Positions 1 to 64,000 of a DNA stretch of 64,000 bases are shown piece after piece. A model generated the notes under the pieces. It did no database searches. It saw only the letters and a program-made list of their open reading frames with translations, and had not been told where the DNA came from. Source of the stretch: a virus; the IMG/VR virus record IMGVR_UViG_3300030099_001508, positions 1-64,000 of that record. One strand, written 5' to 3'. The first letter of the stretch is position 1, and each line of letters starts with the position of its first letter. Made by a program: the position numbers and the translations under genes.

Positions 1-918
1 TTAGAGGAACTTGATAGTAAGTTTCCAATTATTCTTAAAACACTTAGAGGTGCTGGTGGAGTTGGTGTTCTGTTTGTTGAATCAAAAAGAGCTCTAGATT
101 CTCTAGTGCAACTACTTTATAAACAAAACAAAGATACAGATGTTTTAATTCAAGAATATATAAAAACAGATGGTGATGTTCGTGTGGTTATTGCTGGTTC
201 AGATGTTATCGGAACAATGAAACGAGAAGTTGTAGAAGGTGACTTTAGAAGTAATTACACACAAGGTGCTGGAGTAAAATCGTATGAATTATCAGAAGAA
301 GAAATTCGTCAATGTCTAATAGCTGCAAAAGCAGTTGAGGGAGATTTTGTTGCAGTGGATTTTATACCATACAAAGGTAAACCATATTTTTTAGAGGTAA
401 ATAGTTCGCCTGGTACTGAAGGTATAGAAGAAGCAAACTCTGGATTAAATATTGCAAAAGAAGTTTTAGAACATTATAAAGATATAAACAAAAGATATAA
501 AGTTCCAATTAGATGTGGATATCATGAAATGGTAAATATAAAACCATTTGGTGAAATAGAAACAAAATTTGATACTGGAAATAGTGCATATTCAGTATTA
601 CACGCTACTGATATAAAAATGAATGGTAATAAGATTACATTCACAACAGTTGGTGGAAAAACTCACACTACTAAGTTAGAAAAAGAATATAAAGCAAGAA
701 CTGGTGGTGGAGTTGATGAACGTCCTATCGTTAAACTAGAAGTTGAGTTTATGGGTCACACACATGATTTAATGTTTGGACTTGACGATAGAAGTAAAAG
801 AGGAACAGATGTTCTTCTGAACAGATTTGCCATGAAGGAAATGAATGTCATGGTAGACCCTCAAAGAAAGTTATTATTAACTACAATGAAAGGAAGGGAT
901 GATAATGAAAGTAGGTGA
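1..918 (+). CDS. RimK-type ATP-grasp ligase fused to RimB-like retropepsin (5' end outside window)
   Basis: The frame is open from base 1, so the N-terminus lies upstream. The visible N-terminal part is the second half of a RimK-like ATP-grasp: a glycine-rich nucleotide loop (LRGAGGVGV, bases 46-72), then the metal-binding end FLEVNSSPGTEG (bases 388-423). In RimK this fold adds glutamates to a protein C-terminus (ribosomal S6 in E. coli). About 50 residues later KFDTGNSAYSVLHA has the DTG signature of a retropepsin-like protease, and FGLDDRS followed by DVLLNRFAM matches the RimB/PF05618 family, which trims such tails. Both activities in one chain is an inference from these motifs. It overlaps the next gene. 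Confidence 0.85.
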   Translation, partial: LEELDSKFPIILKTLRGAGGVGVLFVESKRALDSLVQLLYKQNKDTDVLIQEYIKTDGDVRVVIAGSDVIGTMKREVVEGDFRSNYTQGAGVKSYELSEEEIRQCLIAAKAVEGDFVAVDFIPYKGKPYFLEVNSSPGTEGIEEANSGLNIAKEVLEHYKDINKRYKVPIRCGYHEMVNIKPFGEIETKFDTGNSAYSVLHATDIKMNGNKITFTTVGGKTHTTKLEKEYKARTGGGVDERPIVKLEVEFMGHTHDLMFGLDDRSKRGTDVLLNRFAMKEMNVMVDPQRKLLLTTMKGRDDNESR

Positions 919-1120
919 ACATATTATTGAAGCTGCAAGAAAACAAGCAGAAGGTGAAATTGCAGTGCATATCGCAAATATCAAAGTTTACCAAACTATG
1001 CCTGCTGGTATTGGTGAACATTCAGATGTCACAGAAGCGGTGATTGCAGAGTTAGATAAACTCGCAGCTGCAGATGATAGGCTGGAGATGATTAATAAAC
1101 ACTTCTCAAAATTTGAATAA
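905..1120 (+). CDS. Small hypothetical protein
   Basis: 71 residues, mixed helix-forming and acidic, no recognised family. The ATG at 905 is preferred over the in-frame ATG at 899 because the purine tract AGGAAGGG (891-898) is then about 7 nt upstream. It overlaps the RimK/RimB gene by 14 nt and ends just before the polymerase promoter. Confidence 0.6.
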   Translation: MKVGEHIIEAARKQAEGEIAVHIANIKVYQTMPAGIGEHSDVTEAVIAELDKLAAADDRLEMINKHFSKFE

Positions 1121-1123
1121 GAC

Positions 1124-1152
1124 TTGACTTTTACCCACAAAGGTGGTATAAC
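1124..1152 (+). promoter_or_regulatory. Sigma70-type promoter for DNA polymerase
   Basis: TTGACT (1124-1129), 17 bp, TATAAC (1147-1152). The polymerase ATG is only 7 nt beyond the -10, so a transcript from this promoter would be almost leaderless. An SD-like AAAGGTGG (1139-1146) would be present only on read-through transcripts. Confidence 0.75.
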
Positions 1153-1158
1153 TACATT

Positions 1159-3666
1159 ATGAATTTTTATACAAATGTTGCCCCTTGGGGTAATCATATC
1201 CTAGTTCGTGAATACAAAAATGGTGAAAGAGTTAATCGTAAGGTTAAGTACTCTCCGACTTTGTACGTTCCAGTTCAGAAAGAAACTGAATGGAAAACAC
1301 TTGACGGTAAGTATGCAACACCGTACAAGTTTGATACAATCAAAGAAGCAAAAGCATTCATAGAACAATACAAACAACAACCCCATCTGGTTTTTGGTCT
1401 GGATAGGTTTGCATATACATATCTTTCCGACACATATCCTAACACAGTCAATTGGGATAGTGATAAAATCCTAACAGTTACAATTGATATTGAGACACGG
1501 GCAGACAATGGTTTCCCAGACCCAGAGAAGGCTGAGGAAGAAATGCTTGCAATCACTATCAAGAACCAAACAACTAAGAAGATTATTGTTTGGGGTTTGG
1601 GTGAGTTCAAAAATGATAGAGATGACGTAACCTACATCAACTGTTCAAACGAAAATGAATTACTTGCAAACTTTATGAACTTCTGGACTAAACACTATCC
1701 AGATATTGTTACTGGTTGGAATACAGACTTTTTTGATATTCCTTATCTTATCAATCGTGTTACCAAAGTTCTTGGTGAAGACAGAGCTAAAGAGTTTTCT
1801 CCTTGGGGTTTGATTAGTTCTCGTAAGGTTTACAATCATGGTCGTGAACAACAAGTCTATGATATTACTGGTGTTGCAAATCTTGACTATCTACAACTCT
1901 ATCGTAAGTTTACATATACAAACCAAGAAAGTTATGCACTTAATCACATTGCGTTTGTTGAACTTGGTCAGAAGAAGAATGAAAATCCATATGAGACTTT
2001 TCAAGATTGGTATACAAAAGATTATCAGTCTTTCCTAGAATATAATATTGTTGACGTTGAACTTGTTGACCGTCTTGAAGATAAGATGAAGTTACTTGAA
2101 CTCCTATTGACTATGGCTTACGAAGCGAAGGTCAACTATGAAGATGTATTTGGTCAAGTTAAGTATTGGGATGTTCTCATCCACAACTATCTCAAGAACA
2201 AAAAGATTGTGATTCCACAGAAGTCTAGTCAATCAAAGTCTGACAAATACGAAGGTGCATATGTTAAAGAACCACAAGTTGGTCAACACAAATGGGTTAT
2301 GTCTTTTGACTTGAACTCACTATATCCACATTTAATCATGCAATACAATATGTCACCAGAGACACTTGTTACTGGTAACTATCTTAAACTTGCAGATGAT
2401 AAAACTTATGTCAATGAAATGTTGAGTGAGGTCGATTTAGATATTCCAGATAATACTACTATTACACCAAATGGTGCGTTGTATCGCACAGACAAACATG
2501 GTTTTCTACCAGAGATGATGCAAGACATTTACAATGACCGTACCATTTACAAAAAGAAAATGTTGAAAGCGAAACAAGATTACGAAGATACAAAAGACTC
2601 CAAGTACCTTAAATATATTAGTCGTTACAACAATATTCAAATGGCTCGAAAGATATCACTCAACTCAGCTTATGGTGCGATTGGTAATCAATACTTTCGA
2701 TACTATGACCTTGCGATTGCAGAAGGAATTACCACCGCTGGTCAATTGTCCATTCGTTGGATAGAAAAGAAGATAAATCAATATCTAAACAAATTACTGG
2801 AAACTACAAATGAAGATTTTGTCATTGCATCAGATACAGATTCGATATATGTTACTTTTGACAAGTTGGTTAATCGTGTGTTTAAAGAAGGAGAAGACGT
2901 ACAGAAGATTGTCAACTTCTTGGACACTATTGCTCAAGAGAAGATTGAACCTTTTATTGATAAGAGTTATCAGACTCTTGCTACATATGTAAACGCATAT
3001 GACCAAAAGATGTTTATGAAACGAGAAGTGATTGCAGACAAAGGTATCTGGACTGCAAAGAAAAGATATATCCTAAATGCATGGGATGTTGAAGGTGTTC
3101 GTTACCACGAACCACAGTTGAAGATTATGGGTATCGAAGCTGTCAAGTCATCCACGCCTGCACCTTGTCGTGAAAAGATTAAACAAGCACTCAAGATTAT
3201 CATGTCTGGTGATGAAAAAGAATTGAATGACTTTCTTATTGAGTTTCGTAAAGAGTTTGAAGGTCTTCCACCAGAAGAGATTGCATATCCTCGTTCTGTC
3301 AATGGTGTTCGTAAGTTCTATTCAGATAGTTCAATATATCGCAAAGGCACACCAATGCACATCAAGGGAAGTCTTGTTTACAATCATATGATTCGTGAAC
3401 GCAAACTTACAAAAAAGTATACACTTATTCAAGATGGTGATAAAGTCAAGTATCTTGAGTTGCGTCAGCCCAATCCACTTGGTTGTAATGTAATCACATT
3501 CCCATCTAGGTTACCAAAAGAACTTGACATTTTGAAGTATGTAGACTATGATAGTCAATATGAAAAGAGTTTCATTGACCCACTTTCATTTATTACTAAC
3601 AATATCGGTTGGAAGATTGATAGGTCATTTGGAACACAAACTACACTTGAGGACTTTTTTAATTGA
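1159..3666 (+). CDS. 43: DNA polymerase, family B (T4 gp43-like)
   Basis: Replicative polymerase with 3'-5' proofreading, 835 residues against about 900 for T4 gp43. Exonuclease motifs are intact: Exo I TIDIETRADNG with D110/E112, Exo II WNTDFFDIPYL, Exo III YNIVDVELVD. Polymerase motifs follow in order: A SFDLNSLYPHLIMQYNMSPE, B KISLNSAYGAIGNQYF, and C ASDTDSIYVTF with the catalytic DTD. No intein or split is visible. It acts with gp41, gp61, gp59 and gp32 encoded in this window; clamp and loader are not present. The last codons overlap the TTG start of the methyltransferase. Confidence 0.97.
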   Translation: MNFYTNVAPWGNHILVREYKNGERVNRKVKYSPTLYVPVQKETEWKTLDGKYATPYKFDTIKEAKAFIEQYKQQPHLVFGLDRFAYTYLSDTYPNTVNWDSDKILTVTIDIETRADNGFPDPEKAEEEMLAITIKNQTTKKIIVWGLGEFKNDRDDVTYINCSNENELLANFMNFWTKHYPDIVTGWNTDFFDIPYLINRVTKVLGEDRAKEFSPWGLISSRKVYNHGREQQVYDITGVANLDYLQLYRKFTYTNQESYALNHIAFVELGQKKNENPYETFQDWYTKDYQSFLEYNIVDVELVDRLEDKMKLLELLLTMAYEAKVNYEDVFGQVKYWDVLIHNYLKNKKIVIPQKSSQSKSDKYEGAYVKEPQVGQHKWVMSFDLNSLYPHLIMQYNMSPETLVTGNYLKLADDKTYVNEMLSEVDLDIPDNTTITPNGALYRTDKHGFLPEMMQDIYNDRTIYKKKMLKAKQDYEDTKDSKYLKYISRYNNIQMARKISLNSAYGAIGNQYFRYYDLAIAEGITTAGQLSIRWIEKKINQYLNKLLETTNEDFVIASDTDSIYVTFDKLVNRVFKEGEDVQKIVNFLDTIAQEKIEPFIDKSYQTLATYVNAYDQKMFMKREVIADKGIWTAKKRYILNAWDVEGVRYHEPQLKIMGIEAVKSSTPAPCREKIKQALKIIMSGDEKELNDFLIEFRKEFEGLPPEEIAYPRSVNGVRKFYSDSSIYRKGTPMHIKGSLVYNHMIRERKLTKKYTLIQDGDKVKYLELRQPNPLGCNVITFPSRLPKELDILKYVDYDSQYEKSFIDPLSFITNNIGWKIDRSFGTQTTLEDFFN

Positions 3667-4922
3667 ACCAAGAATTATATGACTTACTAAAAAAGTGTGT
3701 AGACCACACTGGTCTTCCAGTGATGCAAAAAGAATTATTTCTTAATACTACAGACAAGTATGGTAAAGAAGAGTTTCGTAAGACACTTGCAGAGTTTATT
3801 ACAAATGAGAAACCACCCTATCCACTTAAAGAATATAATATGGAAAAGGTGGTTGATAACTTTCGTAAGTTACAGAAAGCTGACTTTACCAAATATCTAA
3901 GTCAACCAGATAATGTTATGGAAAAGTATGACGATTACAAATATTCATATGATAAGTATGGATTGGGTGTAATTGATGGGCCTTCTACTTTTAATTACTG
4001 TGCAGACTCTTTCATGAATGACCTACGAATGTCTTGTGGTTCTTATGGTTTTAAATCTCCAGTACAAAGATGGAATGATGGTGATAATATCTGGGGTGCG
4101 TTTGGGCCTATCTGGAGAGGTGTTAATGATAGTAAAAATCTAACACCTAAAACTTATACAATGTCATTTAGACTTGGTACTTATATTGCAACACAGTTCA
4201 AACCTATTGTTGCGAAAACAATCTATAATATGACAGATGCAAAAACTGTATTAGATACATCTATGGGTTGGGGTGATAGACTTACTGCGTTCTACGCTTC
4301 TAACGCAACTCACTATATCGGTTGTGACCCAAATCCTAATACTTTTGCAAGATACCAGAAGATGATTGACTTCTATGACAAACTTACTGGTGGTAAGAAA
4401 ACTGTGCAGATGTATAATTGTGGTGCAGAAGATTTACCTTGGGATGAAATTAGTAATGTAGATTGTGCATTTACTTCACCACCATATTTTTCTACAGAAA
4501 GATACAATGAAGGTGGTGACAAAGAAGAGCTGCAATCATGGTTCAAGTTTAATGAATATGAGTCTTGGAGAGATAACTTCTATCTTCCAGTATCACAAAA
4601 CACTTTTGATTCACTAAGTGACACTGGTGTTATGATGATTAATATTTTAGACCCAAAAGTAAAAGGTAAACGATATCGTTCTGGTGATGAACTTGTAGAT
4701 ATGTTACTTCCACATTTCATGGGCCAAGTTGGCATGAGAATAATGCAACGGCCACAGGGCGCTTCAGTATTCAAAGATGAAGATGGTAACTTTGATAAAG
4801 ATGCCATGGATGAGTTTATGGACAGAACCTATATAGAGAATATATGGTATTTCAGTAAAGATAAAAATAAAGATATCTTTAGACATATCAAAAGAAATAC
4901 TCTTGAAGGATTTTTTACATGA
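3663..4922 (+). CDS. SAM-dependent DNA methyltransferase-like protein
   Basis: Residues 196-207 (VLDTSMGWGDRL) form a SAM-binding motif I with an acidic residue after strand 1, CDPNP (221-225) sits at the strand-2 position, and TSPPYFSTERY (271-281) is a class (S/T)PPY motif IV as in amino-N6-adenine or N4-cytosine methyltransferases. The N-terminal 190 residues are unassigned and may hold target recognition. It starts with TTG in a TTGA overlap with the polymerase stop; the next in-frame ATG is 20 codons later. It could protect phage DNA from restriction. No cognate nuclease is next to it. Confidence 0.8.
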   Translation: MNQELYDLLKKCVDHTGLPVMQKELFLNTTDKYGKEEFRKTLAEFITNEKPPYPLKEYNMEKVVDNFRKLQKADFTKYLSQPDNVMEKYDDYKYSYDKYGLGVIDGPSTFNYCADSFMNDLRMSCGSYGFKSPVQRWNDGDNIWGAFGPIWRGVNDSKNLTPKTYTMSFRLGTYIATQFKPIVAKTIYNMTDAKTVLDTSMGWGDRLTAFYASNATHYIGCDPNPNTFARYQKMIDFYDKLTGGKKTVQMYNCGAEDLPWDEISNVDCAFTSPPYFSTERYNEGGDKEELQSWFKFNEYESWRDNFYLPVSQNTFDSLSDTGVMMINILDPKVKGKRYRSGDELVDMLLPHFMGQVGMRIMQRPQGASVFKDEDGNFDKDAMDEFMDRTYIENIWYFSKDKNKDIFRHIKRNTLEGFFT

Positions 4923-5497
4923 AACTATTTGAAGACATAAAATATACAGATGAAGAATTACAACCAATTGTAAATTGGTGTGAAACAAACAAAGAATTTT
5001 CCCCAGTAGTAACTAAGTTTAATAAAGACAATCAATGGACTGCAATCTCTCTTAGAGGTTATGGTGGTGATACAGCTCAGATTGGTAAGGGTGGTGTTTT
5101 AGGAACGGATGTAGATGATGGTTTACAAAACACAATATTATATGATACACTGGAGATGGATAAAATATTAGATAAGATACCAGCAGAAAAAGAAAGAGTC
5201 AGATTGATGAAACTTGAAGCTGGTACTATTATCGCAAAACATACAGACAAAGTTGACAAGGATATTAAAACTGGTAAGATAGTAAGACTCCATGTTCCAG
5301 TGATTACACATGAAGAAGTTCAAATGACTTCATGGTTGCCTGGTGGTATTGCAGAATTCCATATGAAGAAAGGTTCTTGTTGGTGGTTAGATGTATCATT
5401 ACCACATAAAGTTGTTAACAAATCTGATATAGATAGAGTGCATTTAGTTATTGACATCTATAATAATGATGATATAAAAGAAAAGTATTTCTCATGA
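4919..5497 (+). CDS. Aspartyl/asparaginyl beta-hydroxylase-like 2OG-Fe(II) oxygenase
   Basis: 192 residues. LEAGTIIAKHTDK supplies the H-x-D iron ligands, LDVSLPHKVVN the distal histidine, and DRVHLVIDI the Arg that would bind 2-oxoglutarate, in the order seen in PF05118. The substrate is unknown; phage relatives may hydroxylate proteins. It overlaps the methyltransferase (ATGA) and the downstream GNAT gene, forming an operon with the polymerase. Confidence 0.7.
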   Translation: MKLFEDIKYTDEELQPIVNWCETNKEFSPVVTKFNKDNQWTAISLRGYGGDTAQIGKGGVLGTDVDDGLQNTILYDTLEMDKILDKIPAEKERVRLMKLEAGTIIAKHTDKVDKDIKTGKIVRLHVPVITHEEVQMTSWLPGGIAEFHMKKGSCWWLDVSLPHKVVNKSDIDRVHLVIDIYNNDDIKEKYFS

Positions 5498-5934
5498 ATT
5501 ATGCAACGATAGACAATTTTGATGAAGTATGGAATATATTTCAAAACAACAAAGAATGGTTTCCTCATGTGAGGACTTCTCATGTTAGAAATAGATTGAG
5601 CTGGGGTCAAGTCATCTTACAAGATGGTGTTGTAATTACTCAACAACAATATAAAAGAAATGGTAAGATTGGAAAAGACTCTGACGTAAAAATTGAAAAG
5701 GGTGATTATATAATTCATCAGATTATTAATTCAAATCCAAAGAATGGAAATGCTAAAAAAGTTATTGAAGAATACTTTGACCATGTAAAAGAAAATGTTT
5801 TCTTAACTGTTCGTTCTGAAAACATACCAGCAAACAAATTCTACAAAAAAGTAGGTATGGAAGATGTTGGTGAGATTAAATGGTCAAAGGGAAAAATGTT
5901 AGGCCGTGTTTGGAAATATTCAAAAAAGACTTGA
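5494..5934 (+). CDS. GNAT-family acetyltransferase-like protein
   Basis: 146 residues ending in a typical GNAT core: a hydrophobic strand (YIIHQIINSNPKNGNAKKVI) where the acetyl-CoA loop would sit, then VFLTVRSENIPANKFYKKVG, the C-terminal 'N-x-x-A-x-x-F-Y-x-x-x-G' signature. It starts at an ATGA overlap with the hydroxylase. The substrate cannot be inferred. The promoter of the next transcription unit begins inside its last codons. Confidence 0.75.
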   Translation: MNYATIDNFDEVWNIFQNNKEWFPHVRTSHVRNRLSWGQVILQDGVVITQQQYKRNGKIGKDSDVKIEKGDYIIHQIINSNPKNGNAKKVIEEYFDHVKENVFLTVRSENIPANKFYKKVGMEDVGEIKWSKGKMLGRVWKYSKKT

Positions 5935-5967
5935 CATTTAAAACTCACTAGTATATTATGCTAGTAT
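5931..5967 (+). promoter_or_regulatory. Promoter with direct repeat flanking the -10
   Basis: TTGACA (5931-5936), 17 bp, TATTAT (5954-5959). CTAGTAT occurs at 5948-5954 and again at 5961-5967, 13 nt apart, on either side of the -10, as an operator would. The roughly 85-nt leader that follows contains AACTCGT (5985-5991) pairing with ACGAGT (6010-6015), then TAGGAGCTCGAA as ribosome-binding site before the ATG at 6050. Confidence 0.7.
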
Positions 5968-6049
5968 TAACCAAGTTTTTACATAACTCGTTTACGCCTT
6001 TAGCAAATTACGAGTATTGTATAAACATATAAATTAATAGGAGCTCGAA

Positions 6050-7450
6050 ATGAGTAAGAAAAAGAACTCGGCTGTACCGCCGTTCAAACCAATTCAATCA
6101 CAACCACAATTAACACCACTGAAGAATCTTCTTGATATGAAGGATAGTACTTACATTGATGAGTCATTTATGTCTGAAGGTAGATGGTCTGTAGAGGATG
6201 AGAAATCATATGTTCTTAATCTTTTAAGAGGATTGTGTATTACACCATATATTATTGCTGATGCAAAAAGATGTTTAGAATACTGTAAGTCTATTTCAGA
6301 TGAACAATCTATCAAATACTATGAAGAGGTCATACAGAAGAAAAAGAAAACTAAAATTACTTGTGATAGTAATAACAGACAAACAACTCTTAGAAAATTA
6401 AGAGATGGTGATATTCCTTTTCCAAAAGGAACATATACACTTAATACTGCGAATGGCCCTCATGTTTTGAATTTATCTGAGGATACTTACTATGATGATT
6501 TACCAGAGGAATCAAAACCATTTGTTGATGCAATCACACTATTAAAAATTACAATTACCGAAGCTACGAGAAAAAATCTTGCAGAAGTTTTTGATGCTGT
6601 TAATAGAGGTGTCACTCAAAATGCACAAGAGTTAAGACAATCTTGGTTTTCTAATTTTGCACAACCAATTAGAGATTTGGCTAGAAAGTATCATGATAAA
6701 TTTCTAGAGTCTGGTCTTACAACTCAAAAAGAAATTAACAGAAGAACGATTGATGAATTTCTTGTAGATTGTGTGCATTTTTATATTTCTGGAACAGAAC
6801 TAAAATATAATAAAGGTGAGAGAGATAACTACTACAATGAAGATTCAAAAGGAACAAGTTCAGTTGGTCATGTAAAATCAATTTTACATAACATTTGGTT
6901 TGCACCAAAAACTGCACCATACAACATTACAAAAAGAACTATTTTTGTTAACTTTATGATGAGAACATTTTTGAGTAAAAATAACTATAAAATTGTAAAT
7001 CATAAAAAATTTGATGAGTGGTTATATTCAGTTGATTTTAAATGGCAAGATAGTTGTCCACATAAACTAGTATTGGATACTGGTATTAGTTATGAGTATA
7101 AATCTGCTGGTAGATTTCATGTTGATTTTATTAAGTGGAACTTTGGTATTTGGTTAAATGAGTTAACAAAGTATATTGAAGAGGAACAAAATATTATTTC
7201 TCTTGATGATACTAGACTTGCAACTCCATATCAAAAATTAGAATTGTGGCATATCCAAGATGGTCTTTGTCCAGAAACTAAAACCAAAATTCCTTACAAC
7301 GAAATATTGGACTCAACAAAGTGGCACGCTGACCATATTCTGGAACACACAAATGGTGGGTTAACAGAACTTGATAATTTAAGATTGGTTTCAGCTACCT
7401 TTAACTTATCAAGACCAATGGGGGATATACCAATTACAATGGGAGATTAA
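6050..7450 (+). CDS. DUF262-like protein with C-terminal HNH nuclease
   Basis: 466 residues. The N-terminal half resembles the DUF262/ParB-like fold of GmrS: CDSNNRQTTLRKLRDGDIPF (105-124) sits where the DGQQRxTT loop is expected, and LAEVFDAVNRGVTQNAQELR resembles the 'IFxxINxxGxxLxxxEIR' helix. The C-terminus is an HNH nuclease: LCPETKTKI, WHADHILEHTNGG, then DNLRLVSATFN. DUF262 plus a nuclease is the layout of GmrSD and related anti-phage systems; here the gene is the phage's own, with its own promoter. It could be a superinfection-exclusion nuclease, a host-DNA nuclease or a mobile gene. Confidence 0.7.
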   Translation: MSKKKNSAVPPFKPIQSQPQLTPLKNLLDMKDSTYIDESFMSEGRWSVEDEKSYVLNLLRGLCITPYIIADAKRCLEYCKSISDEQSIKYYEEVIQKKKKTKITCDSNNRQTTLRKLRDGDIPFPKGTYTLNTANGPHVLNLSEDTYYDDLPEESKPFVDAITLLKITITEATRKNLAEVFDAVNRGVTQNAQELRQSWFSNFAQPIRDLARKYHDKFLESGLTTQKEINRRTIDEFLVDCVHFYISGTELKYNKGERDNYYNEDSKGTSSVGHVKSILHNIWFAPKTAPYNITKRTIFVNFMMRTFLSKNNYKIVNHKKFDEWLYSVDFKWQDSCPHKLVLDTGISYEYKSAGRFHVDFIKWNFGIWLNELTKYIEEEQNIISLDDTRLATPYQKLELWHIQDGLCPETKTKIPYNEILDSTKWHADHILEHTNGGLTELDNLRLVSATFNLSRPMGDIPITMGD

Positions 7451-7456
7451 TCTCCC
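7441..7456 (+). terminator. Weak hairpin at end of DUF262-HNH gene
   Basis: GGGAGATTAATCTCCC is a perfect palindrome over the last codons and stop, followed by only ATTT. It may attenuate rather than terminate, insulating the mazG promoter. Confidence 0.4.
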
Positions 7457-7463
7457 ATTTAAC

Positions 7464-7492
7464 TTGACTTTTGTAAATAAATAATGTATATT
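7464..7492 (+). promoter_or_regulatory. Sigma70-type promoter for mazG-uvsX-gp41
   Basis: TTGACT (7464-7469), 17 bp, TATATT (7487-7492). AGGAGATACAA precedes the mazG ATG at 7513. Confidence 0.75.
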
Positions 7493-7512
7493 ACACAAAA
7501 TAGGAGATACAA

Positions 7513-7917
7513 ATGGATGATGATTTATTAAAAGATTATCAAGAATTTGTTGATGAAGTATCCAGTGATGCAACCAAGAACATTGATGATTTTGGTGATG
7601 CAATAGATATTATAGATGAAGGTGGTGTAGAACCAACAAGGTTACTTACTGCATCTATTGGTTTATCTGGTGAAGTCGGTGAATTCAACGACATAGTAAA
7701 GAAGTGTTTTTTCCAAGGAAAAGAAATGGATGAGGATGTTGTCACTCATCTCAAATCAGAGCTTGGAGATGTAATGTGGTATATTGCACAAGGATGTATT
7801 GCATTAGGAACTGATATTGAAGAACTAATTGATATTAATACTGCGAAACTCAAAGACCGATATCCAGGCGGTTTTGATGAGTTTCGTTCTGACAACAGAG
7901 ATGAGGATGATATTTAA
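7513..7917 (+). CDS. mazG: MazG-like nucleotide pyrophosphohydrolase
   Basis: 134 residues. [16 protein letters not shown] and [16 protein letters not shown] provide the paired E-x-x-E/D metal sites of the MazG all-alpha NTP-PPase fold. Phage MazG proteins hydrolyse (d)NTPs and are proposed to reset host nucleotide or ppGpp pools. The stop overlaps the uvsX start (TAATG), so it is translated with recombination and replication genes. Confidence 0.85.
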
Positions 7918-8957
7918 TGGACTTTTTGAAAGATATTGCAAAACAAGCTGGTAATGAATATGCGAGTTTGGTTGCAGATGGTGTAGAAGCTGGTGATGTA
8001 GATTCTTTTATTGATACTGGTTCTTACATTTTTAATGCACTTTTGTCTGGTAGTATTCATGGTGGTTTGCCATCAAATAAGATTACTGCAATCGCTGGTG
8101 AAAGTGCAACTGGTAAGACGTTTTTTGTTATGGGTATGTGTAAAAACTTTCTAGATGCAAATCCAGACGCTGGTGTTATTTACTTTGAATCAGAAAGTGC
8201 AATTACTAAACAGATGGTAATTGATAGGGGTATTGACCCTCAAAGAATGGTTATGTTTCCAGTGACTACTGTACAAGAGTTTAGAACACAATCACTAAAA
8301 GTTCTAGACAAATATCTAGAACAGAATGAGGCAGATAGGAAACCTATTTTACTTTGTCTTGATTCACTTGGTATGTTGTCTACTACAAAAGAAGTAGAAG
8401 ATACTGCTGATGGTAAAGAGACAAGAGATATGACACGAGCACAAGTATTAAAGGCAGCTTTTAGAGTGTTGACTTTGAAACTTGGTCGTGCAAAAGTTCC
8501 TATGGTTGTTACTAATCACACTTATGATGTTGTGGGTTCTATGTTCCCAACAAAAGAAATGGGTGGTGGTTCTGGTTTGAAGTATGCAGCTTCAACAATC
8601 GTATATCTTTCAAAGAAGAAAGAAAAAGATGGAACTGAGGTAATTGGTAATATCGTACACTGCAAAAATCATAAGTCAAGAATTACCGTAGAAAATAAAA
8701 TGGTGGATGTTCGTTTGACCTATGATAAAGGTTTAGATAAATATTATGGATTACTTGACTTAGCACTAAAATATGGTATATTTAAAAATGTATCAACTCG
8801 TATTGAATTACCAGACGGTTCTAAAACATTCGGTAAGACAATTAATAATAACCCAGAAAAATACTTTACTGAGGATATTATGAAACAATTAGATGAATGT
8901 GCAGAGAAAGAATTTAAGTATGGGAATCAAGAAGAAGTATCAGTTCGTACAGAATAA
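7917..8957 (+). CDS. uvsX: UvsX RecA-like recombinase
   Basis: 346 residues. Walker A GESATGKT (61-68), Walker B-like [11 protein letters not shown], and [19 protein letters not shown] as in T4 UvsX loop 2. The protein forms filaments on ssDNA and drives strand exchange in recombination-dependent replication. No UvsY is recognisable next to it. The end overlaps a small gene in the +1 frame. Confidence 0.93.
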
Positions 8958-9219
8958 AGGTGCTAAATGGCAAGGTATCGGACTTACTAAAGAAGCTGGT
9001 TTTTATCAAGGTGTAGTTTATCGTTATGGAAAAGTTACACCGATTGAAGAAAAAGACCGACTAAGACTAAAGTTTGATTGGCAGATATTAGACTCCAATG
9101 GGTTAGGAAAAGAACATTTTAATGATGACTTTTTTAACTTGATTGGAGACATACTTTATGATATTATGGATGAACAAATGAAAGATGGAAGTTTACAATA
9201 TGTCAACACAGACAATTGA
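8920..9219 (+). CDS. Hypothetical protein between uvsX and gp41
   Basis: 99 residues from the ATG at 8920; earlier codons of this frame lie deep inside uvsX. It overlaps uvsX by 38 nt and gp41 by 20 nt. Aromatic and basic N-terminus, acidic C-terminus, no family recognised. In T4 gene 40 sits here, but I see no similarity to it. Confidence 0.65.
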
Positions 9220-10603
9220 GAGAACAACTCTCACACACTTAATACACAATGAAAATTACTGTAGAAAAGTAATACCGTTTATTAAACCTTTATATTATGC
9301 AAACCGACAAGAAAGAGTAGTATTTGAAGAGATTGAAAAGTTTCTAGAGAAATATAATTCTCTACCTACAAAAGAAACTCTTACTATCGGTGTTGATAAT
9401 CGTAAAGATATCAATGATGAAGAGTACAAAAAGATTGTGGATATCATTAGTTCACTTGATAAAACAGAAGTGGACTTACAGTGGCTTCATGATGAAACAG
9501 AAAAATTCTGTAAGGACAAAGCAATATATAATGCAGTTCTTGATGGGATAAGTATTATTGATGGGAAAGATAAGAATAGAACTCCAGAAGCAATTCCTTC
9601 TATTCTTACAGAGGCATTACAAGTATCCTTTGACCTATCAGTAGGACATGACTATGTTGAAGATGGTTTAGATAGATATGATTTCTATCATAAAAAAGAA
9701 GAAAAGATACCATTTGATTTAGATTACTTCAACAAGATTACGAAAGGTGGTTTACCACAAAAGACACTAAATATTGCACTTGCTGGAACTGGAGTTGGTA
9801 AGTCTTTGTTCATGTGTCACATGGCTGCATCTACACTTATGCAAGGTAAGAATGTTCTGTATATCACATTAGAGATGGCAGAAGAACGAATTGCAGAACG
9901 TATTGATGCAAACTTAATGAATGTAACTATGGATGACTTACACTCACTTCCTAAGAAGATGTTTGAAAGTTATCTTACAAAGATAAATAAAAAGACAAAT
10001 GGAAAGTTGATTGTCAAAGAATATCCAACTGCATCGGCTCATGTTGGAAACTTTAGAAGTCTGATTAAAGAACTTGCACTCAAACGTAGTTTCAAACCAG
10101 ACATTATTTTTATTGACTATCTGAATATATGTGCGTCTTCAAGGTTTAGAGGAAATGCAAATGTTGGTTCATACTTTTATATCAAAGCGATTGCAGAAGA
10201 ACTTAGAGGACTTGCCGTTGAAACAAACGTACCGATTATGTCGGCGACACAAACAACTAGAGGGGGGTTTGTCTCAAGCGACATTGGTTTGGAAGATACG
10301 TCAGAGAGTTTTGGTCTACCAGCTACGGCTGACCTTATGTTTGCTCTCATTTCTACAGAGGAACTTGAAGACCTCAACCAAATCTGTGTAAAACAGTTAA
10401 AGAATCGTTATAATGACCCTACTATGAATAAAAGATTTATATTAGGTATTGACAGAGCGAAAATGAGACTGTATGATGTTGAACAAGAAGCACAAAAGGA
10501 CTTAGTAGATTCTGGACAAGAAAATGAAGAGCCTGTATTTGACAACACTCCATTTGCTGGAAAGACTAGCAAATATGAGAAATTTTCGGACATCAAGGTC
10601 TAA
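9200..10603 (+). CDS. 41: Replicative DNA helicase, DnaB-type (T4 gp41-like)
   Basis: 467 residues from the ATG at 9200, chosen over 9185 because the protein then begins [11 protein letters not shown]. RecA-fold motor: Walker A AGTGVGKS (195-202), ITLEMAEERIAERI, Walker B IIFIDYLNICAS, and SATQTTRGG as the sensor/DNA-loop motif H3. It would unwind DNA 5'-3' with gp61 and be loaded by gp59, both in this window. Confidence 0.93.
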   Translation: MSTQTIERTTLTHLIHNENYCRKVIPFIKPLYYANRQERVVFEEIEKFLEKYNSLPTKETLTIGVDNRKDINDEEYKKIVDIISSLDKTEVDLQWLHDETEKFCKDKAIYNAVLDGISIIDGKDKNRTPEAIPSILTEALQVSFDLSVGHDYVEDGLDRYDFYHKKEEKIPFDLDYFNKITKGGLPQKTLNIALAGTGVGKSLFMCHMAASTLMQGKNVLYITLEMAEERIAERIDANLMNVTMDDLHSLPKKMFESYLTKINKKTNGKLIVKEYPTASAHVGNFRSLIKELALKRSFKPDIIFIDYLNICASSRFRGNANVGSYFYIKAIAEELRGLAVETNVPIMSATQTTRGGFVSSDIGLEDTSESFGLPATADLMFALISTEELEDLNQICVKQLKNRYNDPTMNKRFILGIDRAKMRLYDVEQEAQKDLVDSGQENEEPVFDNTPFAGKTSKYEKFSDIKV

Positions 10604-10784
10604 GGTAAAGTATTACCATGACATTAATATAGAATCTAAAAAGTGGGAAGTAATCGAACTTCCCTCTAGAAAGATTATTAGAGAATATGATTTTGAGGAT
10701 GATGCAAAAGATTCTGCAAAATGGATGACAGAGCATAAACCATTTGGTGACTTTGGGTTTCCAAATTTCCTAACGCATAAATAA
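10575..10784 (+). CDS. Small basic hypothetical protein
   Basis: 69 residues from the ATG at 10575, overlapping gp41 by 29 nt. RSKVKYYHDINIESKKWEVI begins a short beta-rich region; the end is FGFPNFLTHK. Family not recognised. It closes the early replication operon; the late promoter follows within its last codons. Confidence 0.55.
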   Translation: MRNFRTSRSKVKYYHDINIESKKWEVIELPSRKIIREYDFEDDAKDSAKWMTEHKPFGDFGFPNFLTHK

Positions 10785-10798
10785 TACTATTATAAATG
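10776..10798 (+). promoter_or_regulatory. T4-type late promoter(s)
   Basis: CATAAATA (10776-10783) and TATAAATG (10791-10798) resemble the T4 late -10 box TATAAATA. The first is correctly spaced for a short leader before the ATG at 10809 with RBS TGGAG. Confidence 0.6.
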
Positions 10799-10808
10799 GA
10801 GTATTTGG

Positions 10809-11909
10809 ATGTTAAGGTTTAAAGGTTATCTACAAGAAGCTTACAGTTTCTTTCCAAAATCAGAAGAAGAAATTTCATCTACACTTTCAGATTGGTCACA
10901 CGATAGTGTTGCTGATACTATTGCTCTTTTCAATTATCTAAAAGGAAAGGGTGATGAGACTCCAATTAATATAGACCTCAAAAAACAAAAAGATGTAAAT
11001 GTTTCCAGAACATTTAAAGCTATTGAAGATATATCTTCAATTAAACAAGGTGCTGGTCTTAAAACAATCCGAATAAAATATGGTAACGGTTCAAAAGGTA
11101 ATCGTGGAGCTAACAATAGAGGTAATGCATTTGAAACTGCGTTTGCAAATGATTTAAATGCTTGGTTTGCAGAGGGCGTTGATGCAGTATCAGACAAAGA
11201 AAATTTGAAAGCAATTTTACATCTTGATAAAACTTATAAGTTAAGTGAATCTAAGACATTAACAGTAAATGTTGTTGGTGGAGAAAATACAAAAAGACCT
11301 TTAGAATTTGGTGGTACAATTACTGTTTCAAATACAAAAGGAACTGGAACTGATATTGGTCAAAGTGTAACAGACATTACCCTTATTAAAGATGATGGTA
11401 CAGAGATTTATCTTAGTTTAAAATTTGAAACAACAACGACATTCTTTAATGTTGGTGTTAGAACTAAACTTACACCTACAGAAATTAAAGAGGGTAAAAT
11501 AAGAAACGCAGATGGAATAAAACTACTTGATTTATTTGGAATTGATAATGAAAGGTTTTGTTCCATATTCAATGATGATGTGAAAACACAAAGTGGAAAA
11601 GTTACAACTAAACCAAATCCAATGATGATGAAGGCTCTTCTAGAAAGTGGTATAGGTCATGGTTATCATGTTATTCACAAAATGAAAAGAAATGTATTTT
11701 CTAAAAAGATGGATTTACCAGCTATGATTGCTTCTGCAAAAGTTGGTAGATGTACAGTATTTTATGGTGGTAAAACTGGCAGAGGAAAAAGGATTGACAT
11801 GGAAATGTCTTCCAAGTATTATAGATTTAAAATTAATATAAGAGATACACAAGGAAAAGATGGTTATCCCACACGAATGATGTGTGATTTTACCACTTTA
11901 AAATTCTAA
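10809..11909 (+). CDS. Virion-region protein, possible PD-(D/E)XK fold, CTS-like N-terminus
   Basis: 366 residues. The N-terminus MLRFKGYLQEA resembles the T4 capsid-targeting peptide, with LQE at 8-10 as a candidate prohead-protease site. RGNAFETAFANDLNAWF, then QSVTDITLIKDDG and EIYLSLKFE give an E...D...x-x-K spacing compatible with a PD-(D/E)XK nuclease core; this is weak without structure. First gene of the late operon and translationally coupled to the ligase-like gene (TAATG). Confidence 0.55.
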   Translation: MLRFKGYLQEAYSFFPKSEEEISSTLSDWSHDSVADTIALFNYLKGKGDETPINIDLKKQKDVNVSRTFKAIEDISSIKQGAGLKTIRIKYGNGSKGNRGANNRGNAFETAFANDLNAWFAEGVDAVSDKENLKAILHLDKTYKLSESKTLTVNVVGGENTKRPLEFGGTITVSNTKGTGTDIGQSVTDITLIKDDGTEIYLSLKFETTTTFFNVGVRTKLTPTEIKEGKIRNADGIKLLDLFGIDNERFCSIFNDDVKTQSGKVTTKPNPMMMKALLESGIGHGYHVIHKMKRNVFSKKMDLPAMIASAKVGRCTVFYGGKTGRGKRIDMEMSSKYYRFKINIRDTQGKDGYPTRMMCDFTTLKF

Positions 11910-13150
11910 TGATAAATCTATTAGAGGGAAAAGAAGGTAAGAACCTACACTTAGAACATATCGAAGATGAGATATTGAACTTTGGTGTGCCTGGGGGTAG
12001 GGCTGCAATTAACTTTGTTCGTTCTCTAAGAGATATGCTTGCTGGAGAAGCAAGGTCTTCAGTCAACATGACAGTCAAGTGGGATGGTGCGCCTGCGATA
12101 TTTGCTGGTGAAGACCCAAGTGATGGTAAGTTCTTTGTTGCAAAGAAATCAGTATTCAATGAAAAACCATTATTGTATAAAAGTGTCAAAGAGATACAAG
12201 ATGCAGCTGAATTAAGTGGTACTTTAAAATCAAAGTTTACAACATCATTCACAGAGTTTTCTAAACTTGGTATTAAAGGTGTTCTTCAAGGTGACTTGAT
12301 GTTCACCTCTGAAGATAAAGGTAAAGAAAAGATTGATGGTAAATCATTTATAACATTTCAACCTAATACAATTGTATATGCAGTAGACCCTACATCTGAC
12401 ATTGGTAAAAGTATCAGTAGTGCAAAAGTTGGTGTTGTATGGCACACAACGTATAAAGGTTCTACATTACAAGATATGAAAGCATCATTTGGTGCAGATA
12501 TATCTAAACTTACAAAATCAACTTCAGTATGGATGGATGATGCAACTTATAAAGATGTATCTGGTCGTGCAACTATGACTGCAAAAGAAACTGCTGTGGT
12601 TACTTCACATCTATCAAATACTGGTAAAACATTTCAAAGAATTAACGCACCTTCACTCAAGAAGTTTTTGAGGTTACAAGATTCACTTACTGGTAAGTTA
12701 GTCGGTGCAAGTTATAAGACATATAACAATACCAAGGTTCGTGCTGGTCAAGCTGTTACAGACCCAAAAGGACACGCAAATGGTTATATTACTCATGTAG
12801 AAAATCACTTTCAAAAAGAGATTGAAAAACTAAAGACCCAGAAGTCTAAGGATGTTCTGGAAACAAAGAAGACAGAGTATTTAAGAGAATTTAAAAAGAT
12901 GTTACCTAATCTGCAACAAGTGACTGCATTTCAAATGCATCTTGTTAATGCAAAGATGGAAATTGTAAAGAAACTAAATAGTGTTAAAGGTTTAACAGAT
13001 ACCTTTATCAAGACTAGTAATGGATTTAAAGTGGTTAACCCAGAGGGTTATGTTGCAATTGATAGGGTGTCTGGTGACGCTGTGAAGTTAGTAGATAGAA
13101 TGGAATTTAGTTTCAATAACTTTACTGCAATAAAGGCATGGGATAAATGA
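11909..13150 (+). CDS. Ligase-like nucleotidyltransferase (RNA/DNA ligase motifs)
   Basis: 413 residues. VKWDGAPAIFAG (56-67) has the K-x-D-G motif I, whose Lys carries AMP in ATP-dependent ligases; VLQGDLMF resembles motif III; EGYVAIDR is close to motif IV of T4 Rnl1-type RNA ligases; VKLVDR follows as a possible motif V. The set and order suggest an intact nucleotidyltransferase fold, although phage relatives are usually annotated only as structural or unknown. It is coupled to genes on both sides. Activity is inference. Confidence 0.55.
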   Translation: MINLLEGKEGKNLHLEHIEDEILNFGVPGGRAAINFVRSLRDMLAGEARSSVNMTVKWDGAPAIFAGEDPSDGKFFVAKKSVFNEKPLLYKSVKEIQDAAELSGTLKSKFTTSFTEFSKLGIKGVLQGDLMFTSEDKGKEKIDGKSFITFQPNTIVYAVDPTSDIGKSISSAKVGVVWHTTYKGSTLQDMKASFGADISKLTKSTSVWMDDATYKDVSGRATMTAKETAVVTSHLSNTGKTFQRINAPSLKKFLRLQDSLTGKLVGASYKTYNNTKVRAGQAVTDPKGHANGYITHVENHFQKEIEKLKTQKSKDVLETKKTEYLREFKKMLPNLQQVTAFQMHLVNAKMEIVKKLNSVKGLTDTFIKTSNGFKVVNPEGYVAIDRVSGDAVKLVDRMEFSFNNFTAIKAWDK

Positions 13151-13548
13151 AAACTTTAAAAGAAATGTTATTAGGTGAGAAGGCTCCTATAAAACCCACT
13201 AAATCTCCAATGCAAAGAAGAAGAGAGATGGGTAGAAGGATGAAACTTCTCGCAAAGAAATCTTCCACAAAACTCAAGAAAAAACGAGCATTGACTCGTA
13301 AAAGAGATACTGCTTCTCTTATGAAATCTGCACAGAAAAAGGCAAAGATGACTGTTATTAAAAAACAGTTAGGGCCTGATGTTAACTATAACGAACTTCC
13401 AGTACAAAAAAGAATTCAGATTGACCAGAAGATTACTGCTAAGAAAGCAAAAGTAATTCAGAAGATGACTAAGAAAATTCTTAGACAGTTAAAAGCTGGA
13501 GAGGGTGAGAGAGTTAAAAAAGCAAAACTCGCTCAGCAGGAGAGTTAG
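13147..13548 (+). CDS. Very basic Lys/Arg-rich protein with CTS-like N-terminus
   Basis: 133 residues, roughly a third Lys or Arg, with almost no aromatic residues (one Tyr) apart from the hydrophobic N-terminus. MKTLKEMLLGE looks like a T4 capsid-targeting peptide with LGE as cleavage site. The rest resembles an internal head protein that would bind packaged DNA. It overlaps the ligase-like gene (ATGA) and is followed directly by the next gene. Confidence 0.6.
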   Translation: MKTLKEMLLGEKAPIKPTKSPMQRRREMGRRMKLLAKKSSTKLKKKRALTRKRDTASLMKSAQKKAKMTVIKKQLGPDVNYNELPVQKRIQIDQKITAKKAKVIQKMTKKILRQLKAGEGERVKKAKLAQQES

Positions 13549-15897
13549 ATGAAAACATTTAAAGAAGCAAGAGGTGATACTGCTGTATTTACATTTGGTA
13601 GATTTAATCCACCTACGACTGGTCACGAAAAACTTATAGACGCACTTGCAAAACAACAAGGTAAGAACGCTGGTTCTTTAATGTATGTTTATCCATCTCA
13701 TTCTCAAGATGCAAAGAAGAATCCACTTCCTCATGCAAGGAAGATTGCATACATGAAAAAGATGTTTCGTAAGTATGCAAAAAATATTATCACAAGTAAA
13801 TCAAGAAACGTATTTGAGATTGCAACAGAACTTCATAATAAAGGACACAGAGCCGTTGTTATGGTTGTTGGTTCTGATAGAGTTGCAGAGTTTGATAATC
13901 TACTTAACAAATATAATGGTGTAGAAGGTAAACATGGATACTACGGTTTTGATGATATTAGAGTTGTATCTGCTGGTGACCGTGACCCAGACGCAGAAGG
14001 TGTAGAAGGAATGTCTGCATCTAAGATGAGAGCTGCAGCCGCACAAGGTGACTTTGATTCTTTCAAAATGGGAGTACCTAGAAACTTTGGTGACGCAAAG
14101 AAACTGTATGATGATGTTCGTAAGAACATGGGTGTAAGAGAACAAAACTGGACAGATGAAGAAATCATGAGAGATGCATACATTCGTGGTGAAGTATGGA
14201 ATGTTGGTGATGTTGTCAAAACAAAACTAGGTGAAGAAGGTACAATTATAAGAAAAGGTACAAACTATGTTGTGTTTGAAGATATGCAAAGAGTTTGGTT
14301 ACATGACCTAGTTGAAGAACCAAAAAAGATTACTAAGACAAAACAAGCAAAAGGTGAGGTTGGGGATATGAAAGGTACTCAACCAGCGAAGTATTATTCA
14401 AAAGATACAGAGGGAGATGAAATGTCTCTTGCAACCAAGAAGGCTCGTGCAAGACATTTCGCAAAAGGTGATTCAAGAAAACCAGCGCCTGGCGATAAAG
14501 GTGCAAAGACTAGACCATCTCAGTATACTAAAAAGTTCAAACAGATGTATGGTGAACAAGACAAAGAAAAGAAACCAGCACAATCTGATGTAATGAAAGA
14601 TAGGGAACAACTTAGAGATTTAGAAGTCAAGAAAAGAATGGCAACTCTTCAAGCTAAGATTGCACAAGACCAAGAAAAACTTGCAAAGATGCAGATTGCA
14701 GATAAACAAGCAAAAGATAGACAAAAGACTGATGAGAGAAAACTTACTGATGGAGAGAAAAGTAAGTTAAAAGATTTAGAGAAAGAAGTTCCAAAGAAAG
14801 ACTTCATTGACCGCTATGGAAAAGAAGAAGGAGAAGCAATCTATTATGCAACTCTGACAAAGATGGCGAAAAAAGAAAGTCTATGGGCGAATATCCACAA
14901 GAAGAGACAAAGAATTAAACAAGGTTCTGGTGAACGTATGAGAAAGAAAGGTGAAAAGGGTGCGCCTACTCCTGCTCAAATGAAACGTGCTAAAGGTGAG
15001 TCAAACGAGTCTTATGAGATTGGTAAAGATTATGCAGACCATACAAAAGAAATTGACCCATATTCTGCACCACAAAATGAAAGGTCTACTCTAAAGAAAG
15101 ATAAAAAACTTCCTAATCTTATGATACCTAAAAAGGGTAAAGCTGGTGTAACAAAGTTTATGAAAAGAAAGAATATCAATAAACTTGCAGCTGAAAAAGA
15201 ATCAGTAGAGTTAGATGAAAAGATTGCTGGTCTTGTAAACAAGTCAGAGAAAACTGGTGTTCCATATTCAATACTCAAGAAGAGTTATGACAGAGGTATG
15301 GCCGCATGGAAGGGTGGACATAGACCAGGCGCTACTCAACAACAATGGGCATTTGCAAGAGTGAACTCAATGTTAACTGGTGGTAAAGCAGACCCAGACC
15401 TACAGAAACAAATCAAAAAAGGTGGGTATAAAAAGAAAAAGAAAGCATCAAAGGAATCAGTAGAGGAGTGGTTTTCTTCTGACCAAACCATTAAACTATA
15501 TCAAGAAAGATATGGTGATGAATGGTTGAAAAAACTAAATAATACATACGAAAAGATGTTATCAAAACTAGACGAGTCTTGTTGTGATGATTGCGATAAA
15601 TTGTATGACCATGTAATCATGGAAGCAGAATATCAAGGTCGTAAGGTCAAACTAAATGACCCTTTTAGATTACCAACTGGAAGTAAAAAAAAGTTTGGTG
15701 TCTATGTCAAGAATGAAAAGGGTAATATTGTAAAGGTTACTTTTGGTGACCCAAATATGGGAATTAATCGTGATGACCCAGAGGCAAGAAAGAATTTTCG
15801 TGCAAGACACAGTTGTGATGACAACCCTGGGCCTAAGTACAAGGCAAGATATTGGAGTTGTTACCAATGGCGTGCTGGTGCAAAAGTAGATAACTAA
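13549..15897 (+). CDS. Multidomain virion protein: N-terminal NMN-adenylyltransferase-like domain plus modules separated by LDE motifs
   Basis: 782 residues. FGRFNPPTTGHEKLI carries the T/H-x-G-H nucleotide-binding motif, VMVVGSDR the central strand, and MSASKMRAA the 'ISxTxxR' motif of nucleotidylyl transferases, so residues 8-180 form a NadM/cytidylyltransferase-like domain. A long charged Lys/Glu-rich region follows. Beyond LDE (555-557) is a module with SILKKSYDRGMAAWKGGHR; beyond LDE (674-676) is a Cys-containing C-terminal domain (KLNDPFRLPTGSKKKFGVYV, DDPEARKNFRARHSCDD, ARYWSCYQW). The N-terminus MKTFKEARGD resembles the capsid-targeting peptide. Modular make-up and LxE sites suggest a packaged polyprotein. 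Confidence 0.7.
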   Translation: MKTFKEARGDTAVFTFGRFNPPTTGHEKLIDALAKQQGKNAGSLMYVYPSHSQDAKKNPLPHARKIAYMKKMFRKYAKNIITSKSRNVFEIATELHNKGHRAVVMVVGSDRVAEFDNLLNKYNGVEGKHGYYGFDDIRVVSAGDRDPDAEGVEGMSASKMRAAAAQGDFDSFKMGVPRNFGDAKKLYDDVRKNMGVREQNWTDEEIMRDAYIRGEVWNVGDVVKTKLGEEGTIIRKGTNYVVFEDMQRVWLHDLVEEPKKITKTKQAKGEVGDMKGTQPAKYYSKDTEGDEMSLATKKARARHFAKGDSRKPAPGDKGAKTRPSQYTKKFKQMYGEQDKEKKPAQSDVMKDREQLRDLEVKKRMATLQAKIAQDQEKLAKMQIADKQAKDRQKTDERKLTDGEKSKLKDLEKEVPKKDFIDRYGKEEGEAIYYATLTKMAKKESLWANIHKKRQRIKQGSGERMRKKGEKGAPTPAQMKRAKGESNESYEIGKDYADHTKEIDPYSAPQNERSTLKKDKKLPNLMIPKKGKAGVTKFMKRKNINKLAAEKESVELDEKIAGLVNKSEKTGVPYSILKKSYDRGMAAWKGGHRPGATQQQWAFARVNSMLTGGKADPDLQKQIKKGGYKKKKKASKESVEEWFSSDQTIKLYQERYGDEWLKKLNNTYEKMLSKLDESCCDDCDKLYDHVIMEAEYQGRKVKLNDPFRLPTGSKKKFGVYVKNEKGNIVKVTFGDPNMGINRDDPEARKNFRARHSCDDNPGPKYKARYWSCYQWRAGAKVDN

Positions 15898-15908
15898 AGG
15901 AAAAAACA

Positions 15909-18317
15909 ATGAGTAGATATGCACAACCAATGAGTCAAACTCTTGCAGAAATGAAGATGAATGACCCTAAACTATTAAAGGTTTTTAATAAACTAAAACC
16001 AAAAGCTACTGTAAAAATAAAACACAGTTCCACCTTAGAAAAAGGTAAAGATTTTATTGAATATATTGTTAAATCAAAAAATACACTAAGGAATGGCGTT
16101 GAAAAAATTACACTCGCAAGAAAAGATAGTCCTACAAGTGTAAAGAGATTTCTTTATAACAGAGATGGTAAAGTAACATTTGCAGTTGGTGATATGGCTG
16201 CATCTATTGATGATATCAAAGAGGGATTAGATGAAGGTTATGAGAGTGAAGTTCTCAAGGTTCTTGATGATGCTGGTATTGATGGATACTTTAGAAACGG
16301 TAAACTTTATGTAGATAGAAAAGATGCAAAAGCAGCTAAAGATGCTTTAGAAGATGCAGATAACATCATGAAACTACCTAAGATGGTAAAAGAAGAAGTA
16401 GAAGATTTAGATGAAATGGATATGAAGTATGTCCTAATTAATATGCATGGTAAAGTCCAAGGATATGCATCTGACAAAAAAGACGCATTAGATATTGCAA
16501 GAAGAACTAAGTCAACTATGCATCCTATCAAAAAGAAAATTTCTGATAAGACATTAGAAAAGATGAACGCACTTGCAAAGACACCAAAAGAATTAAAAGA
16601 CTTAGGTATTATTGAAGAGATTGACCCTGCTGATATTGATGACCTTGCAACTGATGCTGATAAGAAAGCTGCAGATAAAAACATGGTTATGCAAATGAGA
16701 AAAGCATTAGATGTAAAAGGTAACATGAAGATTGAATTTGGGGATGGTAAAAAAGAAAAAGTAGACCCAAAGATTCTACAGATGATGGTTACTGCACATG
16801 GGAAAATCCAGAAACCAAGAGACAAAGAAAAGTTTGTTGCAATGATTTCTAAATCCAAAAGAGATATGTTAATGGTTGCAAAAAAACTTGGTACACTTAA
16901 AATGGATTTAGATAAAGAAGATGAACCAATTGTCAAGAAGGTTGTGCAAATGTTGAAGAAAGCAAGTAAAGCACACGCTGGACAGGCAGATGATTTAGAT
17001 AAGGCAATCAAGGAAACTTTAGATATTAAAGAGGGTACTTGGAAGTATCCAGATAACGATAAAGAAGTTGCAGCTCTCAAGAAGTTAATGTCTAGACCAT
17101 TACCGATTGGTAACACAGAAGATGAAAAGATGTATAAAGATTCTGCATCATCTAAACTTTATAGTCTACTTGGAGATGATGAACTATTTGATGCGTTAGG
17201 AGCATTAGAGGATAAAGGTAAAGAAAAAGCAGATGCAAGACCAGTAATCATTAAATGGTTTCAACAAAGAGTAAAAAATAACCGATATGATTTAGGTGAT
17301 GAAACTAAGGAACTTGGTAAACAGATTGGTCTAAAAATGGAGTATGTTCCAGAAGGTCTTGACGAAGCATTGAAAGGTTTTAAAGTTGAATTTGGTAAAG
17401 GTAACACCGCTGGTATGGCAGTGTACAAAGATAAAAAAGATGCAGAAGCATATGCAAAAAGAGCTCCAAAACCAGTAAAGATTACTCAAGTTACAGTCAA
17501 AAATGCAAATATGTTTGATGACCCACAACCAACAAGAAAAGAAGAAGTTGAACTTGATGAGAAGTATGACTTGTATCATAAAACATTTTCTGATGCAATG
17601 CAACACGCATATGATTATGCAAAGAAAAAGTTGGGTATCACAGTAGACCCAAAAGAGATTGACAATAAAGTCGCAACTGGCCCAAAGAAACCTTCTGAGG
17701 GTAAAACAAACAAATATAGACTCAAGGGTAAGGGTGGAAACCTACAAATCCAAGTTTACAATAAGGGTGGTTCAAAACCATTTGAGTTGAATATGTATAA
17801 AGAGGAGAATGAAATGTCCGATAAATTAACTGGTGGTAACATATCCTTAAAAGAAACTGTCTTAAAGGTGTGGCAAGAAGCTGCAAAAGATAAAGACGAA
17901 GGATTTGCTAGTGATGCACAAAGAAAAGCTGCTTTTGCAAGTGGATACAAAGAAAAAGGTAAAAAGAAAGATAAGGAAGAAGGAAATGAATTTTCTGGTG
18001 AACTTGATAAGGCAAGAAAAGCTGGAAAGAAAACCTTCAAAGTTGGTGGTAAAGAGTATCCAGTAAAACCAGCAAAAAAAGAACAGAAAGAAGAATTTTC
18101 TACACCAGAGATTGAAAGATATCTTCAAACAAAGACAAATTCTTTAAGAGATGCAGTTCTTCAAATGTGGGGTGAAGGTGTAAAAGAAGATAAAAAGACC
18201 TTGACAAAAGAAAAGAAAAATGGTATAAAAAAAATGACGGATACTGGAAAAGAGGTAACTCCAGTTGAAACGTCTGTAAAAATGCCTAAAATTAAAGAAA
18301 CAAATAACAAGGTGTAG
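15909..18317 (+). CDS. Large Lys/Asp/Glu-rich modular virion protein with repeated LDE sites
   Basis: 802 residues, highly charged. LDE ends short linkers at 107-109, 167-169, 484-486 and 549-551, each preceded by acidic residues (EGLDE, EDLDE, EGLDE, VELDE) and followed by a compact predicted module. Near the C-terminus SLKETVLKVWQEAAK (646-660) recurs as SLRDAVLQMWGEGVK (745-759). These LxE sites match the consensus cut by T4 prohead protease gp21. RBS AAGGAAAAAACA lies directly upstream. Probably an internal head or scaffold-associated protein; no enzymatic domain recognised. Confidence 0.65.
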   Translation: MSRYAQPMSQTLAEMKMNDPKLLKVFNKLKPKATVKIKHSSTLEKGKDFIEYIVKSKNTLRNGVEKITLARKDSPTSVKRFLYNRDGKVTFAVGDMAASIDDIKEGLDEGYESEVLKVLDDAGIDGYFRNGKLYVDRKDAKAAKDALEDADNIMKLPKMVKEEVEDLDEMDMKYVLINMHGKVQGYASDKKDALDIARRTKSTMHPIKKKISDKTLEKMNALAKTPKELKDLGIIEEIDPADIDDLATDADKKAADKNMVMQMRKALDVKGNMKIEFGDGKKEKVDPKILQMMVTAHGKIQKPRDKEKFVAMISKSKRDMLMVAKKLGTLKMDLDKEDEPIVKKVVQMLKKASKAHAGQADDLDKAIKETLDIKEGTWKYPDNDKEVAALKKLMSRPLPIGNTEDEKMYKDSASSKLYSLLGDDELFDALGALEDKGKEKADARPVIIKWFQQRVKNNRYDLGDETKELGKQIGLKMEYVPEGLDEALKGFKVEFGKGNTAGMAVYKDKKDAEAYAKRAPKPVKITQVTVKNANMFDDPQPTRKEEVELDEKYDLYHKTFSDAMQHAYDYAKKKLGITVDPKEIDNKVATGPKKPSEGKTNKYRLKGKGGNLQIQVYNKGGSKPFELNMYKEENEMSDKLTGGNISLKETVLKVWQEAAKDKDEGFASDAQRKAAFASGYKEKGKKKDKEEGNEFSGELDKARKAGKKTFKVGGKEYPVKPAKKEQKEEFSTPEIERYLQTKTNSLRDAVLQMWGEGVKEDKKTLTKEKKNGIKKMTDTGKEVTPVETSVKMPKIKETNNKV

Positions 18318-18319
18318 AA

Positions 18320-18874
18320 GTGAAACAATTTTATGATGTATTAAATGAAACTAAGTTTGAAGGCTTAGTTAGTATGATGGAGTTGGTTGATGATTTACCA
18401 ACCATTTACTGTGATATGGATATGGTTCTTTGTGACTTTTTGAAAGGTGCAAAGGAAGTACTTGGTACTGATTTTCCAAAAGCAGATAAAAGGACTAAAT
18501 GGCCTATGATATCTGCAAAAAAAGATTTCTGGGTAAGTTTAGAATGGATGCCTGGTGCAAAGAAAATGTGGTCTTTTATTAGTAAATATGAACCACATAT
18601 CTTATCTGCATACTCTACCAAAGATGCAAACTCTAGAAAAGGTAAGATGAATTGGTTGAGAATAAATGCAAAGTTGACCCAGAAAAGTAGAATTCATCTG
18701 GTTATGCGTGAGGATAAACAGAAGTACGCAATGACAACGGATGGTAAACCTAACCTATTAATAGATGATTATATTAAAAATGTGAATGAATGGAAAGCAA
18801 AAGGTGGAATTGGAGTTCATCACACATCTCCTAGTGATACTATTGCACAATTGAAGAGGTTGGGTTTTAAATAA
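18320..18874 (+). CDS. HAD-family phosphatase (5'-deoxynucleotidase-like) with CTS-like N-terminus
   Basis: 184 residues from a GTG start with AAGG upstream. MKQFYDVLNE at the N-terminus resembles the capsid-targeting peptide. HAD motif I is IYCDMDMVLCDFLKGA, close to the DMDGVLADF of 5'(3')-deoxynucleotidases; LSAYSTKD is motif II, the Lys of KQKYAM motif III, and NLLIDDYIKNVNEW motif IV. It could dephosphorylate nucleotides or nucleic-acid ends. Last gene of the late run begun at 10809. Confidence 0.75.
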   Translation: MKQFYDVLNETKFEGLVSMMELVDDLPTIYCDMDMVLCDFLKGAKEVLGTDFPKADKRTKWPMISAKKDFWVSLEWMPGAKKMWSFISKYEPHILSAYSTKDANSRKGKMNWLRINAKLTQKSRIHLVMREDKQKYAMTTDGKPNLLIDDYIKNVNEWKAKGGIGVHHTSPSDTIAQLKRLGFK

Positions 18875-18875
18875 A

Positions 18876-18883
18876 CATAAATA
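18876..18883 (+). promoter_or_regulatory. T4-type late promoter
   Basis: CATAAATA, one mismatch from TATAAATA, upstream of the structural gene at 18917, whose RBS is AGGGAGAATTAAA. Confidence 0.55.
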
Positions 18884-18916
18884 GAGATAGTATATACTAA
18901 ACTAGGGAGAATTAAA

Positions 18917-20419
18917 ATGAGCTCATGGAGTATGAATGATGGTTCTGCATTATCTGGTGCTTACACACTTACAAATGCAAGTGCAATAGTACAAGGAAAT
19001 TCAAGTGCAGATACATCCGAAATTAAAGTGGGTGATATTGTCATTGATGACAACGGTGATAAAGTAAGGGTTGCTGATATCCAGCCTGCTAGAACTGTTG
19101 CAACATCTGCTGTCAATGCATCCAACGACCAAATTACAATTACTGACCACGGTTTTGTAGCAAACCAAGAAGTACACTATAAAGCAAATGGTGGAACTGC
19201 AATCGCTGGTCTAACAGACGAAACAACTTTCTTTGTTAAGACAGTTGCAAGTGCAAACGCATTTACATTGTCTGCAACCGAAGGTGGTGCATTAATTGAC
19301 ATCACTGGAACTGGTAACAACGCACAGACTATTTCTGGTACATCAACTAAAGCGTTTACCGCTACTTCTGCATTTGGAGAATCTACAAATAGTGGTTCTT
19401 CTTGTACAGTAACAAGACCACCAATTAGTGGTGATGGTAGTGTTATTGATGCATCTATTTTTGGTATCACATCTGCTGAATCACTTGGTGGTGTAGACAA
19501 TGTTGCTAGTATTGCAGTGAATGAAGATGGTGCAAGATATGTTCAAGCACCTACAATTACTGTAGCAGCTCCAACTACAAGAACCATTGCAACTGCAAAA
19601 GTTTCAACCACTGATGATACAATCACTGTAGATGCTGGTCACAATATGAGAACTGGTACAAAGTTAACTTATACTTCTGGTGGTACAAATATGACTGTAG
19701 GTGGTTCAAACCTTGCAGACGGCACAGCAGTTTTTGTAATCAACACTGGTTCAACTACTGCATTTAAGATTGCATCTTCACTTTCAAATGCACAGTCTGG
19801 AACTGCATTAGATATTACTGGTGCTGGTAATAACTCACAAACATTTGTAGGTGATACTGCAACTGCAACAGCGTCTGTTTCTGGTGGAGTAGTAACTGGA
19901 ATTACAGTATCAGCAGTTGGTTCTGATTATCAATCCGCTCCTGCTGTAACAGTTGAAGTTCCAAAAATGACTATTCCTACAAGTGCAGTAAACGCTGGTA
20001 CAAATGTTATCACTTTTGCTGGACATGGTTTATCTGATACAGACCAAATTACTTACAACCAAGTTGGTGGTGGTACTTTGATGACTAACGTAACTGACGG
20101 TCAAACTGTATTCGTAAGAGATAAAACTGATGATACTTTCAAGATTGCTGCTACTTCTGGTGGAACTGCAATCAATATCGGAACTGGTCATAACGCACAG
20201 ACCTTTACAATTGTAACTGATGCAGTTCAAGGCACTGCTGTTGCAAATCTTGGTCTTGGTGTAGACGGTGATGACGATAGAAGAGAAGTTTCTCATATCG
20301 GTTGGGTTAAGAGAACTGTAGGTTCTGGTGGTCGTGCTGGTAGAGTTCACTATGAAACTCTAGTTGCAGCTTCAAGTATTTCTGGTGATGCAGAGGATAT
20401 TGCAACCCCAGATAGTTAA
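18917..20419 (+). CDS. Virion structural protein with three beta-rich repeats
   Basis: 500 residues rich in Thr, Ser, Gly, Ala, Val and low in Lys, unlike its neighbours. Three copies of a roughly 80-residue unit occur at about 62-140, 227-312 and 354-432; each contains D-x-I-T, a GH, a Tyr before G-G-T, V-F-V/F-F-V, then D/N-I-T/G-G-x-G-x-N-x-Q-T. Short links ARYVQAPTITVAAP and SDYQSAPAVTVEVP separate them. The C-terminus HIGWVKRTVGSGGRAGRVHY looks like an attachment domain common in marine T4-like virion proteins. Probably a surface or decoration protein. Confidence 0.65.
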   Translation: MSSWSMNDGSALSGAYTLTNASAIVQGNSSADTSEIKVGDIVIDDNGDKVRVADIQPARTVATSAVNASNDQITITDHGFVANQEVHYKANGGTAIAGLTDETTFFVKTVASANAFTLSATEGGALIDITGTGNNAQTISGTSTKAFTATSAFGESTNSGSSCTVTRPPISGDGSVIDASIFGITSAESLGGVDNVASIAVNEDGARYVQAPTITVAAPTTRTIATAKVSTTDDTITVDAGHNMRTGTKLTYTSGGTNMTVGGSNLADGTAVFVINTGSTTAFKIASSLSNAQSGTALDITGAGNNSQTFVGDTATATASVSGGVVTGITVSAVGSDYQSAPAVTVEVPKMTIPTSAVNAGTNVITFAGHGLSDTDQITYNQVGGGTLMTNVTDGQTVFVRDKTDDTFKIAATSGGTAINIGTGHNAQTFTIVTDAVQGTAVANLGLGVDGDDDRREVSHIGWVKRTVGSGGRAGRVHYETLVAASSISGDAEDIATPDS

Positions 20420-20456
20420 TATATAATATTGTAATTTTAAATAATGGAGATACATA

Positions 20457-20684
20457 ATGCCTCAATTGACTGAGACTGAAATTAACATTCGTAAGCAAAC
20501 ACTGGAAAGTGACTTACAACAAGTGAAAGAAAGTTTGAATAAACTTGATACAGAGAGAACAAATTTAGTTGCACAGCACCACGCAATTAGTGGTGCTATA
20601 CAACAATGCGATTTGTTTTTGAATGATTTAAAAACTGTGGTGTCGGAATCTACCGACAGTAGCATTCCCAAGAAAAAGGGTTAA
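20457..20684 (+). CDS. Small coiled-coil protein
   Basis: 75 residues, mostly one predicted coiled coil (IRKQTLESDLQQVKESLNKL and onward), ending in KKKG. RBS ATGGAGATACATA. Lies between two structural genes, so it may be a minor virion component or assembly factor. Confidence 0.6.
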   Translation: MPQLTETEINIRKQTLESDLQQVKESLNKLDTERTNLVAQHHAISGAIQQCDLFLNDLKTVVSESTDSSIPKKKG

Positions 20685-20697
20685 TAGGAGAAAATAA

Positions 20698-21168
20698 ATG
20701 GCTGATAAAAAGATTACTGCGTTAACAGATTTAGGTAATGCAATCGCTGGAGAAGATTTACTTCATGTGATTGATGACCCATCTGGTACACCAGTAAATA
20801 AAAAGATTAGTATCGCAAACGTCTTTAATAACATTCCAACTTATCTTGGATTGGACGGTACTGCACAATCAATCACTGGAAGTACAAATGTTAACACGAC
20901 TGCATCTATCACTTTGTTAGATGGTGCAAGTTTTTCTTCTAGTGCAACTGGTACTCTTGCAGATGGTACAAATGGACAAGTTAAGATTATTATCATGTCT
21001 ACTGCACCAACAAGTTCAAGAAGTTACACTTTAACAGTTACCAACTGGGGAACAACTGCAAGTAACACTAACCAACTTGTATTTAACGCACTTGGTGAAG
21101 CTGTTGTTTGTTTGTTTACTAATAACAAATGGTATGTTGTTGCAAATCTAAACGCAACTATTGCCTAA
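20698..21168 (+). CDS. Beta-rich virion structural protein
   Basis: 156 residues. The start [20 protein letters not shown], followed by [17 protein letters not shown], is a common opening of marine-phage fibre or decoration proteins. The rest is Thr/Ser/Asn-rich and beta-like, compositionally similar to the repeat protein at 18917. RBS TAGGAGAAAATAA. Confidence 0.6.
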
Positions 21169-21179
21169 GGAGATAAAGT

Positions 21180-21362
21180 ATGGTTGATAACATTGTATAT
21201 GGTGCTGGTGGTATTCCTATGGTTAAACAACCTAATGAGGTTGCACCAGTGGAAAAAACTGCAGCTCCTAAAAAAGAGAAAAAACAACCTCTTCAAGAAA
21301 TCTATGGTGAGGGTGAAAAAGACCCAGATGGATTTGATGAGGAACATGGAGATGAAGCATGA
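21180..21362 (+). CDS. Small acidic/proline hypothetical protein
   Basis: 60 residues; RBS AAGGAGATAAAGT fixes the start. Low complexity with KKEKKQPLQEIYGEGEKDPD and an acidic end, probably disordered. It overlaps the next gene by 4 nt (ATGA). LQE in the middle could also be a prohead-protease site. Confidence 0.5.
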   Translation: MVDNIVYGAGGIPMVKQPNEVAPVEKTAAPKKEKKQPLQEIYGEGEKDPDGFDEEHGDEA

Positions 21363-21757
21363 AGACGTTTTTAGAATACGCATCTGTCAAAGCACATGAT
21401 GGTGCTCATATTGATGAAGATGGTAATTTAATGGATTTGACTGATGATTCTGTCATTGAAAAACTTAATGCATTTGTTGGTTCTATTGGAATTAAAGAAT
21501 ATTTAAATCCAGAAGCTGCTGTAAATGAATTAAGACAGAAACTAATGCGAGTTGGAATTAATTTTGGTGATGTACAATTTACTGGAGAAGAAGGAGAAAT
21601 TTCTGTACCTCTTGTGAAACATGGTGGAGTTTATGGAAAAGATACTGATAGTGCCCCAGAAGAAGTGGTTAACGAATCTGAAAGTGGTAGAAGTATTAAT
21701 TTCGTATATGAGAAACTTGCAACTGGAACTCACAAGGTATTTGCACAAATTTCTTAA
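21359..21757 (+). CDS. Hypothetical virion-region protein with MKTF N-terminus
   Basis: 132 residues. MKTFLEYASVKAHDGAHIDE begins like the capsid-targeting family but lacks an LxE near residue 10. The remainder (YLNPEAAVNELRQKLMRVGI, INFGDVQFTGEEGEI) looks like a small alpha/beta fold. No family name can be given. Confidence 0.55.
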   Translation: MKTFLEYASVKAHDGAHIDEDGNLMDLTDDSVIEKLNAFVGSIGIKEYLNPEAAVNELRQKLMRVGINFGDVQFTGEEGEISVPLVKHGGVYGKDTDSAPEEVVNESESGRSINFVYEKLATGTHKVFAQIS

Positions 21758-22120
21758 ATGTTTGAAAAGATAACGACTGATAATGTATTACTGTTTGCAC
21801 TAAAACATTATGATAATCCACAATGCGAAGGTGAAAAAGAGTTTTATGATGACATGAAACGATTTAAGTATATCAAGAGATTACTTAAAAAATATAAAGT
21901 TGATGGTGTCATTAAAGAACGCTTATTGTTGAATCATATTATTATATTAAATAATGTATTCGGGCCTGATGCTGCTTCTACTTTATTATTATTTAAAATT
22001 GAACCAGAACACTGGCCTCAATTGAAATCTTTTCTTGTATATCTGAATATGTTACCAGAACAAGAATTGAAAGAAATAGATGATGATGGAAAGATTACAG
22101 AAGTTTTAAGGAAACTATAA
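21758..22120 (+). CDS. Hypothetical helical protein in late operon
   Basis: 120 residues, strongly helical and hydrophobic-patterned (KRFKYIKRLLKKYKVDG, ERLLLNHIIILNNVFGPDAA, ALKHYDNPQCEGEKEFYDDM). Starts immediately after the previous stop and overlaps the next start by 1 nt (TAATG). Synteny suggests a head or neck assembly role. Confidence 0.6.
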   Translation: MFEKITTDNVLLFALKHYDNPQCEGEKEFYDDMKRFKYIKRLLKKYKVDGVIKERLLLNHIIILNNVFGPDAASTLLLFKIEPEHWPQLKSFLVYLNMLPEQELKEIDDDGKITEVLRKL

Positions 22121-22755
22121 TGGGTAGAGCGATTGATTTATTTGTTACTTATAGGTTTATCAAGATACTGGTAACACCTTTTGAGAAACAAGAAGCATAT
22201 AAACTTGGTGTTATTGATAAGAACGGTAATCGTATTTTACAGCCTGGCACCAACGTACCTACCATTTTAAATACGATTAAAGAAAAAAATTCGTATACTG
22301 TTCTCCATAAATTAGTTTTTAATATTAAAAAGATTTTTGCAAAGGTGCCTGGTCTAAGAACAAAACTAGGTAGTTATGCAGCTGCATTATTTTTATTAAA
22401 AGATACTTTCAAAGAAGATGTTGACCCAAAAATGTGGGAACAAGAATTTATGAAGTATCTGAAAGAAAATAATATTGAACTAGATAATACAATATCAGAA
22501 GAAGTTACATTAGATGATGGTAAATTACCAAAAGGTATCTATAAACTTGCAAATGATATTACATTTGATAAAGAGGATGCAGACAGTCCAGATGCACTAG
22601 AAGGTGATGAGGTTCAAGTATTTGAACCAGTTGCACCTACGGATACTGTCTTGGGAGTAGAAATATTTCCAGTTATACATATACCAACACAATCAAAAAT
22701 CTTTGTTAGTGCAGAAGATATAAAAGAAGTTGGAATAGAGGATTTGGAACTATGA
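22120..22755 (+). CDS. Hypothetical protein in late operon
   Basis: 211 residues. MGRAIDLFVTYRFIKILVTP and a hydrophobic stretch near 90 precede a beta-rich second half (VQVFEPVAPTDTVLGVEIFP, IPTQSKIFVSAEDI). No family recognised; gene order next to virion genes makes a structural role likely. Confidence 0.6.
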   Translation: MGRAIDLFVTYRFIKILVTPFEKQEAYKLGVIDKNGNRILQPGTNVPTILNTIKEKNSYTVLHKLVFNIKKIFAKVPGLRTKLGSYAAALFLLKDTFKEDVDPKMWEQEFMKYLKENNIELDNTISEEVTLDDGKLPKGIYKLANDITFDKEDADSPDALEGDEVQVFEPVAPTDTVLGVEIFPVIHIPTQSKIFVSAEDIKEVGIEDLEL

Positions 22756-23261
22756 GTGTAAAATTTAATGACATCATGAAACAGTTTTACGAAGATGAGA
22801 TGTTGGGTATTCAACAAGAAGATGCACCAGCAAATTCAGTTGCAGCTGGTGGAGTTGATATGGCACCAAATGCAGTAAGTAAAAAGAAACAAAAAGAAAT
22901 GCAAAAAAATAAGTATGATGGTCGTACTAAAGAAGCTCGTGCATTTATGAAAAGAATGTTGGAACTAAAAGCAAAAAGAGAAAGTGCTTTTAGAAAGTCT
23001 GTAAAAGAACAGATGGATGATTTTGGTGAAGAATACCTTAATGAAGCAAATGTAGACATTCTTAGAAAGATTGTTAAAAATAAACAAAATATGCCTGTCA
23101 AAATGAAAGACGGTAAAATGAAAGTTGATTTGTTTACTGCGTCTGCAATCACTCAAGCACTTGATAAAGTAAAACCAGATACCAGAAAAAAAATGGAAGA
23201 CATCATCAATAACGGTGGTAAATCACAGTTCTTGAGACTTGTAAATGTTGTCTTTAAGTGA
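22752..23261 (+). CDS. Hypothetical Lys-rich virion-region protein
   Basis: 169 residues. MSVKFNDIMKQFYEDE starts it; the middle is Lys/Met-rich (KKKQKEMQKNKYDGRTKEAR), and the C-terminal helix (TASAITQALDKVKPDTRKKM) may be a small domain. ATGA overlap with the previous gene. Possibly an internal head protein. Confidence 0.55.
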   Translation: MSVKFNDIMKQFYEDEMLGIQQEDAPANSVAAGGVDMAPNAVSKKKQKEMQKNKYDGRTKEARAFMKRMLELKAKRESAFRKSVKEQMDDFGEEYLNEANVDILRKIVKNKQNMPVKMKDGKMKVDLFTASAITQALDKVKPDTRKKMEDIINNGGKSQFLRLVNVVFK

Positions 23262-23264
23262 TGG

Positions 23265-23489
23265 ATGATACACGCATTTCTCTTGGTGTATCTATTAGGT
23301 GGTGATGTACAAGGCGGTCAGCCTATGTATTTTCGCAGTATTGACACTTGCAATTGGTATGCAAGTCGTATCGTAAAACGATATGGTAACTATAGTTATA
23401 GTTCATTAGTTCCCCCAGAACATAGAGCAACCGCTTATTGTAAACCAGTGTACATAAATAGTAATACAAAAGGTCTTTATGACCATTAG
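23265..23489 (+). CDS. Small exported two-cysteine protein (family member 1)
   Basis: 74 residues: a short hydrophobic N-terminus (MIHAFLLVYLLGG), then YFRSIDTCNWYA (C29) and ATAYCKPVY (C59). The same plan, hydrophobic start then two Cys about 24-30 residues apart with an acidic/aromatic context before the first, is found in four other genes here (27568, 43397, 60538, 63533). Likely exported with a disulfide; function unknown. Confidence 0.6.
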   Translation: MIHAFLLVYLLGGDVQGGQPMYFRSIDTCNWYASRIVKRYGNYSYSSLVPPEHRATAYCKPVYINSNTKGLYDH

Positions 23490-23497
23490 GAGATACA

Positions 23498-24907
23498 ATG
23501 GCAGGTTATCAAGTGGACTATGTAAGTCATGGAAATATTAAACCAGTTGCAAATCTAAATGCAAAGGTCAAACGACTTATTAAAAAAGTTAAAAAGGTTG
23601 AAGAAAAACCAGAGTATAACTTTTTTCCAAAAAATGCATACAAGCGTATTAAACTACCCCCACCTACATTTGACGTAAATAAAGAAATTGCAATGTTAAA
23701 AGATATTATTGCAAAACGTACTCCAGAGGATGAGACTTCAATACGTCTACATGACGAACACTCTTTTTATGCAATTGAACAATACTGTAAAGAACATGGT
23801 CTAGAATTCCATGATGGAGAGATGGAGGGTATAGTCCAACAATGTAGGCCTACTATAAAATATTTTAAAGAATTATTTGACTATCCAAGACCACATGAGA
23901 TTGATAGGTCTATTCGTCCTATGTTCAGTACAACTAATAAAACAAGAAGTTATCCATCTGGTCATGCGTGTCAATCAATGTTGGTTGCGTTATATGTAAC
24001 AGAAAAGTTCCCAGAACATAAAAAAGGAATCTATGAGGCTGCAAAAGAATGTGGTCTTGGTAGAGTTAAAGCAGGATTTCATTATCTTGCAGATTATGTT
24101 GCTGGTAATTTACTTGCAGAAAAACTATTCTTAATTATGAATAGAGAAAATTACGGTAAAAAAATTAATGAAGCACCCAGAATACCTAGAAAAAAAGGTC
24201 AACCAGCTGGGTCAGATAAACATTCAGATTTATATACAGACGAAAATCCAAAGGGAACTATTCACGGTCTTGGTTTCAAAGATGTTGAAACTGCAAAGGC
24301 AAGTGTGAAGAAAATAGAATCTTCTGGTAAATCTCATGCACATAAGATACAGGCCGCAATCGCTATGGAACAGAGAGCGAGAGTGATGGGAAAGACGGCA
24401 GAGGCCGCAGTGTATCGTAAGTACATTGAAAAGATGAAGAAGATTACTAAACAAAAGAATGAAGACTTTACACAAAAAGATGTAAACGATTTAGAAAAGT
24501 TTGCAGATAGAATACTTGCGAAGTATAGTATTGATGTAGAGTTTACTAGACATTTCGTAGATAGGTTAAATGACCCACGAAATAGTCCAGCAATTAAAGT
24601 ATCGGAACTACAGAGGTTTTTTAAAAAGATACAAAGAAATAAAGGTAGAAATATATTAAATAATCCAGACACAGAAGCAGTTCTCAAGGATATGTCAACA
24701 AATTTGAATTTACCAGTTGTTATTAAAACAAAAGGTGATGATAGTTTTGAAGTAACAAACAAAACGATTATGCGAAAGAAAGATTTTAGAACAACTAGTA
24801 AAGTGATTAGTTATGAGAAATGGAGTGACAAATACAAAAAGAGCATTGACTGTAATAATCCAAAAGGATTTTCACAGAGAGCTCATTGTCAAGGGAGAAA
24901 AAAATGA
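23498..24907 (+). CDS. PAP2-type phosphatase with C-terminal phage modules
   Basis: 469 residues. KELFDYPRPHEI (about 124-135), SYPSGHACQS (151-160) and GRVKAGFHYLADYVAGN (188-204) are the three acid-phosphatase/PAP2 motifs, with catalytic His in the last. There are no obvious membrane spans, unlike lipid PAP2 enzymes. The next region (HSDLYTDENPKGTIHGLGF, SSGKSHAHKIQAAIAMEQRA) and the C-terminal CNNPKGFSQRAHCQGRKK are small modules that look shared among marine phage virion proteins. It may act on nucleotides or lipids. Confidence 0.7.
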   Translation: MAGYQVDYVSHGNIKPVANLNAKVKRLIKKVKKVEEKPEYNFFPKNAYKRIKLPPPTFDVNKEIAMLKDIIAKRTPEDETSIRLHDEHSFYAIEQYCKEHGLEFHDGEMEGIVQQCRPTIKYFKELFDYPRPHEIDRSIRPMFSTTNKTRSYPSGHACQSMLVALYVTEKFPEHKKGIYEAAKECGLGRVKAGFHYLADYVAGNLLAEKLFLIMNRENYGKKINEAPRIPRKKGQPAGSDKHSDLYTDENPKGTIHGLGFKDVETAKASVKKIESSGKSHAHKIQAAIAMEQRARVMGKTAEAAVYRKYIEKMKKITKQKNEDFTQKDVNDLEKFADRILAKYSIDVEFTRHFVDRLNDPRNSPAIKVSELQRFFKKIQRNKGRNILNNPDTEAVLKDMSTNLNLPVVIKTKGDDSFEVTNKTIMRKKDFRTTSKVISYEKWSDKYKKSIDCNNPKGFSQRAHCQGRKK

Positions 24908-25065
24908 TTAATTGGATTAAAAATAGAATGAAAGAAAGAACGTCTTGGGATGGTGCAATATGCATTGGACTAGGACTTATGATTCTTTTCATGGCACCTC
25001 TTGCAAAGATTGCCGCTGGACTTGCAATTGCATGGGGTATTTGGACAATTTGGAAATCTGAATAA
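24904..25065 (+). CDS. Small membrane protein
   Basis: 53 residues: ATG at 24904 overlaps the previous stop, TAA overlaps the next ATG at 25065. A charged amphipathic start (INWIKNRMKERTSWDG) is followed by a hydrophobic hairpin (AICIGLGLMILFMAPLAKIA, then GLAIAWGIWTIWKSE). Position before spanins makes it one of several holin candidates. Confidence 0.6.
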   Translation: MINWIKNRMKERTSWDGAICIGLGLMILFMAPLAKIAAGLAIAWGIWTIWKSE

Positions 25066-25319
25066 TGAAAATCTTGCGTATCATATTCTGGCCTTTAATT
25101 ATGTTAAAAAATATTCTTGACCCTAATTGGTGGGCAGGACATATTGGTGAGAAGTCTGGTGCATATGATAAAGCAAGAAATTCTAAAATTAGGAGATGGG
25201 CAGATGGTCTAACTGGTTGGAAATACTGGGCATGGCAACTTGGAGGTGGTATACTTGCAGTGATTGTCATAGAACTAGTATTAAATCAATTTAGTATGAC
25301 CATGTTGCCTTGGAGATAA
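25065..25319 (+). CDS. Small membrane protein, holin candidate
   Basis: 84 residues. An N-terminal hydrophobic stretch (MKILRIIFWPLIMLKNI), a Trp-rich basic middle (NSKIRRWADGLTGWKYWAW) and a C-terminal span (GGGILAVIVIELVLNQF). Two spans and lysis-block context are compatible with a holin; not proven. Confidence 0.55.
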   Translation: MKILRIIFWPLIMLKNILDPNWWAGHIGEKSGAYDKARNSKIRRWADGLTGWKYWAWQLGGGILAVIVIELVLNQFSMTMLPWR

Positions 25320-25320
25320 A

Positions 25321-25710
25321 ATGATACGATTATATGCAATGATATTCGTGATTGCGTTACTTGGCGGTGCAGCTTATGCCGCCAAGTACTATTACGACAC
25401 AACGCAAGCAACTATTGCACAATTGCGTGAAAACAATGCAAAGTTGGAAGTTGCAAACGAAGAGAACCAACAGACTATCAAAAAAATGGGTGAGGATGCA
25501 ATTCGTTTAAATGCACTGACTGACCAACTAAATGCAGATTTAAGAAAAGCAGAAGAGTATGGAGATGAACTCCGAAATACTCTAAATAAACACGATTTAA
25601 CCCACCTTGCAAATAAAAAGCCTGGGTTGATTGAGAAGAGGATGCAAAATGCGACAGATAAACTTTGGGATGACCTTGAGTCTGTTACTGGTGACAACAC
25701 TACTGATTAG
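25321..25710 (+). CDS. Inner-membrane spanin (i-spanin, Rz-like)
   Basis: 129 residues: one N-terminal signal-anchor (YAMIFVIALLGGAAYAA), then a long periplasmic coiled coil (TQATIAQLRENNAKLEVANE and onward). The o-spanin gene starts inside its 3' end in another frame, as in lambda Rz/Rz1. Together they would fuse inner and outer membranes at lysis, implying a Gram-negative host. Confidence 0.75.
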   Translation: MIRLYAMIFVIALLGGAAYAAKYYYDTTQATIAQLRENNAKLEVANEENQQTIKKMGEDAIRLNALTDQLNADLRKAEEYGDELRNTLNKHDLTHLANKKPGLIEKRMQNATDKLWDDLESVTGDNTTD

Positions 25711-26053
25711 TGGTTGTTCTAGTTTCTATAAACCAGAAAAAGAAATTGTTACGGTAACAAAACTTGTAGAGAGACAGATACCAACTGTTCCTCACCCAAA
25801 AGCAGTACAGATGAATGAAATAAAGATTTATGTTGTATCACCAGAGGAAAACTTTGAGGACTTTAAAAAAGAATTTGAAGCAAAAAATGGTGCAGATTCG
25901 TATGTTGCAATATCTATAAAAGATTATGAGAATCTTGGAAAAAACTTTGCAGAACTGAGAAGATATATTGAACAACAGAAACAAATCATCTTGTACTACG
26001 AGGAGGCTGTGAAGCCTTCAGAAAGGAAAAAAGATGACGGAGATAAAGAATAA
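25649..26053 (+). CDS. Outer-membrane lipoprotein spanin (o-spanin, Rz1-like)
   Basis: 134 residues from the ATG at 25649. Signal peptide MRQINFGMTLSLLLVTTLL followed by lipobox LISGC. It overlaps the i-spanin gene by 62 nt in a different frame. Longer than classical Rz1, with a charged helical second half that could meet the i-spanin coiled coil. The start at 25631 is possible but places extra charged residues before the signal peptide. Confidence 0.72.
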   Translation: MRQINFGMTLSLLLVTTLLISGCSSFYKPEKEIVTVTKLVERQIPTVPHPKAVQMNEIKIYVVSPEENFEDFKKEFEAKNGADSYVAISIKDYENLGKNFAELRRYIEQQKQIILYYEEAVKPSERKKDDGDKE

Positions 26054-26777
26054 ACCATATTTAATGGCTGTTCTATCTGGAGTTGCATATAAAGAACCAG
26101 AGGATGCAAATAAAACTTTTCAAAAACATGGTTTTGATTATTATAAATTTATTGACAAAGATGGAGCACAGTGTTATGTTATATGGAATAATACTGATGC
26201 AGTTGTTTGTTTTAGAGGAACAGAACCTAAAGAAGTATCAGATATCAAAGCAGACTTAAATGCAATCCAAAAACAAGGATTCCATAATAAAGGTGACGTT
26301 CATGCTGGTTTTCAAGGTGAAATCAACAAAGTCTGGGATGATTTAATATCAACAATTTTAGATATTCAAGATAGAAATATTTACATCACTGGACACTCTC
26401 TTGGTGGTGCAATGGCCACTATATGTGCAAAAAGATTTCAAGAACAGAAAATAGAACCACAATCTTTATACACCTATGGTTCACCAAGAGTGGGTGACAA
26501 AAGGTGGGTAAAAACACTACAAGTGCCACATTATCGTTTTCAGAACAACAATGATGTTGTATGTAAAGTTCCTTTGTGGTTGATGGGATATAGACATCAT
26601 GGAATGAATATATACATTGGTTACAATGGTATGATTGTAAAAATGAATATGTGGAGAAGGTTCTTAGATAGTATGCGTGGTAGATTAAAAGCATGGTCTA
26701 AATTACAATTATTTGATGGAGTTTATGACCATGATATTACTACATATGCTAAAAGAGTAAAAGGATATGACGTATGA
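26034..26777 (+). CDS. Class 3 (alpha/beta hydrolase) lipase
   Basis: 247 residues. Nucleophile elbow ITGHSLGGAMAT (Ser122), oxyanion region VVCFRGTEP, candidate acid in NNDVVCKVP (Asp174) and candidate His in GYRHHG (188-189): a complete lipase/phospholipase triad of the fungal lipase class 3 type. No signal peptide. It overlaps the o-spanin gene by 20 nt, so it probably helps degrade host membrane lipid at lysis, or is a virion entry enzyme. Confidence 0.85.
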   Translation: MTEIKNKPYLMAVLSGVAYKEPEDANKTFQKHGFDYYKFIDKDGAQCYVIWNNTDAVVCFRGTEPKEVSDIKADLNAIQKQGFHNKGDVHAGFQGEINKVWDDLISTILDIQDRNIYITGHSLGGAMATICAKRFQEQKIEPQSLYTYGSPRVGDKRWVKTLQVPHYRFQNNNDVVCKVPLWLMGYRHHGMNIYIGYNGMIVKMNMWRRFLDSMRGRLKAWSKLQLFDGVYDHDITTYAKRVKGYDV

Positions 26778-27061
26778 TATTAGAGATGATTGAAAGAATG
26801 GCTTCTGATAGGTTATGGATTTATACTGGTATCGCTGGTTCATTATTAGGTGCGGCTTTTCTTGCATACTTTCAAGGAACAAGAGCAGGACTTTGGTGTT
26901 ATGCAAAGTTTGATATGATTTTAGATTACCTCGTTGAACGGTGGGGGTGGACTTGGTTTAAACAACCAGAGGATGCATGGAGAAAAAAATATCCATATGT
27001 AACAAAGAAAATTGACGAGTTGGAACGAAGATTGCAAGAAGTAGAAAAGTTGACAAAATAG
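26774..27061 (+). CDS. Membrane protein with C-terminal coiled coil
   Basis: 95 residues; one membrane span (WIYTGIAGSLLGAAFLAYFQ), an aromatic region (ERWGWTWFKQPEDAW) and a terminal charged helix. ATGA overlap with the lipase. Last gene of the lysis operon; holin or antiholin candidate. Confidence 0.55.
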   Translation: MILEMIERMASDRLWIYTGIAGSLLGAAFLAYFQGTRAGLWCYAKFDMILDYLVERWGWTWFKQPEDAWRKKYPYVTKKIDELERRLQEVEKLTK

Positions 27062-27099
27062 TTAGTCAAATTATTACTTTAGTCAAAACTTTGACAATA

Positions 27100-27107
27100 C
27101 ATAAATA
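27100..27107 (+). promoter_or_regulatory. T4-type late promoter
   Basis: CATAAATA in the 66-nt gap before the GTG gene at 27128; AGAGGAGGTGA is a very strong Shine-Dalgarno just downstream. Confidence 0.5.
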
Positions 27108-27127
27108 ATAATAGAGGAGGTGATTTT

Positions 27128-27562
27128 GTGGCTGCAAAATTATCAGATGAAACACAAGTGGCGATGCCACTAAGAAATATATTATCAATAGTTGCTGGAG
27201 TTGCAATTGCAACTTGGGCATACTTTGGTATTATTGAGCGAATAAACAATTTAGAAACTGAACAAACATTAATGATGGCAGATTTGGAAAAGAATACAGA
27301 GTTCCGAATCAAATGGCCGAGAGGAGAGATGGGCTCTCTTCCAGCTGATAGTGAGCAGTTCATGTTAATTGAACATCTCGCTGGAGAACTAGAAAAACTG
27401 TCCAAAGATATTGAAGAGGGAAAAGCACCTTATGACCAACAACAAGCATTAACATTACAATTTTTTGAAACAAGAATTTTAAAGTTAGAAGGTGCAATAG
27501 ATGACCTAAAAGATAGAATAGTTAGTAATCATTACGAGGCAGTGGGAAACGGAAAGCATTAG
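27128..27562 (+). CDS. Membrane-anchored protein with coiled coil
   Basis: 144 residues from GTG, set by the AGGAGGTGA sequence 7 nt upstream. One membrane span (ILSIVAGVAIATWAYFGIIE), then helical segments that look coiled-coil (LIEHLAGELEKLSKDIEEGK). No family recognised; similar architecture to the gene at 27817. Confidence 0.6.
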   Translation: MAAKLSDETQVAMPLRNILSIVAGVAIATWAYFGIIERINNLETEQTLMMADLEKNTEFRIKWPRGEMGSLPADSEQFMLIEHLAGELEKLSKDIEEGKAPYDQQQALTLQFFETRILKLEGAIDDLKDRIVSNHYEAVGNGKH

Positions 27563-27567
27563 AAAAA

Positions 27568-27816
27568 ATGAAAATAATAGAGTTTGTTTTACTATTGTAC
27601 ATAGGGAATGGTGAACTTATTGAATACACAGTTCGTGATGGATTAAGTGATTGTTTATCAACAAAGAGAACAATCGAAAGAAATATGCAAATAGACCCAG
27701 ATGAAAAATATGAAAGTGGAGCAAGATGGTCTTGTCAAAAACTTCATGTGGAAATAGATGAGGGTGGTAACATCCTTGGGTTTGTAGATGGCTTACCAGC
27801 TGTCGGAGGAAAATAA
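27568..27816 (+). CDS. Small exported two-cysteine protein (family member 2)
   Basis: 82 residues. Hydrophobic start MKIIEFVLLLYIGNG, then RDGLSDCLSTKR (C29) and ARWSCQKLHVEI (C56). Same layout as the genes at 23265, 43397, 60538 and 63533. Confidence 0.6.
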   Translation: MKIIEFVLLLYIGNGELIEYTVRDGLSDCLSTKRTIERNMQIDPDEKYESGARWSCQKLHVEIDEGGNILGFVDGLPAVGGK

Positions 27817-28227
27817 GTGTCAGTGGAAACAGAAATTGCACTATTGAAAAGAGAAGTGGATGACATGAAGGGTATTCATGTTCGTCTTGATTCTGCTATT
27901 GAAAAGATAGCAGAAGTCTCTTCTTCACTGCATACTGTTATTGCTGTTCATGAAGAAAAACTTGCAAGACAAGAAGAGACATTGGAAGAGAGTGAAAAAC
28001 AACTTAGAGTAAATGTACAAGAGTTGCACTCTCGTATTACTACCAATGCAAAAGAAACATCTCAACATATGTCAGAGATGGAACGTAGATTATTAGAAGA
28101 ACTTCAAACAATACGAAAAGAAATGTCAAATCGTGTGGGTATGTTAGAAAAGTGGAAATGGGTTATTGTTGGGGGTTCAATTGTCGCAGGCTTCATCATA
28201 CAAAAAGTGATTACAATCAATATTTGA
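27817..28227 (+). CDS. Coiled-coil protein with C-terminal membrane anchor
   Basis: 136 residues from GTG with GGAGGAAAATAA upstream. Long heptad region (LARQEETLEESEKQLRVN and further) ends in a span WVIVGGSIVAGFIIQKVI. Tail-anchored topology; could be a lysis regulator or minor membrane protein. The primase promoter starts just after the stop. Confidence 0.6.
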   Translation: MSVETEIALLKREVDDMKGIHVRLDSAIEKIAEVSSSLHTVIAVHEEKLARQEETLEESEKQLRVNVQELHSRITTNAKETSQHMSEMERRLLEELQTIRKEMSNRVGMLEKWKWVIVGGSIVAGFIIQKVITINI

Positions 28228-28228
28228 C

Positions 28229-28257
28229 TTGACTTTCTGTTAAGTTTCATGTAATAT
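28229..28257 (+). promoter_or_regulatory. Sigma70-type promoter for primase
   Basis: TTGACT (28229-28234), 17 bp, TAATAT (28252-28257); a second overlapping TTGACT begins at 28224. The primase ATG at 28265 is 7 nt past the -10, so the transcript would be leaderless or nearly so. Confidence 0.7.
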
Positions 28258-28264
28258 CTACAAC

Positions 28265-29281
28265 ATGAGTACATATGTAGATATTAAATATCTCAATTTA
28301 ATGTCACACCGATTACCCAAGTTCACCAAAAAAGGTGATTACTTGTGGAATTTTCGTTGTCCATTTTGTGGAGATAGTAAAAAGTCAAAATCAAAAGCCA
28401 GAGGTTATGTTTATAGAACAAAAAATGATTTATTCTATAAGTGTCACAACTGTTCAAAGGGAACAAATCTTGCGAACTTAGTTCTAGAGGTTGACGAATC
28501 CCTATATAAAGAATACCTTGTTGAAAGATACAAGGAAGGTTCTACAGCTAATGGAAGAGGTGGAAATGTCGAAAATCCAAAGTTCAATATACCCAAACCA
28601 GTCTTCATCCAGAAAGACGTTTTATCAGAACACAAGTCATTCAGAGAACTTGGACAAGACCACCCAGCTGTGCAATCTATTAGAAAACGTCTTATACCAC
28701 AAAATAGATATAACGATATTTATTTGGTCAATAAGTTTTTTACTTGGACTAATGAGTTAATACCTAATAAGTTCAAGGATTTGACGAATGACCATCCACG
28801 GATGGTGATTCCCTTTCGTGATGCAGATAATAAAGTGTTTGCGTATCAAGGAAGAGCTTTTGGGAAAGAAAAACCAAAGTACATTACGATTGTACTTGAC
28901 CAAGAAAGTGAAAAAATCTTTGGTCTTGATAGGGTTGACAATAATAGGAACATTATTATCGTGGAAGGCCCTATTGATAGTCTTTTTCTTCCAAACTGTA
29001 TTGCAGTGGCTCAAGGGGATTTACGTTTACCTCAGTACAAAGGTAAAAGCACGTTAGTATTTGACAATGAACCTAGAAATAGGGAAATTGTAAAGAACAT
29101 AGAAAAAGCGGTTGCAGAAGATTATAGTGTCGTAATCTGGCCGAAATATGTAAAAGAGAAGGATATAAATGATATGATAGTTGGTGGAAAAACAAATCTA
29201 GAAATCTTGAATATTATACATAAAAACACCTTTTCTGGTTTAGAAGCAAAGACACAATTATCACATTGGAAAAAAGTTTAG
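28265..29281 (+). CDS. 61: DNA primase (T4 gp61-like)
   Basis: 338 residues. N-terminal zinc ribbon with C32/C35 (RCPFCGDS) and C60/C63 (YKCHNCSKG), then a Toprim domain with IIIVEGPIDSLF and LVFDNEPRN as acidic metal sites. It makes RNA primers with the gp41 helicase. The stop lies against the RBS of the reductase gene. Confidence 0.9.
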   Translation: MSTYVDIKYLNLMSHRLPKFTKKGDYLWNFRCPFCGDSKKSKSKARGYVYRTKNDLFYKCHNCSKGTNLANLVLEVDESLYKEYLVERYKEGSTANGRGGNVENPKFNIPKPVFIQKDVLSEHKSFRELGQDHPAVQSIRKRLIPQNRYNDIYLVNKFFTWTNELIPNKFKDLTNDHPRMVIPFRDADNKVFAYQGRAFGKEKPKYITIVLDQESEKIFGLDRVDNNRNIIIVEGPIDSLFLPNCIAVAQGDLRLPQYKGKSTLVFDNEPRNREIVKNIEKAVAEDYSVVIWPKYVKEKDINDMIVGGKTNLEILNIIHKNTFSGLEAKTQLSHWKKV

Positions 29282-29292
29282 GAGAGAAATGG

Positions 29293-31215
29293 ATGTCTAT
29301 ATCAAATCAACTACCAACTCAATATCAACAATTCATACATTTATCAAGATACTCTAGATGGTTAGAAGAAGAAGGCCGTAGAGAAACTTGGAGTGAAACT
29401 GTAGGAAGATATTTTAATTTTTTTGAGTCACACTTAGAAGAAATGTGTGGATATAAATTAGAGCAAAAAGTAAAAGATGAATTAGAAGAAGCAATTATTG
29501 CAACTAGAGTAATGCCTTCCATGAGGTGTTTAATGACTGCTGGTGAGGCTTTAAAAAGAGAAAATATTGCTGGTTATAATTGTTCTTATGTTGCAGTAAA
29601 TAGAGTTGCAGCTTTTGATGAAATACTCTATGTATTGATGAACGGAACTGGTGTTGGTTTTTCTGTAGAAAGACAATATACAGCTGCACTTCCAGTTGTT
29701 GCAGAAGAGTTTTATATGTCTGACACTGTTATTACAGTTGCAGATAGTAAACTAGGTTGGGCAAAAGGTTTTAAAGAACTATTAGGTATGTTATATATTG
29801 GTCAAATTCCAAAATGGGATTTATCAAAAGTACGTCCTGCTGGTGCTCCACTCAAAACATTTGGTGGTCGTGCATCTGGCCCAGAACCACTAGAAAGTTT
29901 GTTTGAGTTTTGTGTTACTACTTTTAAAAATGCACAAGGTAGAAAACTATCATCACTAGAGTGTCATGATATTGTTTGTAAAATTGCAGAAATTGTTGTT
30001 GTTGGTGGTGTTCGTAGAAGTGCATTAATTAGTCTTTCTAATTTATCTGATGACCGTATGCGTCATGCAAAAGCTGGACAATGGTGGGAACAGAATGGTC
30101 AAAGAGCACTTGCAAACAACTCTGCGTGTTATTCTGAAAAACCAGATATTGGTATCTTCATGGATGAGTGGAAATCTCTTTATGATTCTAAGTCTGGTGA
30201 AAGAGGTATTTTTAATCGTGAGTCTGCAAATAAAATGGCTTCAAAGAATGGTCGTAGAGTTGTAGATGGATATGAGTTTGGAACTAATCCTTGTTCTGAA
30301 ATCATCTTACGAGATAGAGAGTTTTGTAATCTTTCAGAAGCAGTAATTCGTGTTACTGATACAGAAGAGTCTCTCATGAAGAAAGTAGAACTTGCAACTA
30401 TTCTTGGTACATTTCAATCTACATTGACAAACTTTAAATATGTATCTGCAATGTGGAAAAAGAACTGTAGTGAAGAAAGACTTCTTGGTGTATCACTTAC
30501 TGGTATTATGGATAGTCCTCTCACAAATGGTAAAAGAGATGGTGTGGAAAAATTACTAGAAAAGTTAAAAGACCATGCAGTTGCAACTAATAAGAAGTGG
30601 GCAAAGAAACTTGGTATTAATCGTGCAACTGCAATTACTTGTGTTAAACCGTCTGGTACTGTATCACAACTTGTAGATGCAGCTTCTGGTATTCATGCAA
30701 GACATAACCCATATTATATTAGAACTGTTCGTGGTGACAAAAAAGACCCACTTACAAAGATGATGGTAGACGCTGGGTTTCCAGTAGAAGATGATGTAAT
30801 GAATCCAAATCATACTTCTGTATTTTCATTTCCAATCAAAGTTGATGAAAACTCTGTTTTCAGAACAGATATGACTGCGATTGAACAACTTGAATTATGG
30901 TTGATATATCAAAAACATTGGTGTGAACATAAACCATCTGTGACTATCTCTGTAAAAGAACATGAGTGGTTAGAAGTCGGTGCATGGGTTTACAAACATT
31001 TTGATTATATGTCTGGTGTAAGTTTCTTACCATTTAGTGACCATACATATAAACAAGCACCCTATCAAGATTGTGATGAACAAATGTATAAAGATATACT
31101 AAATAAAATGCCTAAGATAGTTGATTGGTCAATGTTAGGTGAATATGAGAAAACTGATATGACTGTTGGTTCTCAAGAACTTGCGTGTGCGGCTGGGTTT
31201 TGTGAGATACAATGA
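29293..31215 (+). CDS. nrdJ: Class II (B12-dependent) ribonucleotide reductase
   Basis: 640 residues from the ATG at 29293 (RBS AGGAGAGA), preferred over 29266. Monomeric adenosylcobalamin type: YNCSYVAV with the first redox Cys, NPCSEIILRDREFCNLSEA around the active-site Cys, VKPSGTVSQLVDAASGIHAR near the substrate phosphate site, and a C-terminal CAAGFC redox pair. It reduces ribonucleotides for phage DNA synthesis and would depend on host cobalamin. Works with ThyX (46993). No class I genes are in the window. Confidence 0.92.
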   Translation: MSISNQLPTQYQQFIHLSRYSRWLEEEGRRETWSETVGRYFNFFESHLEEMCGYKLEQKVKDELEEAIIATRVMPSMRCLMTAGEALKRENIAGYNCSYVAVNRVAAFDEILYVLMNGTGVGFSVERQYTAALPVVAEEFYMSDTVITVADSKLGWAKGFKELLGMLYIGQIPKWDLSKVRPAGAPLKTFGGRASGPEPLESLFEFCVTTFKNAQGRKLSSLECHDIVCKIAEIVVVGGVRRSALISLSNLSDDRMRHAKAGQWWEQNGQRALANNSACYSEKPDIGIFMDEWKSLYDSKSGERGIFNRESANKMASKNGRRVVDGYEFGTNPCSEIILRDREFCNLSEAVIRVTDTEESLMKKVELATILGTFQSTLTNFKYVSAMWKKNCSEERLLGVSLTGIMDSPLTNGKRDGVEKLLEKLKDHAVATNKKWAKKLGINRATAITCVKPSGTVSQLVDAASGIHARHNPYYIRTVRGDKKDPLTKMMVDAGFPVEDDVMNPNHTSVFSFPIKVDENSVFRTDMTAIEQLELWLIYQKHWCEHKPSVTISVKEHEWLEVGAWVYKHFDYMSGVSFLPFSDHTYKQAPYQDCDEQMYKDILNKMPKIVDWSMLGEYEKTDMTVGSQELACAAGFCEIQ

Positions 31216-31382
31216 CAAAAAAAGTTTTGTACTGTGACGATTGTGACGTAGAGTTCAAAGTTCAATTTGGTATGTCAACATCTCATTACCATGTTAGACA
31301 TTGCGTCTTTTGTGGTGGTGAGATAAATATTGATGATGAAGACGATATAGACGATAACTATGAGGAGTACGACTATGACTAA
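31212..31382 (+). CDS. Small zinc-ribbon protein
   Basis: 56 residues, ATGA overlap with nrdJ. YCDDCDVEF and HCVFCGGEI give two CxxC knuckles; the C-terminus is almost purely Asp/Glu/Tyr. Probably zinc-binding; function unknown. Confidence 0.65.
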   Translation: MTKKVLYCDDCDVEFKVQFGMSTSHYHVRHCVFCGGEINIDDEDDIDDNYEEYDYD

Positions 31383-31491
31383 ATGTGTTAGATGTGGTCA
31401 TGAGTGCCATTGTGGTACTGATTGTGAAGAGTGTGTAAATGATGTTTGTCATGATTGTAATTGTTATGAAGTAAGTGAAGATGGCTGTTAG
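31375..31491 (+). CDS. Cys-rich mini-protein (11 Cys in 38 residues)
   Basis: Starts MTKCVRCGHECHCGTDC and ends in C-Y-E-V-S-E-D-G-C. Overlaps both neighbours. Nearly 30% Cys plus His suggests binding of one or two zinc ions. CxxCGHExHC recurs in the next gene, so the two look like duplicates. Confidence 0.65.
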   Translation: MTKCVRCGHECHCGTDCEECVNDVCHDCNCYEVSEDGC

Positions 31492-31678
31492 TGGTTGTAA
31501 AAATTGTGGTCATGAAGCACATTGTGATACTAAACTTTATAAAGATTTTGAAGAAAGTAAACAAGTATTAGTGTGTCATCATTGTCGTTGTAATGTGTGT
31601 GAAAAGGATTATGCAAGATGGTGTGATACTCATGATGAGTATAATATGTATACGGATGAAGCAATATTAACAAGATGA
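31481..31678 (+). CDS. Cys-rich zinc-binding protein, paralogue of upstream gene
   Basis: 65 residues from the ATG at 31481. GCKNCGHEAHC matches the start of the preceding mini-protein; VCHHCRCNVCEKD and WCDTHDEY add further ligands. Overlaps the next gene by 4 nt. Confidence 0.6.
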   Translation: MAVSGCKNCGHEAHCDTKLYKDFEESKQVLVCHHCRCNVCEKDYARWCDTHDEYNMYTDEAILTR

Positions 31679-32013
31679 AGACACAAAGTGCAAAAGCAAA
31701 AGGTCGAAGATTACAACAATGGTTTCGTGACCAACTAATAGAAAAATTACAAGTACACCCAGAGGATGTTGAATCAAGGTCTATGGGTGCTGGTGGTGAA
31801 GACTTGATTATGGCAAGGGCTGCAAGAGAAAAGTTCCCTTATTCTGTTGAGTGTAAAAATCAAGAAAAATTAAACATATGGGAATCCTATTCTCAGGCAG
31901 TCGAAAATAGCAAAGACTATGAACCAGTGGTGGTGATTAAAAGAAATAATCATAAACCACTAGTTGTAGTTGATGCAGAATATTTTGTAGGACTGCATAA
32001 AGATGAGGTTTGA
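31675..32013 (+). CDS. PD-(D/E)XK nuclease, Holliday-resolvase-like
   Basis: 112 residues. SRSMGAGGEDLIMARAA supplies the catalytic Asp and YSVECKNQEKLNIWE the E-x-K, with a following helix (SYSQAVENSKD). This is the compact architecture of archaeal-type Hjc/phage resolvase-like nucleases. It may process recombination junctions created by UvsX. Confidence 0.7.
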   Translation: MKTQSAKAKGRRLQQWFRDQLIEKLQVHPEDVESRSMGAGGEDLIMARAAREKFPYSVECKNQEKLNIWESYSQAVENSKDYEPVVVIKRNNHKPLVVVDAEYFVGLHKDEV

Positions 32014-32344
32014 TTGTAAAAACTGTTCAATTGAATTAGATAATTCAAAAGGTAAAGTTTACAGAGATGGTAAACTTATGTTTAAAGGTGATGGATATAT
32101 TGCGATTAAATTTATGTTACAATGGACAAATAATGCAAAAGAAGTACAAGAAAGATTTAAATATCAACTATCACAAAGAGAGCAATGTAAGTGGACTAAG
32201 CGTGATGAAGAACGAAAATATGAAAAAAGAATGAAAGAAGAAGCCGAAAGAGCGAAAGAATCTTTTGAACCAAAACCAAAGACAAAACCAAAAAAATCTA
32301 CAAGAACTAATAAAGTAGACTCACTGTTCAAAATGACGAGGTAA
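32003..32344 (+). CDS. Hypothetical basic protein
   Basis: 113 residues. N-terminal [20 protein letters not shown] has a CxxC; the C-terminus is a Lys/Glu/Pro-rich tail ([18 protein letters not shown]). Overlaps the nuclease by 11 nt. No family recognised. Confidence 0.55.
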
Positions 32345-32346
32345 TA

Positions 32347-33339
32347 ATGTTAATTGAAGATGATATTAAACTTGACTACTCAGATGTACTAATTAGACCC
32401 AAAAGGTCAACAATGAATTCTAGAAGTGATGTTTCTATGAAACGCACTCATACTTTCCTACACTCTAAAAAATCTTGGACTGGTATTCCTATAATGTCAG
32501 CAAATATGGATACTGTAGGAACACCAGCTATGCACAGTATTTTATCTAAGTTTGATATGATTACTTGTCCAGCTAAACATTATCTCAAAAACAATATTAT
32601 AACTTTCAACAGTGGAAATAAAAATATATGCTGGTTCGGAGGTATCAATGATACTGATTTGTTATCAAAACAAACCTCTGATTTTATTGGACTAGACGTT
32701 GCAAATGGATATACTATTCGTTTTGTTGACGCAGTAAAAGAACTAAGAGAAAAGTGTCCAGATGCAACAATTGTTGCTGGTAATGTAGTAACTGCTGATA
32801 TGACCCAAGAACTAATTCTTGCTGGTGCAGATATTGTAAAGGTTGGTATTGGCCCTGGCTCTGTTTGTACAACAAGAATAAAAACTGGTATTGGATATCC
32901 ACAACTTAGTGCAGTTATAGAATGTGCAGATGCAGCTCATGGTTTGGGTGGACATATCATTGCAGATGGTGGTTGTACTACTTCTGGAGATATTGTAAAA
33001 GCATTTGCTGGTGGTGCAGACTTTGTAATGATTGGTGGGATGTTAGCAGGACATGATGAATGTGATGGACAAGTTGAAAATGGTGTCATGAAGTTTTACG
33101 GTATGGCATCTGAATCTGCAATGGATAGACACGGTAATCATAATGAGTATCGTGGTGTAGAAGGAAAAACTGTAGAAGTTCCTTATCGTGGTAAAGTAGA
33201 AGATACAGTAAAAGATATATTAAGTGGAGTTCGTTCTGCTTGCACATATGTTGGTGCGAGAAGACTAAAAGCACTTTCTAAATGTACAACATTTGTTCGT
33301 GTGAACAATACACATAACACTGTTTACGGAAACGCATGA
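32347..33339 (+). CDS. guaC: GMP reductase (IMPDH/GMPR family)
   Basis: 330 residues, TIM barrel. [15 protein letters not shown] opens the family signature; [11 protein letters not shown] contains the catalytic Cys; [20 protein letters not shown] and [11 protein letters not shown] form the phosphate loop; [17 protein letters not shown] matches GMPR rather than IMPDH, and no CBS domain is present. It would convert GMP to IMP with NADPH, redirecting guanine nucleotides from host RNA. Confidence 0.88.
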
Positions 33340-33370
33340 CAGTATTGCGTTTTTAAAATGGGTTATTAAT

Positions 33371-33414
33371 TATAAATAGTAATGTAGTTTAAATCAAAAC
33401 TACTATTTCGGAAA
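33371..33414 (+). promoter_or_regulatory. Late promoter and leader hairpin
   Basis: TATAAATA (33371-33378) matches the late -10 exactly. The leader holds GTAGTTT (33384-33390) pairing with AAACTAC around AAATCA, just before GGAAAAGGAGA, so the hairpin could influence ribosome access at the ATG 33426. Confidence 0.6.
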
Positions 33415-33425
33415 AGGAGACTATA

Positions 33426-33662
33426 ATGTCAGTAGCAAGCGCTGTGTATGAGCGTACTTGTCATGTGTGTGATGCAGTAAGATTATACTTTCAAAGAGCA
33501 ATTATCCAAATGCAAAGAGGCAGACAGTTAAGTGCGAACAATAAAATAATGCACGATTTAAGATGGGAGTATCCCCATAATGGAGATTTGAGATATCATT
33601 TGAATGAAATGAATGATAGAACAAATGCAGAGTATGATAAAAAACTAGAGGAGTTAAAATGA
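33426..33662 (+). CDS. Small hypothetical protein
   Basis: 78 residues; RTCHVCDAVRLYFQRAI has a CxxC, followed by helical RWEYPHNGDLRYHLNEM. Translated just before the pseudoazurin gene (ATGA overlap), under the 33371 late promoter. Function unknown. Confidence 0.55.
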   Translation: MSVASAVYERTCHVCDAVRLYFQRAIIQMQRGRQLSANNKIMHDLRWEYPHNGDLRYHLNEMNDRTNAEYDKKLEELK

Positions 33663-34078
33663 TTAGATTATTTACAATATTATTTGTTATGCTTTCAACT
33701 TCTGTATATGCAGAAGATATGACGATTGAAATGTTGAATAAACGAGATGACGGTGCAAAGATGGTTTATTCAGAAGATATAGCCAGAGTAGATGTGGGTG
33801 ACACAATTACTTGGGTGCCAACCAGTAAAGGACATAATGTCCAGTTTGTAACTGTACCAGAGGGTGTAGAAAAAATCAAAAGTAAGAATAACAAAGAGGT
33901 TTCTTTTACTTTTGAAAAAGAAGGTGTATATCTTTACGTTTGCACTCCCCATAAAGGCATGGGTATGATTGCACTTGTAATAGTGGGTGATTCGCTAGAA
34001 AACCTTGATTCGGTCAAAAAGACCAAAATGATGGGTAAATCTAAGAAAAAACTGAAAAAACTAGTAAAAAATCTATAA
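33659..34078 (+). CDS. Pseudoazurin-like type 1 copper protein, exported
   Basis: 139 residues. Signal peptide MIRLFTILFVMLSTSVYA with cleavage before EDM. Copper ligands are all present: His in TSKGHNVQF, then Cys, His and Met in YVCTPHKGMGM. VDVGDTITWVP, VPEGVEKIKSKNNKEV and ALVIVGDS match pseudoazurins closely. Such proteins shuttle electrons in the periplasm, e.g. to nitrite reductase or cytochromes. In a phage it would be an auxiliary metabolic gene. A strong terminator follows. Confidence 0.85.
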   Translation: MIRLFTILFVMLSTSVYAEDMTIEMLNKRDDGAKMVYSEDIARVDVGDTITWVPTSKGHNVQFVTVPEGVEKIKSKNNKEVSFTFEKEGVYLYVCTPHKGMGMIALVIVGDSLENLDSVKKTKMMGKSKKKLKKLVKNL

Positions 34079-34088
34079 TTAATAAATT

Positions 34089-34116
34089 AAACCCTTGATT
34101 TTCAAGGGTTTTTTTT
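34089..34116 (+). terminator. Rho-independent terminator
   Basis: AAACCCTTGA (34089-34098), loop TTT, TCAAGGGTTT (34102-34111), then a T run. Ends the late unit with the pseudoazurin gene. Confidence 0.85.
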
Positions 34117-34139
34117 AGCCTATTTTTCCCAAAAAAGAC

Positions 34140-34168
34140 TTGACTCTGTTCTCAAAACAAGATATACT
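34140..34168 (+). promoter_or_regulatory. Sigma70-type early promoter
   Basis: TTGACT, 17 bp, TATACT. The spacer word TGTTCTCAAAACA is shared with the promoter at 38032. Confidence 0.75.
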
Positions 34169-34199
34169 CTAAGAGTAAGATAAAGAGAAAGAGGTAAAA

Positions 34200-34406
34200 A
34201 TGAGTAAAATTAAGAACTACATGATGGATATCGAAGAGAAGGTCTTTGATATTGAAGGTCTTGAAACCAAGATTGGTGAGTGTGAACATATCGCAGAGAT
34301 GAAAGCCTTTGTGGTAGAGAAGTTGGGTTTGACAACTCATTTCGATATCGGTATCGCAGAAGGTGTGGTAGACGATATGTGGAATGATTTTTGGGGGTAC
34401 TATTAA
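34200..34406 (+). CDS. Small acidic early protein
   Basis: 68 residues, acidic, helical (YMMDIEEKVFDIEGLETKIG) with an aromatic end (WNDFWGYY). RBS AAGAGGTAAAA. Own promoter on each side, as for many phage host-takeover proteins; function unknown. Confidence 0.6.
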   Translation: MSKIKNYMMDIEEKVFDIEGLETKIGECEHIAEMKAFVVEKLGLTTHFDIGIAEGVVDDMWNDFWGYY

Positions 34407-34413
34407 AAAGTGC

Positions 34414-34442
34414 TTGACATTGTTGTCACAACATGGTAGAAT
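34414..34442 (+). promoter_or_regulatory. Sigma70-type early promoter
   Basis: TTGACA, 17 bp (containing the palindrome TTGTTGTCACAACA), TAGAAT. The leader has GAGAGAGAGGT, complementary in part to the candidate sRNA loop at 37433-37458. Confidence 0.7.
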
Positions 34443-34470
34443 GATAATATAATTGAGAGAGAGGTAAATT

Positions 34471-34719
34471 ATGAAAATCGCAAAAAACATCAAAGACATT
34501 GAATTCAACGACACAAATGTGTATGGTACTTGGATGCCAGTATCAGAACCAATCGTGATGGCTTCTGCCGCTGGGTGGTATGTCGGTTCGGTCTGTAAAG
34601 ACCCAGATTGTGGTGGTATGATTGTGCCTTACAATAGGTATACTGATTACATGACACAAGAGAATGCTCAAAAGTGTCTTGATACACCAATGGAACAAGG
34701 AGGCTTTTATGAAGGATAA
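34471..34719 (+). CDS. Hypothetical early protein
   Basis: 82 residues. VCKDPDCGGMIVPYNRYTDY contains a Cys pair that may bind metal. RBS GAGAGAGGTAAATT is purine-rich. Overlaps the next gene by 11 nt. Confidence 0.6.
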   Translation: MKIAKNIKDIEFNDTNVYGTWMPVSEPIVMASAAGWYVGSVCKDPDCGGMIVPYNRYTDYMTQENAQKCLDTPMEQGGFYEG

Positions 34720-34912
34720 AAAGTATATCGTTTATACTCAAGCGAATAAGTTGGGTTTGAAAGGTGAGTTTGATAATGCAAAAGATGCTATCAAATGGGC
34801 AAAAGAAAATGTGTATGCTTTCGATTACTTGAAAGAGAGAAAGGATACATGGGAGATTTTGTTTGAAGAACTATTAGTCTGGATTGGGAAAGGAGAAATA
34901 ATCGAATGTTAG
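34709..34912 (+). CDS. Hypothetical early protein
   Basis: 67 residues from the ATG at 34709, immediately after GGAGG; an upstream in-frame ATG at 34664 lacks an RBS and lies inside the preceding gene. KYIVYTQANKLGLKGEFDNA, then a helix with DAIKWAKENVYAFD: small alpha/beta protein. Confidence 0.6.
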   Translation: MKDKKYIVYTQANKLGLKGEFDNAKDAIKWAKENVYAFDYLKERKDTWEILFEELLVWIGKGEIIEC

Positions 34913-35235
34913 ACTTTTTAGCGTGTGATTCAGTAAACATCAACATGACTAGTTTACAAGGAAAAATCACCACCACCTACGATAAGTTAGTTGAGGTGTT
35001 TGGTGAACCAACTATGACAGATGCAAGTCCTTATGAAAAGGTCAATGCACAATGGGCAATAGAGTTCAAAGTTCCTTTTACAGATGATACTGGAATAGAA
35101 GACTTTGAAACTGTAACTGCTACTGTTTACAATTGGAAAGATGGATATATTCCTACTGAAAAGTATGATTGGCACATTGGTGGTTTCGATAGTGAAGCTG
35201 TAGATTGTGTTGAAAAAGTACTTGACTCTGCGTAG
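34906..35235 (+). CDS. Hypothetical early protein
   Basis: 109 residues. FGEPTMTDASPYEKVNAQWA and FETVTATVYNWKDGYIPTEK are aromatic, beta-rich; looks like a small family found in early regions of several phages, unnamed here. The last codons LDSA encode the -35 of the next promoter. Confidence 0.6.
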   Translation: MLDFLACDSVNINMTSLQGKITTTYDKLVEVFGEPTMTDASPYEKVNAQWAIEFKVPFTDDTGIEDFETVTATVYNWKDGYIPTEKYDWHIGGFDSEAVDCVEKVLDSA

Positions 35236-35250
35236 ACTTTCTGATAGGAT
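35222..35250 (+). promoter_or_regulatory. Sigma70-type promoter overlapping a gene end
   Basis: TTGACT (35222-35227), 17 bp, TAGGAT (35245-35250), 6 nt before the ATG 35257, so the transcript is predicted leaderless for the first gene but gives a leader for bS21. Confidence 0.6.
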
Positions 35251-35256
35251 AACATA

Positions 35257-35388
35257 ATGTTGAAATTTATCTTAGGGATAATTGTAGGTTTTGTGATAGT
35301 ATCATATTACCCACAAATAATAGTACATACCACTGATTTAATAAAAAACAGTGGAGTATGTGAACAAATATACAAACTAAATAACTAG
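35257..35388 (+). CDS. 43-residue membrane peptide
   Basis: MLKFILGIIVGFVIVSYYPQ is a single span, followed by a short polar tail with one Cys. RBS would only exist on read-through RNA (GATAGGAT). Upstream of and co-transcribed with bS21. Confidence 0.5.
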   Translation: MLKFILGIIVGFVIVSYYPQIIVHTTDLIKNSGVCEQIYKLNN

Positions 35389-35398
35389 AAGGAGCTTT

Positions 35399-35695
35399 AT
35401 GAGATACAAGTATAATAATAGAAACTTTCATAGAAAGAAAGACAAGTATCCAAAAGATGAAGGTATGACCGTAACGGTTCGACAAGTTAAGAATAAAGAC
35501 GGTACTACTACATCTGATGTAAATGGTGCTATAAGAGTTCTTAAAAAGAAACTAATGAAAGATGGTTTTTTCCAAGAACTTAGAGAAAGGTCTTACTTCA
35601 CAAGTAAGGGTGAAAAACGTAGAAAGGCAAAAGCTGCTGGAAGACGTAGATATCTCAAAAAAGTTGAAAAAAGAAAAGCGGAGTTAGGATATTGA
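35399..35695 (+). CDS. rpsU: Ribosomal protein bS21-like
   Basis: 98 residues, very basic. From residue 23, MTVTVRQVKNKDG then VNGAIRVLKKKLMKDGFFQE, LRERSYFTSKGEKRRKAKAA and GRRRYLKK follow bacterial bS21 from end to end ('V...F..ALRRFKR...K.G.l.E.r.R..y.kp...R..K...a..R..k'). A 20-residue basic extension precedes it. It could replace host bS21 in the 30S subunit and favour phage mRNAs. RBS AGAAGGAGC. Confidence 0.85.
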   Translation: MRYKYNNRNFHRKKDKYPKDEGMTVTVRQVKNKDGTTTSDVNGAIRVLKKKLMKDGFFQELRERSYFTSKGEKRRKAKAAGRRRYLKKVEKRKAELGY

Positions 35696-36093
35696 GCGAT
35701 AATGTCATAGAATTTCCAGTTAAATTTAAAGGTCAAAAAAAGATACCAATCATTGATGATTTAGATGCTGTTAAAATGAAAGAAGATTTAGATTTCTGTG
35801 ATAATCTTGCAGAAGGTCTAATGATTAATCTGATTCATAATGTAGGTGAAAATGGTTTTGATATTAAGAAGGATAGATTTATAGGTGACATAAGTTTCCT
35901 CAATGAAGTAGTTAGAGGAGCTCTATATAGACAAATGGGATTTTCACATCCCATGCAAAGTTTTATGGACTTGGTTGTTAAAACTGAATTGAATGAAGAA
36001 GATAAAACTATAGTGACAAAAGTGAATTTACATAAGATTGACGATTTAATTCCTCAATCGAAAGATGATGGTAACGGAGATGATATTAGTTGA
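35692..36093 (+). CDS. Hypothetical protein, TTG start
   Basis: 133 residues starting at TTG within a TTGA overlap with bS21; GAGTTAGGA is upstream. SDNVIEFPVKFKGQKKIP, then a helical core (LDFCDNLAEGLMINLIHNVG). Overlaps RNase H by about 29 nt. No family recognised. Confidence 0.55.
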   Translation: MSDNVIEFPVKFKGQKKIPIIDDLDAVKMKEDLDFCDNLAEGLMINLIHNVGENGFDIKKDRFIGDISFLNEVVRGALYRQMGFSHPMQSFMDLVVKTELNEEDKTIVTKVNLHKIDDLIPQSKDDGNGDDIS

Positions 36094-36934
36094 TATGAAC
36101 CAAGTGACACTATCTAATCTGATGGTGCAAATTGGTGGACGAAAAGAAATAGAACCAGACTTAGTTAGACATATGGTTCTGAATTCTCTTAGAGGATATC
36201 GTAGTAGATTCTCTGGTGAGTATGGTGAACTTGTGCTTTGTTATGATGACAAAACTAATTGGAGAAGGGATGTATTCCCTAACTACAAACATAGTCGTAG
36301 AAAAGATAGAAAAGCATCTAAATTAGATTGGAATTCTATCTTTGATACTTTACATTTAATTCGTGATGAATTGAATGAATTTTTCCCATATAAAGTATTG
36401 CAAGTAGAAAACGCAGAGGCTGATGATATCATTGCATCTATTGTTTTTCATGTTGCAAAAGAACCAAAGAATTATGAAAAGGTATTGATACTCTCTGGAG
36501 ACAAGGATTTTATTCAACTACAACAACATAACTTTGTATCGCAATATAGTCCAACTCAAAAGAAATTTATCAACGGTGTAGACCCTACTACATATATTAA
36601 GACGCATATACTTCAAGGTGATAGAAGTGATGGTGTTCCAAACTTTTTATCACCAGATAATACTTTTGTAGATGAACTAAGGCAAAGGCCTATCTCAAAA
36701 AGAAAACTTGCGACTTGGATTGAATTGAACCCAGAAGATTTCTGTAATGAAGATATGATGAGAAATATTCACAGAAACAGAACTCTAATAGACCTCAATT
36801 ACATTCCAGAAGAATTAGTGAACAAGTGTATTCAAACTTATTTGAATATGCCTGACGGAGATAGAAAACAACTACTAAATTATTTTATCAAGTATAAACT
36901 TAAAAACTTAATGGAGAATATTGGAGATTTCTAA
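36065..36934 (+). CDS. rnh: RNase H / 5'-3' exonuclease (T4 Rnh, FEN-like)
   Basis: 289 residues. Metal-binding acidic residues of the T4 RNase H/FEN fold appear in order: ILVDMNQ, LCYDDKTNWRRDVFPNYK, ENAEADDIIASI, ILSGDKDFIQLQ and HILQGDRSDGVPNFL. It removes RNA primers from lagging strands. The start is uncertain: ATG at 36065, 36068 or 36080. Confidence 0.9.
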   Translation: MMVTEMILVDMNQVTLSNLMVQIGGRKEIEPDLVRHMVLNSLRGYRSRFSGEYGELVLCYDDKTNWRRDVFPNYKHSRRKDRKASKLDWNSIFDTLHLIRDELNEFFPYKVLQVENAEADDIIASIVFHVAKEPKNYEKVLILSGDKDFIQLQQHNFVSQYSPTQKKFINGVDPTTYIKTHILQGDRSDGVPNFLSPDNTFVDELRQRPISKRKLATWIELNPEDFCNEDMMRNIHRNRTLIDLNYIPEELVNKCIQTYLNMPDGDRKQLLNYFIKYKLKNLMENIGDF

Positions 36935-37401
36935 TGGCAGTTAAAACATATACACCACTTTTGTCAGAAGTTTTGACAAAGGTGAATAACGCAAAAACTA
37001 AAGATAAAAAGATTGCAGTTCTAAAAGAACACGATAGTGAAGCTCTTAGAATGGTAATAAAGTCTTCTTTTGACCCAAAAATTAAATGGGTCTTACCAGA
37101 AGGCTCTGTTCCTTTTAAACCTAATGAGGCGCCAGAGGGAACGGAACATACGCTTCTTTCTCAAGAAGCAAGACGATTATATCACTTTATTGAGGGTGCA
37201 GATAATCAAACACCTAGAATGAAAAAGGAAACTATGTTCATTCAAATGTTAGAAGGATTGCATCATTCAGAAGCAGAAGTTATTTGTCATGCAAAAGATA
37301 AAGTTCTGCATCAAAAGTACAAAGGTCTGTCAGACAATGTTGTGAAAACAGCGTTTGGTTGGAATGATGATTATGTGAGACTTGACTCTGTACAAAAATA
37401 G
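36934..37401 (+). CDS. Conserved T4-like hypothetical protein
   Basis: 155 residues, helical. KWVLPEGSVPFKPNEAPEGT, then RRLYHFIEGADNQTPRMKKE and LEGLHHSEAEVICHAKDKVL look like a family common in marine T4-like phages, without known function. TAATG overlap with RNase H. Its last codons (RLDSVQK) hold the -35 of the sRNA promoter. Confidence 0.65.
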   Translation: MAVKTYTPLLSEVLTKVNNAKTKDKKIAVLKEHDSEALRMVIKSSFDPKIKWVLPEGSVPFKPNEAPEGTEHTLLSQEARRLYHFIEGADNQTPRMKKETMFIQMLEGLHHSEAEVICHAKDKVLHQKYKGLSDNVVKTAFGWNDDYVRLDSVQK

Positions 37402-37410
37402 TGTTATAAC
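37382..37410 (+). promoter_or_regulatory. Promoter for candidate small RNA
   Basis: TTGACT (37382-37387), 17 bp, TATAAC (37405-37410). No reading frame follows before the terminator at 37477, so this promoter appears to make a short non-coding RNA. Confidence 0.7.
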
Positions 37411-37416
37411 TGTAAT

Positions 37417-37507
37417 ACGATTCGAGATATGGTAACCTCTCACTCTCTCTCTCAAAGACCATATGCGAATCACACTAGGGGGTAGTTGTGGCTACCCCCT
37501 CTTTTTT
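37417..37507 (+). ncRNA. Candidate phage small RNA with anti-Shine-Dalgarno loop
   Basis: About 90 nt between a promoter and an intrinsic terminator. Hairpin 1: GATTCG (37419-37424) with CGAATC (37466-37471), and ATATGG (37427-37432) with CCATAT (37459-37464), enclosing a 26-nt pyrimidine-rich loop (37433-37458). Hairpin 2 is the terminator. Loop bases 37435-37448 are perfectly complementary over 14 nt to the ribosome-binding region of the gene at 48781 (48760-48773), and 37445-37455 over 11 nt to the leader at 34453-34463. Function inferred, no homologue known to me. Confidence 0.6.
37477..37507 (+). terminator. Rho-independent terminator
   Basis: AGGGGGTAG (37477-37485), loop TTGTGG, CTACCCCCT (37492-37500), then CTTTTTT. 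Very strong G/C stem. Confidence 0.88.
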
Positions 37508-37547
37508 ATTTCCCAAAACCCTTGATTTATAAGGAAAAAAATAATGC

Positions 37548-37574
37548 TTGACTTTACTATTGAAATAGTATAGC
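37548..37574 (+). promoter_or_regulatory. Sigma70-type early promoter
   Basis: TTGACT (37548-37553) followed by TATAGC (37569-37574), spacer 15; the only member of the set without a clear 17-bp spacing. RBS AGAAAGAGAGAAAT precedes the ATG 37603. Confidence 0.5.
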
Positions 37575-37602
37575 TTGAAGGTATAGTCAGAAAGAGAGAA
37601 AT

Positions 37603-38028
37603 ATGAACATAGTTGAAGTAAATGGTGGAAACAAAGTGCAGAGAGAAATCTGTCATAAAGTTGTTAGTCATATGATTAAAAAGTTACTTCCTAAATTTAG
37701 AACTTTAGATATTACTGTTAATTTAGTCACTATCAAAAGTGATGCGATTGGATTTTGCATGATGCAAGATACTAATCGTGAGTTTGAAATAGAACTTGAT
37801 AAGAAAATAGGTATCAAAGATTTGGTACAAGCATTATGTCATGAAATGGTTCATGTTAAACAGTATGCAAGAAATGAAATGAATGATGGTATTGTTAAAG
37901 GTCATGCTAGATGGAAGTCTAAAATGATTCCAGAGGATACCAACTATTGGGATTTGCCTTGGGAAAAGGAAGCCTATAGAATGGAAAAGAAACTTGCAGA
38001 TGATGTTTGGGAAAATGGAGTAATTTAG
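37603..38028 (+). CDS. SprT-like zinc metallopeptidase
   Basis: 141 residues. CHEMVHVKQYAR (HExxH at 80-84), KGHARWKSK as third histidine candidate and the downstream Glu of WEKEAYRME resemble SprT-like/phage metallopeptidases. Short, no export signal, early promoter: a cytoplasmic protease acting on host or phage proteins is likely. Confidence 0.75.
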   Translation: MNIVEVNGGNKVQREICHKVVSHMIKKLLPKFRTLDITVNLVTIKSDAIGFCMMQDTNREFEIELDKKIGIKDLVQALCHEMVHVKQYARNEMNDGIVKGHARWKSKMIPEDTNYWDLPWEKEAYRMEKKLADDVWENGVI

Positions 38029-38031
38029 TAC

Positions 38032-38060
38032 TTGACTTTGTTCTCAAAACATGGTACTAT
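38032..38060 (+). promoter_or_regulatory. Sigma70-type early promoter
   Basis: TTGACT, 17 bp, TACTAT, with the TGTTCTCAAAACA spacer also seen at 34140. Begins directly after the preceding stop. Confidence 0.72.
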
Positions 38061-38089
38061 GATTCGTAACAATGAGAAAAGAGGTTATT

Positions 38090-38314
38090 ATGAAAATGGC
38101 AAAACTGACAGCAGAACAGATTGTTGAGATGCTTGCACGAATGAGTGATGCAGAGAAGCAGAAAACTGCAAATCTTATGGTGAACAAGTGGTTTCACTTG
38201 ACAAAGAGTTTTGTGAGTATGGTTGATGCAGAAATGCAAGACCAATTCATGAATGAACAGGCAGAAATTTTTGAGATGCAAAAGGCTGCCGAAAACGGAA
38301 CTAAATTATTTTAA
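38090..38314 (+). CDS. Small helical early protein
   Basis: 74 residues from the ATG at 38090 (RBS AGAGG); an upstream ATG at 38072 has no RBS. Met-rich helices (TAEQIVEMLARMSDAEKQK). Function unknown. Confidence 0.55.
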   Translation: MKMAKLTAEQIVEMLARMSDAEKQKTANLMVNKWFHLTKSFVSMVDAEMQDQFMNEQAEIFEMQKAAENGTKLF

Positions 38315-38325
38315 CGGAGAGAGAA

Positions 38326-38661
38326 ATGACACAAGTTGCTGTAATTCATGCTGCTTTTGGTGATACACCACATACAGTAGCATTAGTAGATGCACCAGAG
38401 TTGCCATCCTTGAATGAGACTTTGGAGTACGCTTATCGTTGGACTAACAACGTAATGGGTTCATGGTCTATCAAGAAAGAATTTTTTGAGAACGGTGAAC
38501 CAAATGGTGATTATAACCCTAACGTCACTGTGATGGCACCTTTACATGAAGGTGGTATGGGTTTACGGTCAACCTCAATGGGTGACCAAATGTTAGTTGG
38601 TAACAAGAAGTATGTTGTTGCTATGATGGGATTTGAAACTTTGGAAGGAGAACCAGTATGA
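38326..38661 (+). CDS. Hypothetical early protein
   Basis: 111 residues. RBS CGGAGAGAGAA. YAYRWTNNVMGSWSIKKEFF and HEGGMGLRSTSMGDQMLVGN belong to a small recurrent phage family of unknown function as far as I can judge. Overlaps the next gene by 4 nt. Confidence 0.6.
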   Translation: MTQVAVIHAAFGDTPHTVALVDAPELPSLNETLEYAYRWTNNVMGSWSIKKEFFENGEPNGDYNPNVTVMAPLHEGGMGLRSTSMGDQMLVGNKKYVVAMMGFETLEGEPV

Positions 38662-38930
38662 CAATTAAAGCTAAAGGTAGACCATCTACTACCGTCATAG
38701 ACCTAGATGGTTCTCAAGGGAACGCTTTCGTTCTCTTGGGATATGCAAATGAAACCATGAAGAAAAGTGGGTTTGATAAAGAAACAAAAGATAGAATCTT
38801 GAATGAGATGAAATCTGGAGACTATATAAACTTACTGAGAACTTTTGAAAAGTATTTCGGTAGTGTTTACACACTTCAAACTTCTAATCCAGAATATCTG
38901 GATGCGTTTATGGTAGAAAAAAGTGCTTAA
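38658..38930 (+). CDS. Hypothetical early protein
   Basis: 90 residues. VIDLDGSQGNAFVLLGYANE followed by helices including DRILNEMKSGDYINLLRTFE. Not recognised. Overlaps the downstream hydrolase by 8 nt. Confidence 0.6.
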   Translation: MTIKAKGRPSTTVIDLDGSQGNAFVLLGYANETMKKSGFDKETKDRILNEMKSGDYINLLRTFEKYFGSVYTLQTSNPEYLDAFMVEKSA

Positions 38931-39468
38931 AGAACTATTAACTACTTTTGTTGTGTCTGCATCAGCTTCTGGTGTAGACGTAACACCACATGATGTAACA
39001 CAGTATCTAGACAAACAGGCAACTTGTCTTGCAAAAAATATGTACTACGAAGCTCGTAGTCAAGGACTTGCTGGACAACTTGCAGTTAGTCTAGTTGTAT
39101 TAAATCGTGTAAAAGACGATAGGTATCCTAATACAATCTGTGAGGTTGTACATCAAGGGCCTGTTAGAGAATCTTGGAAAACTAGAGGTAAGGATGTTCC
39201 AGAGCATGAAAGAAAATACTTTCCAATAAAAAACAGATGTCAGTTTAGCTGGTATTGTGATGGTAAAAGTGATGACCCAAAAGAACCAACAACATACGGT
39301 GCATTATATGACATGGCACTTGATTTAGTTTATGGTGATATATCAGTTGTAGATATAACTGAAGGTGCAACACATTATCATGCAGATTATGTTTATCCTG
39401 CTTGGAGAAAAACTAAAACTAAAACAATTGAGATAGAAGACCATATATTTTATAGGTGGGAAAAGTAA
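38923..39468 (+). CDS. Cell-wall hydrolase, SleB/CwlJ (Hydrolase_2) type
   Basis: 181 residues from GTG. A short hydrophobic N-terminus may be an export signal. CLAKNMYYEARSQGLAGQLA contains the catalytic Glu and AVSLVVLNRVKDDRYPNTIC continues the SleB family signature; CQFSWYCDGKS and ATHYHADYVYPAW complete the fold. It would cleave peptidoglycan; with the GH108 enzyme at 42141 the phage has two muralytic genes in this window. Confidence 0.82.
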   Translation: MLKELLTTFVVSASASGVDVTPHDVTQYLDKQATCLAKNMYYEARSQGLAGQLAVSLVVLNRVKDDRYPNTICEVVHQGPVRESWKTRGKDVPEHERKYFPIKNRCQFSWYCDGKSDDPKEPTTYGALYDMALDLVYGDISVVDITEGATHYHADYVYPAWRKTKTKTIEIEDHIFYRWEK

Positions 39469-39729
39469 ATGCAAGAGATGTCTAAATTTACAGCTTTTAA
39501 GTATCGTACACCAACAGAAGAATATAATGATAAACAAAAAGAAGTTGTAAATATAGTTAGAGAAATTGTTAAAAAAGTAAAAAAAACATCTACACATTGT
39601 TTAGTGATTTATGATAAAGCACAGAAAAAACTAAAGAGAAAAAAGTTACATGAGGAACTTACTGACCACGAATTACTTGAATTATGTAACGATATGTGGG
39701 CAGCTCGTTTATGTGGGATAGAATATTAA
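39469..39729 (+). CDS. Hypothetical basic protein
   Basis: 86 residues, Lys-rich helical centre (NIVREIVKKVKKTSTHCL, KKLKRKKLHEELTDHELLEL). No family recognised; starts right at the previous stop. Confidence 0.55.
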   Translation: MQEMSKFTAFKYRTPTEEYNDKQKEVVNIVREIVKKVKKTSTHCLVIYDKAQKKLKRKKLHEELTDHELLELCNDMWAARLCGIEY

Positions 39730-39730
39730 T

Positions 39731-39931
39731 ATGGCAATCGGAGTAACAAAACATTTATTTGAGTTTACTGGTCTGGTAGGTAAATGTGATAAAGGTCATG
39801 TTGTAAAAATTCTTGATAATGGATTTGGATTCTGTCCAGAGTGTACAGAAGAGGGTGATTTAAATCACACATTATGGGCACCGCCTGGTTATGTATGTAA
39901 GGGTGGTTCTAAACTTGAAGATATTAAATAG
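39731..39931 (+). CDS. Small zinc-ribbon protein
   Basis: 66 residues. KCDKGHVVKILDNGFGFCPE gives the first Cys and a second knuckle FCPEC; a further Cys sits near the end. Probably one zinc site; function unknown. Confidence 0.58.
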   Translation: MAIGVTKHLFEFTGLVGKCDKGHVVKILDNGFGFCPECTEEGDLNHTLWAPPGYVCKGGSKLEDIK

Positions 39932-39939
39932 GTGAAAAA

Positions 39940-40194
39940 ATGAAATTAAGTGGTTATACAAAAAAATATAATATCAATAATGGAGTTGGATATACATATC
40001 AATTTGAAAATGGATATGGTGCATCTATAGTAAAACATGATACATCTTATGGTGGAAAACAAGGGCTGTATGAAATCGCAGTACTTGACTCCACTGGAGA
40101 TTTATGTTACAGTACTCCTATTACTGATGATGTAATCGGTTGGGCAACCGAAGACAAAGTATTAGACACTTTACATAGGATTAAAATGTTATGA
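39940..40194 (+). CDS. Hypothetical beta-rich protein
   Basis: 84 residues. YTYQFENGYGASIVKHDTSY then QGLYEIAVLDSTGDLCYSTP, ending VIGWATEDKVLDTLHRIKML. Looks like a small domain recurrent in T4-like phages. Overlaps the next gene (ATGA). Confidence 0.58.
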   Translation: MKLSGYTKKYNINNGVGYTYQFENGYGASIVKHDTSYGGKQGLYEIAVLDSTGDLCYSTPITDDVIGWATEDKVLDTLHRIKML

Positions 40195-40784
40195 ACTTTT
40201 TTTATTTAGATGAAGACCCTTGGACTTCTATAGAATATCATTGTGACAAACATATAGTCAAGATGCCTACAGAATACAAACAGATGTTGTGTACTGCACA
40301 TAGAGTTCTTGATGGTGAAATGTACTATGATAAAACTGCAAGAGGTCATAAGATTAAAAGATGGAGACACCCAGACCGTAAGATGAACAAATATTTGTAT
40401 CTTGCTGGTCATGTCAATCACCCAACTAATATATGGCTAAGGGAATGTCGTGAGAATTATATGTTAATGTTTACCTACTATAAACTCATTTGTGAGGAAT
40501 ATACATATAGGTATGGTAAAGAACATGGTGCAAAAGAAAACTGGTGGATGTTACGAGAACCACCAAAGAATATGCCTAGTTTAGGAAAGACTACACCAGT
40601 ACCACAGGCTATGAAAGAGTTTCCACAGTGTATGGTAAAAGGTGATACAGTACAAGCATATCGTAATTTTTATGTTGTTGCAAAGAGAAGGTTCGCAACT
40701 TGGAAAGAAAGAGGAGCTCCAGTATGGTACAAGAATATGACCCAGAACCAGAACGGTATTATGATTGGATGCTCTGGAAAATGA
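40191..40784 (+). CDS. Conserved phage protein of unknown function (NFFYLD...CDKHIVKM family)
   Basis: 197 residues. MNFFYLDEDPWTSIEYHCDK then HIVKMPTEYKQMLCTAHRVL, HPTNIWLRECRENYMLMF and PPKNMPSLGKTTPVPQAM are hallmarks of a widely conserved phage family with conserved His, Cys and Asp. No activity established to my knowledge. Overlaps the next gene by 61 nt. Confidence 0.65.
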   Translation: MNFFYLDEDPWTSIEYHCDKHIVKMPTEYKQMLCTAHRVLDGEMYYDKTARGHKIKRWRHPDRKMNKYLYLAGHVNHPTNIWLRECRENYMLMFTYYKLICEEYTYRYGKEHGAKENWWMLREPPKNMPSLGKTTPVPQAMKEFPQCMVKGDTVQAYRNFYVVAKRRFATWKERGAPVWYKNMTQNQNGIMIGCSGK

Positions 40785-41014
40785 GACAAGAGAGGAAAAT
40801 AATGTCAGATGACCCACTAGATTCACCTATAGATGATGTTAGTAAAGATAATCAACTAAGTGGATGGATAGAAAAACCACATATGTCTAGAGAAGAAATG
40901 TGGATGAAAGAAGTAGCTGAAATGCAAAAAACAAATCATCAACTGATGTTGCGAATTAAAGAACAACGTCAAGAGATTGAAAAATTAAAGAAGAAGATTG
41001 ATGCCAACTTATAG
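40724..41014 (+). CDS. Hypothetical coiled-coil protein
   Basis: 96 residues from the ATG at 40724 (GAGGAGCTCC upstream), rather than 40700. Acidic N-terminus (EYDPEPERYYDWMLWKMRQE) and a C-terminal coiled coil (LMLRIKEQRQEIEKLKKKI). Function unknown. Confidence 0.55.
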   Translation: MVQEYDPEPERYYDWMLWKMRQERKIMSDDPLDSPIDDVSKDNQLSGWIEKPHMSREEMWMKEVAEMQKTNHQLMLRIKEQRQEIEKLKKKIDANL

Positions 41015-41306
41015 TTTTAAAAATACTGAAACTGGAGAAGAGTTTGAAGAATTATTTTCCATGTCAGATAGAGAAAAGTTCTTAGAACAAAACCCACATA
41101 TAAAACAATTACCATCTTTGTTTGCCATGTCATATACTGGCACTGGTGATAGAATTAAAAATGATAGTGGATGGAAAGACAACCTTTCACGAATTGCAGA
41201 AGCACATCCTGGCAGTCCACTTGCATATCGCCACGGCAAGAAGTCTACAAAGGATATAAATACTAGACAAGTATTGAAGAAACATAAGATTTTGAAGGAT
41301 GTGTGA
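41001..41306 (+). CDS. FmdB-like/short conserved phage protein
   Basis: 101 residues from the ATG at 41001. PTYSFKNTETGEEFEELFSM resembles the N-terminus of FmdB-type zinc ribbon proteins but lacks the cysteines; the rest (SRIAEAHPGSPLAYRHGKKS) is typical of a phage family of unknown role. ATG of phoH overlaps the end. Confidence 0.58.
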   Translation: MPTYSFKNTETGEEFEELFSMSDREKFLEQNPHIKQLPSLFAMSYTGTGDRIKNDSGWKDNLSRIAEAHPGSPLAYRHGKKSTKDINTRQVLKKHKILKDV

Positions 41307-42010
41307 TGGCGAAAAAACAAGACGTAAAAATTGATGATTTGGTAACTATTAAACCAATCACAGATAATCAAAAAGTTGCCTTTGAGGAATGGAAAAAAAA
41401 TAATAAAGAATTATTCCTTCATGGAGCCGCTGGAACTGGTAAAACTTTTATCTCTTTATATCTTGCACTGGAAAAAGTATTAGACCCAAGTACACCATAT
41501 CACTGTGTATATCTAATTCGTAGTGCAGTTCCTACAAGAGAGATTGGTTTCTTGCCGGGCGATGAAGAAGATAAAACTGCATTGTATCAGATACCATATC
41601 AAAACATGGTGCAGTTTATGTTTGAACAACCTAGTGACCAAGCATTTACAATGTTATACGATAGATTAAAAGCACAAGGCTCTGTTATGTTTTTAACAAC
41701 ATCATATCTGCGTGGTATTACATTAGACAACTCTATTATCATAGTTGATGAATGTCAAAACTTGAACTTTCATGAACTAGATACAATCATGACAAGAGTT
41801 GGTCAAGATTCCAAAATTATTTTCTCTGGTGATTTCTTCCAATCTGATTTAACTAAAAGTGCAGACAAAGATGGTATGCCTAGATTTTTAGATATCATTT
41901 CGGAAATGGAAGAATTTGCTTCAGTAGAATTTAATATTGGTGATATTGTTCGTTCTGGTTTGGTACGAAGTTATCTAATCAGTAAAACAAAAAAAGGAGT
42001 TGAAGTATAA
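41306..42010 (+). CDS. phoH: PhoH-like P-loop ATPase
   Basis: 234 residues. Walker A FLHGAAGTGKTFISLYLA (P-loop G40-T47), LIRSAVPTREIGFLPG characteristic of PhoH, Walker B IIIVDECQNLNFHELDTIMT, and IFSGDFFQSDL. PhoH is common in marine phages and may act in RNA metabolism. Start at ATG 41306 preferred over GTG 41303. Coupled to the next gene by TAATG. Confidence 0.9.
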   Translation: MAKKQDVKIDDLVTIKPITDNQKVAFEEWKKNNKELFLHGAAGTGKTFISLYLALEKVLDPSTPYHCVYLIRSAVPTREIGFLPGDEEDKTALYQIPYQNMVQFMFEQPSDQAFTMLYDRLKAQGSVMFLTTSYLRGITLDNSIIIVDECQNLNFHELDTIMTRVGQDSKIIFSGDFFQSDLTKSADKDGMPRFLDIISEMEEFASVEFNIGDIVRSGLVRSYLISKTKKGVEV

Positions 42011-42144
42011 TGGCTAAAATGTTTTCAACTACAATCCATGAACCCACTAAGAAGGGAACTTCTATGGGCAAGAAACCTATAACTTCTACAATGAATAAAC
42101 ATAAAAGACGAAGTTATAAAAAGTATAGAGGACAAGGTAAATGA
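42010..42144 (+). CDS. 44-residue basic protein
   Basis: MAKMFSTTIHEPTKKGTSMG begins it and KHKRRSYKKYRGQGK ends it. Strongly basic, TAATG overlap with phoH and ATGA with the endolysin, so clearly translated in the operon. Function unknown; nucleic-acid binding likely. Confidence 0.6.
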   Translation: MAKMFSTTIHEPTKKGTSMGKKPITSTMNKHKRRSYKKYRGQGK

Positions 42145-42668
42145 TAAACAAAGAATACAATCGTTGTTTAGAGATGATTTTACATCATGAAGGCGGATAT
42201 GTAAATCATCCAGATGACCCAGGCGGCGAAACTAACTTAGGCGTGACTAAGAAAGTTTATGATGCGTATTGTAAAAGTAATGGTATTAGACCAAAATCTA
42301 TGAGAGATTTAGAAGTGTTAGATGTTGCACCTATCTATAAAACCGAATATTGGGATAGAGTAAAAGGTGATGACCTTCACCCAGCACTCGCACTTTGCAT
42401 TTTCGATTTTGGTGTTAACGCTGGAACTGGAAGAGCTGCAAAGTTTATTCAGAAGATTGTTGGTACAGCAGTTGATGGTGGTATCGGCCCCAACTCACTT
42501 AAAAAGATTGATGCGTATGTTGAAAAACATGGTATTGAAAATGTTGTCAAAACATATCAATCAGACAGACAAAAGTATTATGAAAAGTTGAAACACTTCA
42601 AAACCTTTGGTCGTGGTTGGACACGAAGAGTTAACGAAACTACAGAAGCTGCACTACAACTTATTTGA
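42141..42668 (+). CDS. Endolysin, GH108-type muramidase
   Basis: 175 residues. LHHEGGYVNHPDDPGGETNL contains the catalytic Glu (E17) and the conserved GG-x-TN-x-G segment; the C-terminal half (CIFDFGVNAGTGRAAKFIQK, DGGIGPNSLKKI) is the peptidoglycan-binding region typical of GH108. No signal peptide, so release would need a holin. Spanins and lipase lie 16 kb upstream. Confidence 0.9.
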   Translation: MINKEYNRCLEMILHHEGGYVNHPDDPGGETNLGVTKKVYDAYCKSNGIRPKSMRDLEVLDVAPIYKTEYWDRVKGDDLHPALALCIFDFGVNAGTGRAAKFIQKIVGTAVDGGIGPNSLKKIDAYVEKHGIENVVKTYQSDRQKYYEKLKHFKTFGRGWTRRVNETTEAALQLI

Positions 42669-42669
42669 C

Positions 42670-42698
42670 TTGACAAACTGGTTTGAGTTTGTTATGAT
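42670..42698 (+). promoter_or_regulatory. Sigma70-type promoter
   Basis: TTGACA, 17 bp, TATGAT. RBS TGTGAGGATATATT before the ATG 42727. Confidence 0.72.
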
Positions 42699-42726
42699 GT
42701 ATAAAATTTAACTGTGAGGATATATT

Positions 42727-43437
42727 ATGTTTACACACAAGTCGGTGGAGATACCAGAACTCTCTACTAAAAATGTCAATCGCAAGAGATTCTATTTAAC
42801 TCCAGAGGGTAAACTTTATCCTTCTATTACCACTGTTTTACAAAGACGTAAGATGGAAGGTCTTATGGAATGGAGAAAGAAAGTCGGTGATGATGTTGCA
42901 AATTATGTTGCAAGAACAGCTGCACATAGAGGAACTAAGGTTCACCATATGTGTGAAGATTTTCTAAATAATAACTTTGATGAAGAAACACATAAGAAAA
43001 ACTTTCTTCCTTATGTGTTATTTGGTCAGATGAAACCTATACTTATGCAAAAAGTGGATAACATCTATGCACAAGAGTGTGGGTTATACTCTGATAAATA
43101 TATGGTAGCAGGACGAGTAGATTGTATCGCTGAGTATAACGGTATCCCATCTATTGTAGATTTCAAAACATCAACCAAAGAACGGAATGATGACTGGAAT
43201 GAGTCTTACTATATTCAAGCGTCTGCATATGCAGAAATGTTTGAAGAACGAACTGGAATTGAAATTAATCAGATTGTAATTCTAGTTGTAACAGAAGACG
43301 GAATCGTTCAAGAGTTCATAAAGACTAAACATGACTACTTACCACTACTAGTAGAATCTATAGACGATTTCACAACACATTGGGAAAAAGAAGAAAATGA
43401 AATGGTTCATAATAGTAGTAATGACAGCGCAGCTTAG
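42727..43437 (+). CDS. PD-(D/E)XK exonuclease (RecB/Cas4-like)
   Basis: 236 residues. HRGTKVHHMCEDFL is motif I, VAGRVDCIAEYNGIPSIVDF gives the catalytic Asp, DFKTSTKERND the D-x-K, and SYYIQASAYAEMFEE the QxxxY motif, as in RecB-family exonucleases. It may resect DNA for UvsX recombination or degrade host DNA. The 3' end overlaps the next gene by 41 nt. Confidence 0.82.
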   Translation: MFTHKSVEIPELSTKNVNRKRFYLTPEGKLYPSITTVLQRRKMEGLMEWRKKVGDDVANYVARTAAHRGTKVHHMCEDFLNNNFDEETHKKNFLPYVLFGQMKPILMQKVDNIYAQECGLYSDKYMVAGRVDCIAEYNGIPSIVDFKTSTKERNDDWNESYYIQASAYAEMFEERTGIEINQIVILVVTEDGIVQEFIKTKHDYLPLLVESIDDFTTHWEKEENEMVHNSSNDSAA

Positions 43438-43663
43438 TGCTGGTGGGAAAGATGAAACACCTTTGTGGATACCAGAGTTGGTTTTTGATTCACAAGAAGA
43501 GTGTATGACTTTTGCAAGAAATAATCAAATAAGACTTTTTAGTAAATCTGCAAGTGCATACAACAATAAAGTTTTACCCACTATGATGAATTGTGTCAAT
43601 CAAGACATAATGGAAGAAATAGGTCAATTGTACGGAAAGAAGCAAAATGAGAAAAACATTTAG
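43397..43663 (+). CDS. Small exported two-cysteine protein (family member 3)
   Basis: 88 residues. MKWFIIVVMTAQLSAGG as signal-like start, then VFDSQEECMTFARNN (C36) and TMMNCVNQDI (C66). Member of the five-gene family; begins inside the exonuclease gene. Confidence 0.62.
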   Translation: MKWFIIVVMTAQLSAGGKDETPLWIPELVFDSQEECMTFARNNQIRLFSKSASAYNNKVLPTMMNCVNQDIMEEIGQLYGKKQNEKNI

Positions 43664-44012
43664 TGCATTGGTTTTATCACTTGTTCTAACAACAAGTGCG
43701 TATGCAGAACATGAAAAGAATACCTACAATTCACAAAAACCAGTAAGTTGTAATACAGTAGAAAACGTAACTAACCTTATTGGTGGTCAATTTGGTGAAC
43801 TTCCATATATGCAAGGAGATGGTCTTGCGGCTGCAATTGATGGTCAACAATTTATTAAGACACAAATAGTTCTTGCAGTTAACCTAGAAACTAATACGTT
43901 CAGTGTTGTAGAAATAATTAATCCACAACTTGCGTGTATTATTGCTGGTGGTAATAACTTTAGATTTAATAAACCACCATCACAAAAAACGAATATCGTA
44001 TTGGGGAATTAA
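43647..44012 (+). CDS. Periplasmic hypothetical protein
   Basis: 121 residues with a clear signal peptide (MRKTFSALVLSLVLTTSAYA, cut before EHE). Mature part has two Cys (PVSCNTVENV and LACIIAGGNN), probably a disulfide. Family unknown; it overlaps the preceding exported protein. Confidence 0.68.
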   Translation: MRKTFSALVLSLVLTTSAYAEHEKNTYNSQKPVSCNTVENVTNLIGGQFGELPYMQGDGLAAAIDGQQFIKTQIVLAVNLETNTFSVVEIINPQLACIIAGGNNFRFNKPPSQKTNIVLGN

Positions 44013-44438
44013 ATGTACGAGTACAAATGTAAAATGGTTAGAGTGGTTGATGGAGATACAGTTGATGTAGACATTGACTTGGGGTTCGGTGTTTGGATGC
44101 GAAATCAACGTATCCGAATGTATGGTATTGATACACCAGAATCTAGAACATCTGACAAAGTAGAAAAAAAATATGGAAAAGCTGCGGCCGCATTTTTAAC
44201 AAAATGGACAAATGCTGGTGACCTTACCTTGAAAACATTCAAAGATGATAGAGGTAAGTTTGGACGTATTTTGGGTGAACTTTGGTTTGGTGGTGAACAC
44301 AATATCAATCAACTCTTAGTAGATAATCATCATGCAGTTCGTTATCATGGACAATCTAAAGAAGAGATTAAAGAAGAGCATCTTGCAAACAGAGAAAAAT
44401 TACATTTAGACCAAATGAAAAATGCACTTGACTATTAA
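44013..44438 (+). CDS. Staphylococcal-nuclease-like nuclease (SNase)
   Basis: 141 residues. MVRVVDGDTVDVDIDLGFGV, RIRMYGIDTPESR and FKDDRGKFGRILGEL carry the SNase catalytic Arg, Asp, Glu and Arg set. No signal peptide. It could help degrade host nucleic acid. The final codons ALDY encode the -35 of the tmRNA promoter. Confidence 0.85.
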   Translation: MYEYKCKMVRVVDGDTVDVDIDLGFGVWMRNQRIRMYGIDTPESRTSDKVEKKYGKAAAAFLTKWTNAGDLTLKTFKDDRGKFGRILGELWFGGEHNINQLLVDNHHAVRYHGQSKEEIKEEHLANREKLHLDQMKNALDY

Positions 44439-44458
44439 GAGTGTTTGTGGTATAAATA
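44428..44458 (+). promoter_or_regulatory. Overlapping early and late promoter for tmRNA
   Basis: TTGACT (44428-44433), 17 bp, TATAAA within TATAAATA (44451-44458). The same eight bases serve as sigma70 -10 and T4-type late box, suggesting expression throughout infection. Confidence 0.75.
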
Positions 44459-44462
44459 GAAT

Positions 44463-44720
44463 CACAATTTGTTGATACAAATCGAAGACTGGGCAGGACA
44501 TGGGGGCAGTACCCATCACCTCCACCATAACTAAACCTCGATTGAGGGGGTGAACTAGGTTCGACTGACAGAGATAGAGGCGAGTAGAATTGTCGGATGA
44601 CTGCGTGATAGGTCAAAACTGTAAATGCAAACGATAACTTTGCGCCTGTTGATTATGCTCTCGCAGCCTAATTAAACTGAGTTTTGATGGTGTACTTGGA
44701 AACAGAAACACCATCACCAG
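44463..44720 (+). ncRNA. ssrA: Circularly permuted tmRNA (two-piece type)
   Basis: No gene protein-coding between 44439 and 44743; this region is a tmRNA. Acceptor piece first: T-arm ATGGG-GGCAGTA-CCCAT, then CACCTCC plus ACCA ending at 44526. Short intervening segment 44527-44545. Coding piece starts with GGGGGTG (44546-44552), which pairs with CACCTCC to rebuild the acceptor stem, followed by AACTAGGTTCGACTG. The tag reading frame 44627-44671 encodes ANDNFAPVDYALAA and stop. A 9-bp hairpin (44685-44693 with 44708-44716) closes the 3' part. This order is that of alphaproteobacterial permuted ssrA. It would rescue stalled ribosomes and tag their peptides for proteolysis. Confidence 0.92.
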
Positions 44721-44743
44721 ATTATAAATTAGTGGAGAAAAGT

Positions 44744-45091
44744 ATGAGACAATGGATATATGATTGCTGGAACGGTGTGATGGATGCAGAGACTAATCCA
44801 CTAAGACACATCCCTCATTTACAAACTAGACATATGATATTACAAATACTTGCATGGGTATGGTGTGCTACATTTGCTCAACTCATAGGTAGTTGGTATG
44901 TTTTTGGTTTTAGTGCAATTGCTCATGTCATTTTATTAGCAACAATCGTACTCACAGTGGCTACATTTGAAACTGCAAAACGAAGACCTACATTTTTTCT
45001 AAGAGGTGGATATCATACACCAAGTCGTGCTAGAACCATTTGGGTAAATGGTAAAAAAATAGAAGACCCATATGGTGGAGAACACGAATGA
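44744..45091 (+). CDS. Membrane protein of unknown function
   Basis: 115 residues from the ATG at 44744 (RBS GTGGAG); an upstream ATG at 44684 would overlap the tmRNA 3' hairpin. Two spans (ILAWVWCATFAQLIGSWYVF and AIAHVILLATIVLTVATF) with basic ends. No family recognised. Confidence 0.62.
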   Translation: MRQWIYDCWNGVMDAETNPLRHIPHLQTRHMILQILAWVWCATFAQLIGSWYVFGFSAIAHVILLATIVLTVATFETAKRRPTFFLRGGYHTPSRARTIWVNGKKIEDPYGGEHE

Positions 45092-45768
45092 CCCAAGTAA
45101 ATTTTAAACCCATTTTTCCTAGTCCTTTAGGTTATGTTAACTTTGGTAATGCAAATAAAGATTTAAATAAACAACTTATCAAAGATATGGAACAAGAAAG
45201 GAAAGAGGATATTGGTAAAAGTGCAACATTTAAAACTAATCAATGTGCATGGCAATCTCTTGGAAAAATGGAAGATAGGTGGGAAAGTTTTTCTACATTG
45301 CGTGAACAGATTACAAGAGCTTGTATTCCTATTCTAAAACATAGTGGAATTTCTGATATGGTCGCACCATTTGTAGATGTTTCTAATCTATGGGGTAATA
45401 TTATATTTGATGCTGGTGGATTTTCTAAACCACATACTCATGGAAGTGGTCACACACTGTGGAGTGGTGTTTACTATCCCAAAGGTGTAGATGATATTGA
45501 AGACCTAGATGAATTTGATGAGGAAAAAACTATTATTAATGGTTGGGTCAGAGATGATGGTATGTTGATATTATTTGACCCAGCCTATGTTACTAAAACA
45601 TTAATTACAACTAAATTTGACAATAAAGAATTTTATGGAAGTGACGTTTCTGTAATACCAAGAGAATCATTATTAGTTTTATTTCCAACTTGGATGTTAC
45701 ACATGGTAACACCCTTGACAAGAAAAGAAAAAAGATATAGTATATCTTTTGGTATTCATAAACCATAA
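45088..45768 (+). CDS. 2OG-Fe(II) oxygenase-like protein
   Basis: 226 residues. FSKPHTHGSGHTLWSGVYYP supplies the H-x-H/D pair and LFPTWMLHMVTPLTRKEKRY the distal His and Arg of the phage-common 2OG-FeII oxygenase family (PF13759-like). Substrate unknown. Coupled to the previous gene by ATGA. Confidence 0.75.
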   Translation: MTQVNFKPIFPSPLGYVNFGNANKDLNKQLIKDMEQERKEDIGKSATFKTNQCAWQSLGKMEDRWESFSTLREQITRACIPILKHSGISDMVAPFVDVSNLWGNIIFDAGGFSKPHTHGSGHTLWSGVYYPKGVDDIEDLDEFDEEKTIINGWVRDDGMLILFDPAYVTKTLITTKFDNKEFYGSDVSVIPRESLLVLFPTWMLHMVTPLTRKEKRYSISFGIHKP

Positions 45769-45778
45769 AGAGGAATTA

Positions 45779-46012
45779 ATGGAAGAAGTCGAAGAAAAAT
45801 TAATGACACCTAAAAAGTTTTCTATCGCAATAGAGAAAACAGTTAAAGAGTCTGGTGGAACTTATATGGATGCACTATTAGATTACTGTGAAAAGTATCA
45901 GTTAGAACCAGAGATGATTAAACCCTTGATAACTAAATCTTTGAAAGAAAAGGTTGAGGTAGATGCAAGAAACCTTAACTATCTTCCAAAGGTTGCAACA
46001 CTACCAATATGA
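45779..46012 (+). CDS. 33: Late-transcription coactivator, gp33-like
   Basis: 77 residues from the ATG at 45779 with AAAGAGGAATTA upstream. KKFSIAIEKTVKESGGTYMD, ALLDYCEKYQLEPEMIKPLI and SLKEKVEVDARNLNYLPK fit the short gp33 homologues of marine T4-like phages, which bridge RNA polymerase and the clamp at late promoters. Its presence fits the TATAAATA boxes found here, though the gp55 sigma is not in the window. Confidence 0.72.
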   Translation: MEEVEEKLMTPKKFSIAIEKTVKESGGTYMDALLDYCEKYQLEPEMIKPLITKSLKEKVEVDARNLNYLPKVATLPI

Positions 46013-46605
46013 TGGAAGCATACGAAGCCTATAAAATATATCATGCACTAAAGTTACACTTTAATAGTGACTATGATTACAACAAATATAATGGAAAAGC
46101 GAAAGTAACTGTAGATTCATATCTCAAGAGAAAAGATAGACCTTTCTTTGCAAAAGTAGCACGAAAGTATCTTACTCCAGAAAACACCAAGAACTTTTTC
46201 ATATCTAATTTTATTGTTAATCCTAAAGGTTGGGTTGGTAACTTTAACGAACAAAACTATGATGAATATCGTAAAAGAAATCAGAGTTTGAAGTATAACT
46301 ATAAAAATGAAATAGCTGAATTATTTCAAAAAATTTCAGTATTTGATGAATTATTTCATGTAAAAGAAGGTCAACATCCTTTGTTATTAAAACAATTCCT
46401 TGCAAAGAAAGTTAGTATTGAGACTATGTGTATTATGGAAACTTTACTTGAATATTGTAAATATTGGAATGAGGATATTGAGGAGCAATATGTTTGGAAA
46501 GAACAAGAAAAACTTATAAAAAATTACAGTTCTGTCTTGACTTTTGATAAAAGTTTGTATAAGATAATTACAATGTCAACCTTAAAGGAGTGTCTAAATG
46601 GATGA
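46009..46605 (+). CDS. 59: Helicase loader gp59-like
   Basis: 198 residues. EAYEAYKIYHALKLHFNSDY with DYNKYNGKAKVTVDSYLKRK is the typical gp59 start, and FFISNFIVNPKGWVGNF follows. It loads gp41 onto gp32-coated DNA. Gene order gp33-gp59-...-gp32 is T4-like. Confidence 0.85.
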   Translation: MMEAYEAYKIYHALKLHFNSDYDYNKYNGKAKVTVDSYLKRKDRPFFAKVARKYLTPENTKNFFISNFIVNPKGWVGNFNEQNYDEYRKRNQSLKYNYKNEIAELFQKISVFDELFHVKEGQHPLLLKQFLAKKVSIETMCIMETLLEYCKYWNEDIEEQYVWKEQEKLIKNYSSVLTFDKSLYKIITMSTLKECLNG

Positions 46606-46807
46606 CCAAAATTCTAAAGTTCTTTCAGTAATGAAAGAAAGGGATTTCTACCATGCAAAGGTAGAAGAGCTCCAGAACCGAATTAAGGTTCTTGAGTATG
46701 ACAATGCAGAACTCGTAAAGAGGGATGTAGAGTTATCTGCAAGATGTAAAGACCTTGCATCTAAAACACAATTTAAACGACCACCACGGAGATTTGCTCG
46801 TGGATAG
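46598..46807 (+). CDS. Small coiled-coil protein
   Basis: 69 residues: one long coiled coil (YHAKVEELQNRIKVLEYDNA and on) with a basic tail RPPRRFARG. ATG overlaps gp59 by 8 nt. Function unknown. Confidence 0.6.
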   Translation: MDDQNSKVLSVMKERDFYHAKVEELQNRIKVLEYDNAELVKRDVELSARCKDLASKTQFKRPPRRFARG

Positions 46808-47018
46808 GTCTTACAAGGTCTATCAGGCAAAATACCTTATCCCCAAATCGGATAAGGGGCCTGCCTTTACACTTCCTGCTGACCCACCGAAGTTCCATGC
46901 AGAACTTCTTAGGGATGGTAGGTTGTGTGCGTTTATCACTAGAGATACCTATGCAGAAGCAAAAGCAGAAGGTGAAAATCATATTAGGAGAGATGAAGTT
47001 GCAAGTCAAACTAGTTGA
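46800..47018 (+). CDS. Hypothetical protein, GTG start
   Basis: 72 residues from GTG 46800 with CACGGAG 9 nt upstream. DRSYKVYQAKYLIPKSDKGP then PPKFHAELLRDGRLCAFITR, ending in a helix. Overlaps the coiled-coil gene by 8 nt and thyX by 26 nt. Not recognised. Confidence 0.5.
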   Translation: MDRSYKVYQAKYLIPKSDKGPAFTLPADPPKFHAELLRDGRLCAFITRDTYAEAKAEGENHIRRDEVASQTS

Positions 47019-47652
47019 TAAGATGGGTTCTGACCTAACGGTGGTAAACGCAGCTCGTGTCTCATTTGCAAAAGAATCTGAATGGGAAACGATTCCAGAG
47101 GGTGGTCAAATTGAAGGATTACTCTCACTTGGAGATGAAAAACTAATTAAGTATCTTGCAAAACACAATCATTGGAGTCCTTTTGGACATTGTAATATGC
47201 AGTTTCATATCAAGGCTCCAATTTTTGTTGCAAGACAACTTGTAAAACACCAAGTCGGTTTGGTGTGGAATGAAGTATCCAGAAGGTATGTAGATGATGA
47301 ACCAGAGTTCTATACACCTAAAGTCTGGAGACTAAAAGCTGATAATAAGAAACAAGGTTCTAGTGATGAAACCATTGAATATAATATTGACGGTGCAATA
47401 CAGTTTGTAACACAGACTTATAAAAACTTGTTACGAGAACAAGTTGCACCAGAGATGGCAAGAATGGTTTTACCACAGAATTTATACACTGAATGGTATT
47501 GGTCTGGTACATTAATGGCTTTCGCAAGAGTTTGTAATCTGCGTTGTGCAGACGATACTCAATGGGAAACAAGACAAATCGCAAATAAGATTGATGAATT
47601 TGGTGAAAAATTATTTGAATATTCTTGGAAAGAATTACGAAAAATGACTTGA
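46993..47652 (+). CDS. thyX: Flavin-dependent thymidylate synthase ThyX
   Basis: 219 residues from the ATG at 46993 (AGGAGAG upstream), not 46897. LVDKMGSDLTVVNAARVSF is the ThyX N-terminus; VKHQVGLVWNEVSRRY is a variant of the RHRxxSxNExSxRY signature; ARMVLPQNLYTEWYWSGTLM is the second conserved block. It makes dTMP from dUMP using FAD and methylene-tetrahydrofolate, supplying DNA synthesis with the class II reductase. Confidence 0.9.
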   Translation: MKLQVKLVDKMGSDLTVVNAARVSFAKESEWETIPEGGQIEGLLSLGDEKLIKYLAKHNHWSPFGHCNMQFHIKAPIFVARQLVKHQVGLVWNEVSRRYVDDEPEFYTPKVWRLKADNKKQGSSDETIEYNIDGAIQFVTQTYKNLLREQVAPEMARMVLPQNLYTEWYWSGTLMAFARVCNLRCADDTQWETRQIANKIDEFGEKLFEYSWKELRKMT

Positions 47653-47679
47653 CTTTCAAGTTAGTTTAGTGTATAAATA
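47649..47679 (+). promoter_or_regulatory. Overlapping early and late promoter for gp32
   Basis: TTGACT (47649-47654), 17 bp, TATAAATA (47672-47679). Same composite design as the tmRNA promoter. Confidence 0.75.
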
Positions 47680-47704
47680 AGGTTATATTATGAATAAAGT
47701 GAAA

Positions 47705-47742
47705 TTAACATACGATAACATACGATTACATATATTAACATA
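47705..47742 (+). repeat. Four tandem 10-nt A/T-rich repeats in gp32 leader
   Basis: TTAACATACGA (47705-47715), TAACATACGA (47716-47725), TTACATATA (47726-47734) and TTAACATA (47735-47742), running into AAGGAGAAT and the gp32 ATG. In T4, gp32 represses its own translation by binding an unstructured A/U-rich leader next to the RBS; these repeats are placed to do the same. Confidence 0.7.
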
Positions 47743-47753
47743 AGGAGAATAAT

Positions 47754-48635
47754 ATGTCAGTTAGTACTCTACGCAAGTCCAATACTTTGGACAAACTTCT
47801 TGCACAAGTTCAATCAGAAAGTGCTCCCCAAGAAAAGAAATCCTATGTGGATGAAAGATTGTGGAAACCAGAACTAGATAAATCTGGAACTGGTCAAGCA
47901 GTAATTCGTTTCTTGCCTGCACCAGACGGTGAAGAACTTCCTTGGGTAAAAGTGTTTAAACACGCCTTCCAAGGCCCTACTGGTAAATGGTATATTGAAA
48001 ACTCACTTACCACTATCGGTAAACAAGACCCAATGTCAGAACACAACAGTGCGTTGTGGAATACTGGTGTTGAGTCTGATAAAGAACTTGCAAGAAAGCA
48101 AAAGAGAAAGTTAGAATACTACTCAAATATCTTTGTAGTATCTGACCCAAAACACCCAGAGAACGAAGGTAAAGTGTTTCTGTTTCGTTATGGTAAAAAA
48201 ATCTTTGATAAGATTATGGCAGCTATGCAACCAGAGTTTGAAGATGAAACACCTATTAATCCATTTGATTTCTGGGAAGGTGCGAACTTCAAGTTGAAGA
48301 TTCGCAAGGTTGATGGTTTCTGGAACTATGATAAGTCGGAGTTTGATAGTGTGACTGCACTTGCAGATAGTGACGAGAAACTTGATGGTATTTGGAAAAC
48401 TCAGTATTCATTACAAGAGTTCCTTGCACCAACCAACTTCAAATCATATGATGAGTTGAAGAAAAGGTTAGATGATGTTCTCTCTGGAACTGTCACTGCA
48501 TCTGCGGCTTCTATGATAGACGAAGATGTTGTGGAAACACCACAGTTCAAATCTGAACCTCAACCAACAATTCCAAGTGTTGAAGAAGATGATGATGATA
48601 CCATGTCATACTTCCAAAAACTTGCGAATGAGTAG
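47754..48635 (+). CDS. 32: Single-stranded DNA-binding protein gp32-like
   Basis: 293 residues. Core: LPWVKVFKHAFQGPTGKWYI, EYYSNIFVVSDPKHPENEGK, FRYGKKIFDKIMAAMQPEFE and NPFDFWEGANFKLKIRKVDG. The N-terminal basic LAST-like segment and the acidic C-terminus (EEDDDDTMSYFQKLANE) are both present. There is no Cys at all, so the zinc site of T4 gp32 has been lost. It coats ssDNA and recruits gp59. Confidence 0.92.
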   Translation: MSVSTLRKSNTLDKLLAQVQSESAPQEKKSYVDERLWKPELDKSGTGQAVIRFLPAPDGEELPWVKVFKHAFQGPTGKWYIENSLTTIGKQDPMSEHNSALWNTGVESDKELARKQKRKLEYYSNIFVVSDPKHPENEGKVFLFRYGKKIFDKIMAAMQPEFEDETPINPFDFWEGANFKLKIRKVDGFWNYDKSEFDSVTALADSDEKLDGIWKTQYSLQEFLAPTNFKSYDELKKRLDDVLSGTVTASAASMIDEDVVETPQFKSEPQPTIPSVEEDDDDTMSYFQKLANE

Positions 48636-48682
48636 GGTGACTCCTCAATAAGTCCGTCTAAACCCAAGGTTAGGTTAGGGGG

Positions 48683-48714
48683 AAGGGAGAGTAGAAATAC
48701 TCTCCCTTTTTTTT
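48683..48714 (+). terminator. Rho-independent terminator after gp32
   Basis: AAGGGAGAGTA, GAAA tetraloop, TACTCTCCCTT, T run to 48714. Confidence 0.9.
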
Positions 48715-48745
48715 GTACCTAAGACTCATTCTTAATTCTGGTTCT

Positions 48746-48773
48746 TATAAATAGAGATAAGAGAGTGAGAGGT
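48746..48773 (+). promoter_or_regulatory. Late promoter and sRNA-complementary RBS region
   Basis: TATAAATA (48746-48753). The leader AGAGAGTGAGAGGT (48760-48773) serves as Shine-Dalgarno for the ATG 48781 and is exactly complementary to loop bases 37435-37448 of the candidate small RNA. Confidence 0.65.
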
Positions 48774-48780
48774 ACTACTA

Positions 48781-49257
48781 ATGATTGAAATCGTAGCAGC
48801 CGTGTCAGCGGCAACTGGAGCATTTAACACCATTAAAGCAGGATTTGCAGCCGGCCGAGAAGTTGAATCTATGGCAAGTGACTTATCACGCTGGATGGGT
48901 GCAGTTTCAGATATTAAAAAAGCAGACGAATATAATAAAAAACCGCCCTTATTTAAGAAGCTCTTTAATGCTGGTTCAGTAGAAGAAGAGGCTATGCAAA
49001 TCTTCATGGCTAAGAAAAAAGCAGAAGATATGAGAAATGAACTGAAACAGATAATCTCATTTACAAGAGGCCCATCTGCTTGGGAAGAGCTCTTGCGTAC
49101 AGAAGCCGATATTCGTAAGAAAAGGCAACAGGCGATTTATGACCAACAAGAAAGACGTAAACAAATCTTAGAATGGATTGCAATCGGTGTTTTAGTACTG
49201 GTTGTTGGTGGATTTGTATTTGGTCTACTCTGGTTATGGTTAAACAGAGGTTATTAA
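48781..49257 (+). CDS. Membrane-associated virion-region protein
   Basis: 158 residues. Hydrophobic N-terminal helix (VAAVSAATGAFNTIKAGFAA), charged helical centre containing SFTRGPSAWEELLRTEADIR (a segment that recurs in marine T4-like phages), and a C-terminal span WIAIGVLVLVVGGFVFGLLW. Late promoter. Function unknown; may be a minor tail or membrane-entry protein. Confidence 0.6.
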   Translation: MIEIVAAVSAATGAFNTIKAGFAAGREVESMASDLSRWMGAVSDIKKADEYNKKPPLFKKLFNAGSVEEEAMQIFMAKKKAEDMRNELKQIISFTRGPSAWEELLRTEADIRKKRQQAIYDQQERRKQILEWIAIGVLVLVVGGFVFGLLWLWLNRGY

Positions 49258-49260
49258 CCC

Positions 49261-49617
49261 ATGACAAAATTAATTGTTGTTTTGACAACAATACTATTTA
49301 CAACTCCAGTATTTGCAGACATTTGGGGCAACTGTTACACTTGTAATTTACCTAAACCAAGTGAGAACTGGACTCAAAGACAAAAGATTGAACGAGGGTT
49401 GATACCAAATAAAAAGTATACGACTTGTAGACTCAAGAAGAGAGTAAAGTCAAAGTATACTGGTAGACAAGCTTGTATTTACGTTGGGGGTAATAAAACA
49501 TACACACTAATGTATGAAGATAACTGTCCTAGTCAATATAAATGTGTATATAATCCAGGCAGTAAAGAACCAAATATTGATGATGTTATGGATAGTTTAA
49601 ATAACGCAACTAAGTAA
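49261..49617 (+). CDS. Exported Cys-rich protein
   Basis: 118 residues. Signal peptide MTKLIVVLTTILFTTPVFA, cut before DIW. Mature part has six Cys (GNCYTCNLP, TTCRLKK, QACIYVGG, DNCPSQYKCVY), basic, likely disulfide-bonded in the periplasm. Converges tail-to-tail with the minus-strand tail operon; only 1-2 nt separate the stops. Confidence 0.68.
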   Translation: MTKLIVVLTTILFTTPVFADIWGNCYTCNLPKPSENWTQRQKIERGLIPNKKYTTCRLKKRVKSKYTGRQACIYVGGNKTYTLMYEDNCPSQYKCVYNPGSKEPNIDDVMDSLNNATK

Positions 49618-49618
49618 A

Positions 49619-51634
49619 TTAACTCATTGTCATAGACGCACCAGACATAGACGCTGGGTCTGTTATATTTGTACTTGTGATTGTACTAGATTGTGATGTT
49701 GAACGATTATCAGTGTTATAATTATTTACGTTAATAGTCTCTGCACCACCTTGTTTTCTCATTTCAGATTCACGAATTAATCTTTCCATTTCATCTGCAT
49801 TACCAGTATTTCTTGCCTGCATATATGCGTCTGCAAGACCAGCATCTGATATAGCCTGTAGACTCTCTTCAGATGCTTTTGGTAATAATCTTTCGCCTGT
49901 CTCTGGGTCAAGACCAGCAAACTCATAAACCTTATCTGGAATAACTTTTGATACTTGAGATTTAATCCATCCCATAACACCACCGTCTTCATTTTTAGGT
50001 GATGGAAGAATAGAACGTAGAATACCTTTTAATAATCCTTTAGCGGCTTCTGCAACATTTGCTACACCAGATATTAAATCTTCAACTACATTATTTTCAC
50101 CAGTAAATACACCTACAATGTAATCAATCGCTTTGGATACTAAATTAAATGGTGCTTTTACGATATCCATGATAAGGTCTTTGAAACTAAATGATTCTAG
50201 ACTTTTCTTTGCATCATCAAATCCTAAGAAACCTAAAATAAAACCCACACCCTTTTTCAATAGGTCAAGAGGTATACCAATTAGATTACCAATCAGTTTA
50301 GATAGACCACCACCTACACCATCAATAAATTTTGATACAATACTATCACCCTCTGACTCTTTGAAACCATCAATAAAACCAGTGATAAGGTCAAACGCAG
50401 ACATTACAATAGTTACTGGTAAGAATAATCTACCAAGAACTCGACCAAATCCTTGTGCAAATGCCATGATTCTACCAATGACACCACCACTACCAGCCAT
50501 TGCAGCCATTGATGTAGATGTAGATTTAATCATGCTGAATAAAGACTGAAGTGGTTTTACAGCAGCTTTAATACCATCCATCAGCAAATCACCAAACTTG
50601 AGTATGCCTTGAAAGAACTTACTATTAACAAAGAAAGTTTTTACGTTTCCTACCATTCTACCAAATGATTTAAATGGTTCAGTAATTTTTGATGCATCAG
50701 CTGCTATATCTATTGCTTTGGGTATTTTTTTAAGTTGACCACCAATTATATTTTTGTAACCCTTTACTGCGTCAGCAATAGATTCAAATGTTGCAAGAAT
50801 AAAGTTGGGTGTTATTGCTTTTAATAATCCTTTTAAAGAAGTAGCAACTGTCTTAAAACCAGCGACACCTTTGGTTGCAACTAATTTTAGTGCGTTAAAT
50901 TGTTTTGTCACTTCTGCAACAAATCCAGTGACAAATGATACAATTATACCACCAATTAGACCTATGGGTGCAAGTAGACCTTTACCAACATCTTCTGCTT
51001 TAATATTCTGAATGCCCTCTGCAAGACCATCAATACTACCAGCAATTCTTTCAAAAATATTTCTCTGTTCTGCAGCTTCCCTTTCTGCACGATTTTCTGC
51101 TTCAATTCTTTTAGAAGCTGCACTATCATCTTTATCCATTTTTGCTTGTTGGAGTGCAACCAAATCACCTTGTTCTTTTGCAAACCTATTAACACCCATA
51201 GTAAAATTGCCTTGTTCATCAACAAATCTATTAGCTGCAATATTAAATTCATCAACATTAATACCTAATAAATTTTCTGCACCAGATTTTAGTTGTTCAC
51301 TGTATTGTGCTTGTGCATCAAGAACAGACTTTTGATATTTCATTTGAGAAAACTGTTCTTTAGTCAATCCAAGTCTTTGTCTAAGTAAGTTTTCTTCTCT
51401 TCTTGCTTTTAGAGCTGCAAATGTTTTGTTAAATATGGTTTGACCAACTGCACCTAAAGTAGAAACGCCTGGAATAGTTGCAAATGCACTAGTAAATGGG
51501 TCAAGAACACCTTTCTTCAAGTCACCACCAATTTGAGTTGCAATCTCCTTACCAGCAGATTGATTAAAATCTTTTAACTGTGCAGTTGCGTTCTCTAAGT
51601 TCTTAGACGCTTTTACTAGTTCCATATCAGCCAT
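49619..51634 (-). CDS. 29: Tail hub/tape-measure protein, gp29-like
   Basis: 671 residues, long helical with hydrophobic Gly/Ala-rich segments in the middle (GLLAPIGLIGGIIVSFVTGF, MAFAQGFGRVLGRLFLPVTI) and a disordered Asn/Ser/Thr C-terminus. Size, composition and position next to gp26-, gp54- and gp48-like genes fit the T4 baseplate-hub tail-length determiner. Last gene of the minus-strand operon. Confidence 0.7.
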   Translation of the reverse strand: MADMELVKASKNLENATAQLKDFNQSAGKEIATQIGGDLKKGVLDPFTSAFATIPGVSTLGAVGQTIFNKTFAALKARREENLLRQRLGLTKEQFSQMKYQKSVLDAQAQYSEQLKSGAENLLGINVDEFNIAANRFVDEQGNFTMGVNRFAKEQGDLVALQQAKMDKDDSAASKRIEAENRAEREAAEQRNIFERIAGSIDGLAEGIQNIKAEDVGKGLLAPIGLIGGIIVSFVTGFVAEVTKQFNALKLVATKGVAGFKTVATSLKGLLKAITPNFILATFESIADAVKGYKNIIGGQLKKIPKAIDIAADASKITEPFKSFGRMVGNVKTFFVNSKFFQGILKFGDLLMDGIKAAVKPLQSLFSMIKSTSTSMAAMAGSGGVIGRIMAFAQGFGRVLGRLFLPVTIVMSAFDLITGFIDGFKESEGDSIVSKFIDGVGGGLSKLIGNLIGIPLDLLKKGVGFILGFLGFDDAKKSLESFSFKDLIMDIVKAPFNLVSKAIDYIVGVFTGENNVVEDLISGVANVAEAAKGLLKGILRSILPSPKNEDGGVMGWIKSQVSKVIPDKVYEFAGLDPETGERLLPKASEESLQAISDAGLADAYMQARNTGNADEMERLIRESEMRKQGGAETINVNNYNTDNRSTSQSSTITSTNITDPASMSGASMTMS

Positions 51635-51638
51635 TTAC

Positions 51639-51974
51639 TTACTTCTTTTTATCTACATATGCGTTTGCACCAAAATAAGCTGCAACTAATGCTGAGATTG
51701 CAACAAAGTATGTTGGTGCAATATCACCTATAATTTTTGCAGTATTTTCATATCCTAACATTGATGTAATTAAAATTCCTGCTGGATATAGTAACATACC
51801 CATTAATGCAAACCATGTCATTTTACGCATAGCATCTCTACGAGCATCAGCGTCTTCAAGTTCTTTTCTTTTAAATTCCAAATCCATCTCCATTTCTTCT
51901 TTTGAAATGTGACCATCACCATTAGTATCTCTCTTTGCGACCTCTGGGTCAACAGTTTTTACTGTTTCGGTCAT
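51639..51974 (-). CDS. Membrane protein with EF-hand-like motif
   Basis: 111 residues. KRDTNGDGHISKEEMEM is a canonical 12-residue EF-hand loop (D-x-N-x-D-G-x-I-x-x-x-E). Two spans follow (FALMGMLLYPAGILITSML, TYFVAISALVAAYFGANAYV). The start overlaps the end of the frameshift ORF (ATGA). Could be a calcium-responsive membrane or virion protein. Confidence 0.68.
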   Translation of the reverse strand: MTETVKTVDPEVAKRDTNGDGHISKEEMEMDLEFKRKELEDADARRDAMRKMTWFALMGMLLYPAGILITSMLGYENTAKIIGDIAPTYFVAISALVAAYFGANAYVDKKK

Positions 51975-52111
51975 TTATACTTCCTCTCTTGTTCTTTTAG
52001 TCTCTGGTTCTCTTCTTCTATGTAGTTTTTTAACATTCCAACATAGATTTCCCTTTCCCATGGCATCATATTATCTAGTTCAGTTAAACTCCACTTATAA
52101 TGGTTACTCAT
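51971..52111 (-). CDS. Frameshift extension / gp51-like hub assembly ORF
   Basis: 46 residues if begun at its own ATG (52111): LTELDNMMPWEREIYVGMLK is the hallmark. The frame stays open upstream back to the slippery site at 52165, so it more likely forms the C-terminal part of a -1 frameshift fusion with the gp26-like gene, as for the T domain of tail assembly chaperones. No good RBS at the ATG. Confidence 0.75.
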   Translation of the reverse strand: MSNHYKWSLTELDNMMPWEREIYVGMLKNYIEEENQRLKEQERKYK

Positions 52112-52158
52112 ACTAAAATTAGTCTTGTAATATGATGCAAGACTATCATGCGAAAGGC

Positions 52159-52863
52159 CTACCCTAAAAAACTTTGCATACCTTCCAGATGCACTTTATT
52201 AACATGACCAGTATTAGGATTTTTAACTTCTATAGTATGTCTTAGTTTAGGCATAGTATCAAAGAACCCTTGTACTTCCTCAAATTGTTCTGTAGTCATT
52301 TGTTCAACAAACTCTTGCAACTCTTGTTGATTCATCTCATCATAAACTTGATTTTCATCAAAAATATTTACTAGACAATCTTGAATTACACCAAATGTGG
52401 TATCAACAGCACTCACACCATCTTGACCATATTTTGCAATATCTTTCAATGATGGGTATTTAAATGTCATACCAATCTTATCTGTTATCATAATCTCTTT
52501 TTTGTGATTAGGTAACTCAGAGACTTTAATTTCTCCTAAGTCAATTTTCACTGGAACTTTTGTTACATTATCATCTTGACATAACATTTCCAATTCAATT
52601 TCACTACCAACAGACACAGCTCTTAGTTGCAGAAACATATACTCAATATCAAAGGTAGGCATTTTTTCTACCTCTTTTATGTTTTCACAACAAGACTCAA
52701 TAAGGTCACACATAGCATTAGCCATCATATTTGGGTCTTTTGACTCTTGTGCAATCATTAATATCTTTTGTTCTTTTACTAAGAACGGTCTAAATTTCAC
52801 GGTTTCACCAGTTGATGGAACTTTCATTTCATAACTTGGTGCATTAAGTTTAGGCAACGCCAT
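52159..52863 (-). CDS. 26: Baseplate hub assembly protein, gp26-like; probable frameshift product to 51971
   Basis: 234 residues. ALPKLNAPSYEMKVPSTGET then VKFRPFLVKEQKILMIAQES opens the marine T4-like gp26 family. RBS TAGGAGAATAAATT. At the 3' end codons AGT TTT TTA GGG TAG contain T_TTT_TTA in the correct phase; a -1 shift bypasses the stop and gives a 298-residue fusion ending at 51971. Probably a chaperone for hub or tail assembly in two forms. Confidence 0.78.
   Translation of the reverse strand: MALPKLNAPSYEMKVPSTGETVKFRPFLVKEQKILMIAQESKDPNMMANAMCDLIESCCENIKEVEKMPTFDIEYMFLQLRAVSVGSEIELEMLCQDDNVTKVPVKIDLGEIKVSELPNHKKEIMITDKIGMTFKYPSLKDIAKYGQDGVSAVDTTFGVIQDCLVNIFDENQVYDEMNQQELQEFVEQMTTEQFEEVQGFFDTMPKLRHTIEVKNPNTGHVNKVHLEGMQSFLG
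52165..52171 (-). other. Programmed -1 frameshift slippery heptamer TTTTTTA
   Basis: Read on the minus strand, X_XXY_YYZ = T_TTT_TTA, two codons before the zero-frame stop. The -1 frame continues with AGG GTA GGC CTT TCG through 67 codons to TGA at 51971. Confidence 0.75.
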
Positions 52864-52885
52864 AATTTATTCTCCTATCTAATAA

Positions 52886-53641
52886 TTAAAATCCACCGAA
52901 TCTTCCAGTTAATTTACTAATCACTGGAGGCAACCTAGTTTGTACATTTTTAAGAATTGAATTTTTCAATATGTCTTGTAACGTACTTTCAAGAGCTGCC
53001 TTTTTAGGTTCAGTTGCAATATTTCTCCAATATCTATATGCAAACTCAACCGATACCTTGTTAATGGTATTACTACTCCCATGACCATATGCAATTGCAG
53101 CTACGGTCTTAGGAAATACTTCTTCTAACTTACATCCATAAGTTCTTTCGTCTTGTTCGTTTAGTTGATAAATTTCAACTGAACCAACATACTCTTTATA
53201 ATAATTAATATTGTATGTATCTGGATTATATGTAATCTTTTGCCAGTCCTCAAAGAAATATCTTTCTGCAAGGTCAGAACCACAATAGAAAGTTGCTTCT
53301 ACTGGTGCAAATGTTTGACCTTGTACAATTTCATGAGGAGGCCCATATATGTTACCATTCATCTGTGTTCGTAAATTTCTGCCTGGGATAGATATAGAAT
53401 CACAACGAAATGAAATACGTCTTGCAGCTTCACCATGTAAATTTGCTAAAACATTAGCAGACATTGCAGTTTCACCAGCATCTTGAAACGAACCATTTGT
53501 TACACCAGATGGTAATAGAATAACTACTTCATAACGATTTGCTTTTGCATATCCATCCCTAGATGCGTTATGTTGTAAGAACGCATTTAGTCCACCAAAG
53601 ACTGCACCACCAAGAACATTTGAAAAGTTAAATCTTGCCAT
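52886..53641 (-). CDS. 54: Tail-tube-like baseplate protein, gp54-like
   Basis: 251 residues. CDSISIPGRNLRTQMNGNIY, PVEATFYCGSDLAERYFFED, VGSVEIYQLNEQDERTYGCK and FPKTVAAIAYGHGSSNTINK match the gp19/gp54 tail-tube fold. Among baseplate genes it is more likely the tube initiator gp54 than the main tube. Gly-rich end RFGGF. Coupled to the upstream gene by TAATG. Confidence 0.7.
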   Translation of the reverse strand: MARFNFSNVLGGAVFGGLNAFLQHNASRDGYAKANRYEVVILLPSGVTNGSFQDAGETAMSANVLANLHGEAARRISFRCDSISIPGRNLRTQMNGNIYGPPHEIVQGQTFAPVEATFYCGSDLAERYFFEDWQKITYNPDTYNINYYKEYVGSVEIYQLNEQDERTYGCKLEEVFPKTVAAIAYGHGSSNTINKVSVEFAYRYWRNIATEPKKAALESTLQDILKNSILKNVQTRLPPVISKLTGRFGGF

Positions 53642-54162
53642 TAAATCATCTTCCTTGAGTCACCCCAAATTTTGTTTTCACCAGCTTTCTTAAATCGTTG
53701 TACTGGTAACATAATTGCAGTAAGATTATCTTCACTATCAATCTTTCTAAACATAGACCTTGCATATCCAAACAAATATCTTTTTATAGTTGGTTTTGTT
53801 AATCTACTATTTTCTACTGCACCTACGTCTAATTTATCTTGTCCAGCTGCATCCAAAAGTCTTGCTCTCAACGCATACGGTAGATAATGAAAGTTCAATC
53901 CATAGAACCCACCCTCTGCTGACTTCAAGTACATCACCAATGGAAATGTATCATAATATGGTAACTTCTTTGCAAACTTTGGTGCATAGACAAACATATT
54001 TAGGTGTTTGGGGTGAGGTGTTTTGTTTAGTTTACCAGAACGTAATAACTCTGGAACAGAAGGTGTTCCAAGTTCTTTAATACGGTTACGATACCAAGTA
54101 TATGGTTCGTTACCAGTTTTAATCTGTGCTGAGATTTTATCAAAATAAGTTTCTTCTGCCAT
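53641..54162 (-). CDS. Conserved tail-region protein
   Basis: 173 residues from the ATG at 54162 (MAEETYF). ETYFDKISAQIKTGNEPYTW, YRNRIKELGTPSVPELLRSG and LNFHYLPYALRARLLDAAG belong to a family I have seen in T4-like tail operons without a firm T4 name. Probably a minor baseplate or neck component. Confidence 0.6.
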   Translation of the reverse strand: MAEETYFDKISAQIKTGNEPYTWYRNRIKELGTPSVPELLRSGKLNKTPHPKHLNMFVYAPKFAKKLPYYDTFPLVMYLKSAEGGFYGLNFHYLPYALRARLLDAAGQDKLDVGAVENSRLTKPTIKRYLFGYARSMFRKIDSEDNLTAIMLPVQRFKKAGENKIWGDSRKMI

Positions 54163-54482
54163 CAATACCATCCCATAGCCATTTTAGTTTCTTCAGGCAC
54201 CATGTCCATACTAAATGGTGGTGAAAATGTGCAGTTTGCAATAGATTCTTTTATACCGTCTACCATTCCTGCTTTCTGTATATCTTGATTTATTTCATCT
54301 GCCATTGGACAAAATGCACTTGTAAGTGTGTGTGTTATTTTCACTACGGTGTTATCTTCTAATATTTCTATATCATATATTAACCCTAGATGTATAACAG
54401 AAATACTAGGCATTTCTGGGTCATAAACTTGTTCTAAGTTTTTTACCACAGCTGACATAATTCTGTTTCTTTCTTCATTCAT
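54162..54482 (-). CDS. DUF59/MIP18 (PaaD/SufT-like) Fe-S biogenesis protein
   Basis: 106 residues from the ATG at 54482. EQVYDPEMPSISVIHLGLIY, DIEILEDNTVVKITHTLTSA and FCPMADEINQDI reproduce the DUF59 signature with its conserved Cys. Cellular relatives help mature Fe-S proteins. Here it lies in the tail operon directly after a NqrM-like gene and overlaps it by 8 nt. Confidence 0.8.
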   Translation of the reverse strand: MNEERNRIMSAVVKNLEQVYDPEMPSISVIHLGLIYDIEILEDNTVVKITHTLTSAFCPMADEINQDIQKAGMVDGIKESIANCTFSPPFSMDMVPEETKMAMGWY

Positions 54483-54606
54483 CTGTTTTACACCTACAAT
54501 CTTGACCACCACAACTTCCTTTAAGTGGTTTATGCATGAGTAGTCCTACTGACATTACTGCAACAAATAGAATAGTTATTGTTAATGTAATTGCAAATTC
54601 TAACAT
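54475..54606 (-). CDS. NqrM-like membrane mini-protein
   Basis: 43 residues: span MLEFAITLTITILFVAVMSV, then GLLMHKPLKGSCGGQDCRCK. The K-G-S-C-G-G...C-x-C ending is that of NqrM (DUF539), a small factor that matures the iron site of the sodium-pumping NADH:quinone reductase. Overlaps the DUF59 gene. No strong RBS; TTAGG lies 15-20 nt upstream within the gp4-like gene end. Confidence 0.65.
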   Translation of the reverse strand: MLEFAITLTITILFVAVMSVGLLMHKPLKGSCGGQDCRCKTDE

Positions 54607-54614
54607 ATGTATAT

Positions 54615-55049
54615 TTATATACCTAACTCATCTTCTGTGATAATGATAAACTCCATATTTCTATCTTTACAATACTCTATTGCATTTTTCCACTTTGCAT
54701 CATTGATTGCATATGTACGCACCTCATTTATATAATTTTTGGTTTTGCGTTTGGGAGTTCTGGGAGGTCTGGTCTGTGCTTTAGGTTTAACCTCTACCAC
54801 CCACTTTTTTAGTGTGCCTTGTTTGGTTCTTACTTTGACATAGAAGTCTGGAAAATATCTATGTATCTTACCATCTAATGGTGAACGGTAAGGTATAAAG
54901 AACTCTTCAGAGCCCCATTCAATTATCTTTTCATTACGGTCACAATACACCATGAACTTTCTTTCCCACAAACTTCTATAAATAATATTAGAGGGGTCAC
55001 CTTTATACTTTTTTGGATATGTTGGTATATATCTTCCACGGTATGCCAT
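54615..55049 (-). CDS. 4: Head completion protein gp4-like (endonuclease fold)
   Basis: 144 residues. NIIYRSLWERKFMVYCDRNE, FFIPYRSPLDGKIHRYFPDF and WVVEVKPKAQTRPP give W-E-R...D-F...E-V-K, a PD-(D/E)XK/TnsA-like core characteristic of T4 gp4, which completes DNA-filled heads. RBS AGGTGAATAATC. First gene of the minus operon, facing gp48. Confidence 0.82.
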   Translation of the reverse strand: MAYRGRYIPTYPKKYKGDPSNIIYRSLWERKFMVYCDRNEKIIEWGSEEFFIPYRSPLDGKIHRYFPDFYVKVRTKQGTLKKWVVEVKPKAQTRPPRTPKRKTKNYINEVRTYAINDAKWKNAIEYCKDRNMEFIIITEDELGI

Positions 55050-55081
55050 GATTATTCACCTAAATAGTATGTAACTAAGGA

Positions 55082-55089
55082 TATTTATA
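55082..55089 (-). promoter_or_regulatory. Late promoter for minus-strand tail operon
   Basis: TATAAATA on the minus strand (TATTTATA at 55082-55089), about 33 nt before the gp4-like ATG, giving a normal leader. It lies within the 43-nt divergent gap, immediately before the plus-strand gp48 ATG. Confidence 0.7.
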
Positions 55090-55092
55090 AAG

Positions 55093-56157
55093 ATGGTTAG
55101 AGGTTTCTTAAACGAGATAAAAAACACTGCAATTAATCGTGCAACTAATAAACTTAACAATATGATTTCTGATGCGTTAGGTGGTGGACGTACAACTAAC
55201 CCAGGCGGTAGAGGTGTTGTTGACAGAAGTCAATATGCAACACTAAAACCGTTTAAAGGTAAACATATTGCTTATCCAGAGGACTTGGGTTCTAATGAAC
55301 AAGGACACTATGTTGTATTTCATATTAATGAACAAGAAAATGCAAATGTAAAATTTAGTCAAGGTAGAAATTTAAAGAAAGCATCTAAGTATAGTGGTAA
55401 TGAATTTGACGATTTTCATCAACCAGAAAAAACAAGCATTAGTGTACCAAAAGCTGCAACTAAAAGACTGGAAGCTTCTATTGCAATGTATATGCCTGCA
55501 ACTGTAGGTGTTCAACAAGCATCAACATATGGTGAGGTAGAAATGGGTGCGTTTGCAACCATGGCTGCAAACCTTTATAAAAAAAGTGGAGATGAGGGTG
55601 TATTTAATAAAGCATTTGGAAAGGCAGTATTAGAAGAAGCAGGAAGAGCTGCATCTGATACTGCTGAGACAGCATTAAAAGCAGCTGCAGATACACTCGC
55701 ATCTGGAGCAAAAGGTGCAATTGAACTTGCATCTGGTAAGGTTACAAATAATAGACTTGAGATGGTATTCCAAGGTATTGGTAGACGGTCATTTAGTTAT
55801 TCATTCAAAATGATGCCTAAATCAGAAGCAGAAGCAAATACAGTGGATGAAATAGTTAGAATGTTTAGATTTTATATGGCACCTAGTTTTGATGGTGACA
55901 TTAGTAGTTCTAGAACTATGATTGTTCCTGCTACATTTGATATTACATATATGCATATGAATAAAGAGAATAGTTTTCTTAATAAAATATCAACTTGTGT
56001 TTTAGAAAGTGCAAATGTCACATATGGTGGTGAAAGGGTACAATTCTTTAGACCACATTCAGATGGTAGTGGAGCTCCACCAGTAGAAACAAGTATAGAG
56101 TTACAATTTAAAGAACTGGAACTTATTACCAGAGAAAAACTTGCGTTAGGATTCTAA
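55093..56157 (+). CDS. 48: Baseplate tail-tube cap, gp48-like
   Basis: 354 residues. FQGIGRRSFSYSFKMMPKSE, RMFRFYMAPSFDGD and ESANVTYGGERVQFFRPHSD are the conserved C-terminal tail-tube-like fold of gp48. RBS AAGGA. An Ala-rich middle (AASDTAETALKAAADTLASG) is probably an inserted helix. Caps the baseplate hub where the tube starts. Confidence 0.78.
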   Translation: MVRGFLNEIKNTAINRATNKLNNMISDALGGGRTTNPGGRGVVDRSQYATLKPFKGKHIAYPEDLGSNEQGHYVVFHINEQENANVKFSQGRNLKKASKYSGNEFDDFHQPEKTSISVPKAATKRLEASIAMYMPATVGVQQASTYGEVEMGAFATMAANLYKKSGDEGVFNKAFGKAVLEEAGRAASDTAETALKAAADTLASGAKGAIELASGKVTNNRLEMVFQGIGRRSFSYSFKMMPKSEAEANTVDEIVRMFRFYMAPSFDGDISSSRTMIVPATFDITYMHMNKENSFLNKISTCVLESANVTYGGERVQFFRPHSDGSGAPPVETSIELQFKELELITREKLALGF

Positions 56158-56158
56158 T

Positions 56159-56686
56159 ATGACATATTTTGATATGTTTCCAAATATTTATTACAGTGCA
56201 AAAGGTGATGGTAAATATACTATCATGAAAGACATCATGTCTAGAGTAAAGTTGGTTGCTGGTGTAAAAGAAAACATTTTAGGGTTTGATTATTATGATG
56301 TGCAAGATGGTGAAACACCAGAGATGATTGCACACAAATATTACGGTGACATAAATTTACACTGGACTATTTTAGTTGCAAATGATATTGTTGATTATTA
56401 TGAAGATTGGCCTATGAGTGTACAAAGATTTGAAGAGTTTGTAAAAGAGAAGTACGACAATCCAGGCGCAATACATCATTATGAGATTACACAAACATCT
56501 GGAGATACCACAATTACTATTGATGTTGGTATGAATACAACAGAATATCCATCTGCAACTGCAATATCAAACTATCAGTATGAAGATAAATTGCAAGAAA
56601 AGAAAAGACAAATTAGGCTTATCTCGACTCGTCATATTGATGGGTTTGTAAAAGAGTTTGAAAGTAAAATGCGTGAGGCATCTTAA
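56159..56686 (+). CDS. 53: Baseplate wedge protein, gp53-like
   Basis: 175 residues. YYDVQDGETPEMIAHKYYGD and INLHWTILVANDIVDYYEDW form the LysM-like element typical of T4 gp53, which joins neighbouring wedges. MTYFDMFPNIYY is the usual start. Its end overlaps the next gene by 1 nt. Confidence 0.85.
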   Translation: MTYFDMFPNIYYSAKGDGKYTIMKDIMSRVKLVAGVKENILGFDYYDVQDGETPEMIAHKYYGDINLHWTILVANDIVDYYEDWPMSVQRFEEFVKEKYDNPGAIHHYEITQTSGDTTITIDVGMNTTEYPSATAISNYQYEDKLQEKKRQIRLISTRHIDGFVKEFESKMREAS

Positions 56687-58134
56687 TGGTTGCAAAATCC
56701 GATTTACAATTTGCTGGTGAATTTTTAGTTGAAGAGTGTCAGATTGTATCTACAACTGGTCAAGTATACGATATTAATTCTCTAGTAGAAGAGATAAATG
56801 TTTTTGAAAACATTTATACAGCTGCAGTTAGTGGTGATATCGTTATTAAAGATACGACAAATATTGTACAAAATTTTCCCATTATTGGTGAAGAAAAACT
56901 AATTCTAAAGATACAAACACCACAAGCAAAACCAGAACCAGAAACTACAATTGATTTTACATTATCACCACTAATTATTTACAAAATTAACTCGCAATAT
57001 GGTGAGGGAGAAAATGCACAGATTATCTCTTTACAATTTGGTTCTATGGAAGGATTTAGAAATACTACCTCTAGAGTATCTCAATCCTATAGTGGTCAAC
57101 CAAATGAAATCGTGGAGAAAATTTTAAGAGATGAAAATTACTTAAAGAGTAAAAAGACTTTTTACTTTGAACCAACAGCAAATAATGCAAAAATTATATT
57201 TCCTAACATTAGACCATTTAAATGTATAAAACATTTATCAAACATATCAAACTCACAGTTAAATAATGCATCACCATCATATCTTTTTTATGAAACCACT
57301 AAAGGATTTCATTTTAGAACATATGATAGTATGTGTAGAGAAGACCCAAAGTTATTTCTCAAAGAAAATGTTGGAGCCTCACTAAATGAAAAGGGTGTGA
57401 TAGATGCACAAAAGAATCTAGACACACTTATAAACTATCAAAGAGTATCATCAAAAGACACTGTAAAAAATCTTAATAGTGGAATGATTAGTTCAAAACT
57501 AATTAAACATGATGTATATCATAAAAGACTTGACTTATATAAATATAATTACCTAGATAATTTTGATAGGGATATTCATCCAGATAATGGGGAGGCCACT
57601 CCAATCATCTCAACTGCAAAAGACCCAGATACAAATAAATCATTAATTGATAACGAAGATACTAAATTATTTGTGGTATCTACTGCGTCTGGATACTCTT
57701 TTGAAGAAAGTGGTAACTACCCATATCAAAGTGATAATCTAGAACAAACACTCCAGAGAAAAACTGCAAGAAGACAACAGTTTGAAAACGGTCATATTCT
57801 AAACATAGAAGTGAATGGTCAGACATTTATTCAAGCTGGAGATAAAATTAATCTAGAAATTGGTGCGACTAGTGCTCTCACCCAAGACAAAGAAGACAAA
57901 CAAATAAGTGGTAATTATATAATTACACATTTAAGACACACATTTACAAAATCACAACAACTCAAACACAAAATTGTTATGCAAGTTGCAAAAGATTCTG
58001 GTAAGTCTAATGTGTTACCAAGTGATGGAATACCACAAAACAATCAACTAGGCCCAGATAGAAATCACTCTAAATCAATTGATGTATCGGCAGGACATTC
58101 TGTTGACCAAGGGTATGTTGATGGTGTAATATAA
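56686..58134 (+). CDS. Baseplate hub protein (gp27-like)
   Basis: 482 residues. An N-terminal beta domain (FENIYTAAVSGDIVIKDTTN) and a C-terminal hub-type domain (VNGQTFIQAGDKINLEIGAT, then QISGNYIITHLRHTFTKSQQ, LKHKIVMQVAKDS) resemble gp27/gp44 hub proteins. Assignment to T4 gp27 is by fold-like pattern and gene order, not close identity. Confidence 0.62.
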   Translation: MVAKSDLQFAGEFLVEECQIVSTTGQVYDINSLVEEINVFENIYTAAVSGDIVIKDTTNIVQNFPIIGEEKLILKIQTPQAKPEPETTIDFTLSPLIIYKINSQYGEGENAQIISLQFGSMEGFRNTTSRVSQSYSGQPNEIVEKILRDENYLKSKKTFYFEPTANNAKIIFPNIRPFKCIKHLSNISNSQLNNASPSYLFYETTKGFHFRTYDSMCREDPKLFLKENVGASLNEKGVIDAQKNLDTLINYQRVSSKDTVKNLNSGMISSKLIKHDVYHKRLDLYKYNYLDNFDRDIHPDNGEATPIISTAKDPDTNKSLIDNEDTKLFVVSTASGYSFEESGNYPYQSDNLEQTLQRKTARRQQFENGHILNIEVNGQTFIQAGDKINLEIGATSALTQDKEDKQISGNYIITHLRHTFTKSQQLKHKIVMQVAKDSGKSNVLPSDGIPQNNQLGPDRNHSKSIDVSAGHSVDQGYVDGVI

Positions 58135-58191
58135 AGGAGAAAGTAACAACAATTTATATCATGTTCAACAACTAGTTTAAGAGGGAACAAA

Positions 58192-58368
58192 ATGACAAAT
58201 AAAGCAAAACTGAAAATGAGAAAATTTACAAACCTACAGAGACAAGAGAGAAGAATTGAACCCATGAAACCAGAGGAAACTAAATACATACAAGAGTTGT
58301 TACAAAGGATTAATAATGAAAACATTTCACCAACTACAAGAGGGAGTTTACGACCCCAACATATTTAA
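58192..58368 (+). CDS. Small basic protein overlapping the kinase gene
   Basis: 58 residues, RBS GAGGGAACAAA. TNKAKLKMRKFTNLQRQERR then a short helix; the last 17 codons overlap the next gene in another frame. The sequence 58135-58191 before it has only AAGGAGAAAG and no clear signal. Coding is likely but not certain. Confidence 0.5.
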   Translation: MTNKAKLKMRKFTNLQRQERRIEPMKPEETKYIQELLQRINNENISPTTRGSLRPQHI

Positions 58369-59086
58369 CGCAATCTTTCTCGCTGGTGGCCCAGGCAGTG
58401 GTAAGTCCTACGTTGTGAGGAAAACCACTGGTGGTCTTGGAATGAAGATTGTTAACTCTGACGATATCTATGAAAAAGACCTAGAAAGAGCTGGTCTGGA
58501 CATTGGTAAACCAGAGGATATTTTTTCAGATGAAGGTCAAGCGATACGTCTACGGTCAAAAGCAAAAACAAAAGCAAGACAAGGTTTATGGGTTGATGGT
58601 AGACTTGGTATTATCATTGACGGTACTGGTAAAGATGTTGCAAAGATTAGTAGACAGAAAGCACTGTTAGACCAACTTGGTTATCAGTGTGCAATGATTT
58701 TTGCAAACACCTCACTGGAAGTTGCACAGATACGAAATAAAGAAAGAGCAAGAACTCTACCAGAGAAATCTGTAGAACAAATGTGGAATGGTGTACAAAG
58801 AAATATTGGTGCATTTCAACAGTTGTTTGGTTCAAAATACTTTATCATAGTAGATAACAATGAAGCTGGTGAGGATATATTCCAGAAAGTGTATAAACGT
58901 ATTCGTGGTCTAGTTACAAAGAAACCTACCAAACCACAAGCAAAAAGATGGATTGCAAACGAACTTATTAAAAAGAGATTGGGTAAAGACAAGATTGCAA
59001 GTAAACCAAAAGGCCCAGAAGTTCAAAGAAAAATTGCACAAAGGGGTAAGGTTAAAGCTATTCCAGTTGCAACTCCAGGCAGATAA
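58316..59086 (+). CDS. P-loop kinase (zeta-toxin/polynucleotide-kinase-like) with CTS-like N-terminus
   Basis: 256 residues. MKTFHQLQEG resembles the capsid-targeting peptide with LQE at 7-9. FLAGGPGSGKSYVVRKTTG is a Walker A, IVNSDDIYEKDLERAG a substrate-binding acidic motif after it, IIIDGTGKD Walker B-like, and NKERARTLPEKSVEQMWNGV the lid Arg. The fold is shared by zeta toxin and T4 Pnkp kinase domain. Basic C-terminal tail. Confidence 0.78.
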   Translation: MKTFHQLQEGVYDPNIFNAIFLAGGPGSGKSYVVRKTTGGLGMKIVNSDDIYEKDLERAGLDIGKPEDIFSDEGQAIRLRSKAKTKARQGLWVDGRLGIIIDGTGKDVAKISRQKALLDQLGYQCAMIFANTSLEVAQIRNKERARTLPEKSVEQMWNGVQRNIGAFQQLFGSKYFIIVDNNEAGEDIFQKVYKRIRGLVTKKPTKPQAKRWIANELIKKRLGKDKIASKPKGPEVQRKIAQRGKVKAIPVATPGR

Positions 59087-59142
59087 AAAAGCGAATCACT
59101 TGTTGTTTTTATAACAAACTTCAAAATATCACATAAAATCTC

Positions 59143-59176
59143 ACCCTCGTAAGTCTTTGATTTACGAGGGTTTTTT
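59143..59176 (+). terminator. Rho-independent terminator
   Basis: ACCCTCGTAA (59143-59152), loop, TTACGAGGGT (59162-59171) and T run. Separates tail/kinase genes from the next early block. Confidence 0.88.
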
Positions 59177-59193
59177 ACGTTTGAAAATAAAAC

Positions 59194-59222
59194 TTGACTT
59201 TGCTATAGGAAGTGTGTATTAT
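59194..59222 (+). promoter_or_regulatory. Sigma70-type early promoter
   Basis: TTGACT, 17 bp, TATTAT; leader ends in AGAGAAAGAGAGAAAAC before the ATG 59253. Confidence 0.78.
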
Positions 59223-59252
59223 AATAGTATAGTCAAGAGAAAGAGAGAAAAC

Positions 59253-59492
59253 ATGACAGAGACAATTTTCATTGATGCAATCGAAGGTGCGAAAGTCGCC
59301 GTGTTCAAAGGTGCTGGTAATATGATTGGTACTGCAAAAGACGCTAAGATGCTTGCATACATTCTAGATACTCACAAAATCTTTGGTGAGGTTATGTTCT
59401 GTAGCACTATGGATTTTGCAACCGAAGCTGGTTTCGCAGATGACGGTGATGCAAGAAAGTTATTCGATAACGCAGTTGCAATGAGAGGTTAA
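59253..59492 (+). CDS. Hypothetical early protein
   Basis: 79 residues from the ATG at 59253; the longer frame from 59157 includes the terminator and promoter and is rejected. FIDAIEGAKVAVFKGAGNMI, then DFATEAGFADDGDARKLFDN. Small alpha/beta protein, unknown. Confidence 0.6.
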   Translation: MTETIFIDAIEGAKVAVFKGAGNMIGTAKDAKMLAYILDTHKIFGEVMFCSTMDFATEAGFADDGDARKLFDNAVAMRG

Positions 59493-59494
59493 TA

Positions 59495-60181
59495 ATGACA
59501 TTCACTAATTCAACAGATGCATATCAGGCTGCAAGTAAAATCATGTCTCATGAGTATGCAAACAAATATGCAAACTATTGGTCTAAGAAAAACAAGACTA
59601 TCAAGTCTGGTAAAGCAAACTTCAAAGACTCTGGTAGACAGAAGACCTACAATGCAGAGTTCAAAGCAATACGAGAATATAAAAACATTACTCTTGAAGA
59701 GTCTAAAAGAGGTGTAGACGAAGATAAACGAAGAGCACAGTTCAAGACTCTGAATTGGAAAGAGACAGTAAAATACTGTAAGAAGATTGCAAAGTCTAAG
59801 ACCTACAAGAAGTTGTGTGAAAACACGATTGGTTCTAGTGTAGGTAAACTCAATGTATCAATTGAGAAGGCAAACTTTCGTCATGCAACTGCTGGTCAAG
59901 CGACTTGGTACGGTGCAATCCGATTGAAAGAGAACAACTGTCCTTACACAATCATTCATGAGTTCGCACATTTGTGTGGTAATATGCATCATGACATTGG
60001 TTTCCGTAGGGATGTAATCAAACTTGCATCAGTGTTTATTGGTAAAGAGTTTGGTAATCAGTTGAAGAAAGAGTTTAAAGATGCAAAACTCAAGATAACC
60101 ACTGGCTCACATATCATGTCGCCTGAACAATGGATTGCATCAGTGATGCGAATGGAAAAAATTAGAGAGAGGAATTCATAA
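59495..60181 (+). CDS. Zinc metallopeptidase-like protein
   Basis: 228 residues. CPYTIIHEFAHLCGNMHHDI has HExxH (155-159) and a third His followed by GF, as in SprT-like/gluzincin-type enzymes. The Lys-rich N-terminal half is unassigned. Early operon, second HExxH protein of this window. Confidence 0.72.
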   Translation: MTFTNSTDAYQAASKIMSHEYANKYANYWSKKNKTIKSGKANFKDSGRQKTYNAEFKAIREYKNITLEESKRGVDEDKRRAQFKTLNWKETVKYCKKIAKSKTYKKLCENTIGSSVGKLNVSIEKANFRHATAGQATWYGAIRLKENNCPYTIIHEFAHLCGNMHHDIGFRRDVIKLASVFIGKEFGNQLKKEFKDAKLKITTGSHIMSPEQWIASVMRMEKIRERNS

Positions 60182-60357
60182 TGGAAATTAAGAAACTAGA
60201 ATCACTATTAGAAAAACTAACAGAACTGCATGATGAAGCCATAGAACTTGGTGATGGTGATACCGCTCATGCGATTAGTGTTGCAGAAGATACACTAATA
60301 AACACGATTAAATTTGAAAAGGTTCAAGAAAAACCACATTGGAAGGAGAAATATTAA
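60181..60357 (+). CDS. Small helical protein
   Basis: 58 residues, TAATG overlap with the metallopeptidase and with the next gene. KKLESLLEKLTELHDEAIEL then TAHAISVAEDTLINTIKFEK: two helices. Unknown. Confidence 0.6.
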   Translation: MEIKKLESLLEKLTELHDEAIELGDGDTAHAISVAEDTLINTIKFEKVQEKPHWKEKY

Positions 60358-60533
60358 TGTCCATTACATATGATGTTTTTAATGAATATTTTGGTACTGT
60401 AGGTAGATATAAATCATTAGAAGAAGCAGTAAAAGCTGCAAAGAAAATGGGTGTATACAAATGGGCAATATTCAAACAAGTTGATTATGAAATGCCTGAA
60501 TTAGTCAAATGGGTATTCCCTAAAAAGAGGTGA
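60357..60533 (+). CDS. Small hypothetical protein
   Basis: 58 residues from the ATG at 60357 (GGAAGGAGAAATATT). TYDVFNEYFGTVGRYKSLEE then a basic end VFPKKR; similar in size and layout to the early protein at 34709 (both pair an aromatic strand with an A-K-W helix). Confidence 0.55.
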   Translation: MSITYDVFNEYFGTVGRYKSLEEAVKAAKKMGVYKWAIFKQVDYEMPELVKWVFPKKR

Positions 60534-60537
60534 TGTT

Positions 60538-60726
60538 ATGAAAACATTTCTACTAATTACAAGTATCTTGATGACAACTCCAGAGAAAGATTTCTCTGGT
60601 GTAGTTGTTGAAGAGTTTAAAAGTAAAACAGAATGTACCATAAGACTTGACAAACATAGTGATATTATGGTAGACTTTGGAATAATGAAAGTTGAAATTA
60701 AACGCAAATGTGAGGAGAAAAAATGA
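60538..60726 (+). CDS. Small exported two-cysteine protein (family member 4)
   Basis: 62 residues. MKTFLLITSILMTTPEKD signal-like start, EFKSKTECTIRLDK (C33), VEIKRKCEEKK (C58). Overlaps the next gene by 4 nt. Confidence 0.6.
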   Translation: MKTFLLITSILMTTPEKDFSGVVVEEFKSKTECTIRLDKHSDIMVDFGIMKVEIKRKCEEKK

Positions 60727-60938
60727 GTAATCAACGCCCAGGCAAATGGAAGTCTGCAACACTACGAGATGGTTCTGGTATGCAGACAGTAACCTTTTTT
60801 AAAACTGCACGAAAACTTCTTGAGGAATATGGTCATGAAGATGCAGCTTTCTATTTTGAACAAGTAGAAGAACATCTACGAGGTGGGAAAAGTCTACCGT
60901 CTTCTGAAAAAGAAATTGGAAAGGTGTTAGGTGTATGA
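60723..60938 (+). CDS. Small hypothetical protein
   Basis: 71 residues. KWKSATLRDGSGMQTVTFFK then helical HEDAAFYFEQVEEHLRGGKS. ATGA overlaps on both sides. Not recognised. Confidence 0.55.
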   Translation: MSNQRPGKWKSATLRDGSGMQTVTFFKTARKLLEEYGHEDAAFYFEQVEEHLRGGKSLPSSEKEIGKVLGV

Positions 60939-61123
60939 GTGGTAATGCAAACTATTCTAGGATTATGAGATTTAGAAACTCTAGAGTTGCAAAATTCTTT
61001 GCAAACTTTCATGGTGGAATATATAAAGGGTGGGTAGATGAATCTACTACATTCACAATAAAAAGAGGCGCAGGCCCAATATCTTCAAACGATAAGGGAT
61101 GTTATGTCGTAGTCTGGGAGTAG
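60935..61123 (+). CDS. Small basic hypothetical protein
   Basis: 62 residues. YSRIMRFRNSRVAKFFANFH, IYKGWVDESTTFTIKRGAGP; beta-rich, unknown. Confidence 0.52.
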   Translation: MSGNANYSRIMRFRNSRVAKFFANFHGGIYKGWVDESTTFTIKRGAGPISSNDKGCYVVVWE

Positions 61124-61126
61124 ACA

Positions 61127-61315
61127 ATGGAACAAAAAGAATTTGACTTTGGTGAGAAACGTCTAATCAAAGAAACTGTTATCAAGTATTACGAGGAAAC
61201 AGATTCAGAAGGTAATCGTAGAATACACAAAGACAAAACAGAGACAAAGTGGTTTAGTAAAAAAAGTGGTAGTAGACATAATCCTACTATTTCACATCAT
61301 TCAGAGTATCTATGA
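61127..61315 (+). CDS. Small hypothetical protein
   Basis: 62 residues, polar: VIKYYEETDSEGNRRIHKDK and GSRHNPTISHHSEYL. Overlaps the membrane gene by 4 nt. Unknown. Confidence 0.5.
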   Translation: MEQKEFDFGEKRLIKETVIKYYEETDSEGNRRIHKDKTETKWFSKKSGSRHNPTISHHSEYL

Positions 61316-62220
61316 TATTAGCATACCTAACATTATTAACTGCACTTGCAATATCTGGAGTAGCAGCCTACTATAGTATAATAGGTTTGGTTGCAATCTT
61401 TTCTGCATCTGTAGTTCCAATCGCAGTGATGGGAGTTGTTCTGGAAACAGGCAAACTTGTATCAGCTGCATGGTTATATCATTATTGGAAGAAAGTGAAT
61501 GTCCTACTCAAAACTTATCTTATTTCTGCTGTGGTTGTTCTCATGTTCATTACTTCTATGGGAATATTCGGTTTTCTTTCCAAAGCTCACATAGAACAAA
61601 CATCTGTAAGTGCAGATAATACCCTACAAATAGAAGCGATTGATTCGCAGATATCACGACAACAAAAAGATATTGAACGAGCAGAACTGCAACTAACACT
61701 TCTTGATGACGCACTCAAGAAGTATGTAGAGTTGGGTGCAGTAACTAAATCTATTAATGCAAGACAAGGACAAGAGGAAGAACGCAATGCGCTCACATCA
61801 ACAATCAATAATGCGACAAACACTATCGCAAGTCTCACGGAAAAGAAGTACGAATTACGCACCAAACAAAATGAACTTGTCGCAGAAGTCGGCCCAATCA
61901 AATACATCGCCGAACTTATTTACGGAAACTCCGAAACAAACACACTTGAAGAAGCCGTCAGATGGGTCATAATTATATTGGTGTGGGTATTTGACCCTCT
62001 TGCAGTACTATTATTAATCAGTGCAAACATATCACTGAAAGAAGAATTACGAAAGATGCGTATGAAAAGGTCACGCAAAAAGACTACTTTACGCAAACGA
62101 GAAGAAAAAAAGAATCAAACTGCGTGGGAACGTAAGTTACAAGAGTCCAAAAGAAAGGACGGTGAATTAACCGAAGTAACACACAAAAATGGAGATGTGA
62201 TTGCAAAATACTACGAATGA
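61312..62220 (+). CDS. Multi-span membrane protein with periplasmic/cytoplasmic coiled coil
   Basis: 302 residues. Three spans near the N-terminus (YLTLLTALAISGVAAYYSII, FSASVVPIAVMGVVLETGKL, TYLISAVVVLMFITSMGIFG), a 120-residue coiled-coil loop (IDSQISRQQKDIERAELQLT onwards), a fourth span (AVRWVIIILVWVFDPLAVLL) and a very basic tail. The arrangement recurs in marine T4-like phages; role unknown, possibly superinfection exclusion or membrane remodelling. Confidence 0.65.
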   Translation: MILAYLTLLTALAISGVAAYYSIIGLVAIFSASVVPIAVMGVVLETGKLVSAAWLYHYWKKVNVLLKTYLISAVVVLMFITSMGIFGFLSKAHIEQTSVSADNTLQIEAIDSQISRQQKDIERAELQLTLLDDALKKYVELGAVTKSINARQGQEEERNALTSTINNATNTIASLTEKKYELRTKQNELVAEVGPIKYIAELIYGNSETNTLEEAVRWVIIILVWVFDPLAVLLLISANISLKEELRKMRMKRSRKKTTLRKREEKKNQTAWERKLQESKRKDGELTEVTHKNGDVIAKYYE

Positions 62221-62443
62221 AAGGGTTGAGTTATCTACCTATTTCGGAGATGGGGAGTATGCAGACAGAGTCGCAAAAACTTATCTAGTGAAAGGTAACT
62301 ATTATGAAGTAGATTTTATTAAGAATGATATTGTTGTTGAAACAAGGATTATGAAATCAGAAAAAGGTGATGCAATATACTTTCACAGTGAATCATATGC
62401 TGACAGTGCAGCTGAAAATTATGTGATGGGGTATATGTTATGA
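62201..62443 (+). CDS. Small hypothetical protein, TTG start
   Basis: 80 residues; TTG at 62201 with GGAGATG upstream, overlapping the membrane gene by 20 nt. VELSTYFGDGEYADRVAKTY then YFHSESYADSAAENYVMGYM. Beta/alpha, unknown. Confidence 0.52.
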   Translation: MQNTTNERVELSTYFGDGEYADRVAKTYLVKGNYYEVDFIKNDIVVETRIMKSEKGDAIYFHSESYADSAAENYVMGYML

Positions 62444-62526
62444 TAATGAGTGATGCAGAAATTATGTTAGTCGTAGTAGTATTCTCAATACTATTTCTTG
62501 GATACCTATGGTGGAAAGGATATTAA
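62440..62526 (+). CDS. 28-residue membrane micro-protein
   Basis: MIMSDAEIMLVVVVFSILFL then GYLWWKGY: a single span with Trp belt. ATGA overlap with the previous gene and only 2 nt from the transporter gene. Confidence 0.5.
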   Translation: MIMSDAEIMLVVVVFSILFLGYLWWKGY

Positions 62527-62528
62527 TT

Positions 62529-63011
62529 ATGAAAGAAAAACATTTGAATAAATTGCAAAGAAAGGTATTTAGAATGGATTTAGGAAACCCAATTGTAACA
62601 ACTTTAGTAGGACTTGTAGTGTTTTATATCGGACTTAAAATGTTCTCTGGTGGAATGAAATCAATGGGTAACATTGACCACTTGAGTTGGTTCATTGCGA
62701 ACCCCATTTATATGTTCTTTGGTGGTATTATCATGACACTTCTATGGCAATCATCATCATTATCAACGACAGCGATTATTGCATTAGTAGCGTCTGGTGC
62801 AGTGCCATTACCAGCTGCGATTGCGTGTGTATTGGGTGCAAATATAGGTACAACTGGAACGATATGGTTAGCAGGATTACTTGTATCAGACGGTCTACCA
62901 AAAGGAGATACATTACGAATTGCAATTGCACATTCTGGTGTAAACCTATTTATGGCTGCAACTCTACTACCATTTGTACACCATATCGCACGATTCTTGA
63001 GTAAATTCTAA
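62529..63011 (+). CDS. Na/Pi cotransporter-like half protein
   Basis: 160 residues from the ATG at 62529. LLWQSSSLSTTAIIALVASG is the QSSS signature of NptA/PF02690, continued by CVLGANIGTTGT. Only one copy of the inverted repeat unit is encoded, whereas full transporters have two, so it would need to dimerise or pair with a host subunit. Spans flank the motif on both sides. Likely aids phosphate uptake. Confidence 0.8.
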   Translation: MKEKHLNKLQRKVFRMDLGNPIVTTLVGLVVFYIGLKMFSGGMKSMGNIDHLSWFIANPIYMFFGGIIMTLLWQSSSLSTTAIIALVASGAVPLPAAIACVLGANIGTTGTIWLAGLLVSDGLPKGDTLRIAIAHSGVNLFMAATLLPFVHHIARFLSKF

Positions 63012-63172
63012 TGAACTGTTGGGTTTGCAATCACGAATTAATCTGGGGTGGTGACCACGATTTGGATGAAGAATATGATGGTCACACAATTATAACGAAT
63101 CTCTCTTGTCCACAATGTGACGCATATGTAGAGGTATATCATGGAAAGGAAATAAAAGATGAGTCGAAGTAA
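63011..63172 (+). CDS. Small zinc-ribbon protein
   Basis: 53 residues, TAATG overlap with the transporter. CWVCNHELIWGGDHDLDEEY and LSCPQCDAYVEVY give two CxxC knuckles. Unknown function. Confidence 0.65.
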   Translation: MNCWVCNHELIWGGDHDLDEEYDGHTIITNLSCPQCDAYVEVYHGKEIKDESK

Positions 63173-63329
63173 ATTATTGAATCATTTTCAGATGTTGTTA
63201 GAAGAAATTGCAACATTACAAACTAGAATTAGACCAGAGGATACTGGTCATATACACACAACAATTAGTGTGTTACAAGGTAGGGTGGAAGAAATCAAAA
63301 AAGAACTTGAAGGGAAACTGAATGAGTGA
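63159..63329 (+). CDS. Small helical protein
   Basis: 56 residues, overlapping both neighbours. LNHFQMLLEEIATLQTRI and ISVLQGRVEEIKKELEGK: two amphipathic helices reminiscent of the protein at 60181. Unknown. Confidence 0.55.
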   Translation: MSRSKLLNHFQMLLEEIATLQTRIRPEDTGHIHTTISVLQGRVEEIKKELEGKLNE

Positions 63330-63540
63330 TGATGTAAGACGGGCTGCACAAGAAGAAGCAGAACGAACCTACAAAGGATTTCTATCCTTTATAAAATATC
63401 TTAGTTATGGGTTTGTTGCACTAATTATATTTGCAGCTTTTAATAACTTTGGTGTGGACGGCACTGGAAGTAAATCAGACCCAGAATTATATGAAGAATA
63501 TCTGGACAACATGAAAGAAATGGGAAAAAATTATGACTAA
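63322..63540 (+). CDS. Small membrane protein
   Basis: 72 residues. Helix RRAAQEEAERTYKGFLSF, span IKYLSYGFVALIIFAAFNNF, acidic tail. Overlaps neighbours; unknown. Confidence 0.58.
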   Translation: MSDDVRRAAQEEAERTYKGFLSFIKYLSYGFVALIIFAAFNNFGVDGTGSKSDPELYEEYLDNMKEMGKNYD

Positions 63541-63787
63541 AGTTTTTATAATTGCAATTGTAATGTGGTGGGCAGACATGACACAAACACCACTAAATGA
63601 TTCGGTAGAAGTAAAATGGTTACATGGTGAACCATTGTATTTTATGACAGAGGAAGAATGTTTTGCACATATTGATGAGAATCTAGAAGCTCTCAAAGGA
63701 TTTGGTAAAGCAACATTTCCTACTGCACATACAGTAAAGAGTATATTATGCGTACCACAAGAAAGACATATAAAGGATGAAGCTTGA
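63533..63787 (+). CDS. Small exported two-cysteine protein (family member 5)
   Basis: 84 residues. MTKVFIIAIVMWWADMTQTP start, YFMTEEECFAHIDENLEAL (C43) and VKSILCVPQERH (C73). Same plan as four other genes in the window. Confidence 0.62.
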   Translation: MTKVFIIAIVMWWADMTQTPLNDSVEVKWLHGEPLYFMTEEECFAHIDENLEALKGFGKATFPTAHTVKSILCVPQERHIKDEA

Positions 63788-64000
63788 AACCATATCATAA
63801 TCAAGGATTTGGAGTTGCATTTATGTGGATAATTGCACTCTTTATCGTTTTACCATCAATCATGATACTGTCTATAGATGACGGTTTTGCAAAGTTTGTA
63901 CAAATGCGTGGTGTTACTGGAGATTGTTGGGAAAATAGTAAACATGAAAAAGTTTGTAAGGAAGAAAATACTTGCAAATTTTGGAGAAACTTTTGTATAG
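63784..64000 (+). CDS. Membrane protein with Cys-rich end (3' end outside window)
   Basis: Open to the last base. TTG start in a TTGA overlap, or ATG at 63823. A span WIIALFIVLPSIMILS follows, then four or more Cys (GDCWENSK, KVCKEEN, TCKFWRNFC). Probably exported or membrane-bound; cannot be completed here. Confidence 0.5.
   Translation, partial: MKPYHNQGFGVAFMWIIALFIVLPSIMILSIDDGFAKFVQMRGVTGDCWENSKHEKVCKEENTCKFWRNFCI

What the first reader, a model, noticed from the sequence alone, without database searches (positions are those of the whole stretch)
44463..44720. Phage-encoded, circularly permuted tmRNA with tag ANDNFAPVDYALAA
Seen: acceptor piece ending in CACCTCC-ACCA (44526), 19-nt spacer, coding piece starting GGGGGTG, tag frame 44627-44671 with stop. 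Known: this acceptor-first order is characteristic of alphaproteobacterial two-piece tmRNA. Inference: the phage supplies its own ribosome rescue and can choose how aborted peptides are tagged; a tag differing from the host's could alter protease recognition.
Basis: partly seen in the sequence, partly recalled or inferred. Interest (0 to 1): 0.88.

Follow-up and report, generated by a model that had tools for sequence, protein, structure and literature searches.

The report
Phage-encoded two-piece tmRNA gene
A T4-like phage, probably marine, carries its own intact and evolutionarily maintained copy of the bacterial ribosome-rescue RNA in its split, circularly permuted form; this kind of gene is already published for related phages, but in several relatives protein-coding genes sit between the two halves of the RNA gene, which I found nowhere described.

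Summary
Window 44464-44718 (+) is a complete circularly permuted (two-piece) tmRNA gene with tag ANDNFAPVDYALAA, found by ARAGORN and two Rfam models. The contig is a T4-like myophage. The gene is the same ssrA already published in phages Melnitz and Mosig (PMC9004378), so it is a new member of a known kind.

New evidence favours a working gene. It is present in all 60 testable relatives at the same place. A73-CCA and G3:U70 were kept in all 133 viral copies examined. Helices show compensatory changes, the tag is under purifying selection (pN/pS 0.20), and many copies have a promoter-like element at a fixed distance. Viral copies group apart from bacterial ones. The tag is not host-like (SAR11 tags are 9 aa; the ANDNFAPVDYA motif is in none of 84,980 genomes), but it ends in the ordinary ALAA. 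No phage smpB was found, so host SmpB is needed.

In relatives, the discarded intervening segment can contain intact protein genes (499 nt in one case, three assemblies). One is a homologue of the gene just downstream of the window's tmRNA. Expression was not tested.

The parts
44428..44456 (+). Sigma-70-like promoter: TTGACT (44428-44433), 17 nt, TATAAA (44451-44456)
   Evidence: Read from the sequence. A promoter-like motif occurs in 62 of 123 unique viral tmRNAs against 1.8 expected in shuffles, 47 of the 62 with the -10 ending 70-71 nt before the CCA end; in the window this distance is 71. The tool's stricter scan does not list it because it demands T at the sixth position of the -10.
44464..44527 (+). 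Acceptor piece of the tmRNA: P2 5' strand ACAATTT 44464-44470; T-stem 44500-44504/44512-44516 with a 7-nt loop; acceptor 3' strand CACCTCC 44517-44523; A73 44524; encoded CCA 44525-44527
   Evidence: RF04321 alignment; compensatory changes in T-stem, P2 and the inner stem across 51 unique sequences
44528..44545 (+). Intervening segment (IVS), 18 nt, presumably removed on processing; no ORF here, but this is the place where relatives carry genes
   Evidence: IVS lengths in relatives:
44546..44718 (+). Coding piece: acceptor 5' strand GGGGGTG 44546-44552 (forms G3:U70 with CACCTCC), AGGTTCGAC motif, P2 3' strand GAATTGT 44587-44593, pseudoknot region, tag, 3' hairpin. The exact 3' end is inferred from the alpha_tmRNA model
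44627..44671 (+). Tag reading frame ANDNFAPVDYALAA plus TAA; resume codon GCA (Ala)
   Evidence: purifying selection on the tag, pN/pS 0.20 over 29 unique 14-aa tag DNAs
44685..44716 (+). 3' hairpin TGATGGTGT / ACTTGGAAACAGAA / ACACCATCA downstream of the tag
   Evidence: Present in 52 of 52 unique relatives, with compensatory stem changes and a conserved loop
44744..45091 (+). Small membrane-like protein gene (115 aa from ATG) directly downstream, no terminator-like site between it and the tmRNA; its homologue lies between the two halves of the tmRNA gene in related contigs L632-L634

Best explanation
The locus is a functional phage ssrA gene of the permuted, two-piece kind. Host RNA polymerase starts at the promoter-like element about 8 nt upstream of the acceptor piece and makes one precursor, which probably runs on into the downstream small-protein gene. 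Host tRNA-processing enzymes cut out the 18-nt intervening segment, leaving an acceptor piece with an encoded CCA and a coding piece, held together by the 7-bp acceptor stem with G3:U70 and by P2. Host AlaRS charges it, and host SmpB and EF-Tu deliver it to stalled ribosomes. The nascent chain then receives the tag ANDNFAPVDYALAA, whose ...ALAA end sends it to host ClpXP-type proteases. During infection this most likely keeps ribosome rescue running when host transcripts, including host tmRNA, decline and mRNA breakage rises. Shown: anatomy, conservation, covariation, selection on the tag, absence of smpB in the records searched. Inferred: expression, processing, charging, tagging, benefit to the phage.
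For: ARAGORN and two Rfam covariance models. tmRNA present in 58 of 60 neighbour-sampled loci with enough sequence by ARAGORN, and the two others carry the acceptor and coding motifs. A73-CCA and G3:U70 in 133 of 133 viral copies. Compensatory base-pair changes in P2, inner stem, T-stem and acceptor stem over 51 unique sequences and in the 3' hairpin. Tag pN/pS 0.20; Ala at position 1 and Ala-Ala at the end invariant. Promoter-like element at a fixed distance. Same gene at the corresponding place in Melnitz and Mosig. T4-like gene content.
Against: No RNA data. No smpB in the phage records, so the function depends on a host partner that cannot be tested because the host is unknown. The tag matches no bacterial genome exactly, so compatibility with a host's proteases and adaptor is assumed. 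Only 17 of 47 Melnitz-like contigs were reported to have the tmRNA (PMC9004378), so such phages can do without it.
Confidence: 0.85

Rival explanations
1. A recently captured, non-functional piece of a host ssrA gene, as left by imprecise prophage excision.
For: Host ssrA is a known integration site, and acquisition through a temperate phage was proposed for Melnitz (PMC9004378).
Against: Complete with promoter-like element, tag and 3' hairpin; conserved at one place in 60 of 60 testable relatives; covariation and purifying selection; viral copies form one side of a branch (SH-aLRT 82) apart from SAR11 and other alphaproteobacterial copies.
Confidence: 0.04
2. A decoy or inhibitor that occupies SmpB and ribosomes and suppresses host trans-translation, as reported for the tag-less tmRNA-like RNA of phage DS6A.
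For: A phage tmRNA-like RNA (DS6A) inhibits endogenous tmRNA in E. coli (PMC11915505). In infected cells a strongly expressed phage tmRNA would compete with the host's.
Against: Here the tag is kept, in frame, with Ala-Ala at the end and pN/pS 0.20. A decoy would not need a tag.
Confidence: 0.05
3. A working tmRNA whose main use is to redirect tagging: the phage tag changes which protease or adaptor sees the tagged chains, for instance to recycle host protein or spare phage protein.
For: The tag is phage-specific (hosts). In some relatives the critical C-terminal region varies (AQAA, AIAA, ANAA). PMC9004378 suggests tagging of host proteins for recycling.
Against: The window's own tag keeps ANDN at the start and ALAA at the end, the ordinary pattern, so no altered recognition is indicated for this copy.
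Confidence: 0.06

Closest known systems
ssrA of Methylophilales phage Melnitz EXVC044M (MZ577097.1) and its three sister isolates
   Same: Permuted tmRNA of alpha type, tag ANDNYVPVDYALAA, same neighbourhood (PhoH, PD-(D/E)XK nuclease, late-transcription coactivator, helicase loader, ThyX); 81% DNA identity over 87% of the query
   Different: IVS 142 nt with an ORF of 54 aa from its ATG against 18 nt; Melnitz has a glutamine riboswitch (RF01739, 52.8 bits) directly after ssrA, the window has none
ssrA of Pelagibacter phage Mosig EXVC030M (MT647606.1)
   Same: Permuted alpha-type tmRNA between the PD-(D/E)XK nuclease and the late-transcription accessory gene
   Different: Nine-residue SAR11-like tag GEDNFALAA; 44-nt IVS; only about 79% identity over a fifth of the query
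Rfam RF04321 tmRNA_permuted / RF01849 alpha_tmRNA (bacterial two-piece tmRNA)
   Same: Order of pieces, encoded CCA, G3:U70, T-arm, tag, 3' hairpin loop
   Different: Viral copies form their own lineage, mostly carry a 12-14 residue tag (14 here) and often a much longer IVS (18-499 nt in nearly all, against mostly 2-26 nt in the hosts sampled)
tmRNA-like RNA of mycobacteriophage DS6A
   Same: Phage-encoded tmRNA relative
   Different: DS6A lacks the tag reading frame and inhibits host tmRNA (PMC11915505); here the tag is kept

Membership tests
Permuted (two-piece) tmRNA, RF04321 / RF01849 | Covariance-model score above the curated threshold | tested here: met
   119.9 (cut-off 47) and 106.9 bits (cut-off 50)
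Permuted (two-piece) tmRNA, RF04321 / RF01849 | Acceptor piece upstream of coding piece, separated by an IVS | tested here: met
   44464-44527, IVS 44528-44545, coding piece from 44546
Permuted (two-piece) tmRNA, RF04321 / RF01849 | tRNA-Ala-like acceptor: 7 bp with G3:U70, A73, CCA, T-arm of 5 bp with 7-nt loop | tested here: met
   Window and all 133 viral copies examined have G3:U70 and A73-CCA; compensatory changes
Permuted (two-piece) tmRNA, RF04321 / RF01849 | Resume codon and short tag frame ending in Ala-Ala, then stop | tested here: met
   GCA ... GCA GCC TAA; Ala1, Ala13, Ala14 invariant in 29 unique 14-aa tags; pN/pS 0.20
Permuted (two-piece) tmRNA, RF04321 / RF01849 | Precursor cut into two stable pieces | not testable with these tools
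   Needs RNA-seq ends or Northern blot
Permuted (two-piece) tmRNA, RF04321 / RF01849 | Works with SmpB, charged with alanine, tags nascent chains | not testable with these tools
   No smpB in the phage record or in six relatives' records; host unknown
ssrA of Melnitz/Mosig-type T4-like marine phages | Homologous ssrA in the nuclease - late-transcription coactivator - gp59 - ThyX block of a T4-like phage | tested here: met
ssrA of Melnitz/Mosig-type T4-like marine phages | Glutamine riboswitch next to ssrA (reported for Melnitz; not a defining feature of the group) | tested here: not met
   None in window 43500-46500 at E up to 1; PMC9004378 says the riboswitch is common but not defining

The most novel reading that the evidence does not exclude
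In the phage lineage to which this tmRNA belongs, the intervening segment between the two tmRNA halves is a place where real protein genes settle, so one precursor carries both halves of a ribosome-rescue RNA and an mRNA between them. The gene directly downstream of the window's tmRNA is one that sits between the halves in a sister phage. If the nested frames are translated from the precursor, processing of tmRNA and expression of the small membrane proteins are coupled.
Probability: 0.6. Interest if true: 0.72.

Novelty: new member of a known kind. Interest (0 to 1): 0.45.

Why it matters
As a phage tmRNA it adds a well-supported member to a published group and shows by selection, not only by annotation, that such genes are kept working, with a tag that is the phage's own. 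Viral copies form a lineage of their own, so the gene has probably been a stable phage gene for a long time instead of a recent pick-up from a host. The relatives with protein genes between the tmRNA halves would matter more: they would be a case where the discarded part of a structural RNA precursor doubles as an mRNA, and they would be directly testable.

Tried and rejected
Glutamine riboswitch as in Melnitz: looked for around the window's tmRNA, absent. Phage smpB: absent. Identical tag in bacteria: none; a looser 14-residue tag pattern gave 0 of 385 alphaproteobacterial genomes. SAR11 as donor: tags are 9 aa and the tree does not join the two. An unnamed alphaproteobacterial order (that of G290) has 12-residue tags ANDNFAPVALAA, AVAA, AMAA, AKAA, closest in wording to the window's (ANDNFAPV+DY+ALAA), but the tmRNA tree does not place the phage copies inside it, so I do not claim it as host. 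The promoter scan tool did not list the promoter because of its fixed rule for the -10; the comparative count is the better test (that script ended with an error after printing its counts). Nested ORFs as chance: for IVS of 100 nt or more, 17 of 49 exceed 95% of dinucleotide shuffles (about 2.5 expected; related copies included), so many shorter ones may be chance. The ORF in the Melnitz-type IVS that runs 42 nt into the coding piece remains undecided (only three close sequences for the rate test). The tmRNA tree rests on 155 columns and 52 of 112 inner branches are unresolved.

Full report
Check of the observation. ARAGORN finds exactly one RNA gene in the window, a permuted tmRNA at 44435-44762 + with tag ANDNFAPVDYALAA. 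Rfam finds the same place with RF04321 (119.9 bits, 44464-44671) and RF01849 (106.9 bits, 44424-44718), both more than twice the gathering score. Reading the sequence: acceptor piece 44464-44527 ending CACCTCC-A-CCA, IVS 44528-44545 (18 nt), coding piece from GGGGGTG at 44546, tag 44627-44668, TAA 44669-44671.

What carries it. The record is a 66.6-kb viral contig. Its genes include T4-type DNA polymerase, DnaB-type helicase, ribonucleotide reductase, baseplate and tail proteins, and around the tmRNA PhoH, endolysin, a PD-(D/E)XK-type exonuclease, an SNase-type nuclease, a 2OG-Fe(II) oxygenase, the late-transcription coactivator, the gp59-type helicase loader and ThyX. Nearest cultured phages by the gp59-type loader are Melnitz (43.8%) and HTVC008M (39.9%). 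So it is a T4-like phage related to the Melnitz and pelagimyophage group, but not close to any cultured one.

Known precedent. Melnitz and Mosig carry ssrA in the same gene block, and Buchholz et al. 2022 (PMC9004378) described the Melnitz gene as a two-piece, permuted, alpha-type tmRNA, with 53 two-piece cases among phage tmRNA structures, 50 of them aquatic. The tmRNA database of 2025 holds 79 phage sequences (PMC11915505). The finding as such is therefore a new member of a known kind.

Is it functional? Viral contigs were sampled by the neighbouring nuclease, without regard to the tag. Of 80 loci, 60 have a tmRNA call or at least 1.8 kb downstream of the nuclease; a tmRNA is called in 58 and the other two carry both motifs. 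In 133 viral copies from all samples, A73-CCA and G3:U70 are present in every one (the search itself required CCA and at least 6 of 7 acceptor pairs, but not A73 or the G:U pair). An alignment of 51 unique sequences with the IVS left out shows compensatory changes in P2, the inner stem, the T-stem and the acceptor stem. The 3' hairpin after the tag is found in 52 of 52 with compensatory stem changes and a conserved loop. Over 29 unique 14-residue tag DNAs pN/pS is 0.20, with Ala1, Asn2, Asp3, Ala13 and Ala14 invariant. A TTGACT-N17-TATAAA element sits 71 nt before the CCA end; a motif of that kind occurs in 62 of 123 viral copies against 1.8 expected from shuffles, and in 47 of those 62 it lies at 70-71 nt. 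A short tree (155 columns) puts the 62 viral copies on one side of a branch (support 82) apart from SAR11, an unnamed order, and other alphaproteobacteria. These facts point to an old, working phage gene.

The tag. ANDNFAPVDYA occurs in none of 84,980 bacterial and archaeal genomes. SAR11 genomes, found through a 16S probe recalled from memory that returned almost only Pelagibacteraceae, carry a permuted tmRNA in 176 of 197 cases, with 9-residue tags in all those read: ANESYALAA, ANNKLALAA, ANDELALAA and similar. Mosig's GEDNFALAA looks like these; the window's tag does not. Other alphaproteobacteria have ANDNFAPVALAA and ANDNRAPVALAA. The window tag equals the first with DY inserted. It keeps ANDN at the start and ALAA at the end. 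From general knowledge of SsrA tags, the end is the ClpX-binding part and the start the SspB-binding part, so ordinary degradation is the likeliest fate. Some relatives end in AQAA, AIAA or ANAA, where altered turnover would be worth testing.

Mechanism. One transcript, cut by host tRNA-processing enzymes into two pieces, charged with alanine, working with host SmpB (no phage smpB in the window's record, Melnitz, Mosig or four other viral contigs). Expression and processing are inferred.

Beyond the coordinates: genes between the halves. In viral copies the IVS is 18-499 nt in nearly all, in sampled hosts mostly 2-26 nt. In several phages it contains protein genes. (a) A 69-73 aa protein with one hydrophobic stretch lies in the IVS of L454-L457, L459, L463, L514, L019 and L014; homologues elsewhere lie outside the tmRNA, often near it; pN/pS is 0.27 for nested and 0.22 for outside copies. 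In L456 the IVS ends are an inverted repeat, TAATTACAT/ATGTAATTA, that includes the stop codon. (b) A 68-aa DUF2061-like protein in L090 (window-identical tag) and L097. (c) ORFs of 63, 67 and 77 aa in L543, L532 and L051. (d) In L632, L633 and L634, three assemblies of the same phage type, 499 nt separate the halves and hold a 34-aa ORF and a 120-aa gene. The 120-aa protein is homologous to the product of window 44744-45091, the gene directly after the window's tmRNA. The Rfam model still spans the whole of L633 869-1555 at 63 bits, and the other nested cases tested also score above the gathering cut-off. Chance alone does not explain the long frames: 17 of 49 IVS of 100 nt or more beat 95% of dinucleotide shuffles. 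The two long host IVS seen (L428, L438) show no comparable gene by eye. In the literature searched, an IVS with a tRNA gene and one with a repeat are reported (PMC11915505), but I found no protein genes in phage tmRNA IVS. Most subscription papers were out of reach, so this novelty claim is provisional. No expression data exist here.

Verdict. The finding is right; its central claim was already published for relatives.

Noticed in passing
L632/L633/L634 (e.g. L633:869-1555 +): Permuted tmRNA gene whose halves are 499 nt apart, with a 34-aa ORF and a 120-aa gene between them; the 120-aa protein is a homologue of the product of the window's gene at 44744-45091. Seen in three separate assemblies; RF04321 spans it at 63 bits.
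   Followed up: yes
L454-L457, L459, L463, L514, L019, L014 (e.g. L456:2501-2719 +): A 69-73 aa membrane-like phage protein gene lies inside the tmRNA intervening segment; relatives of the gene in other phages lie outside it. Purifying selection in both.
   Followed up: yes
L090 and L097: 68-aa DUF2061-like gene inside the tmRNA intervening segment; L090 has the same tag as the window.
   Followed up: partly
L002 (Melnitz ssrA, about 6106-6250), L165, L194, L203: An ORF of about 50 aa starts in the intervening segment and runs 42 nt into the tmRNA coding piece (...YDGGELGST...); not annotated in Melnitz. Whether it is translated is open.
   Followed up: partly
L124, L152, L154, L165, L194, L491 and others: Phage tmRNA tags ending AQAA, AIAA or ANAA instead of ALAA, which might change proteolysis of tagged chains.
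   Followed up: partly
L003:7207-7414 + (Mosig): manA RNA motif (RF01745, 64 bits, gathering 55.2) just upstream of the putative rubrerythrin gene.
   Followed up: no
L036: ARAGORN reports an odd short tag AGSWPLA for this viral permuted tmRNA; not checked whether the call or the tag is wrong.
   Followed up: no
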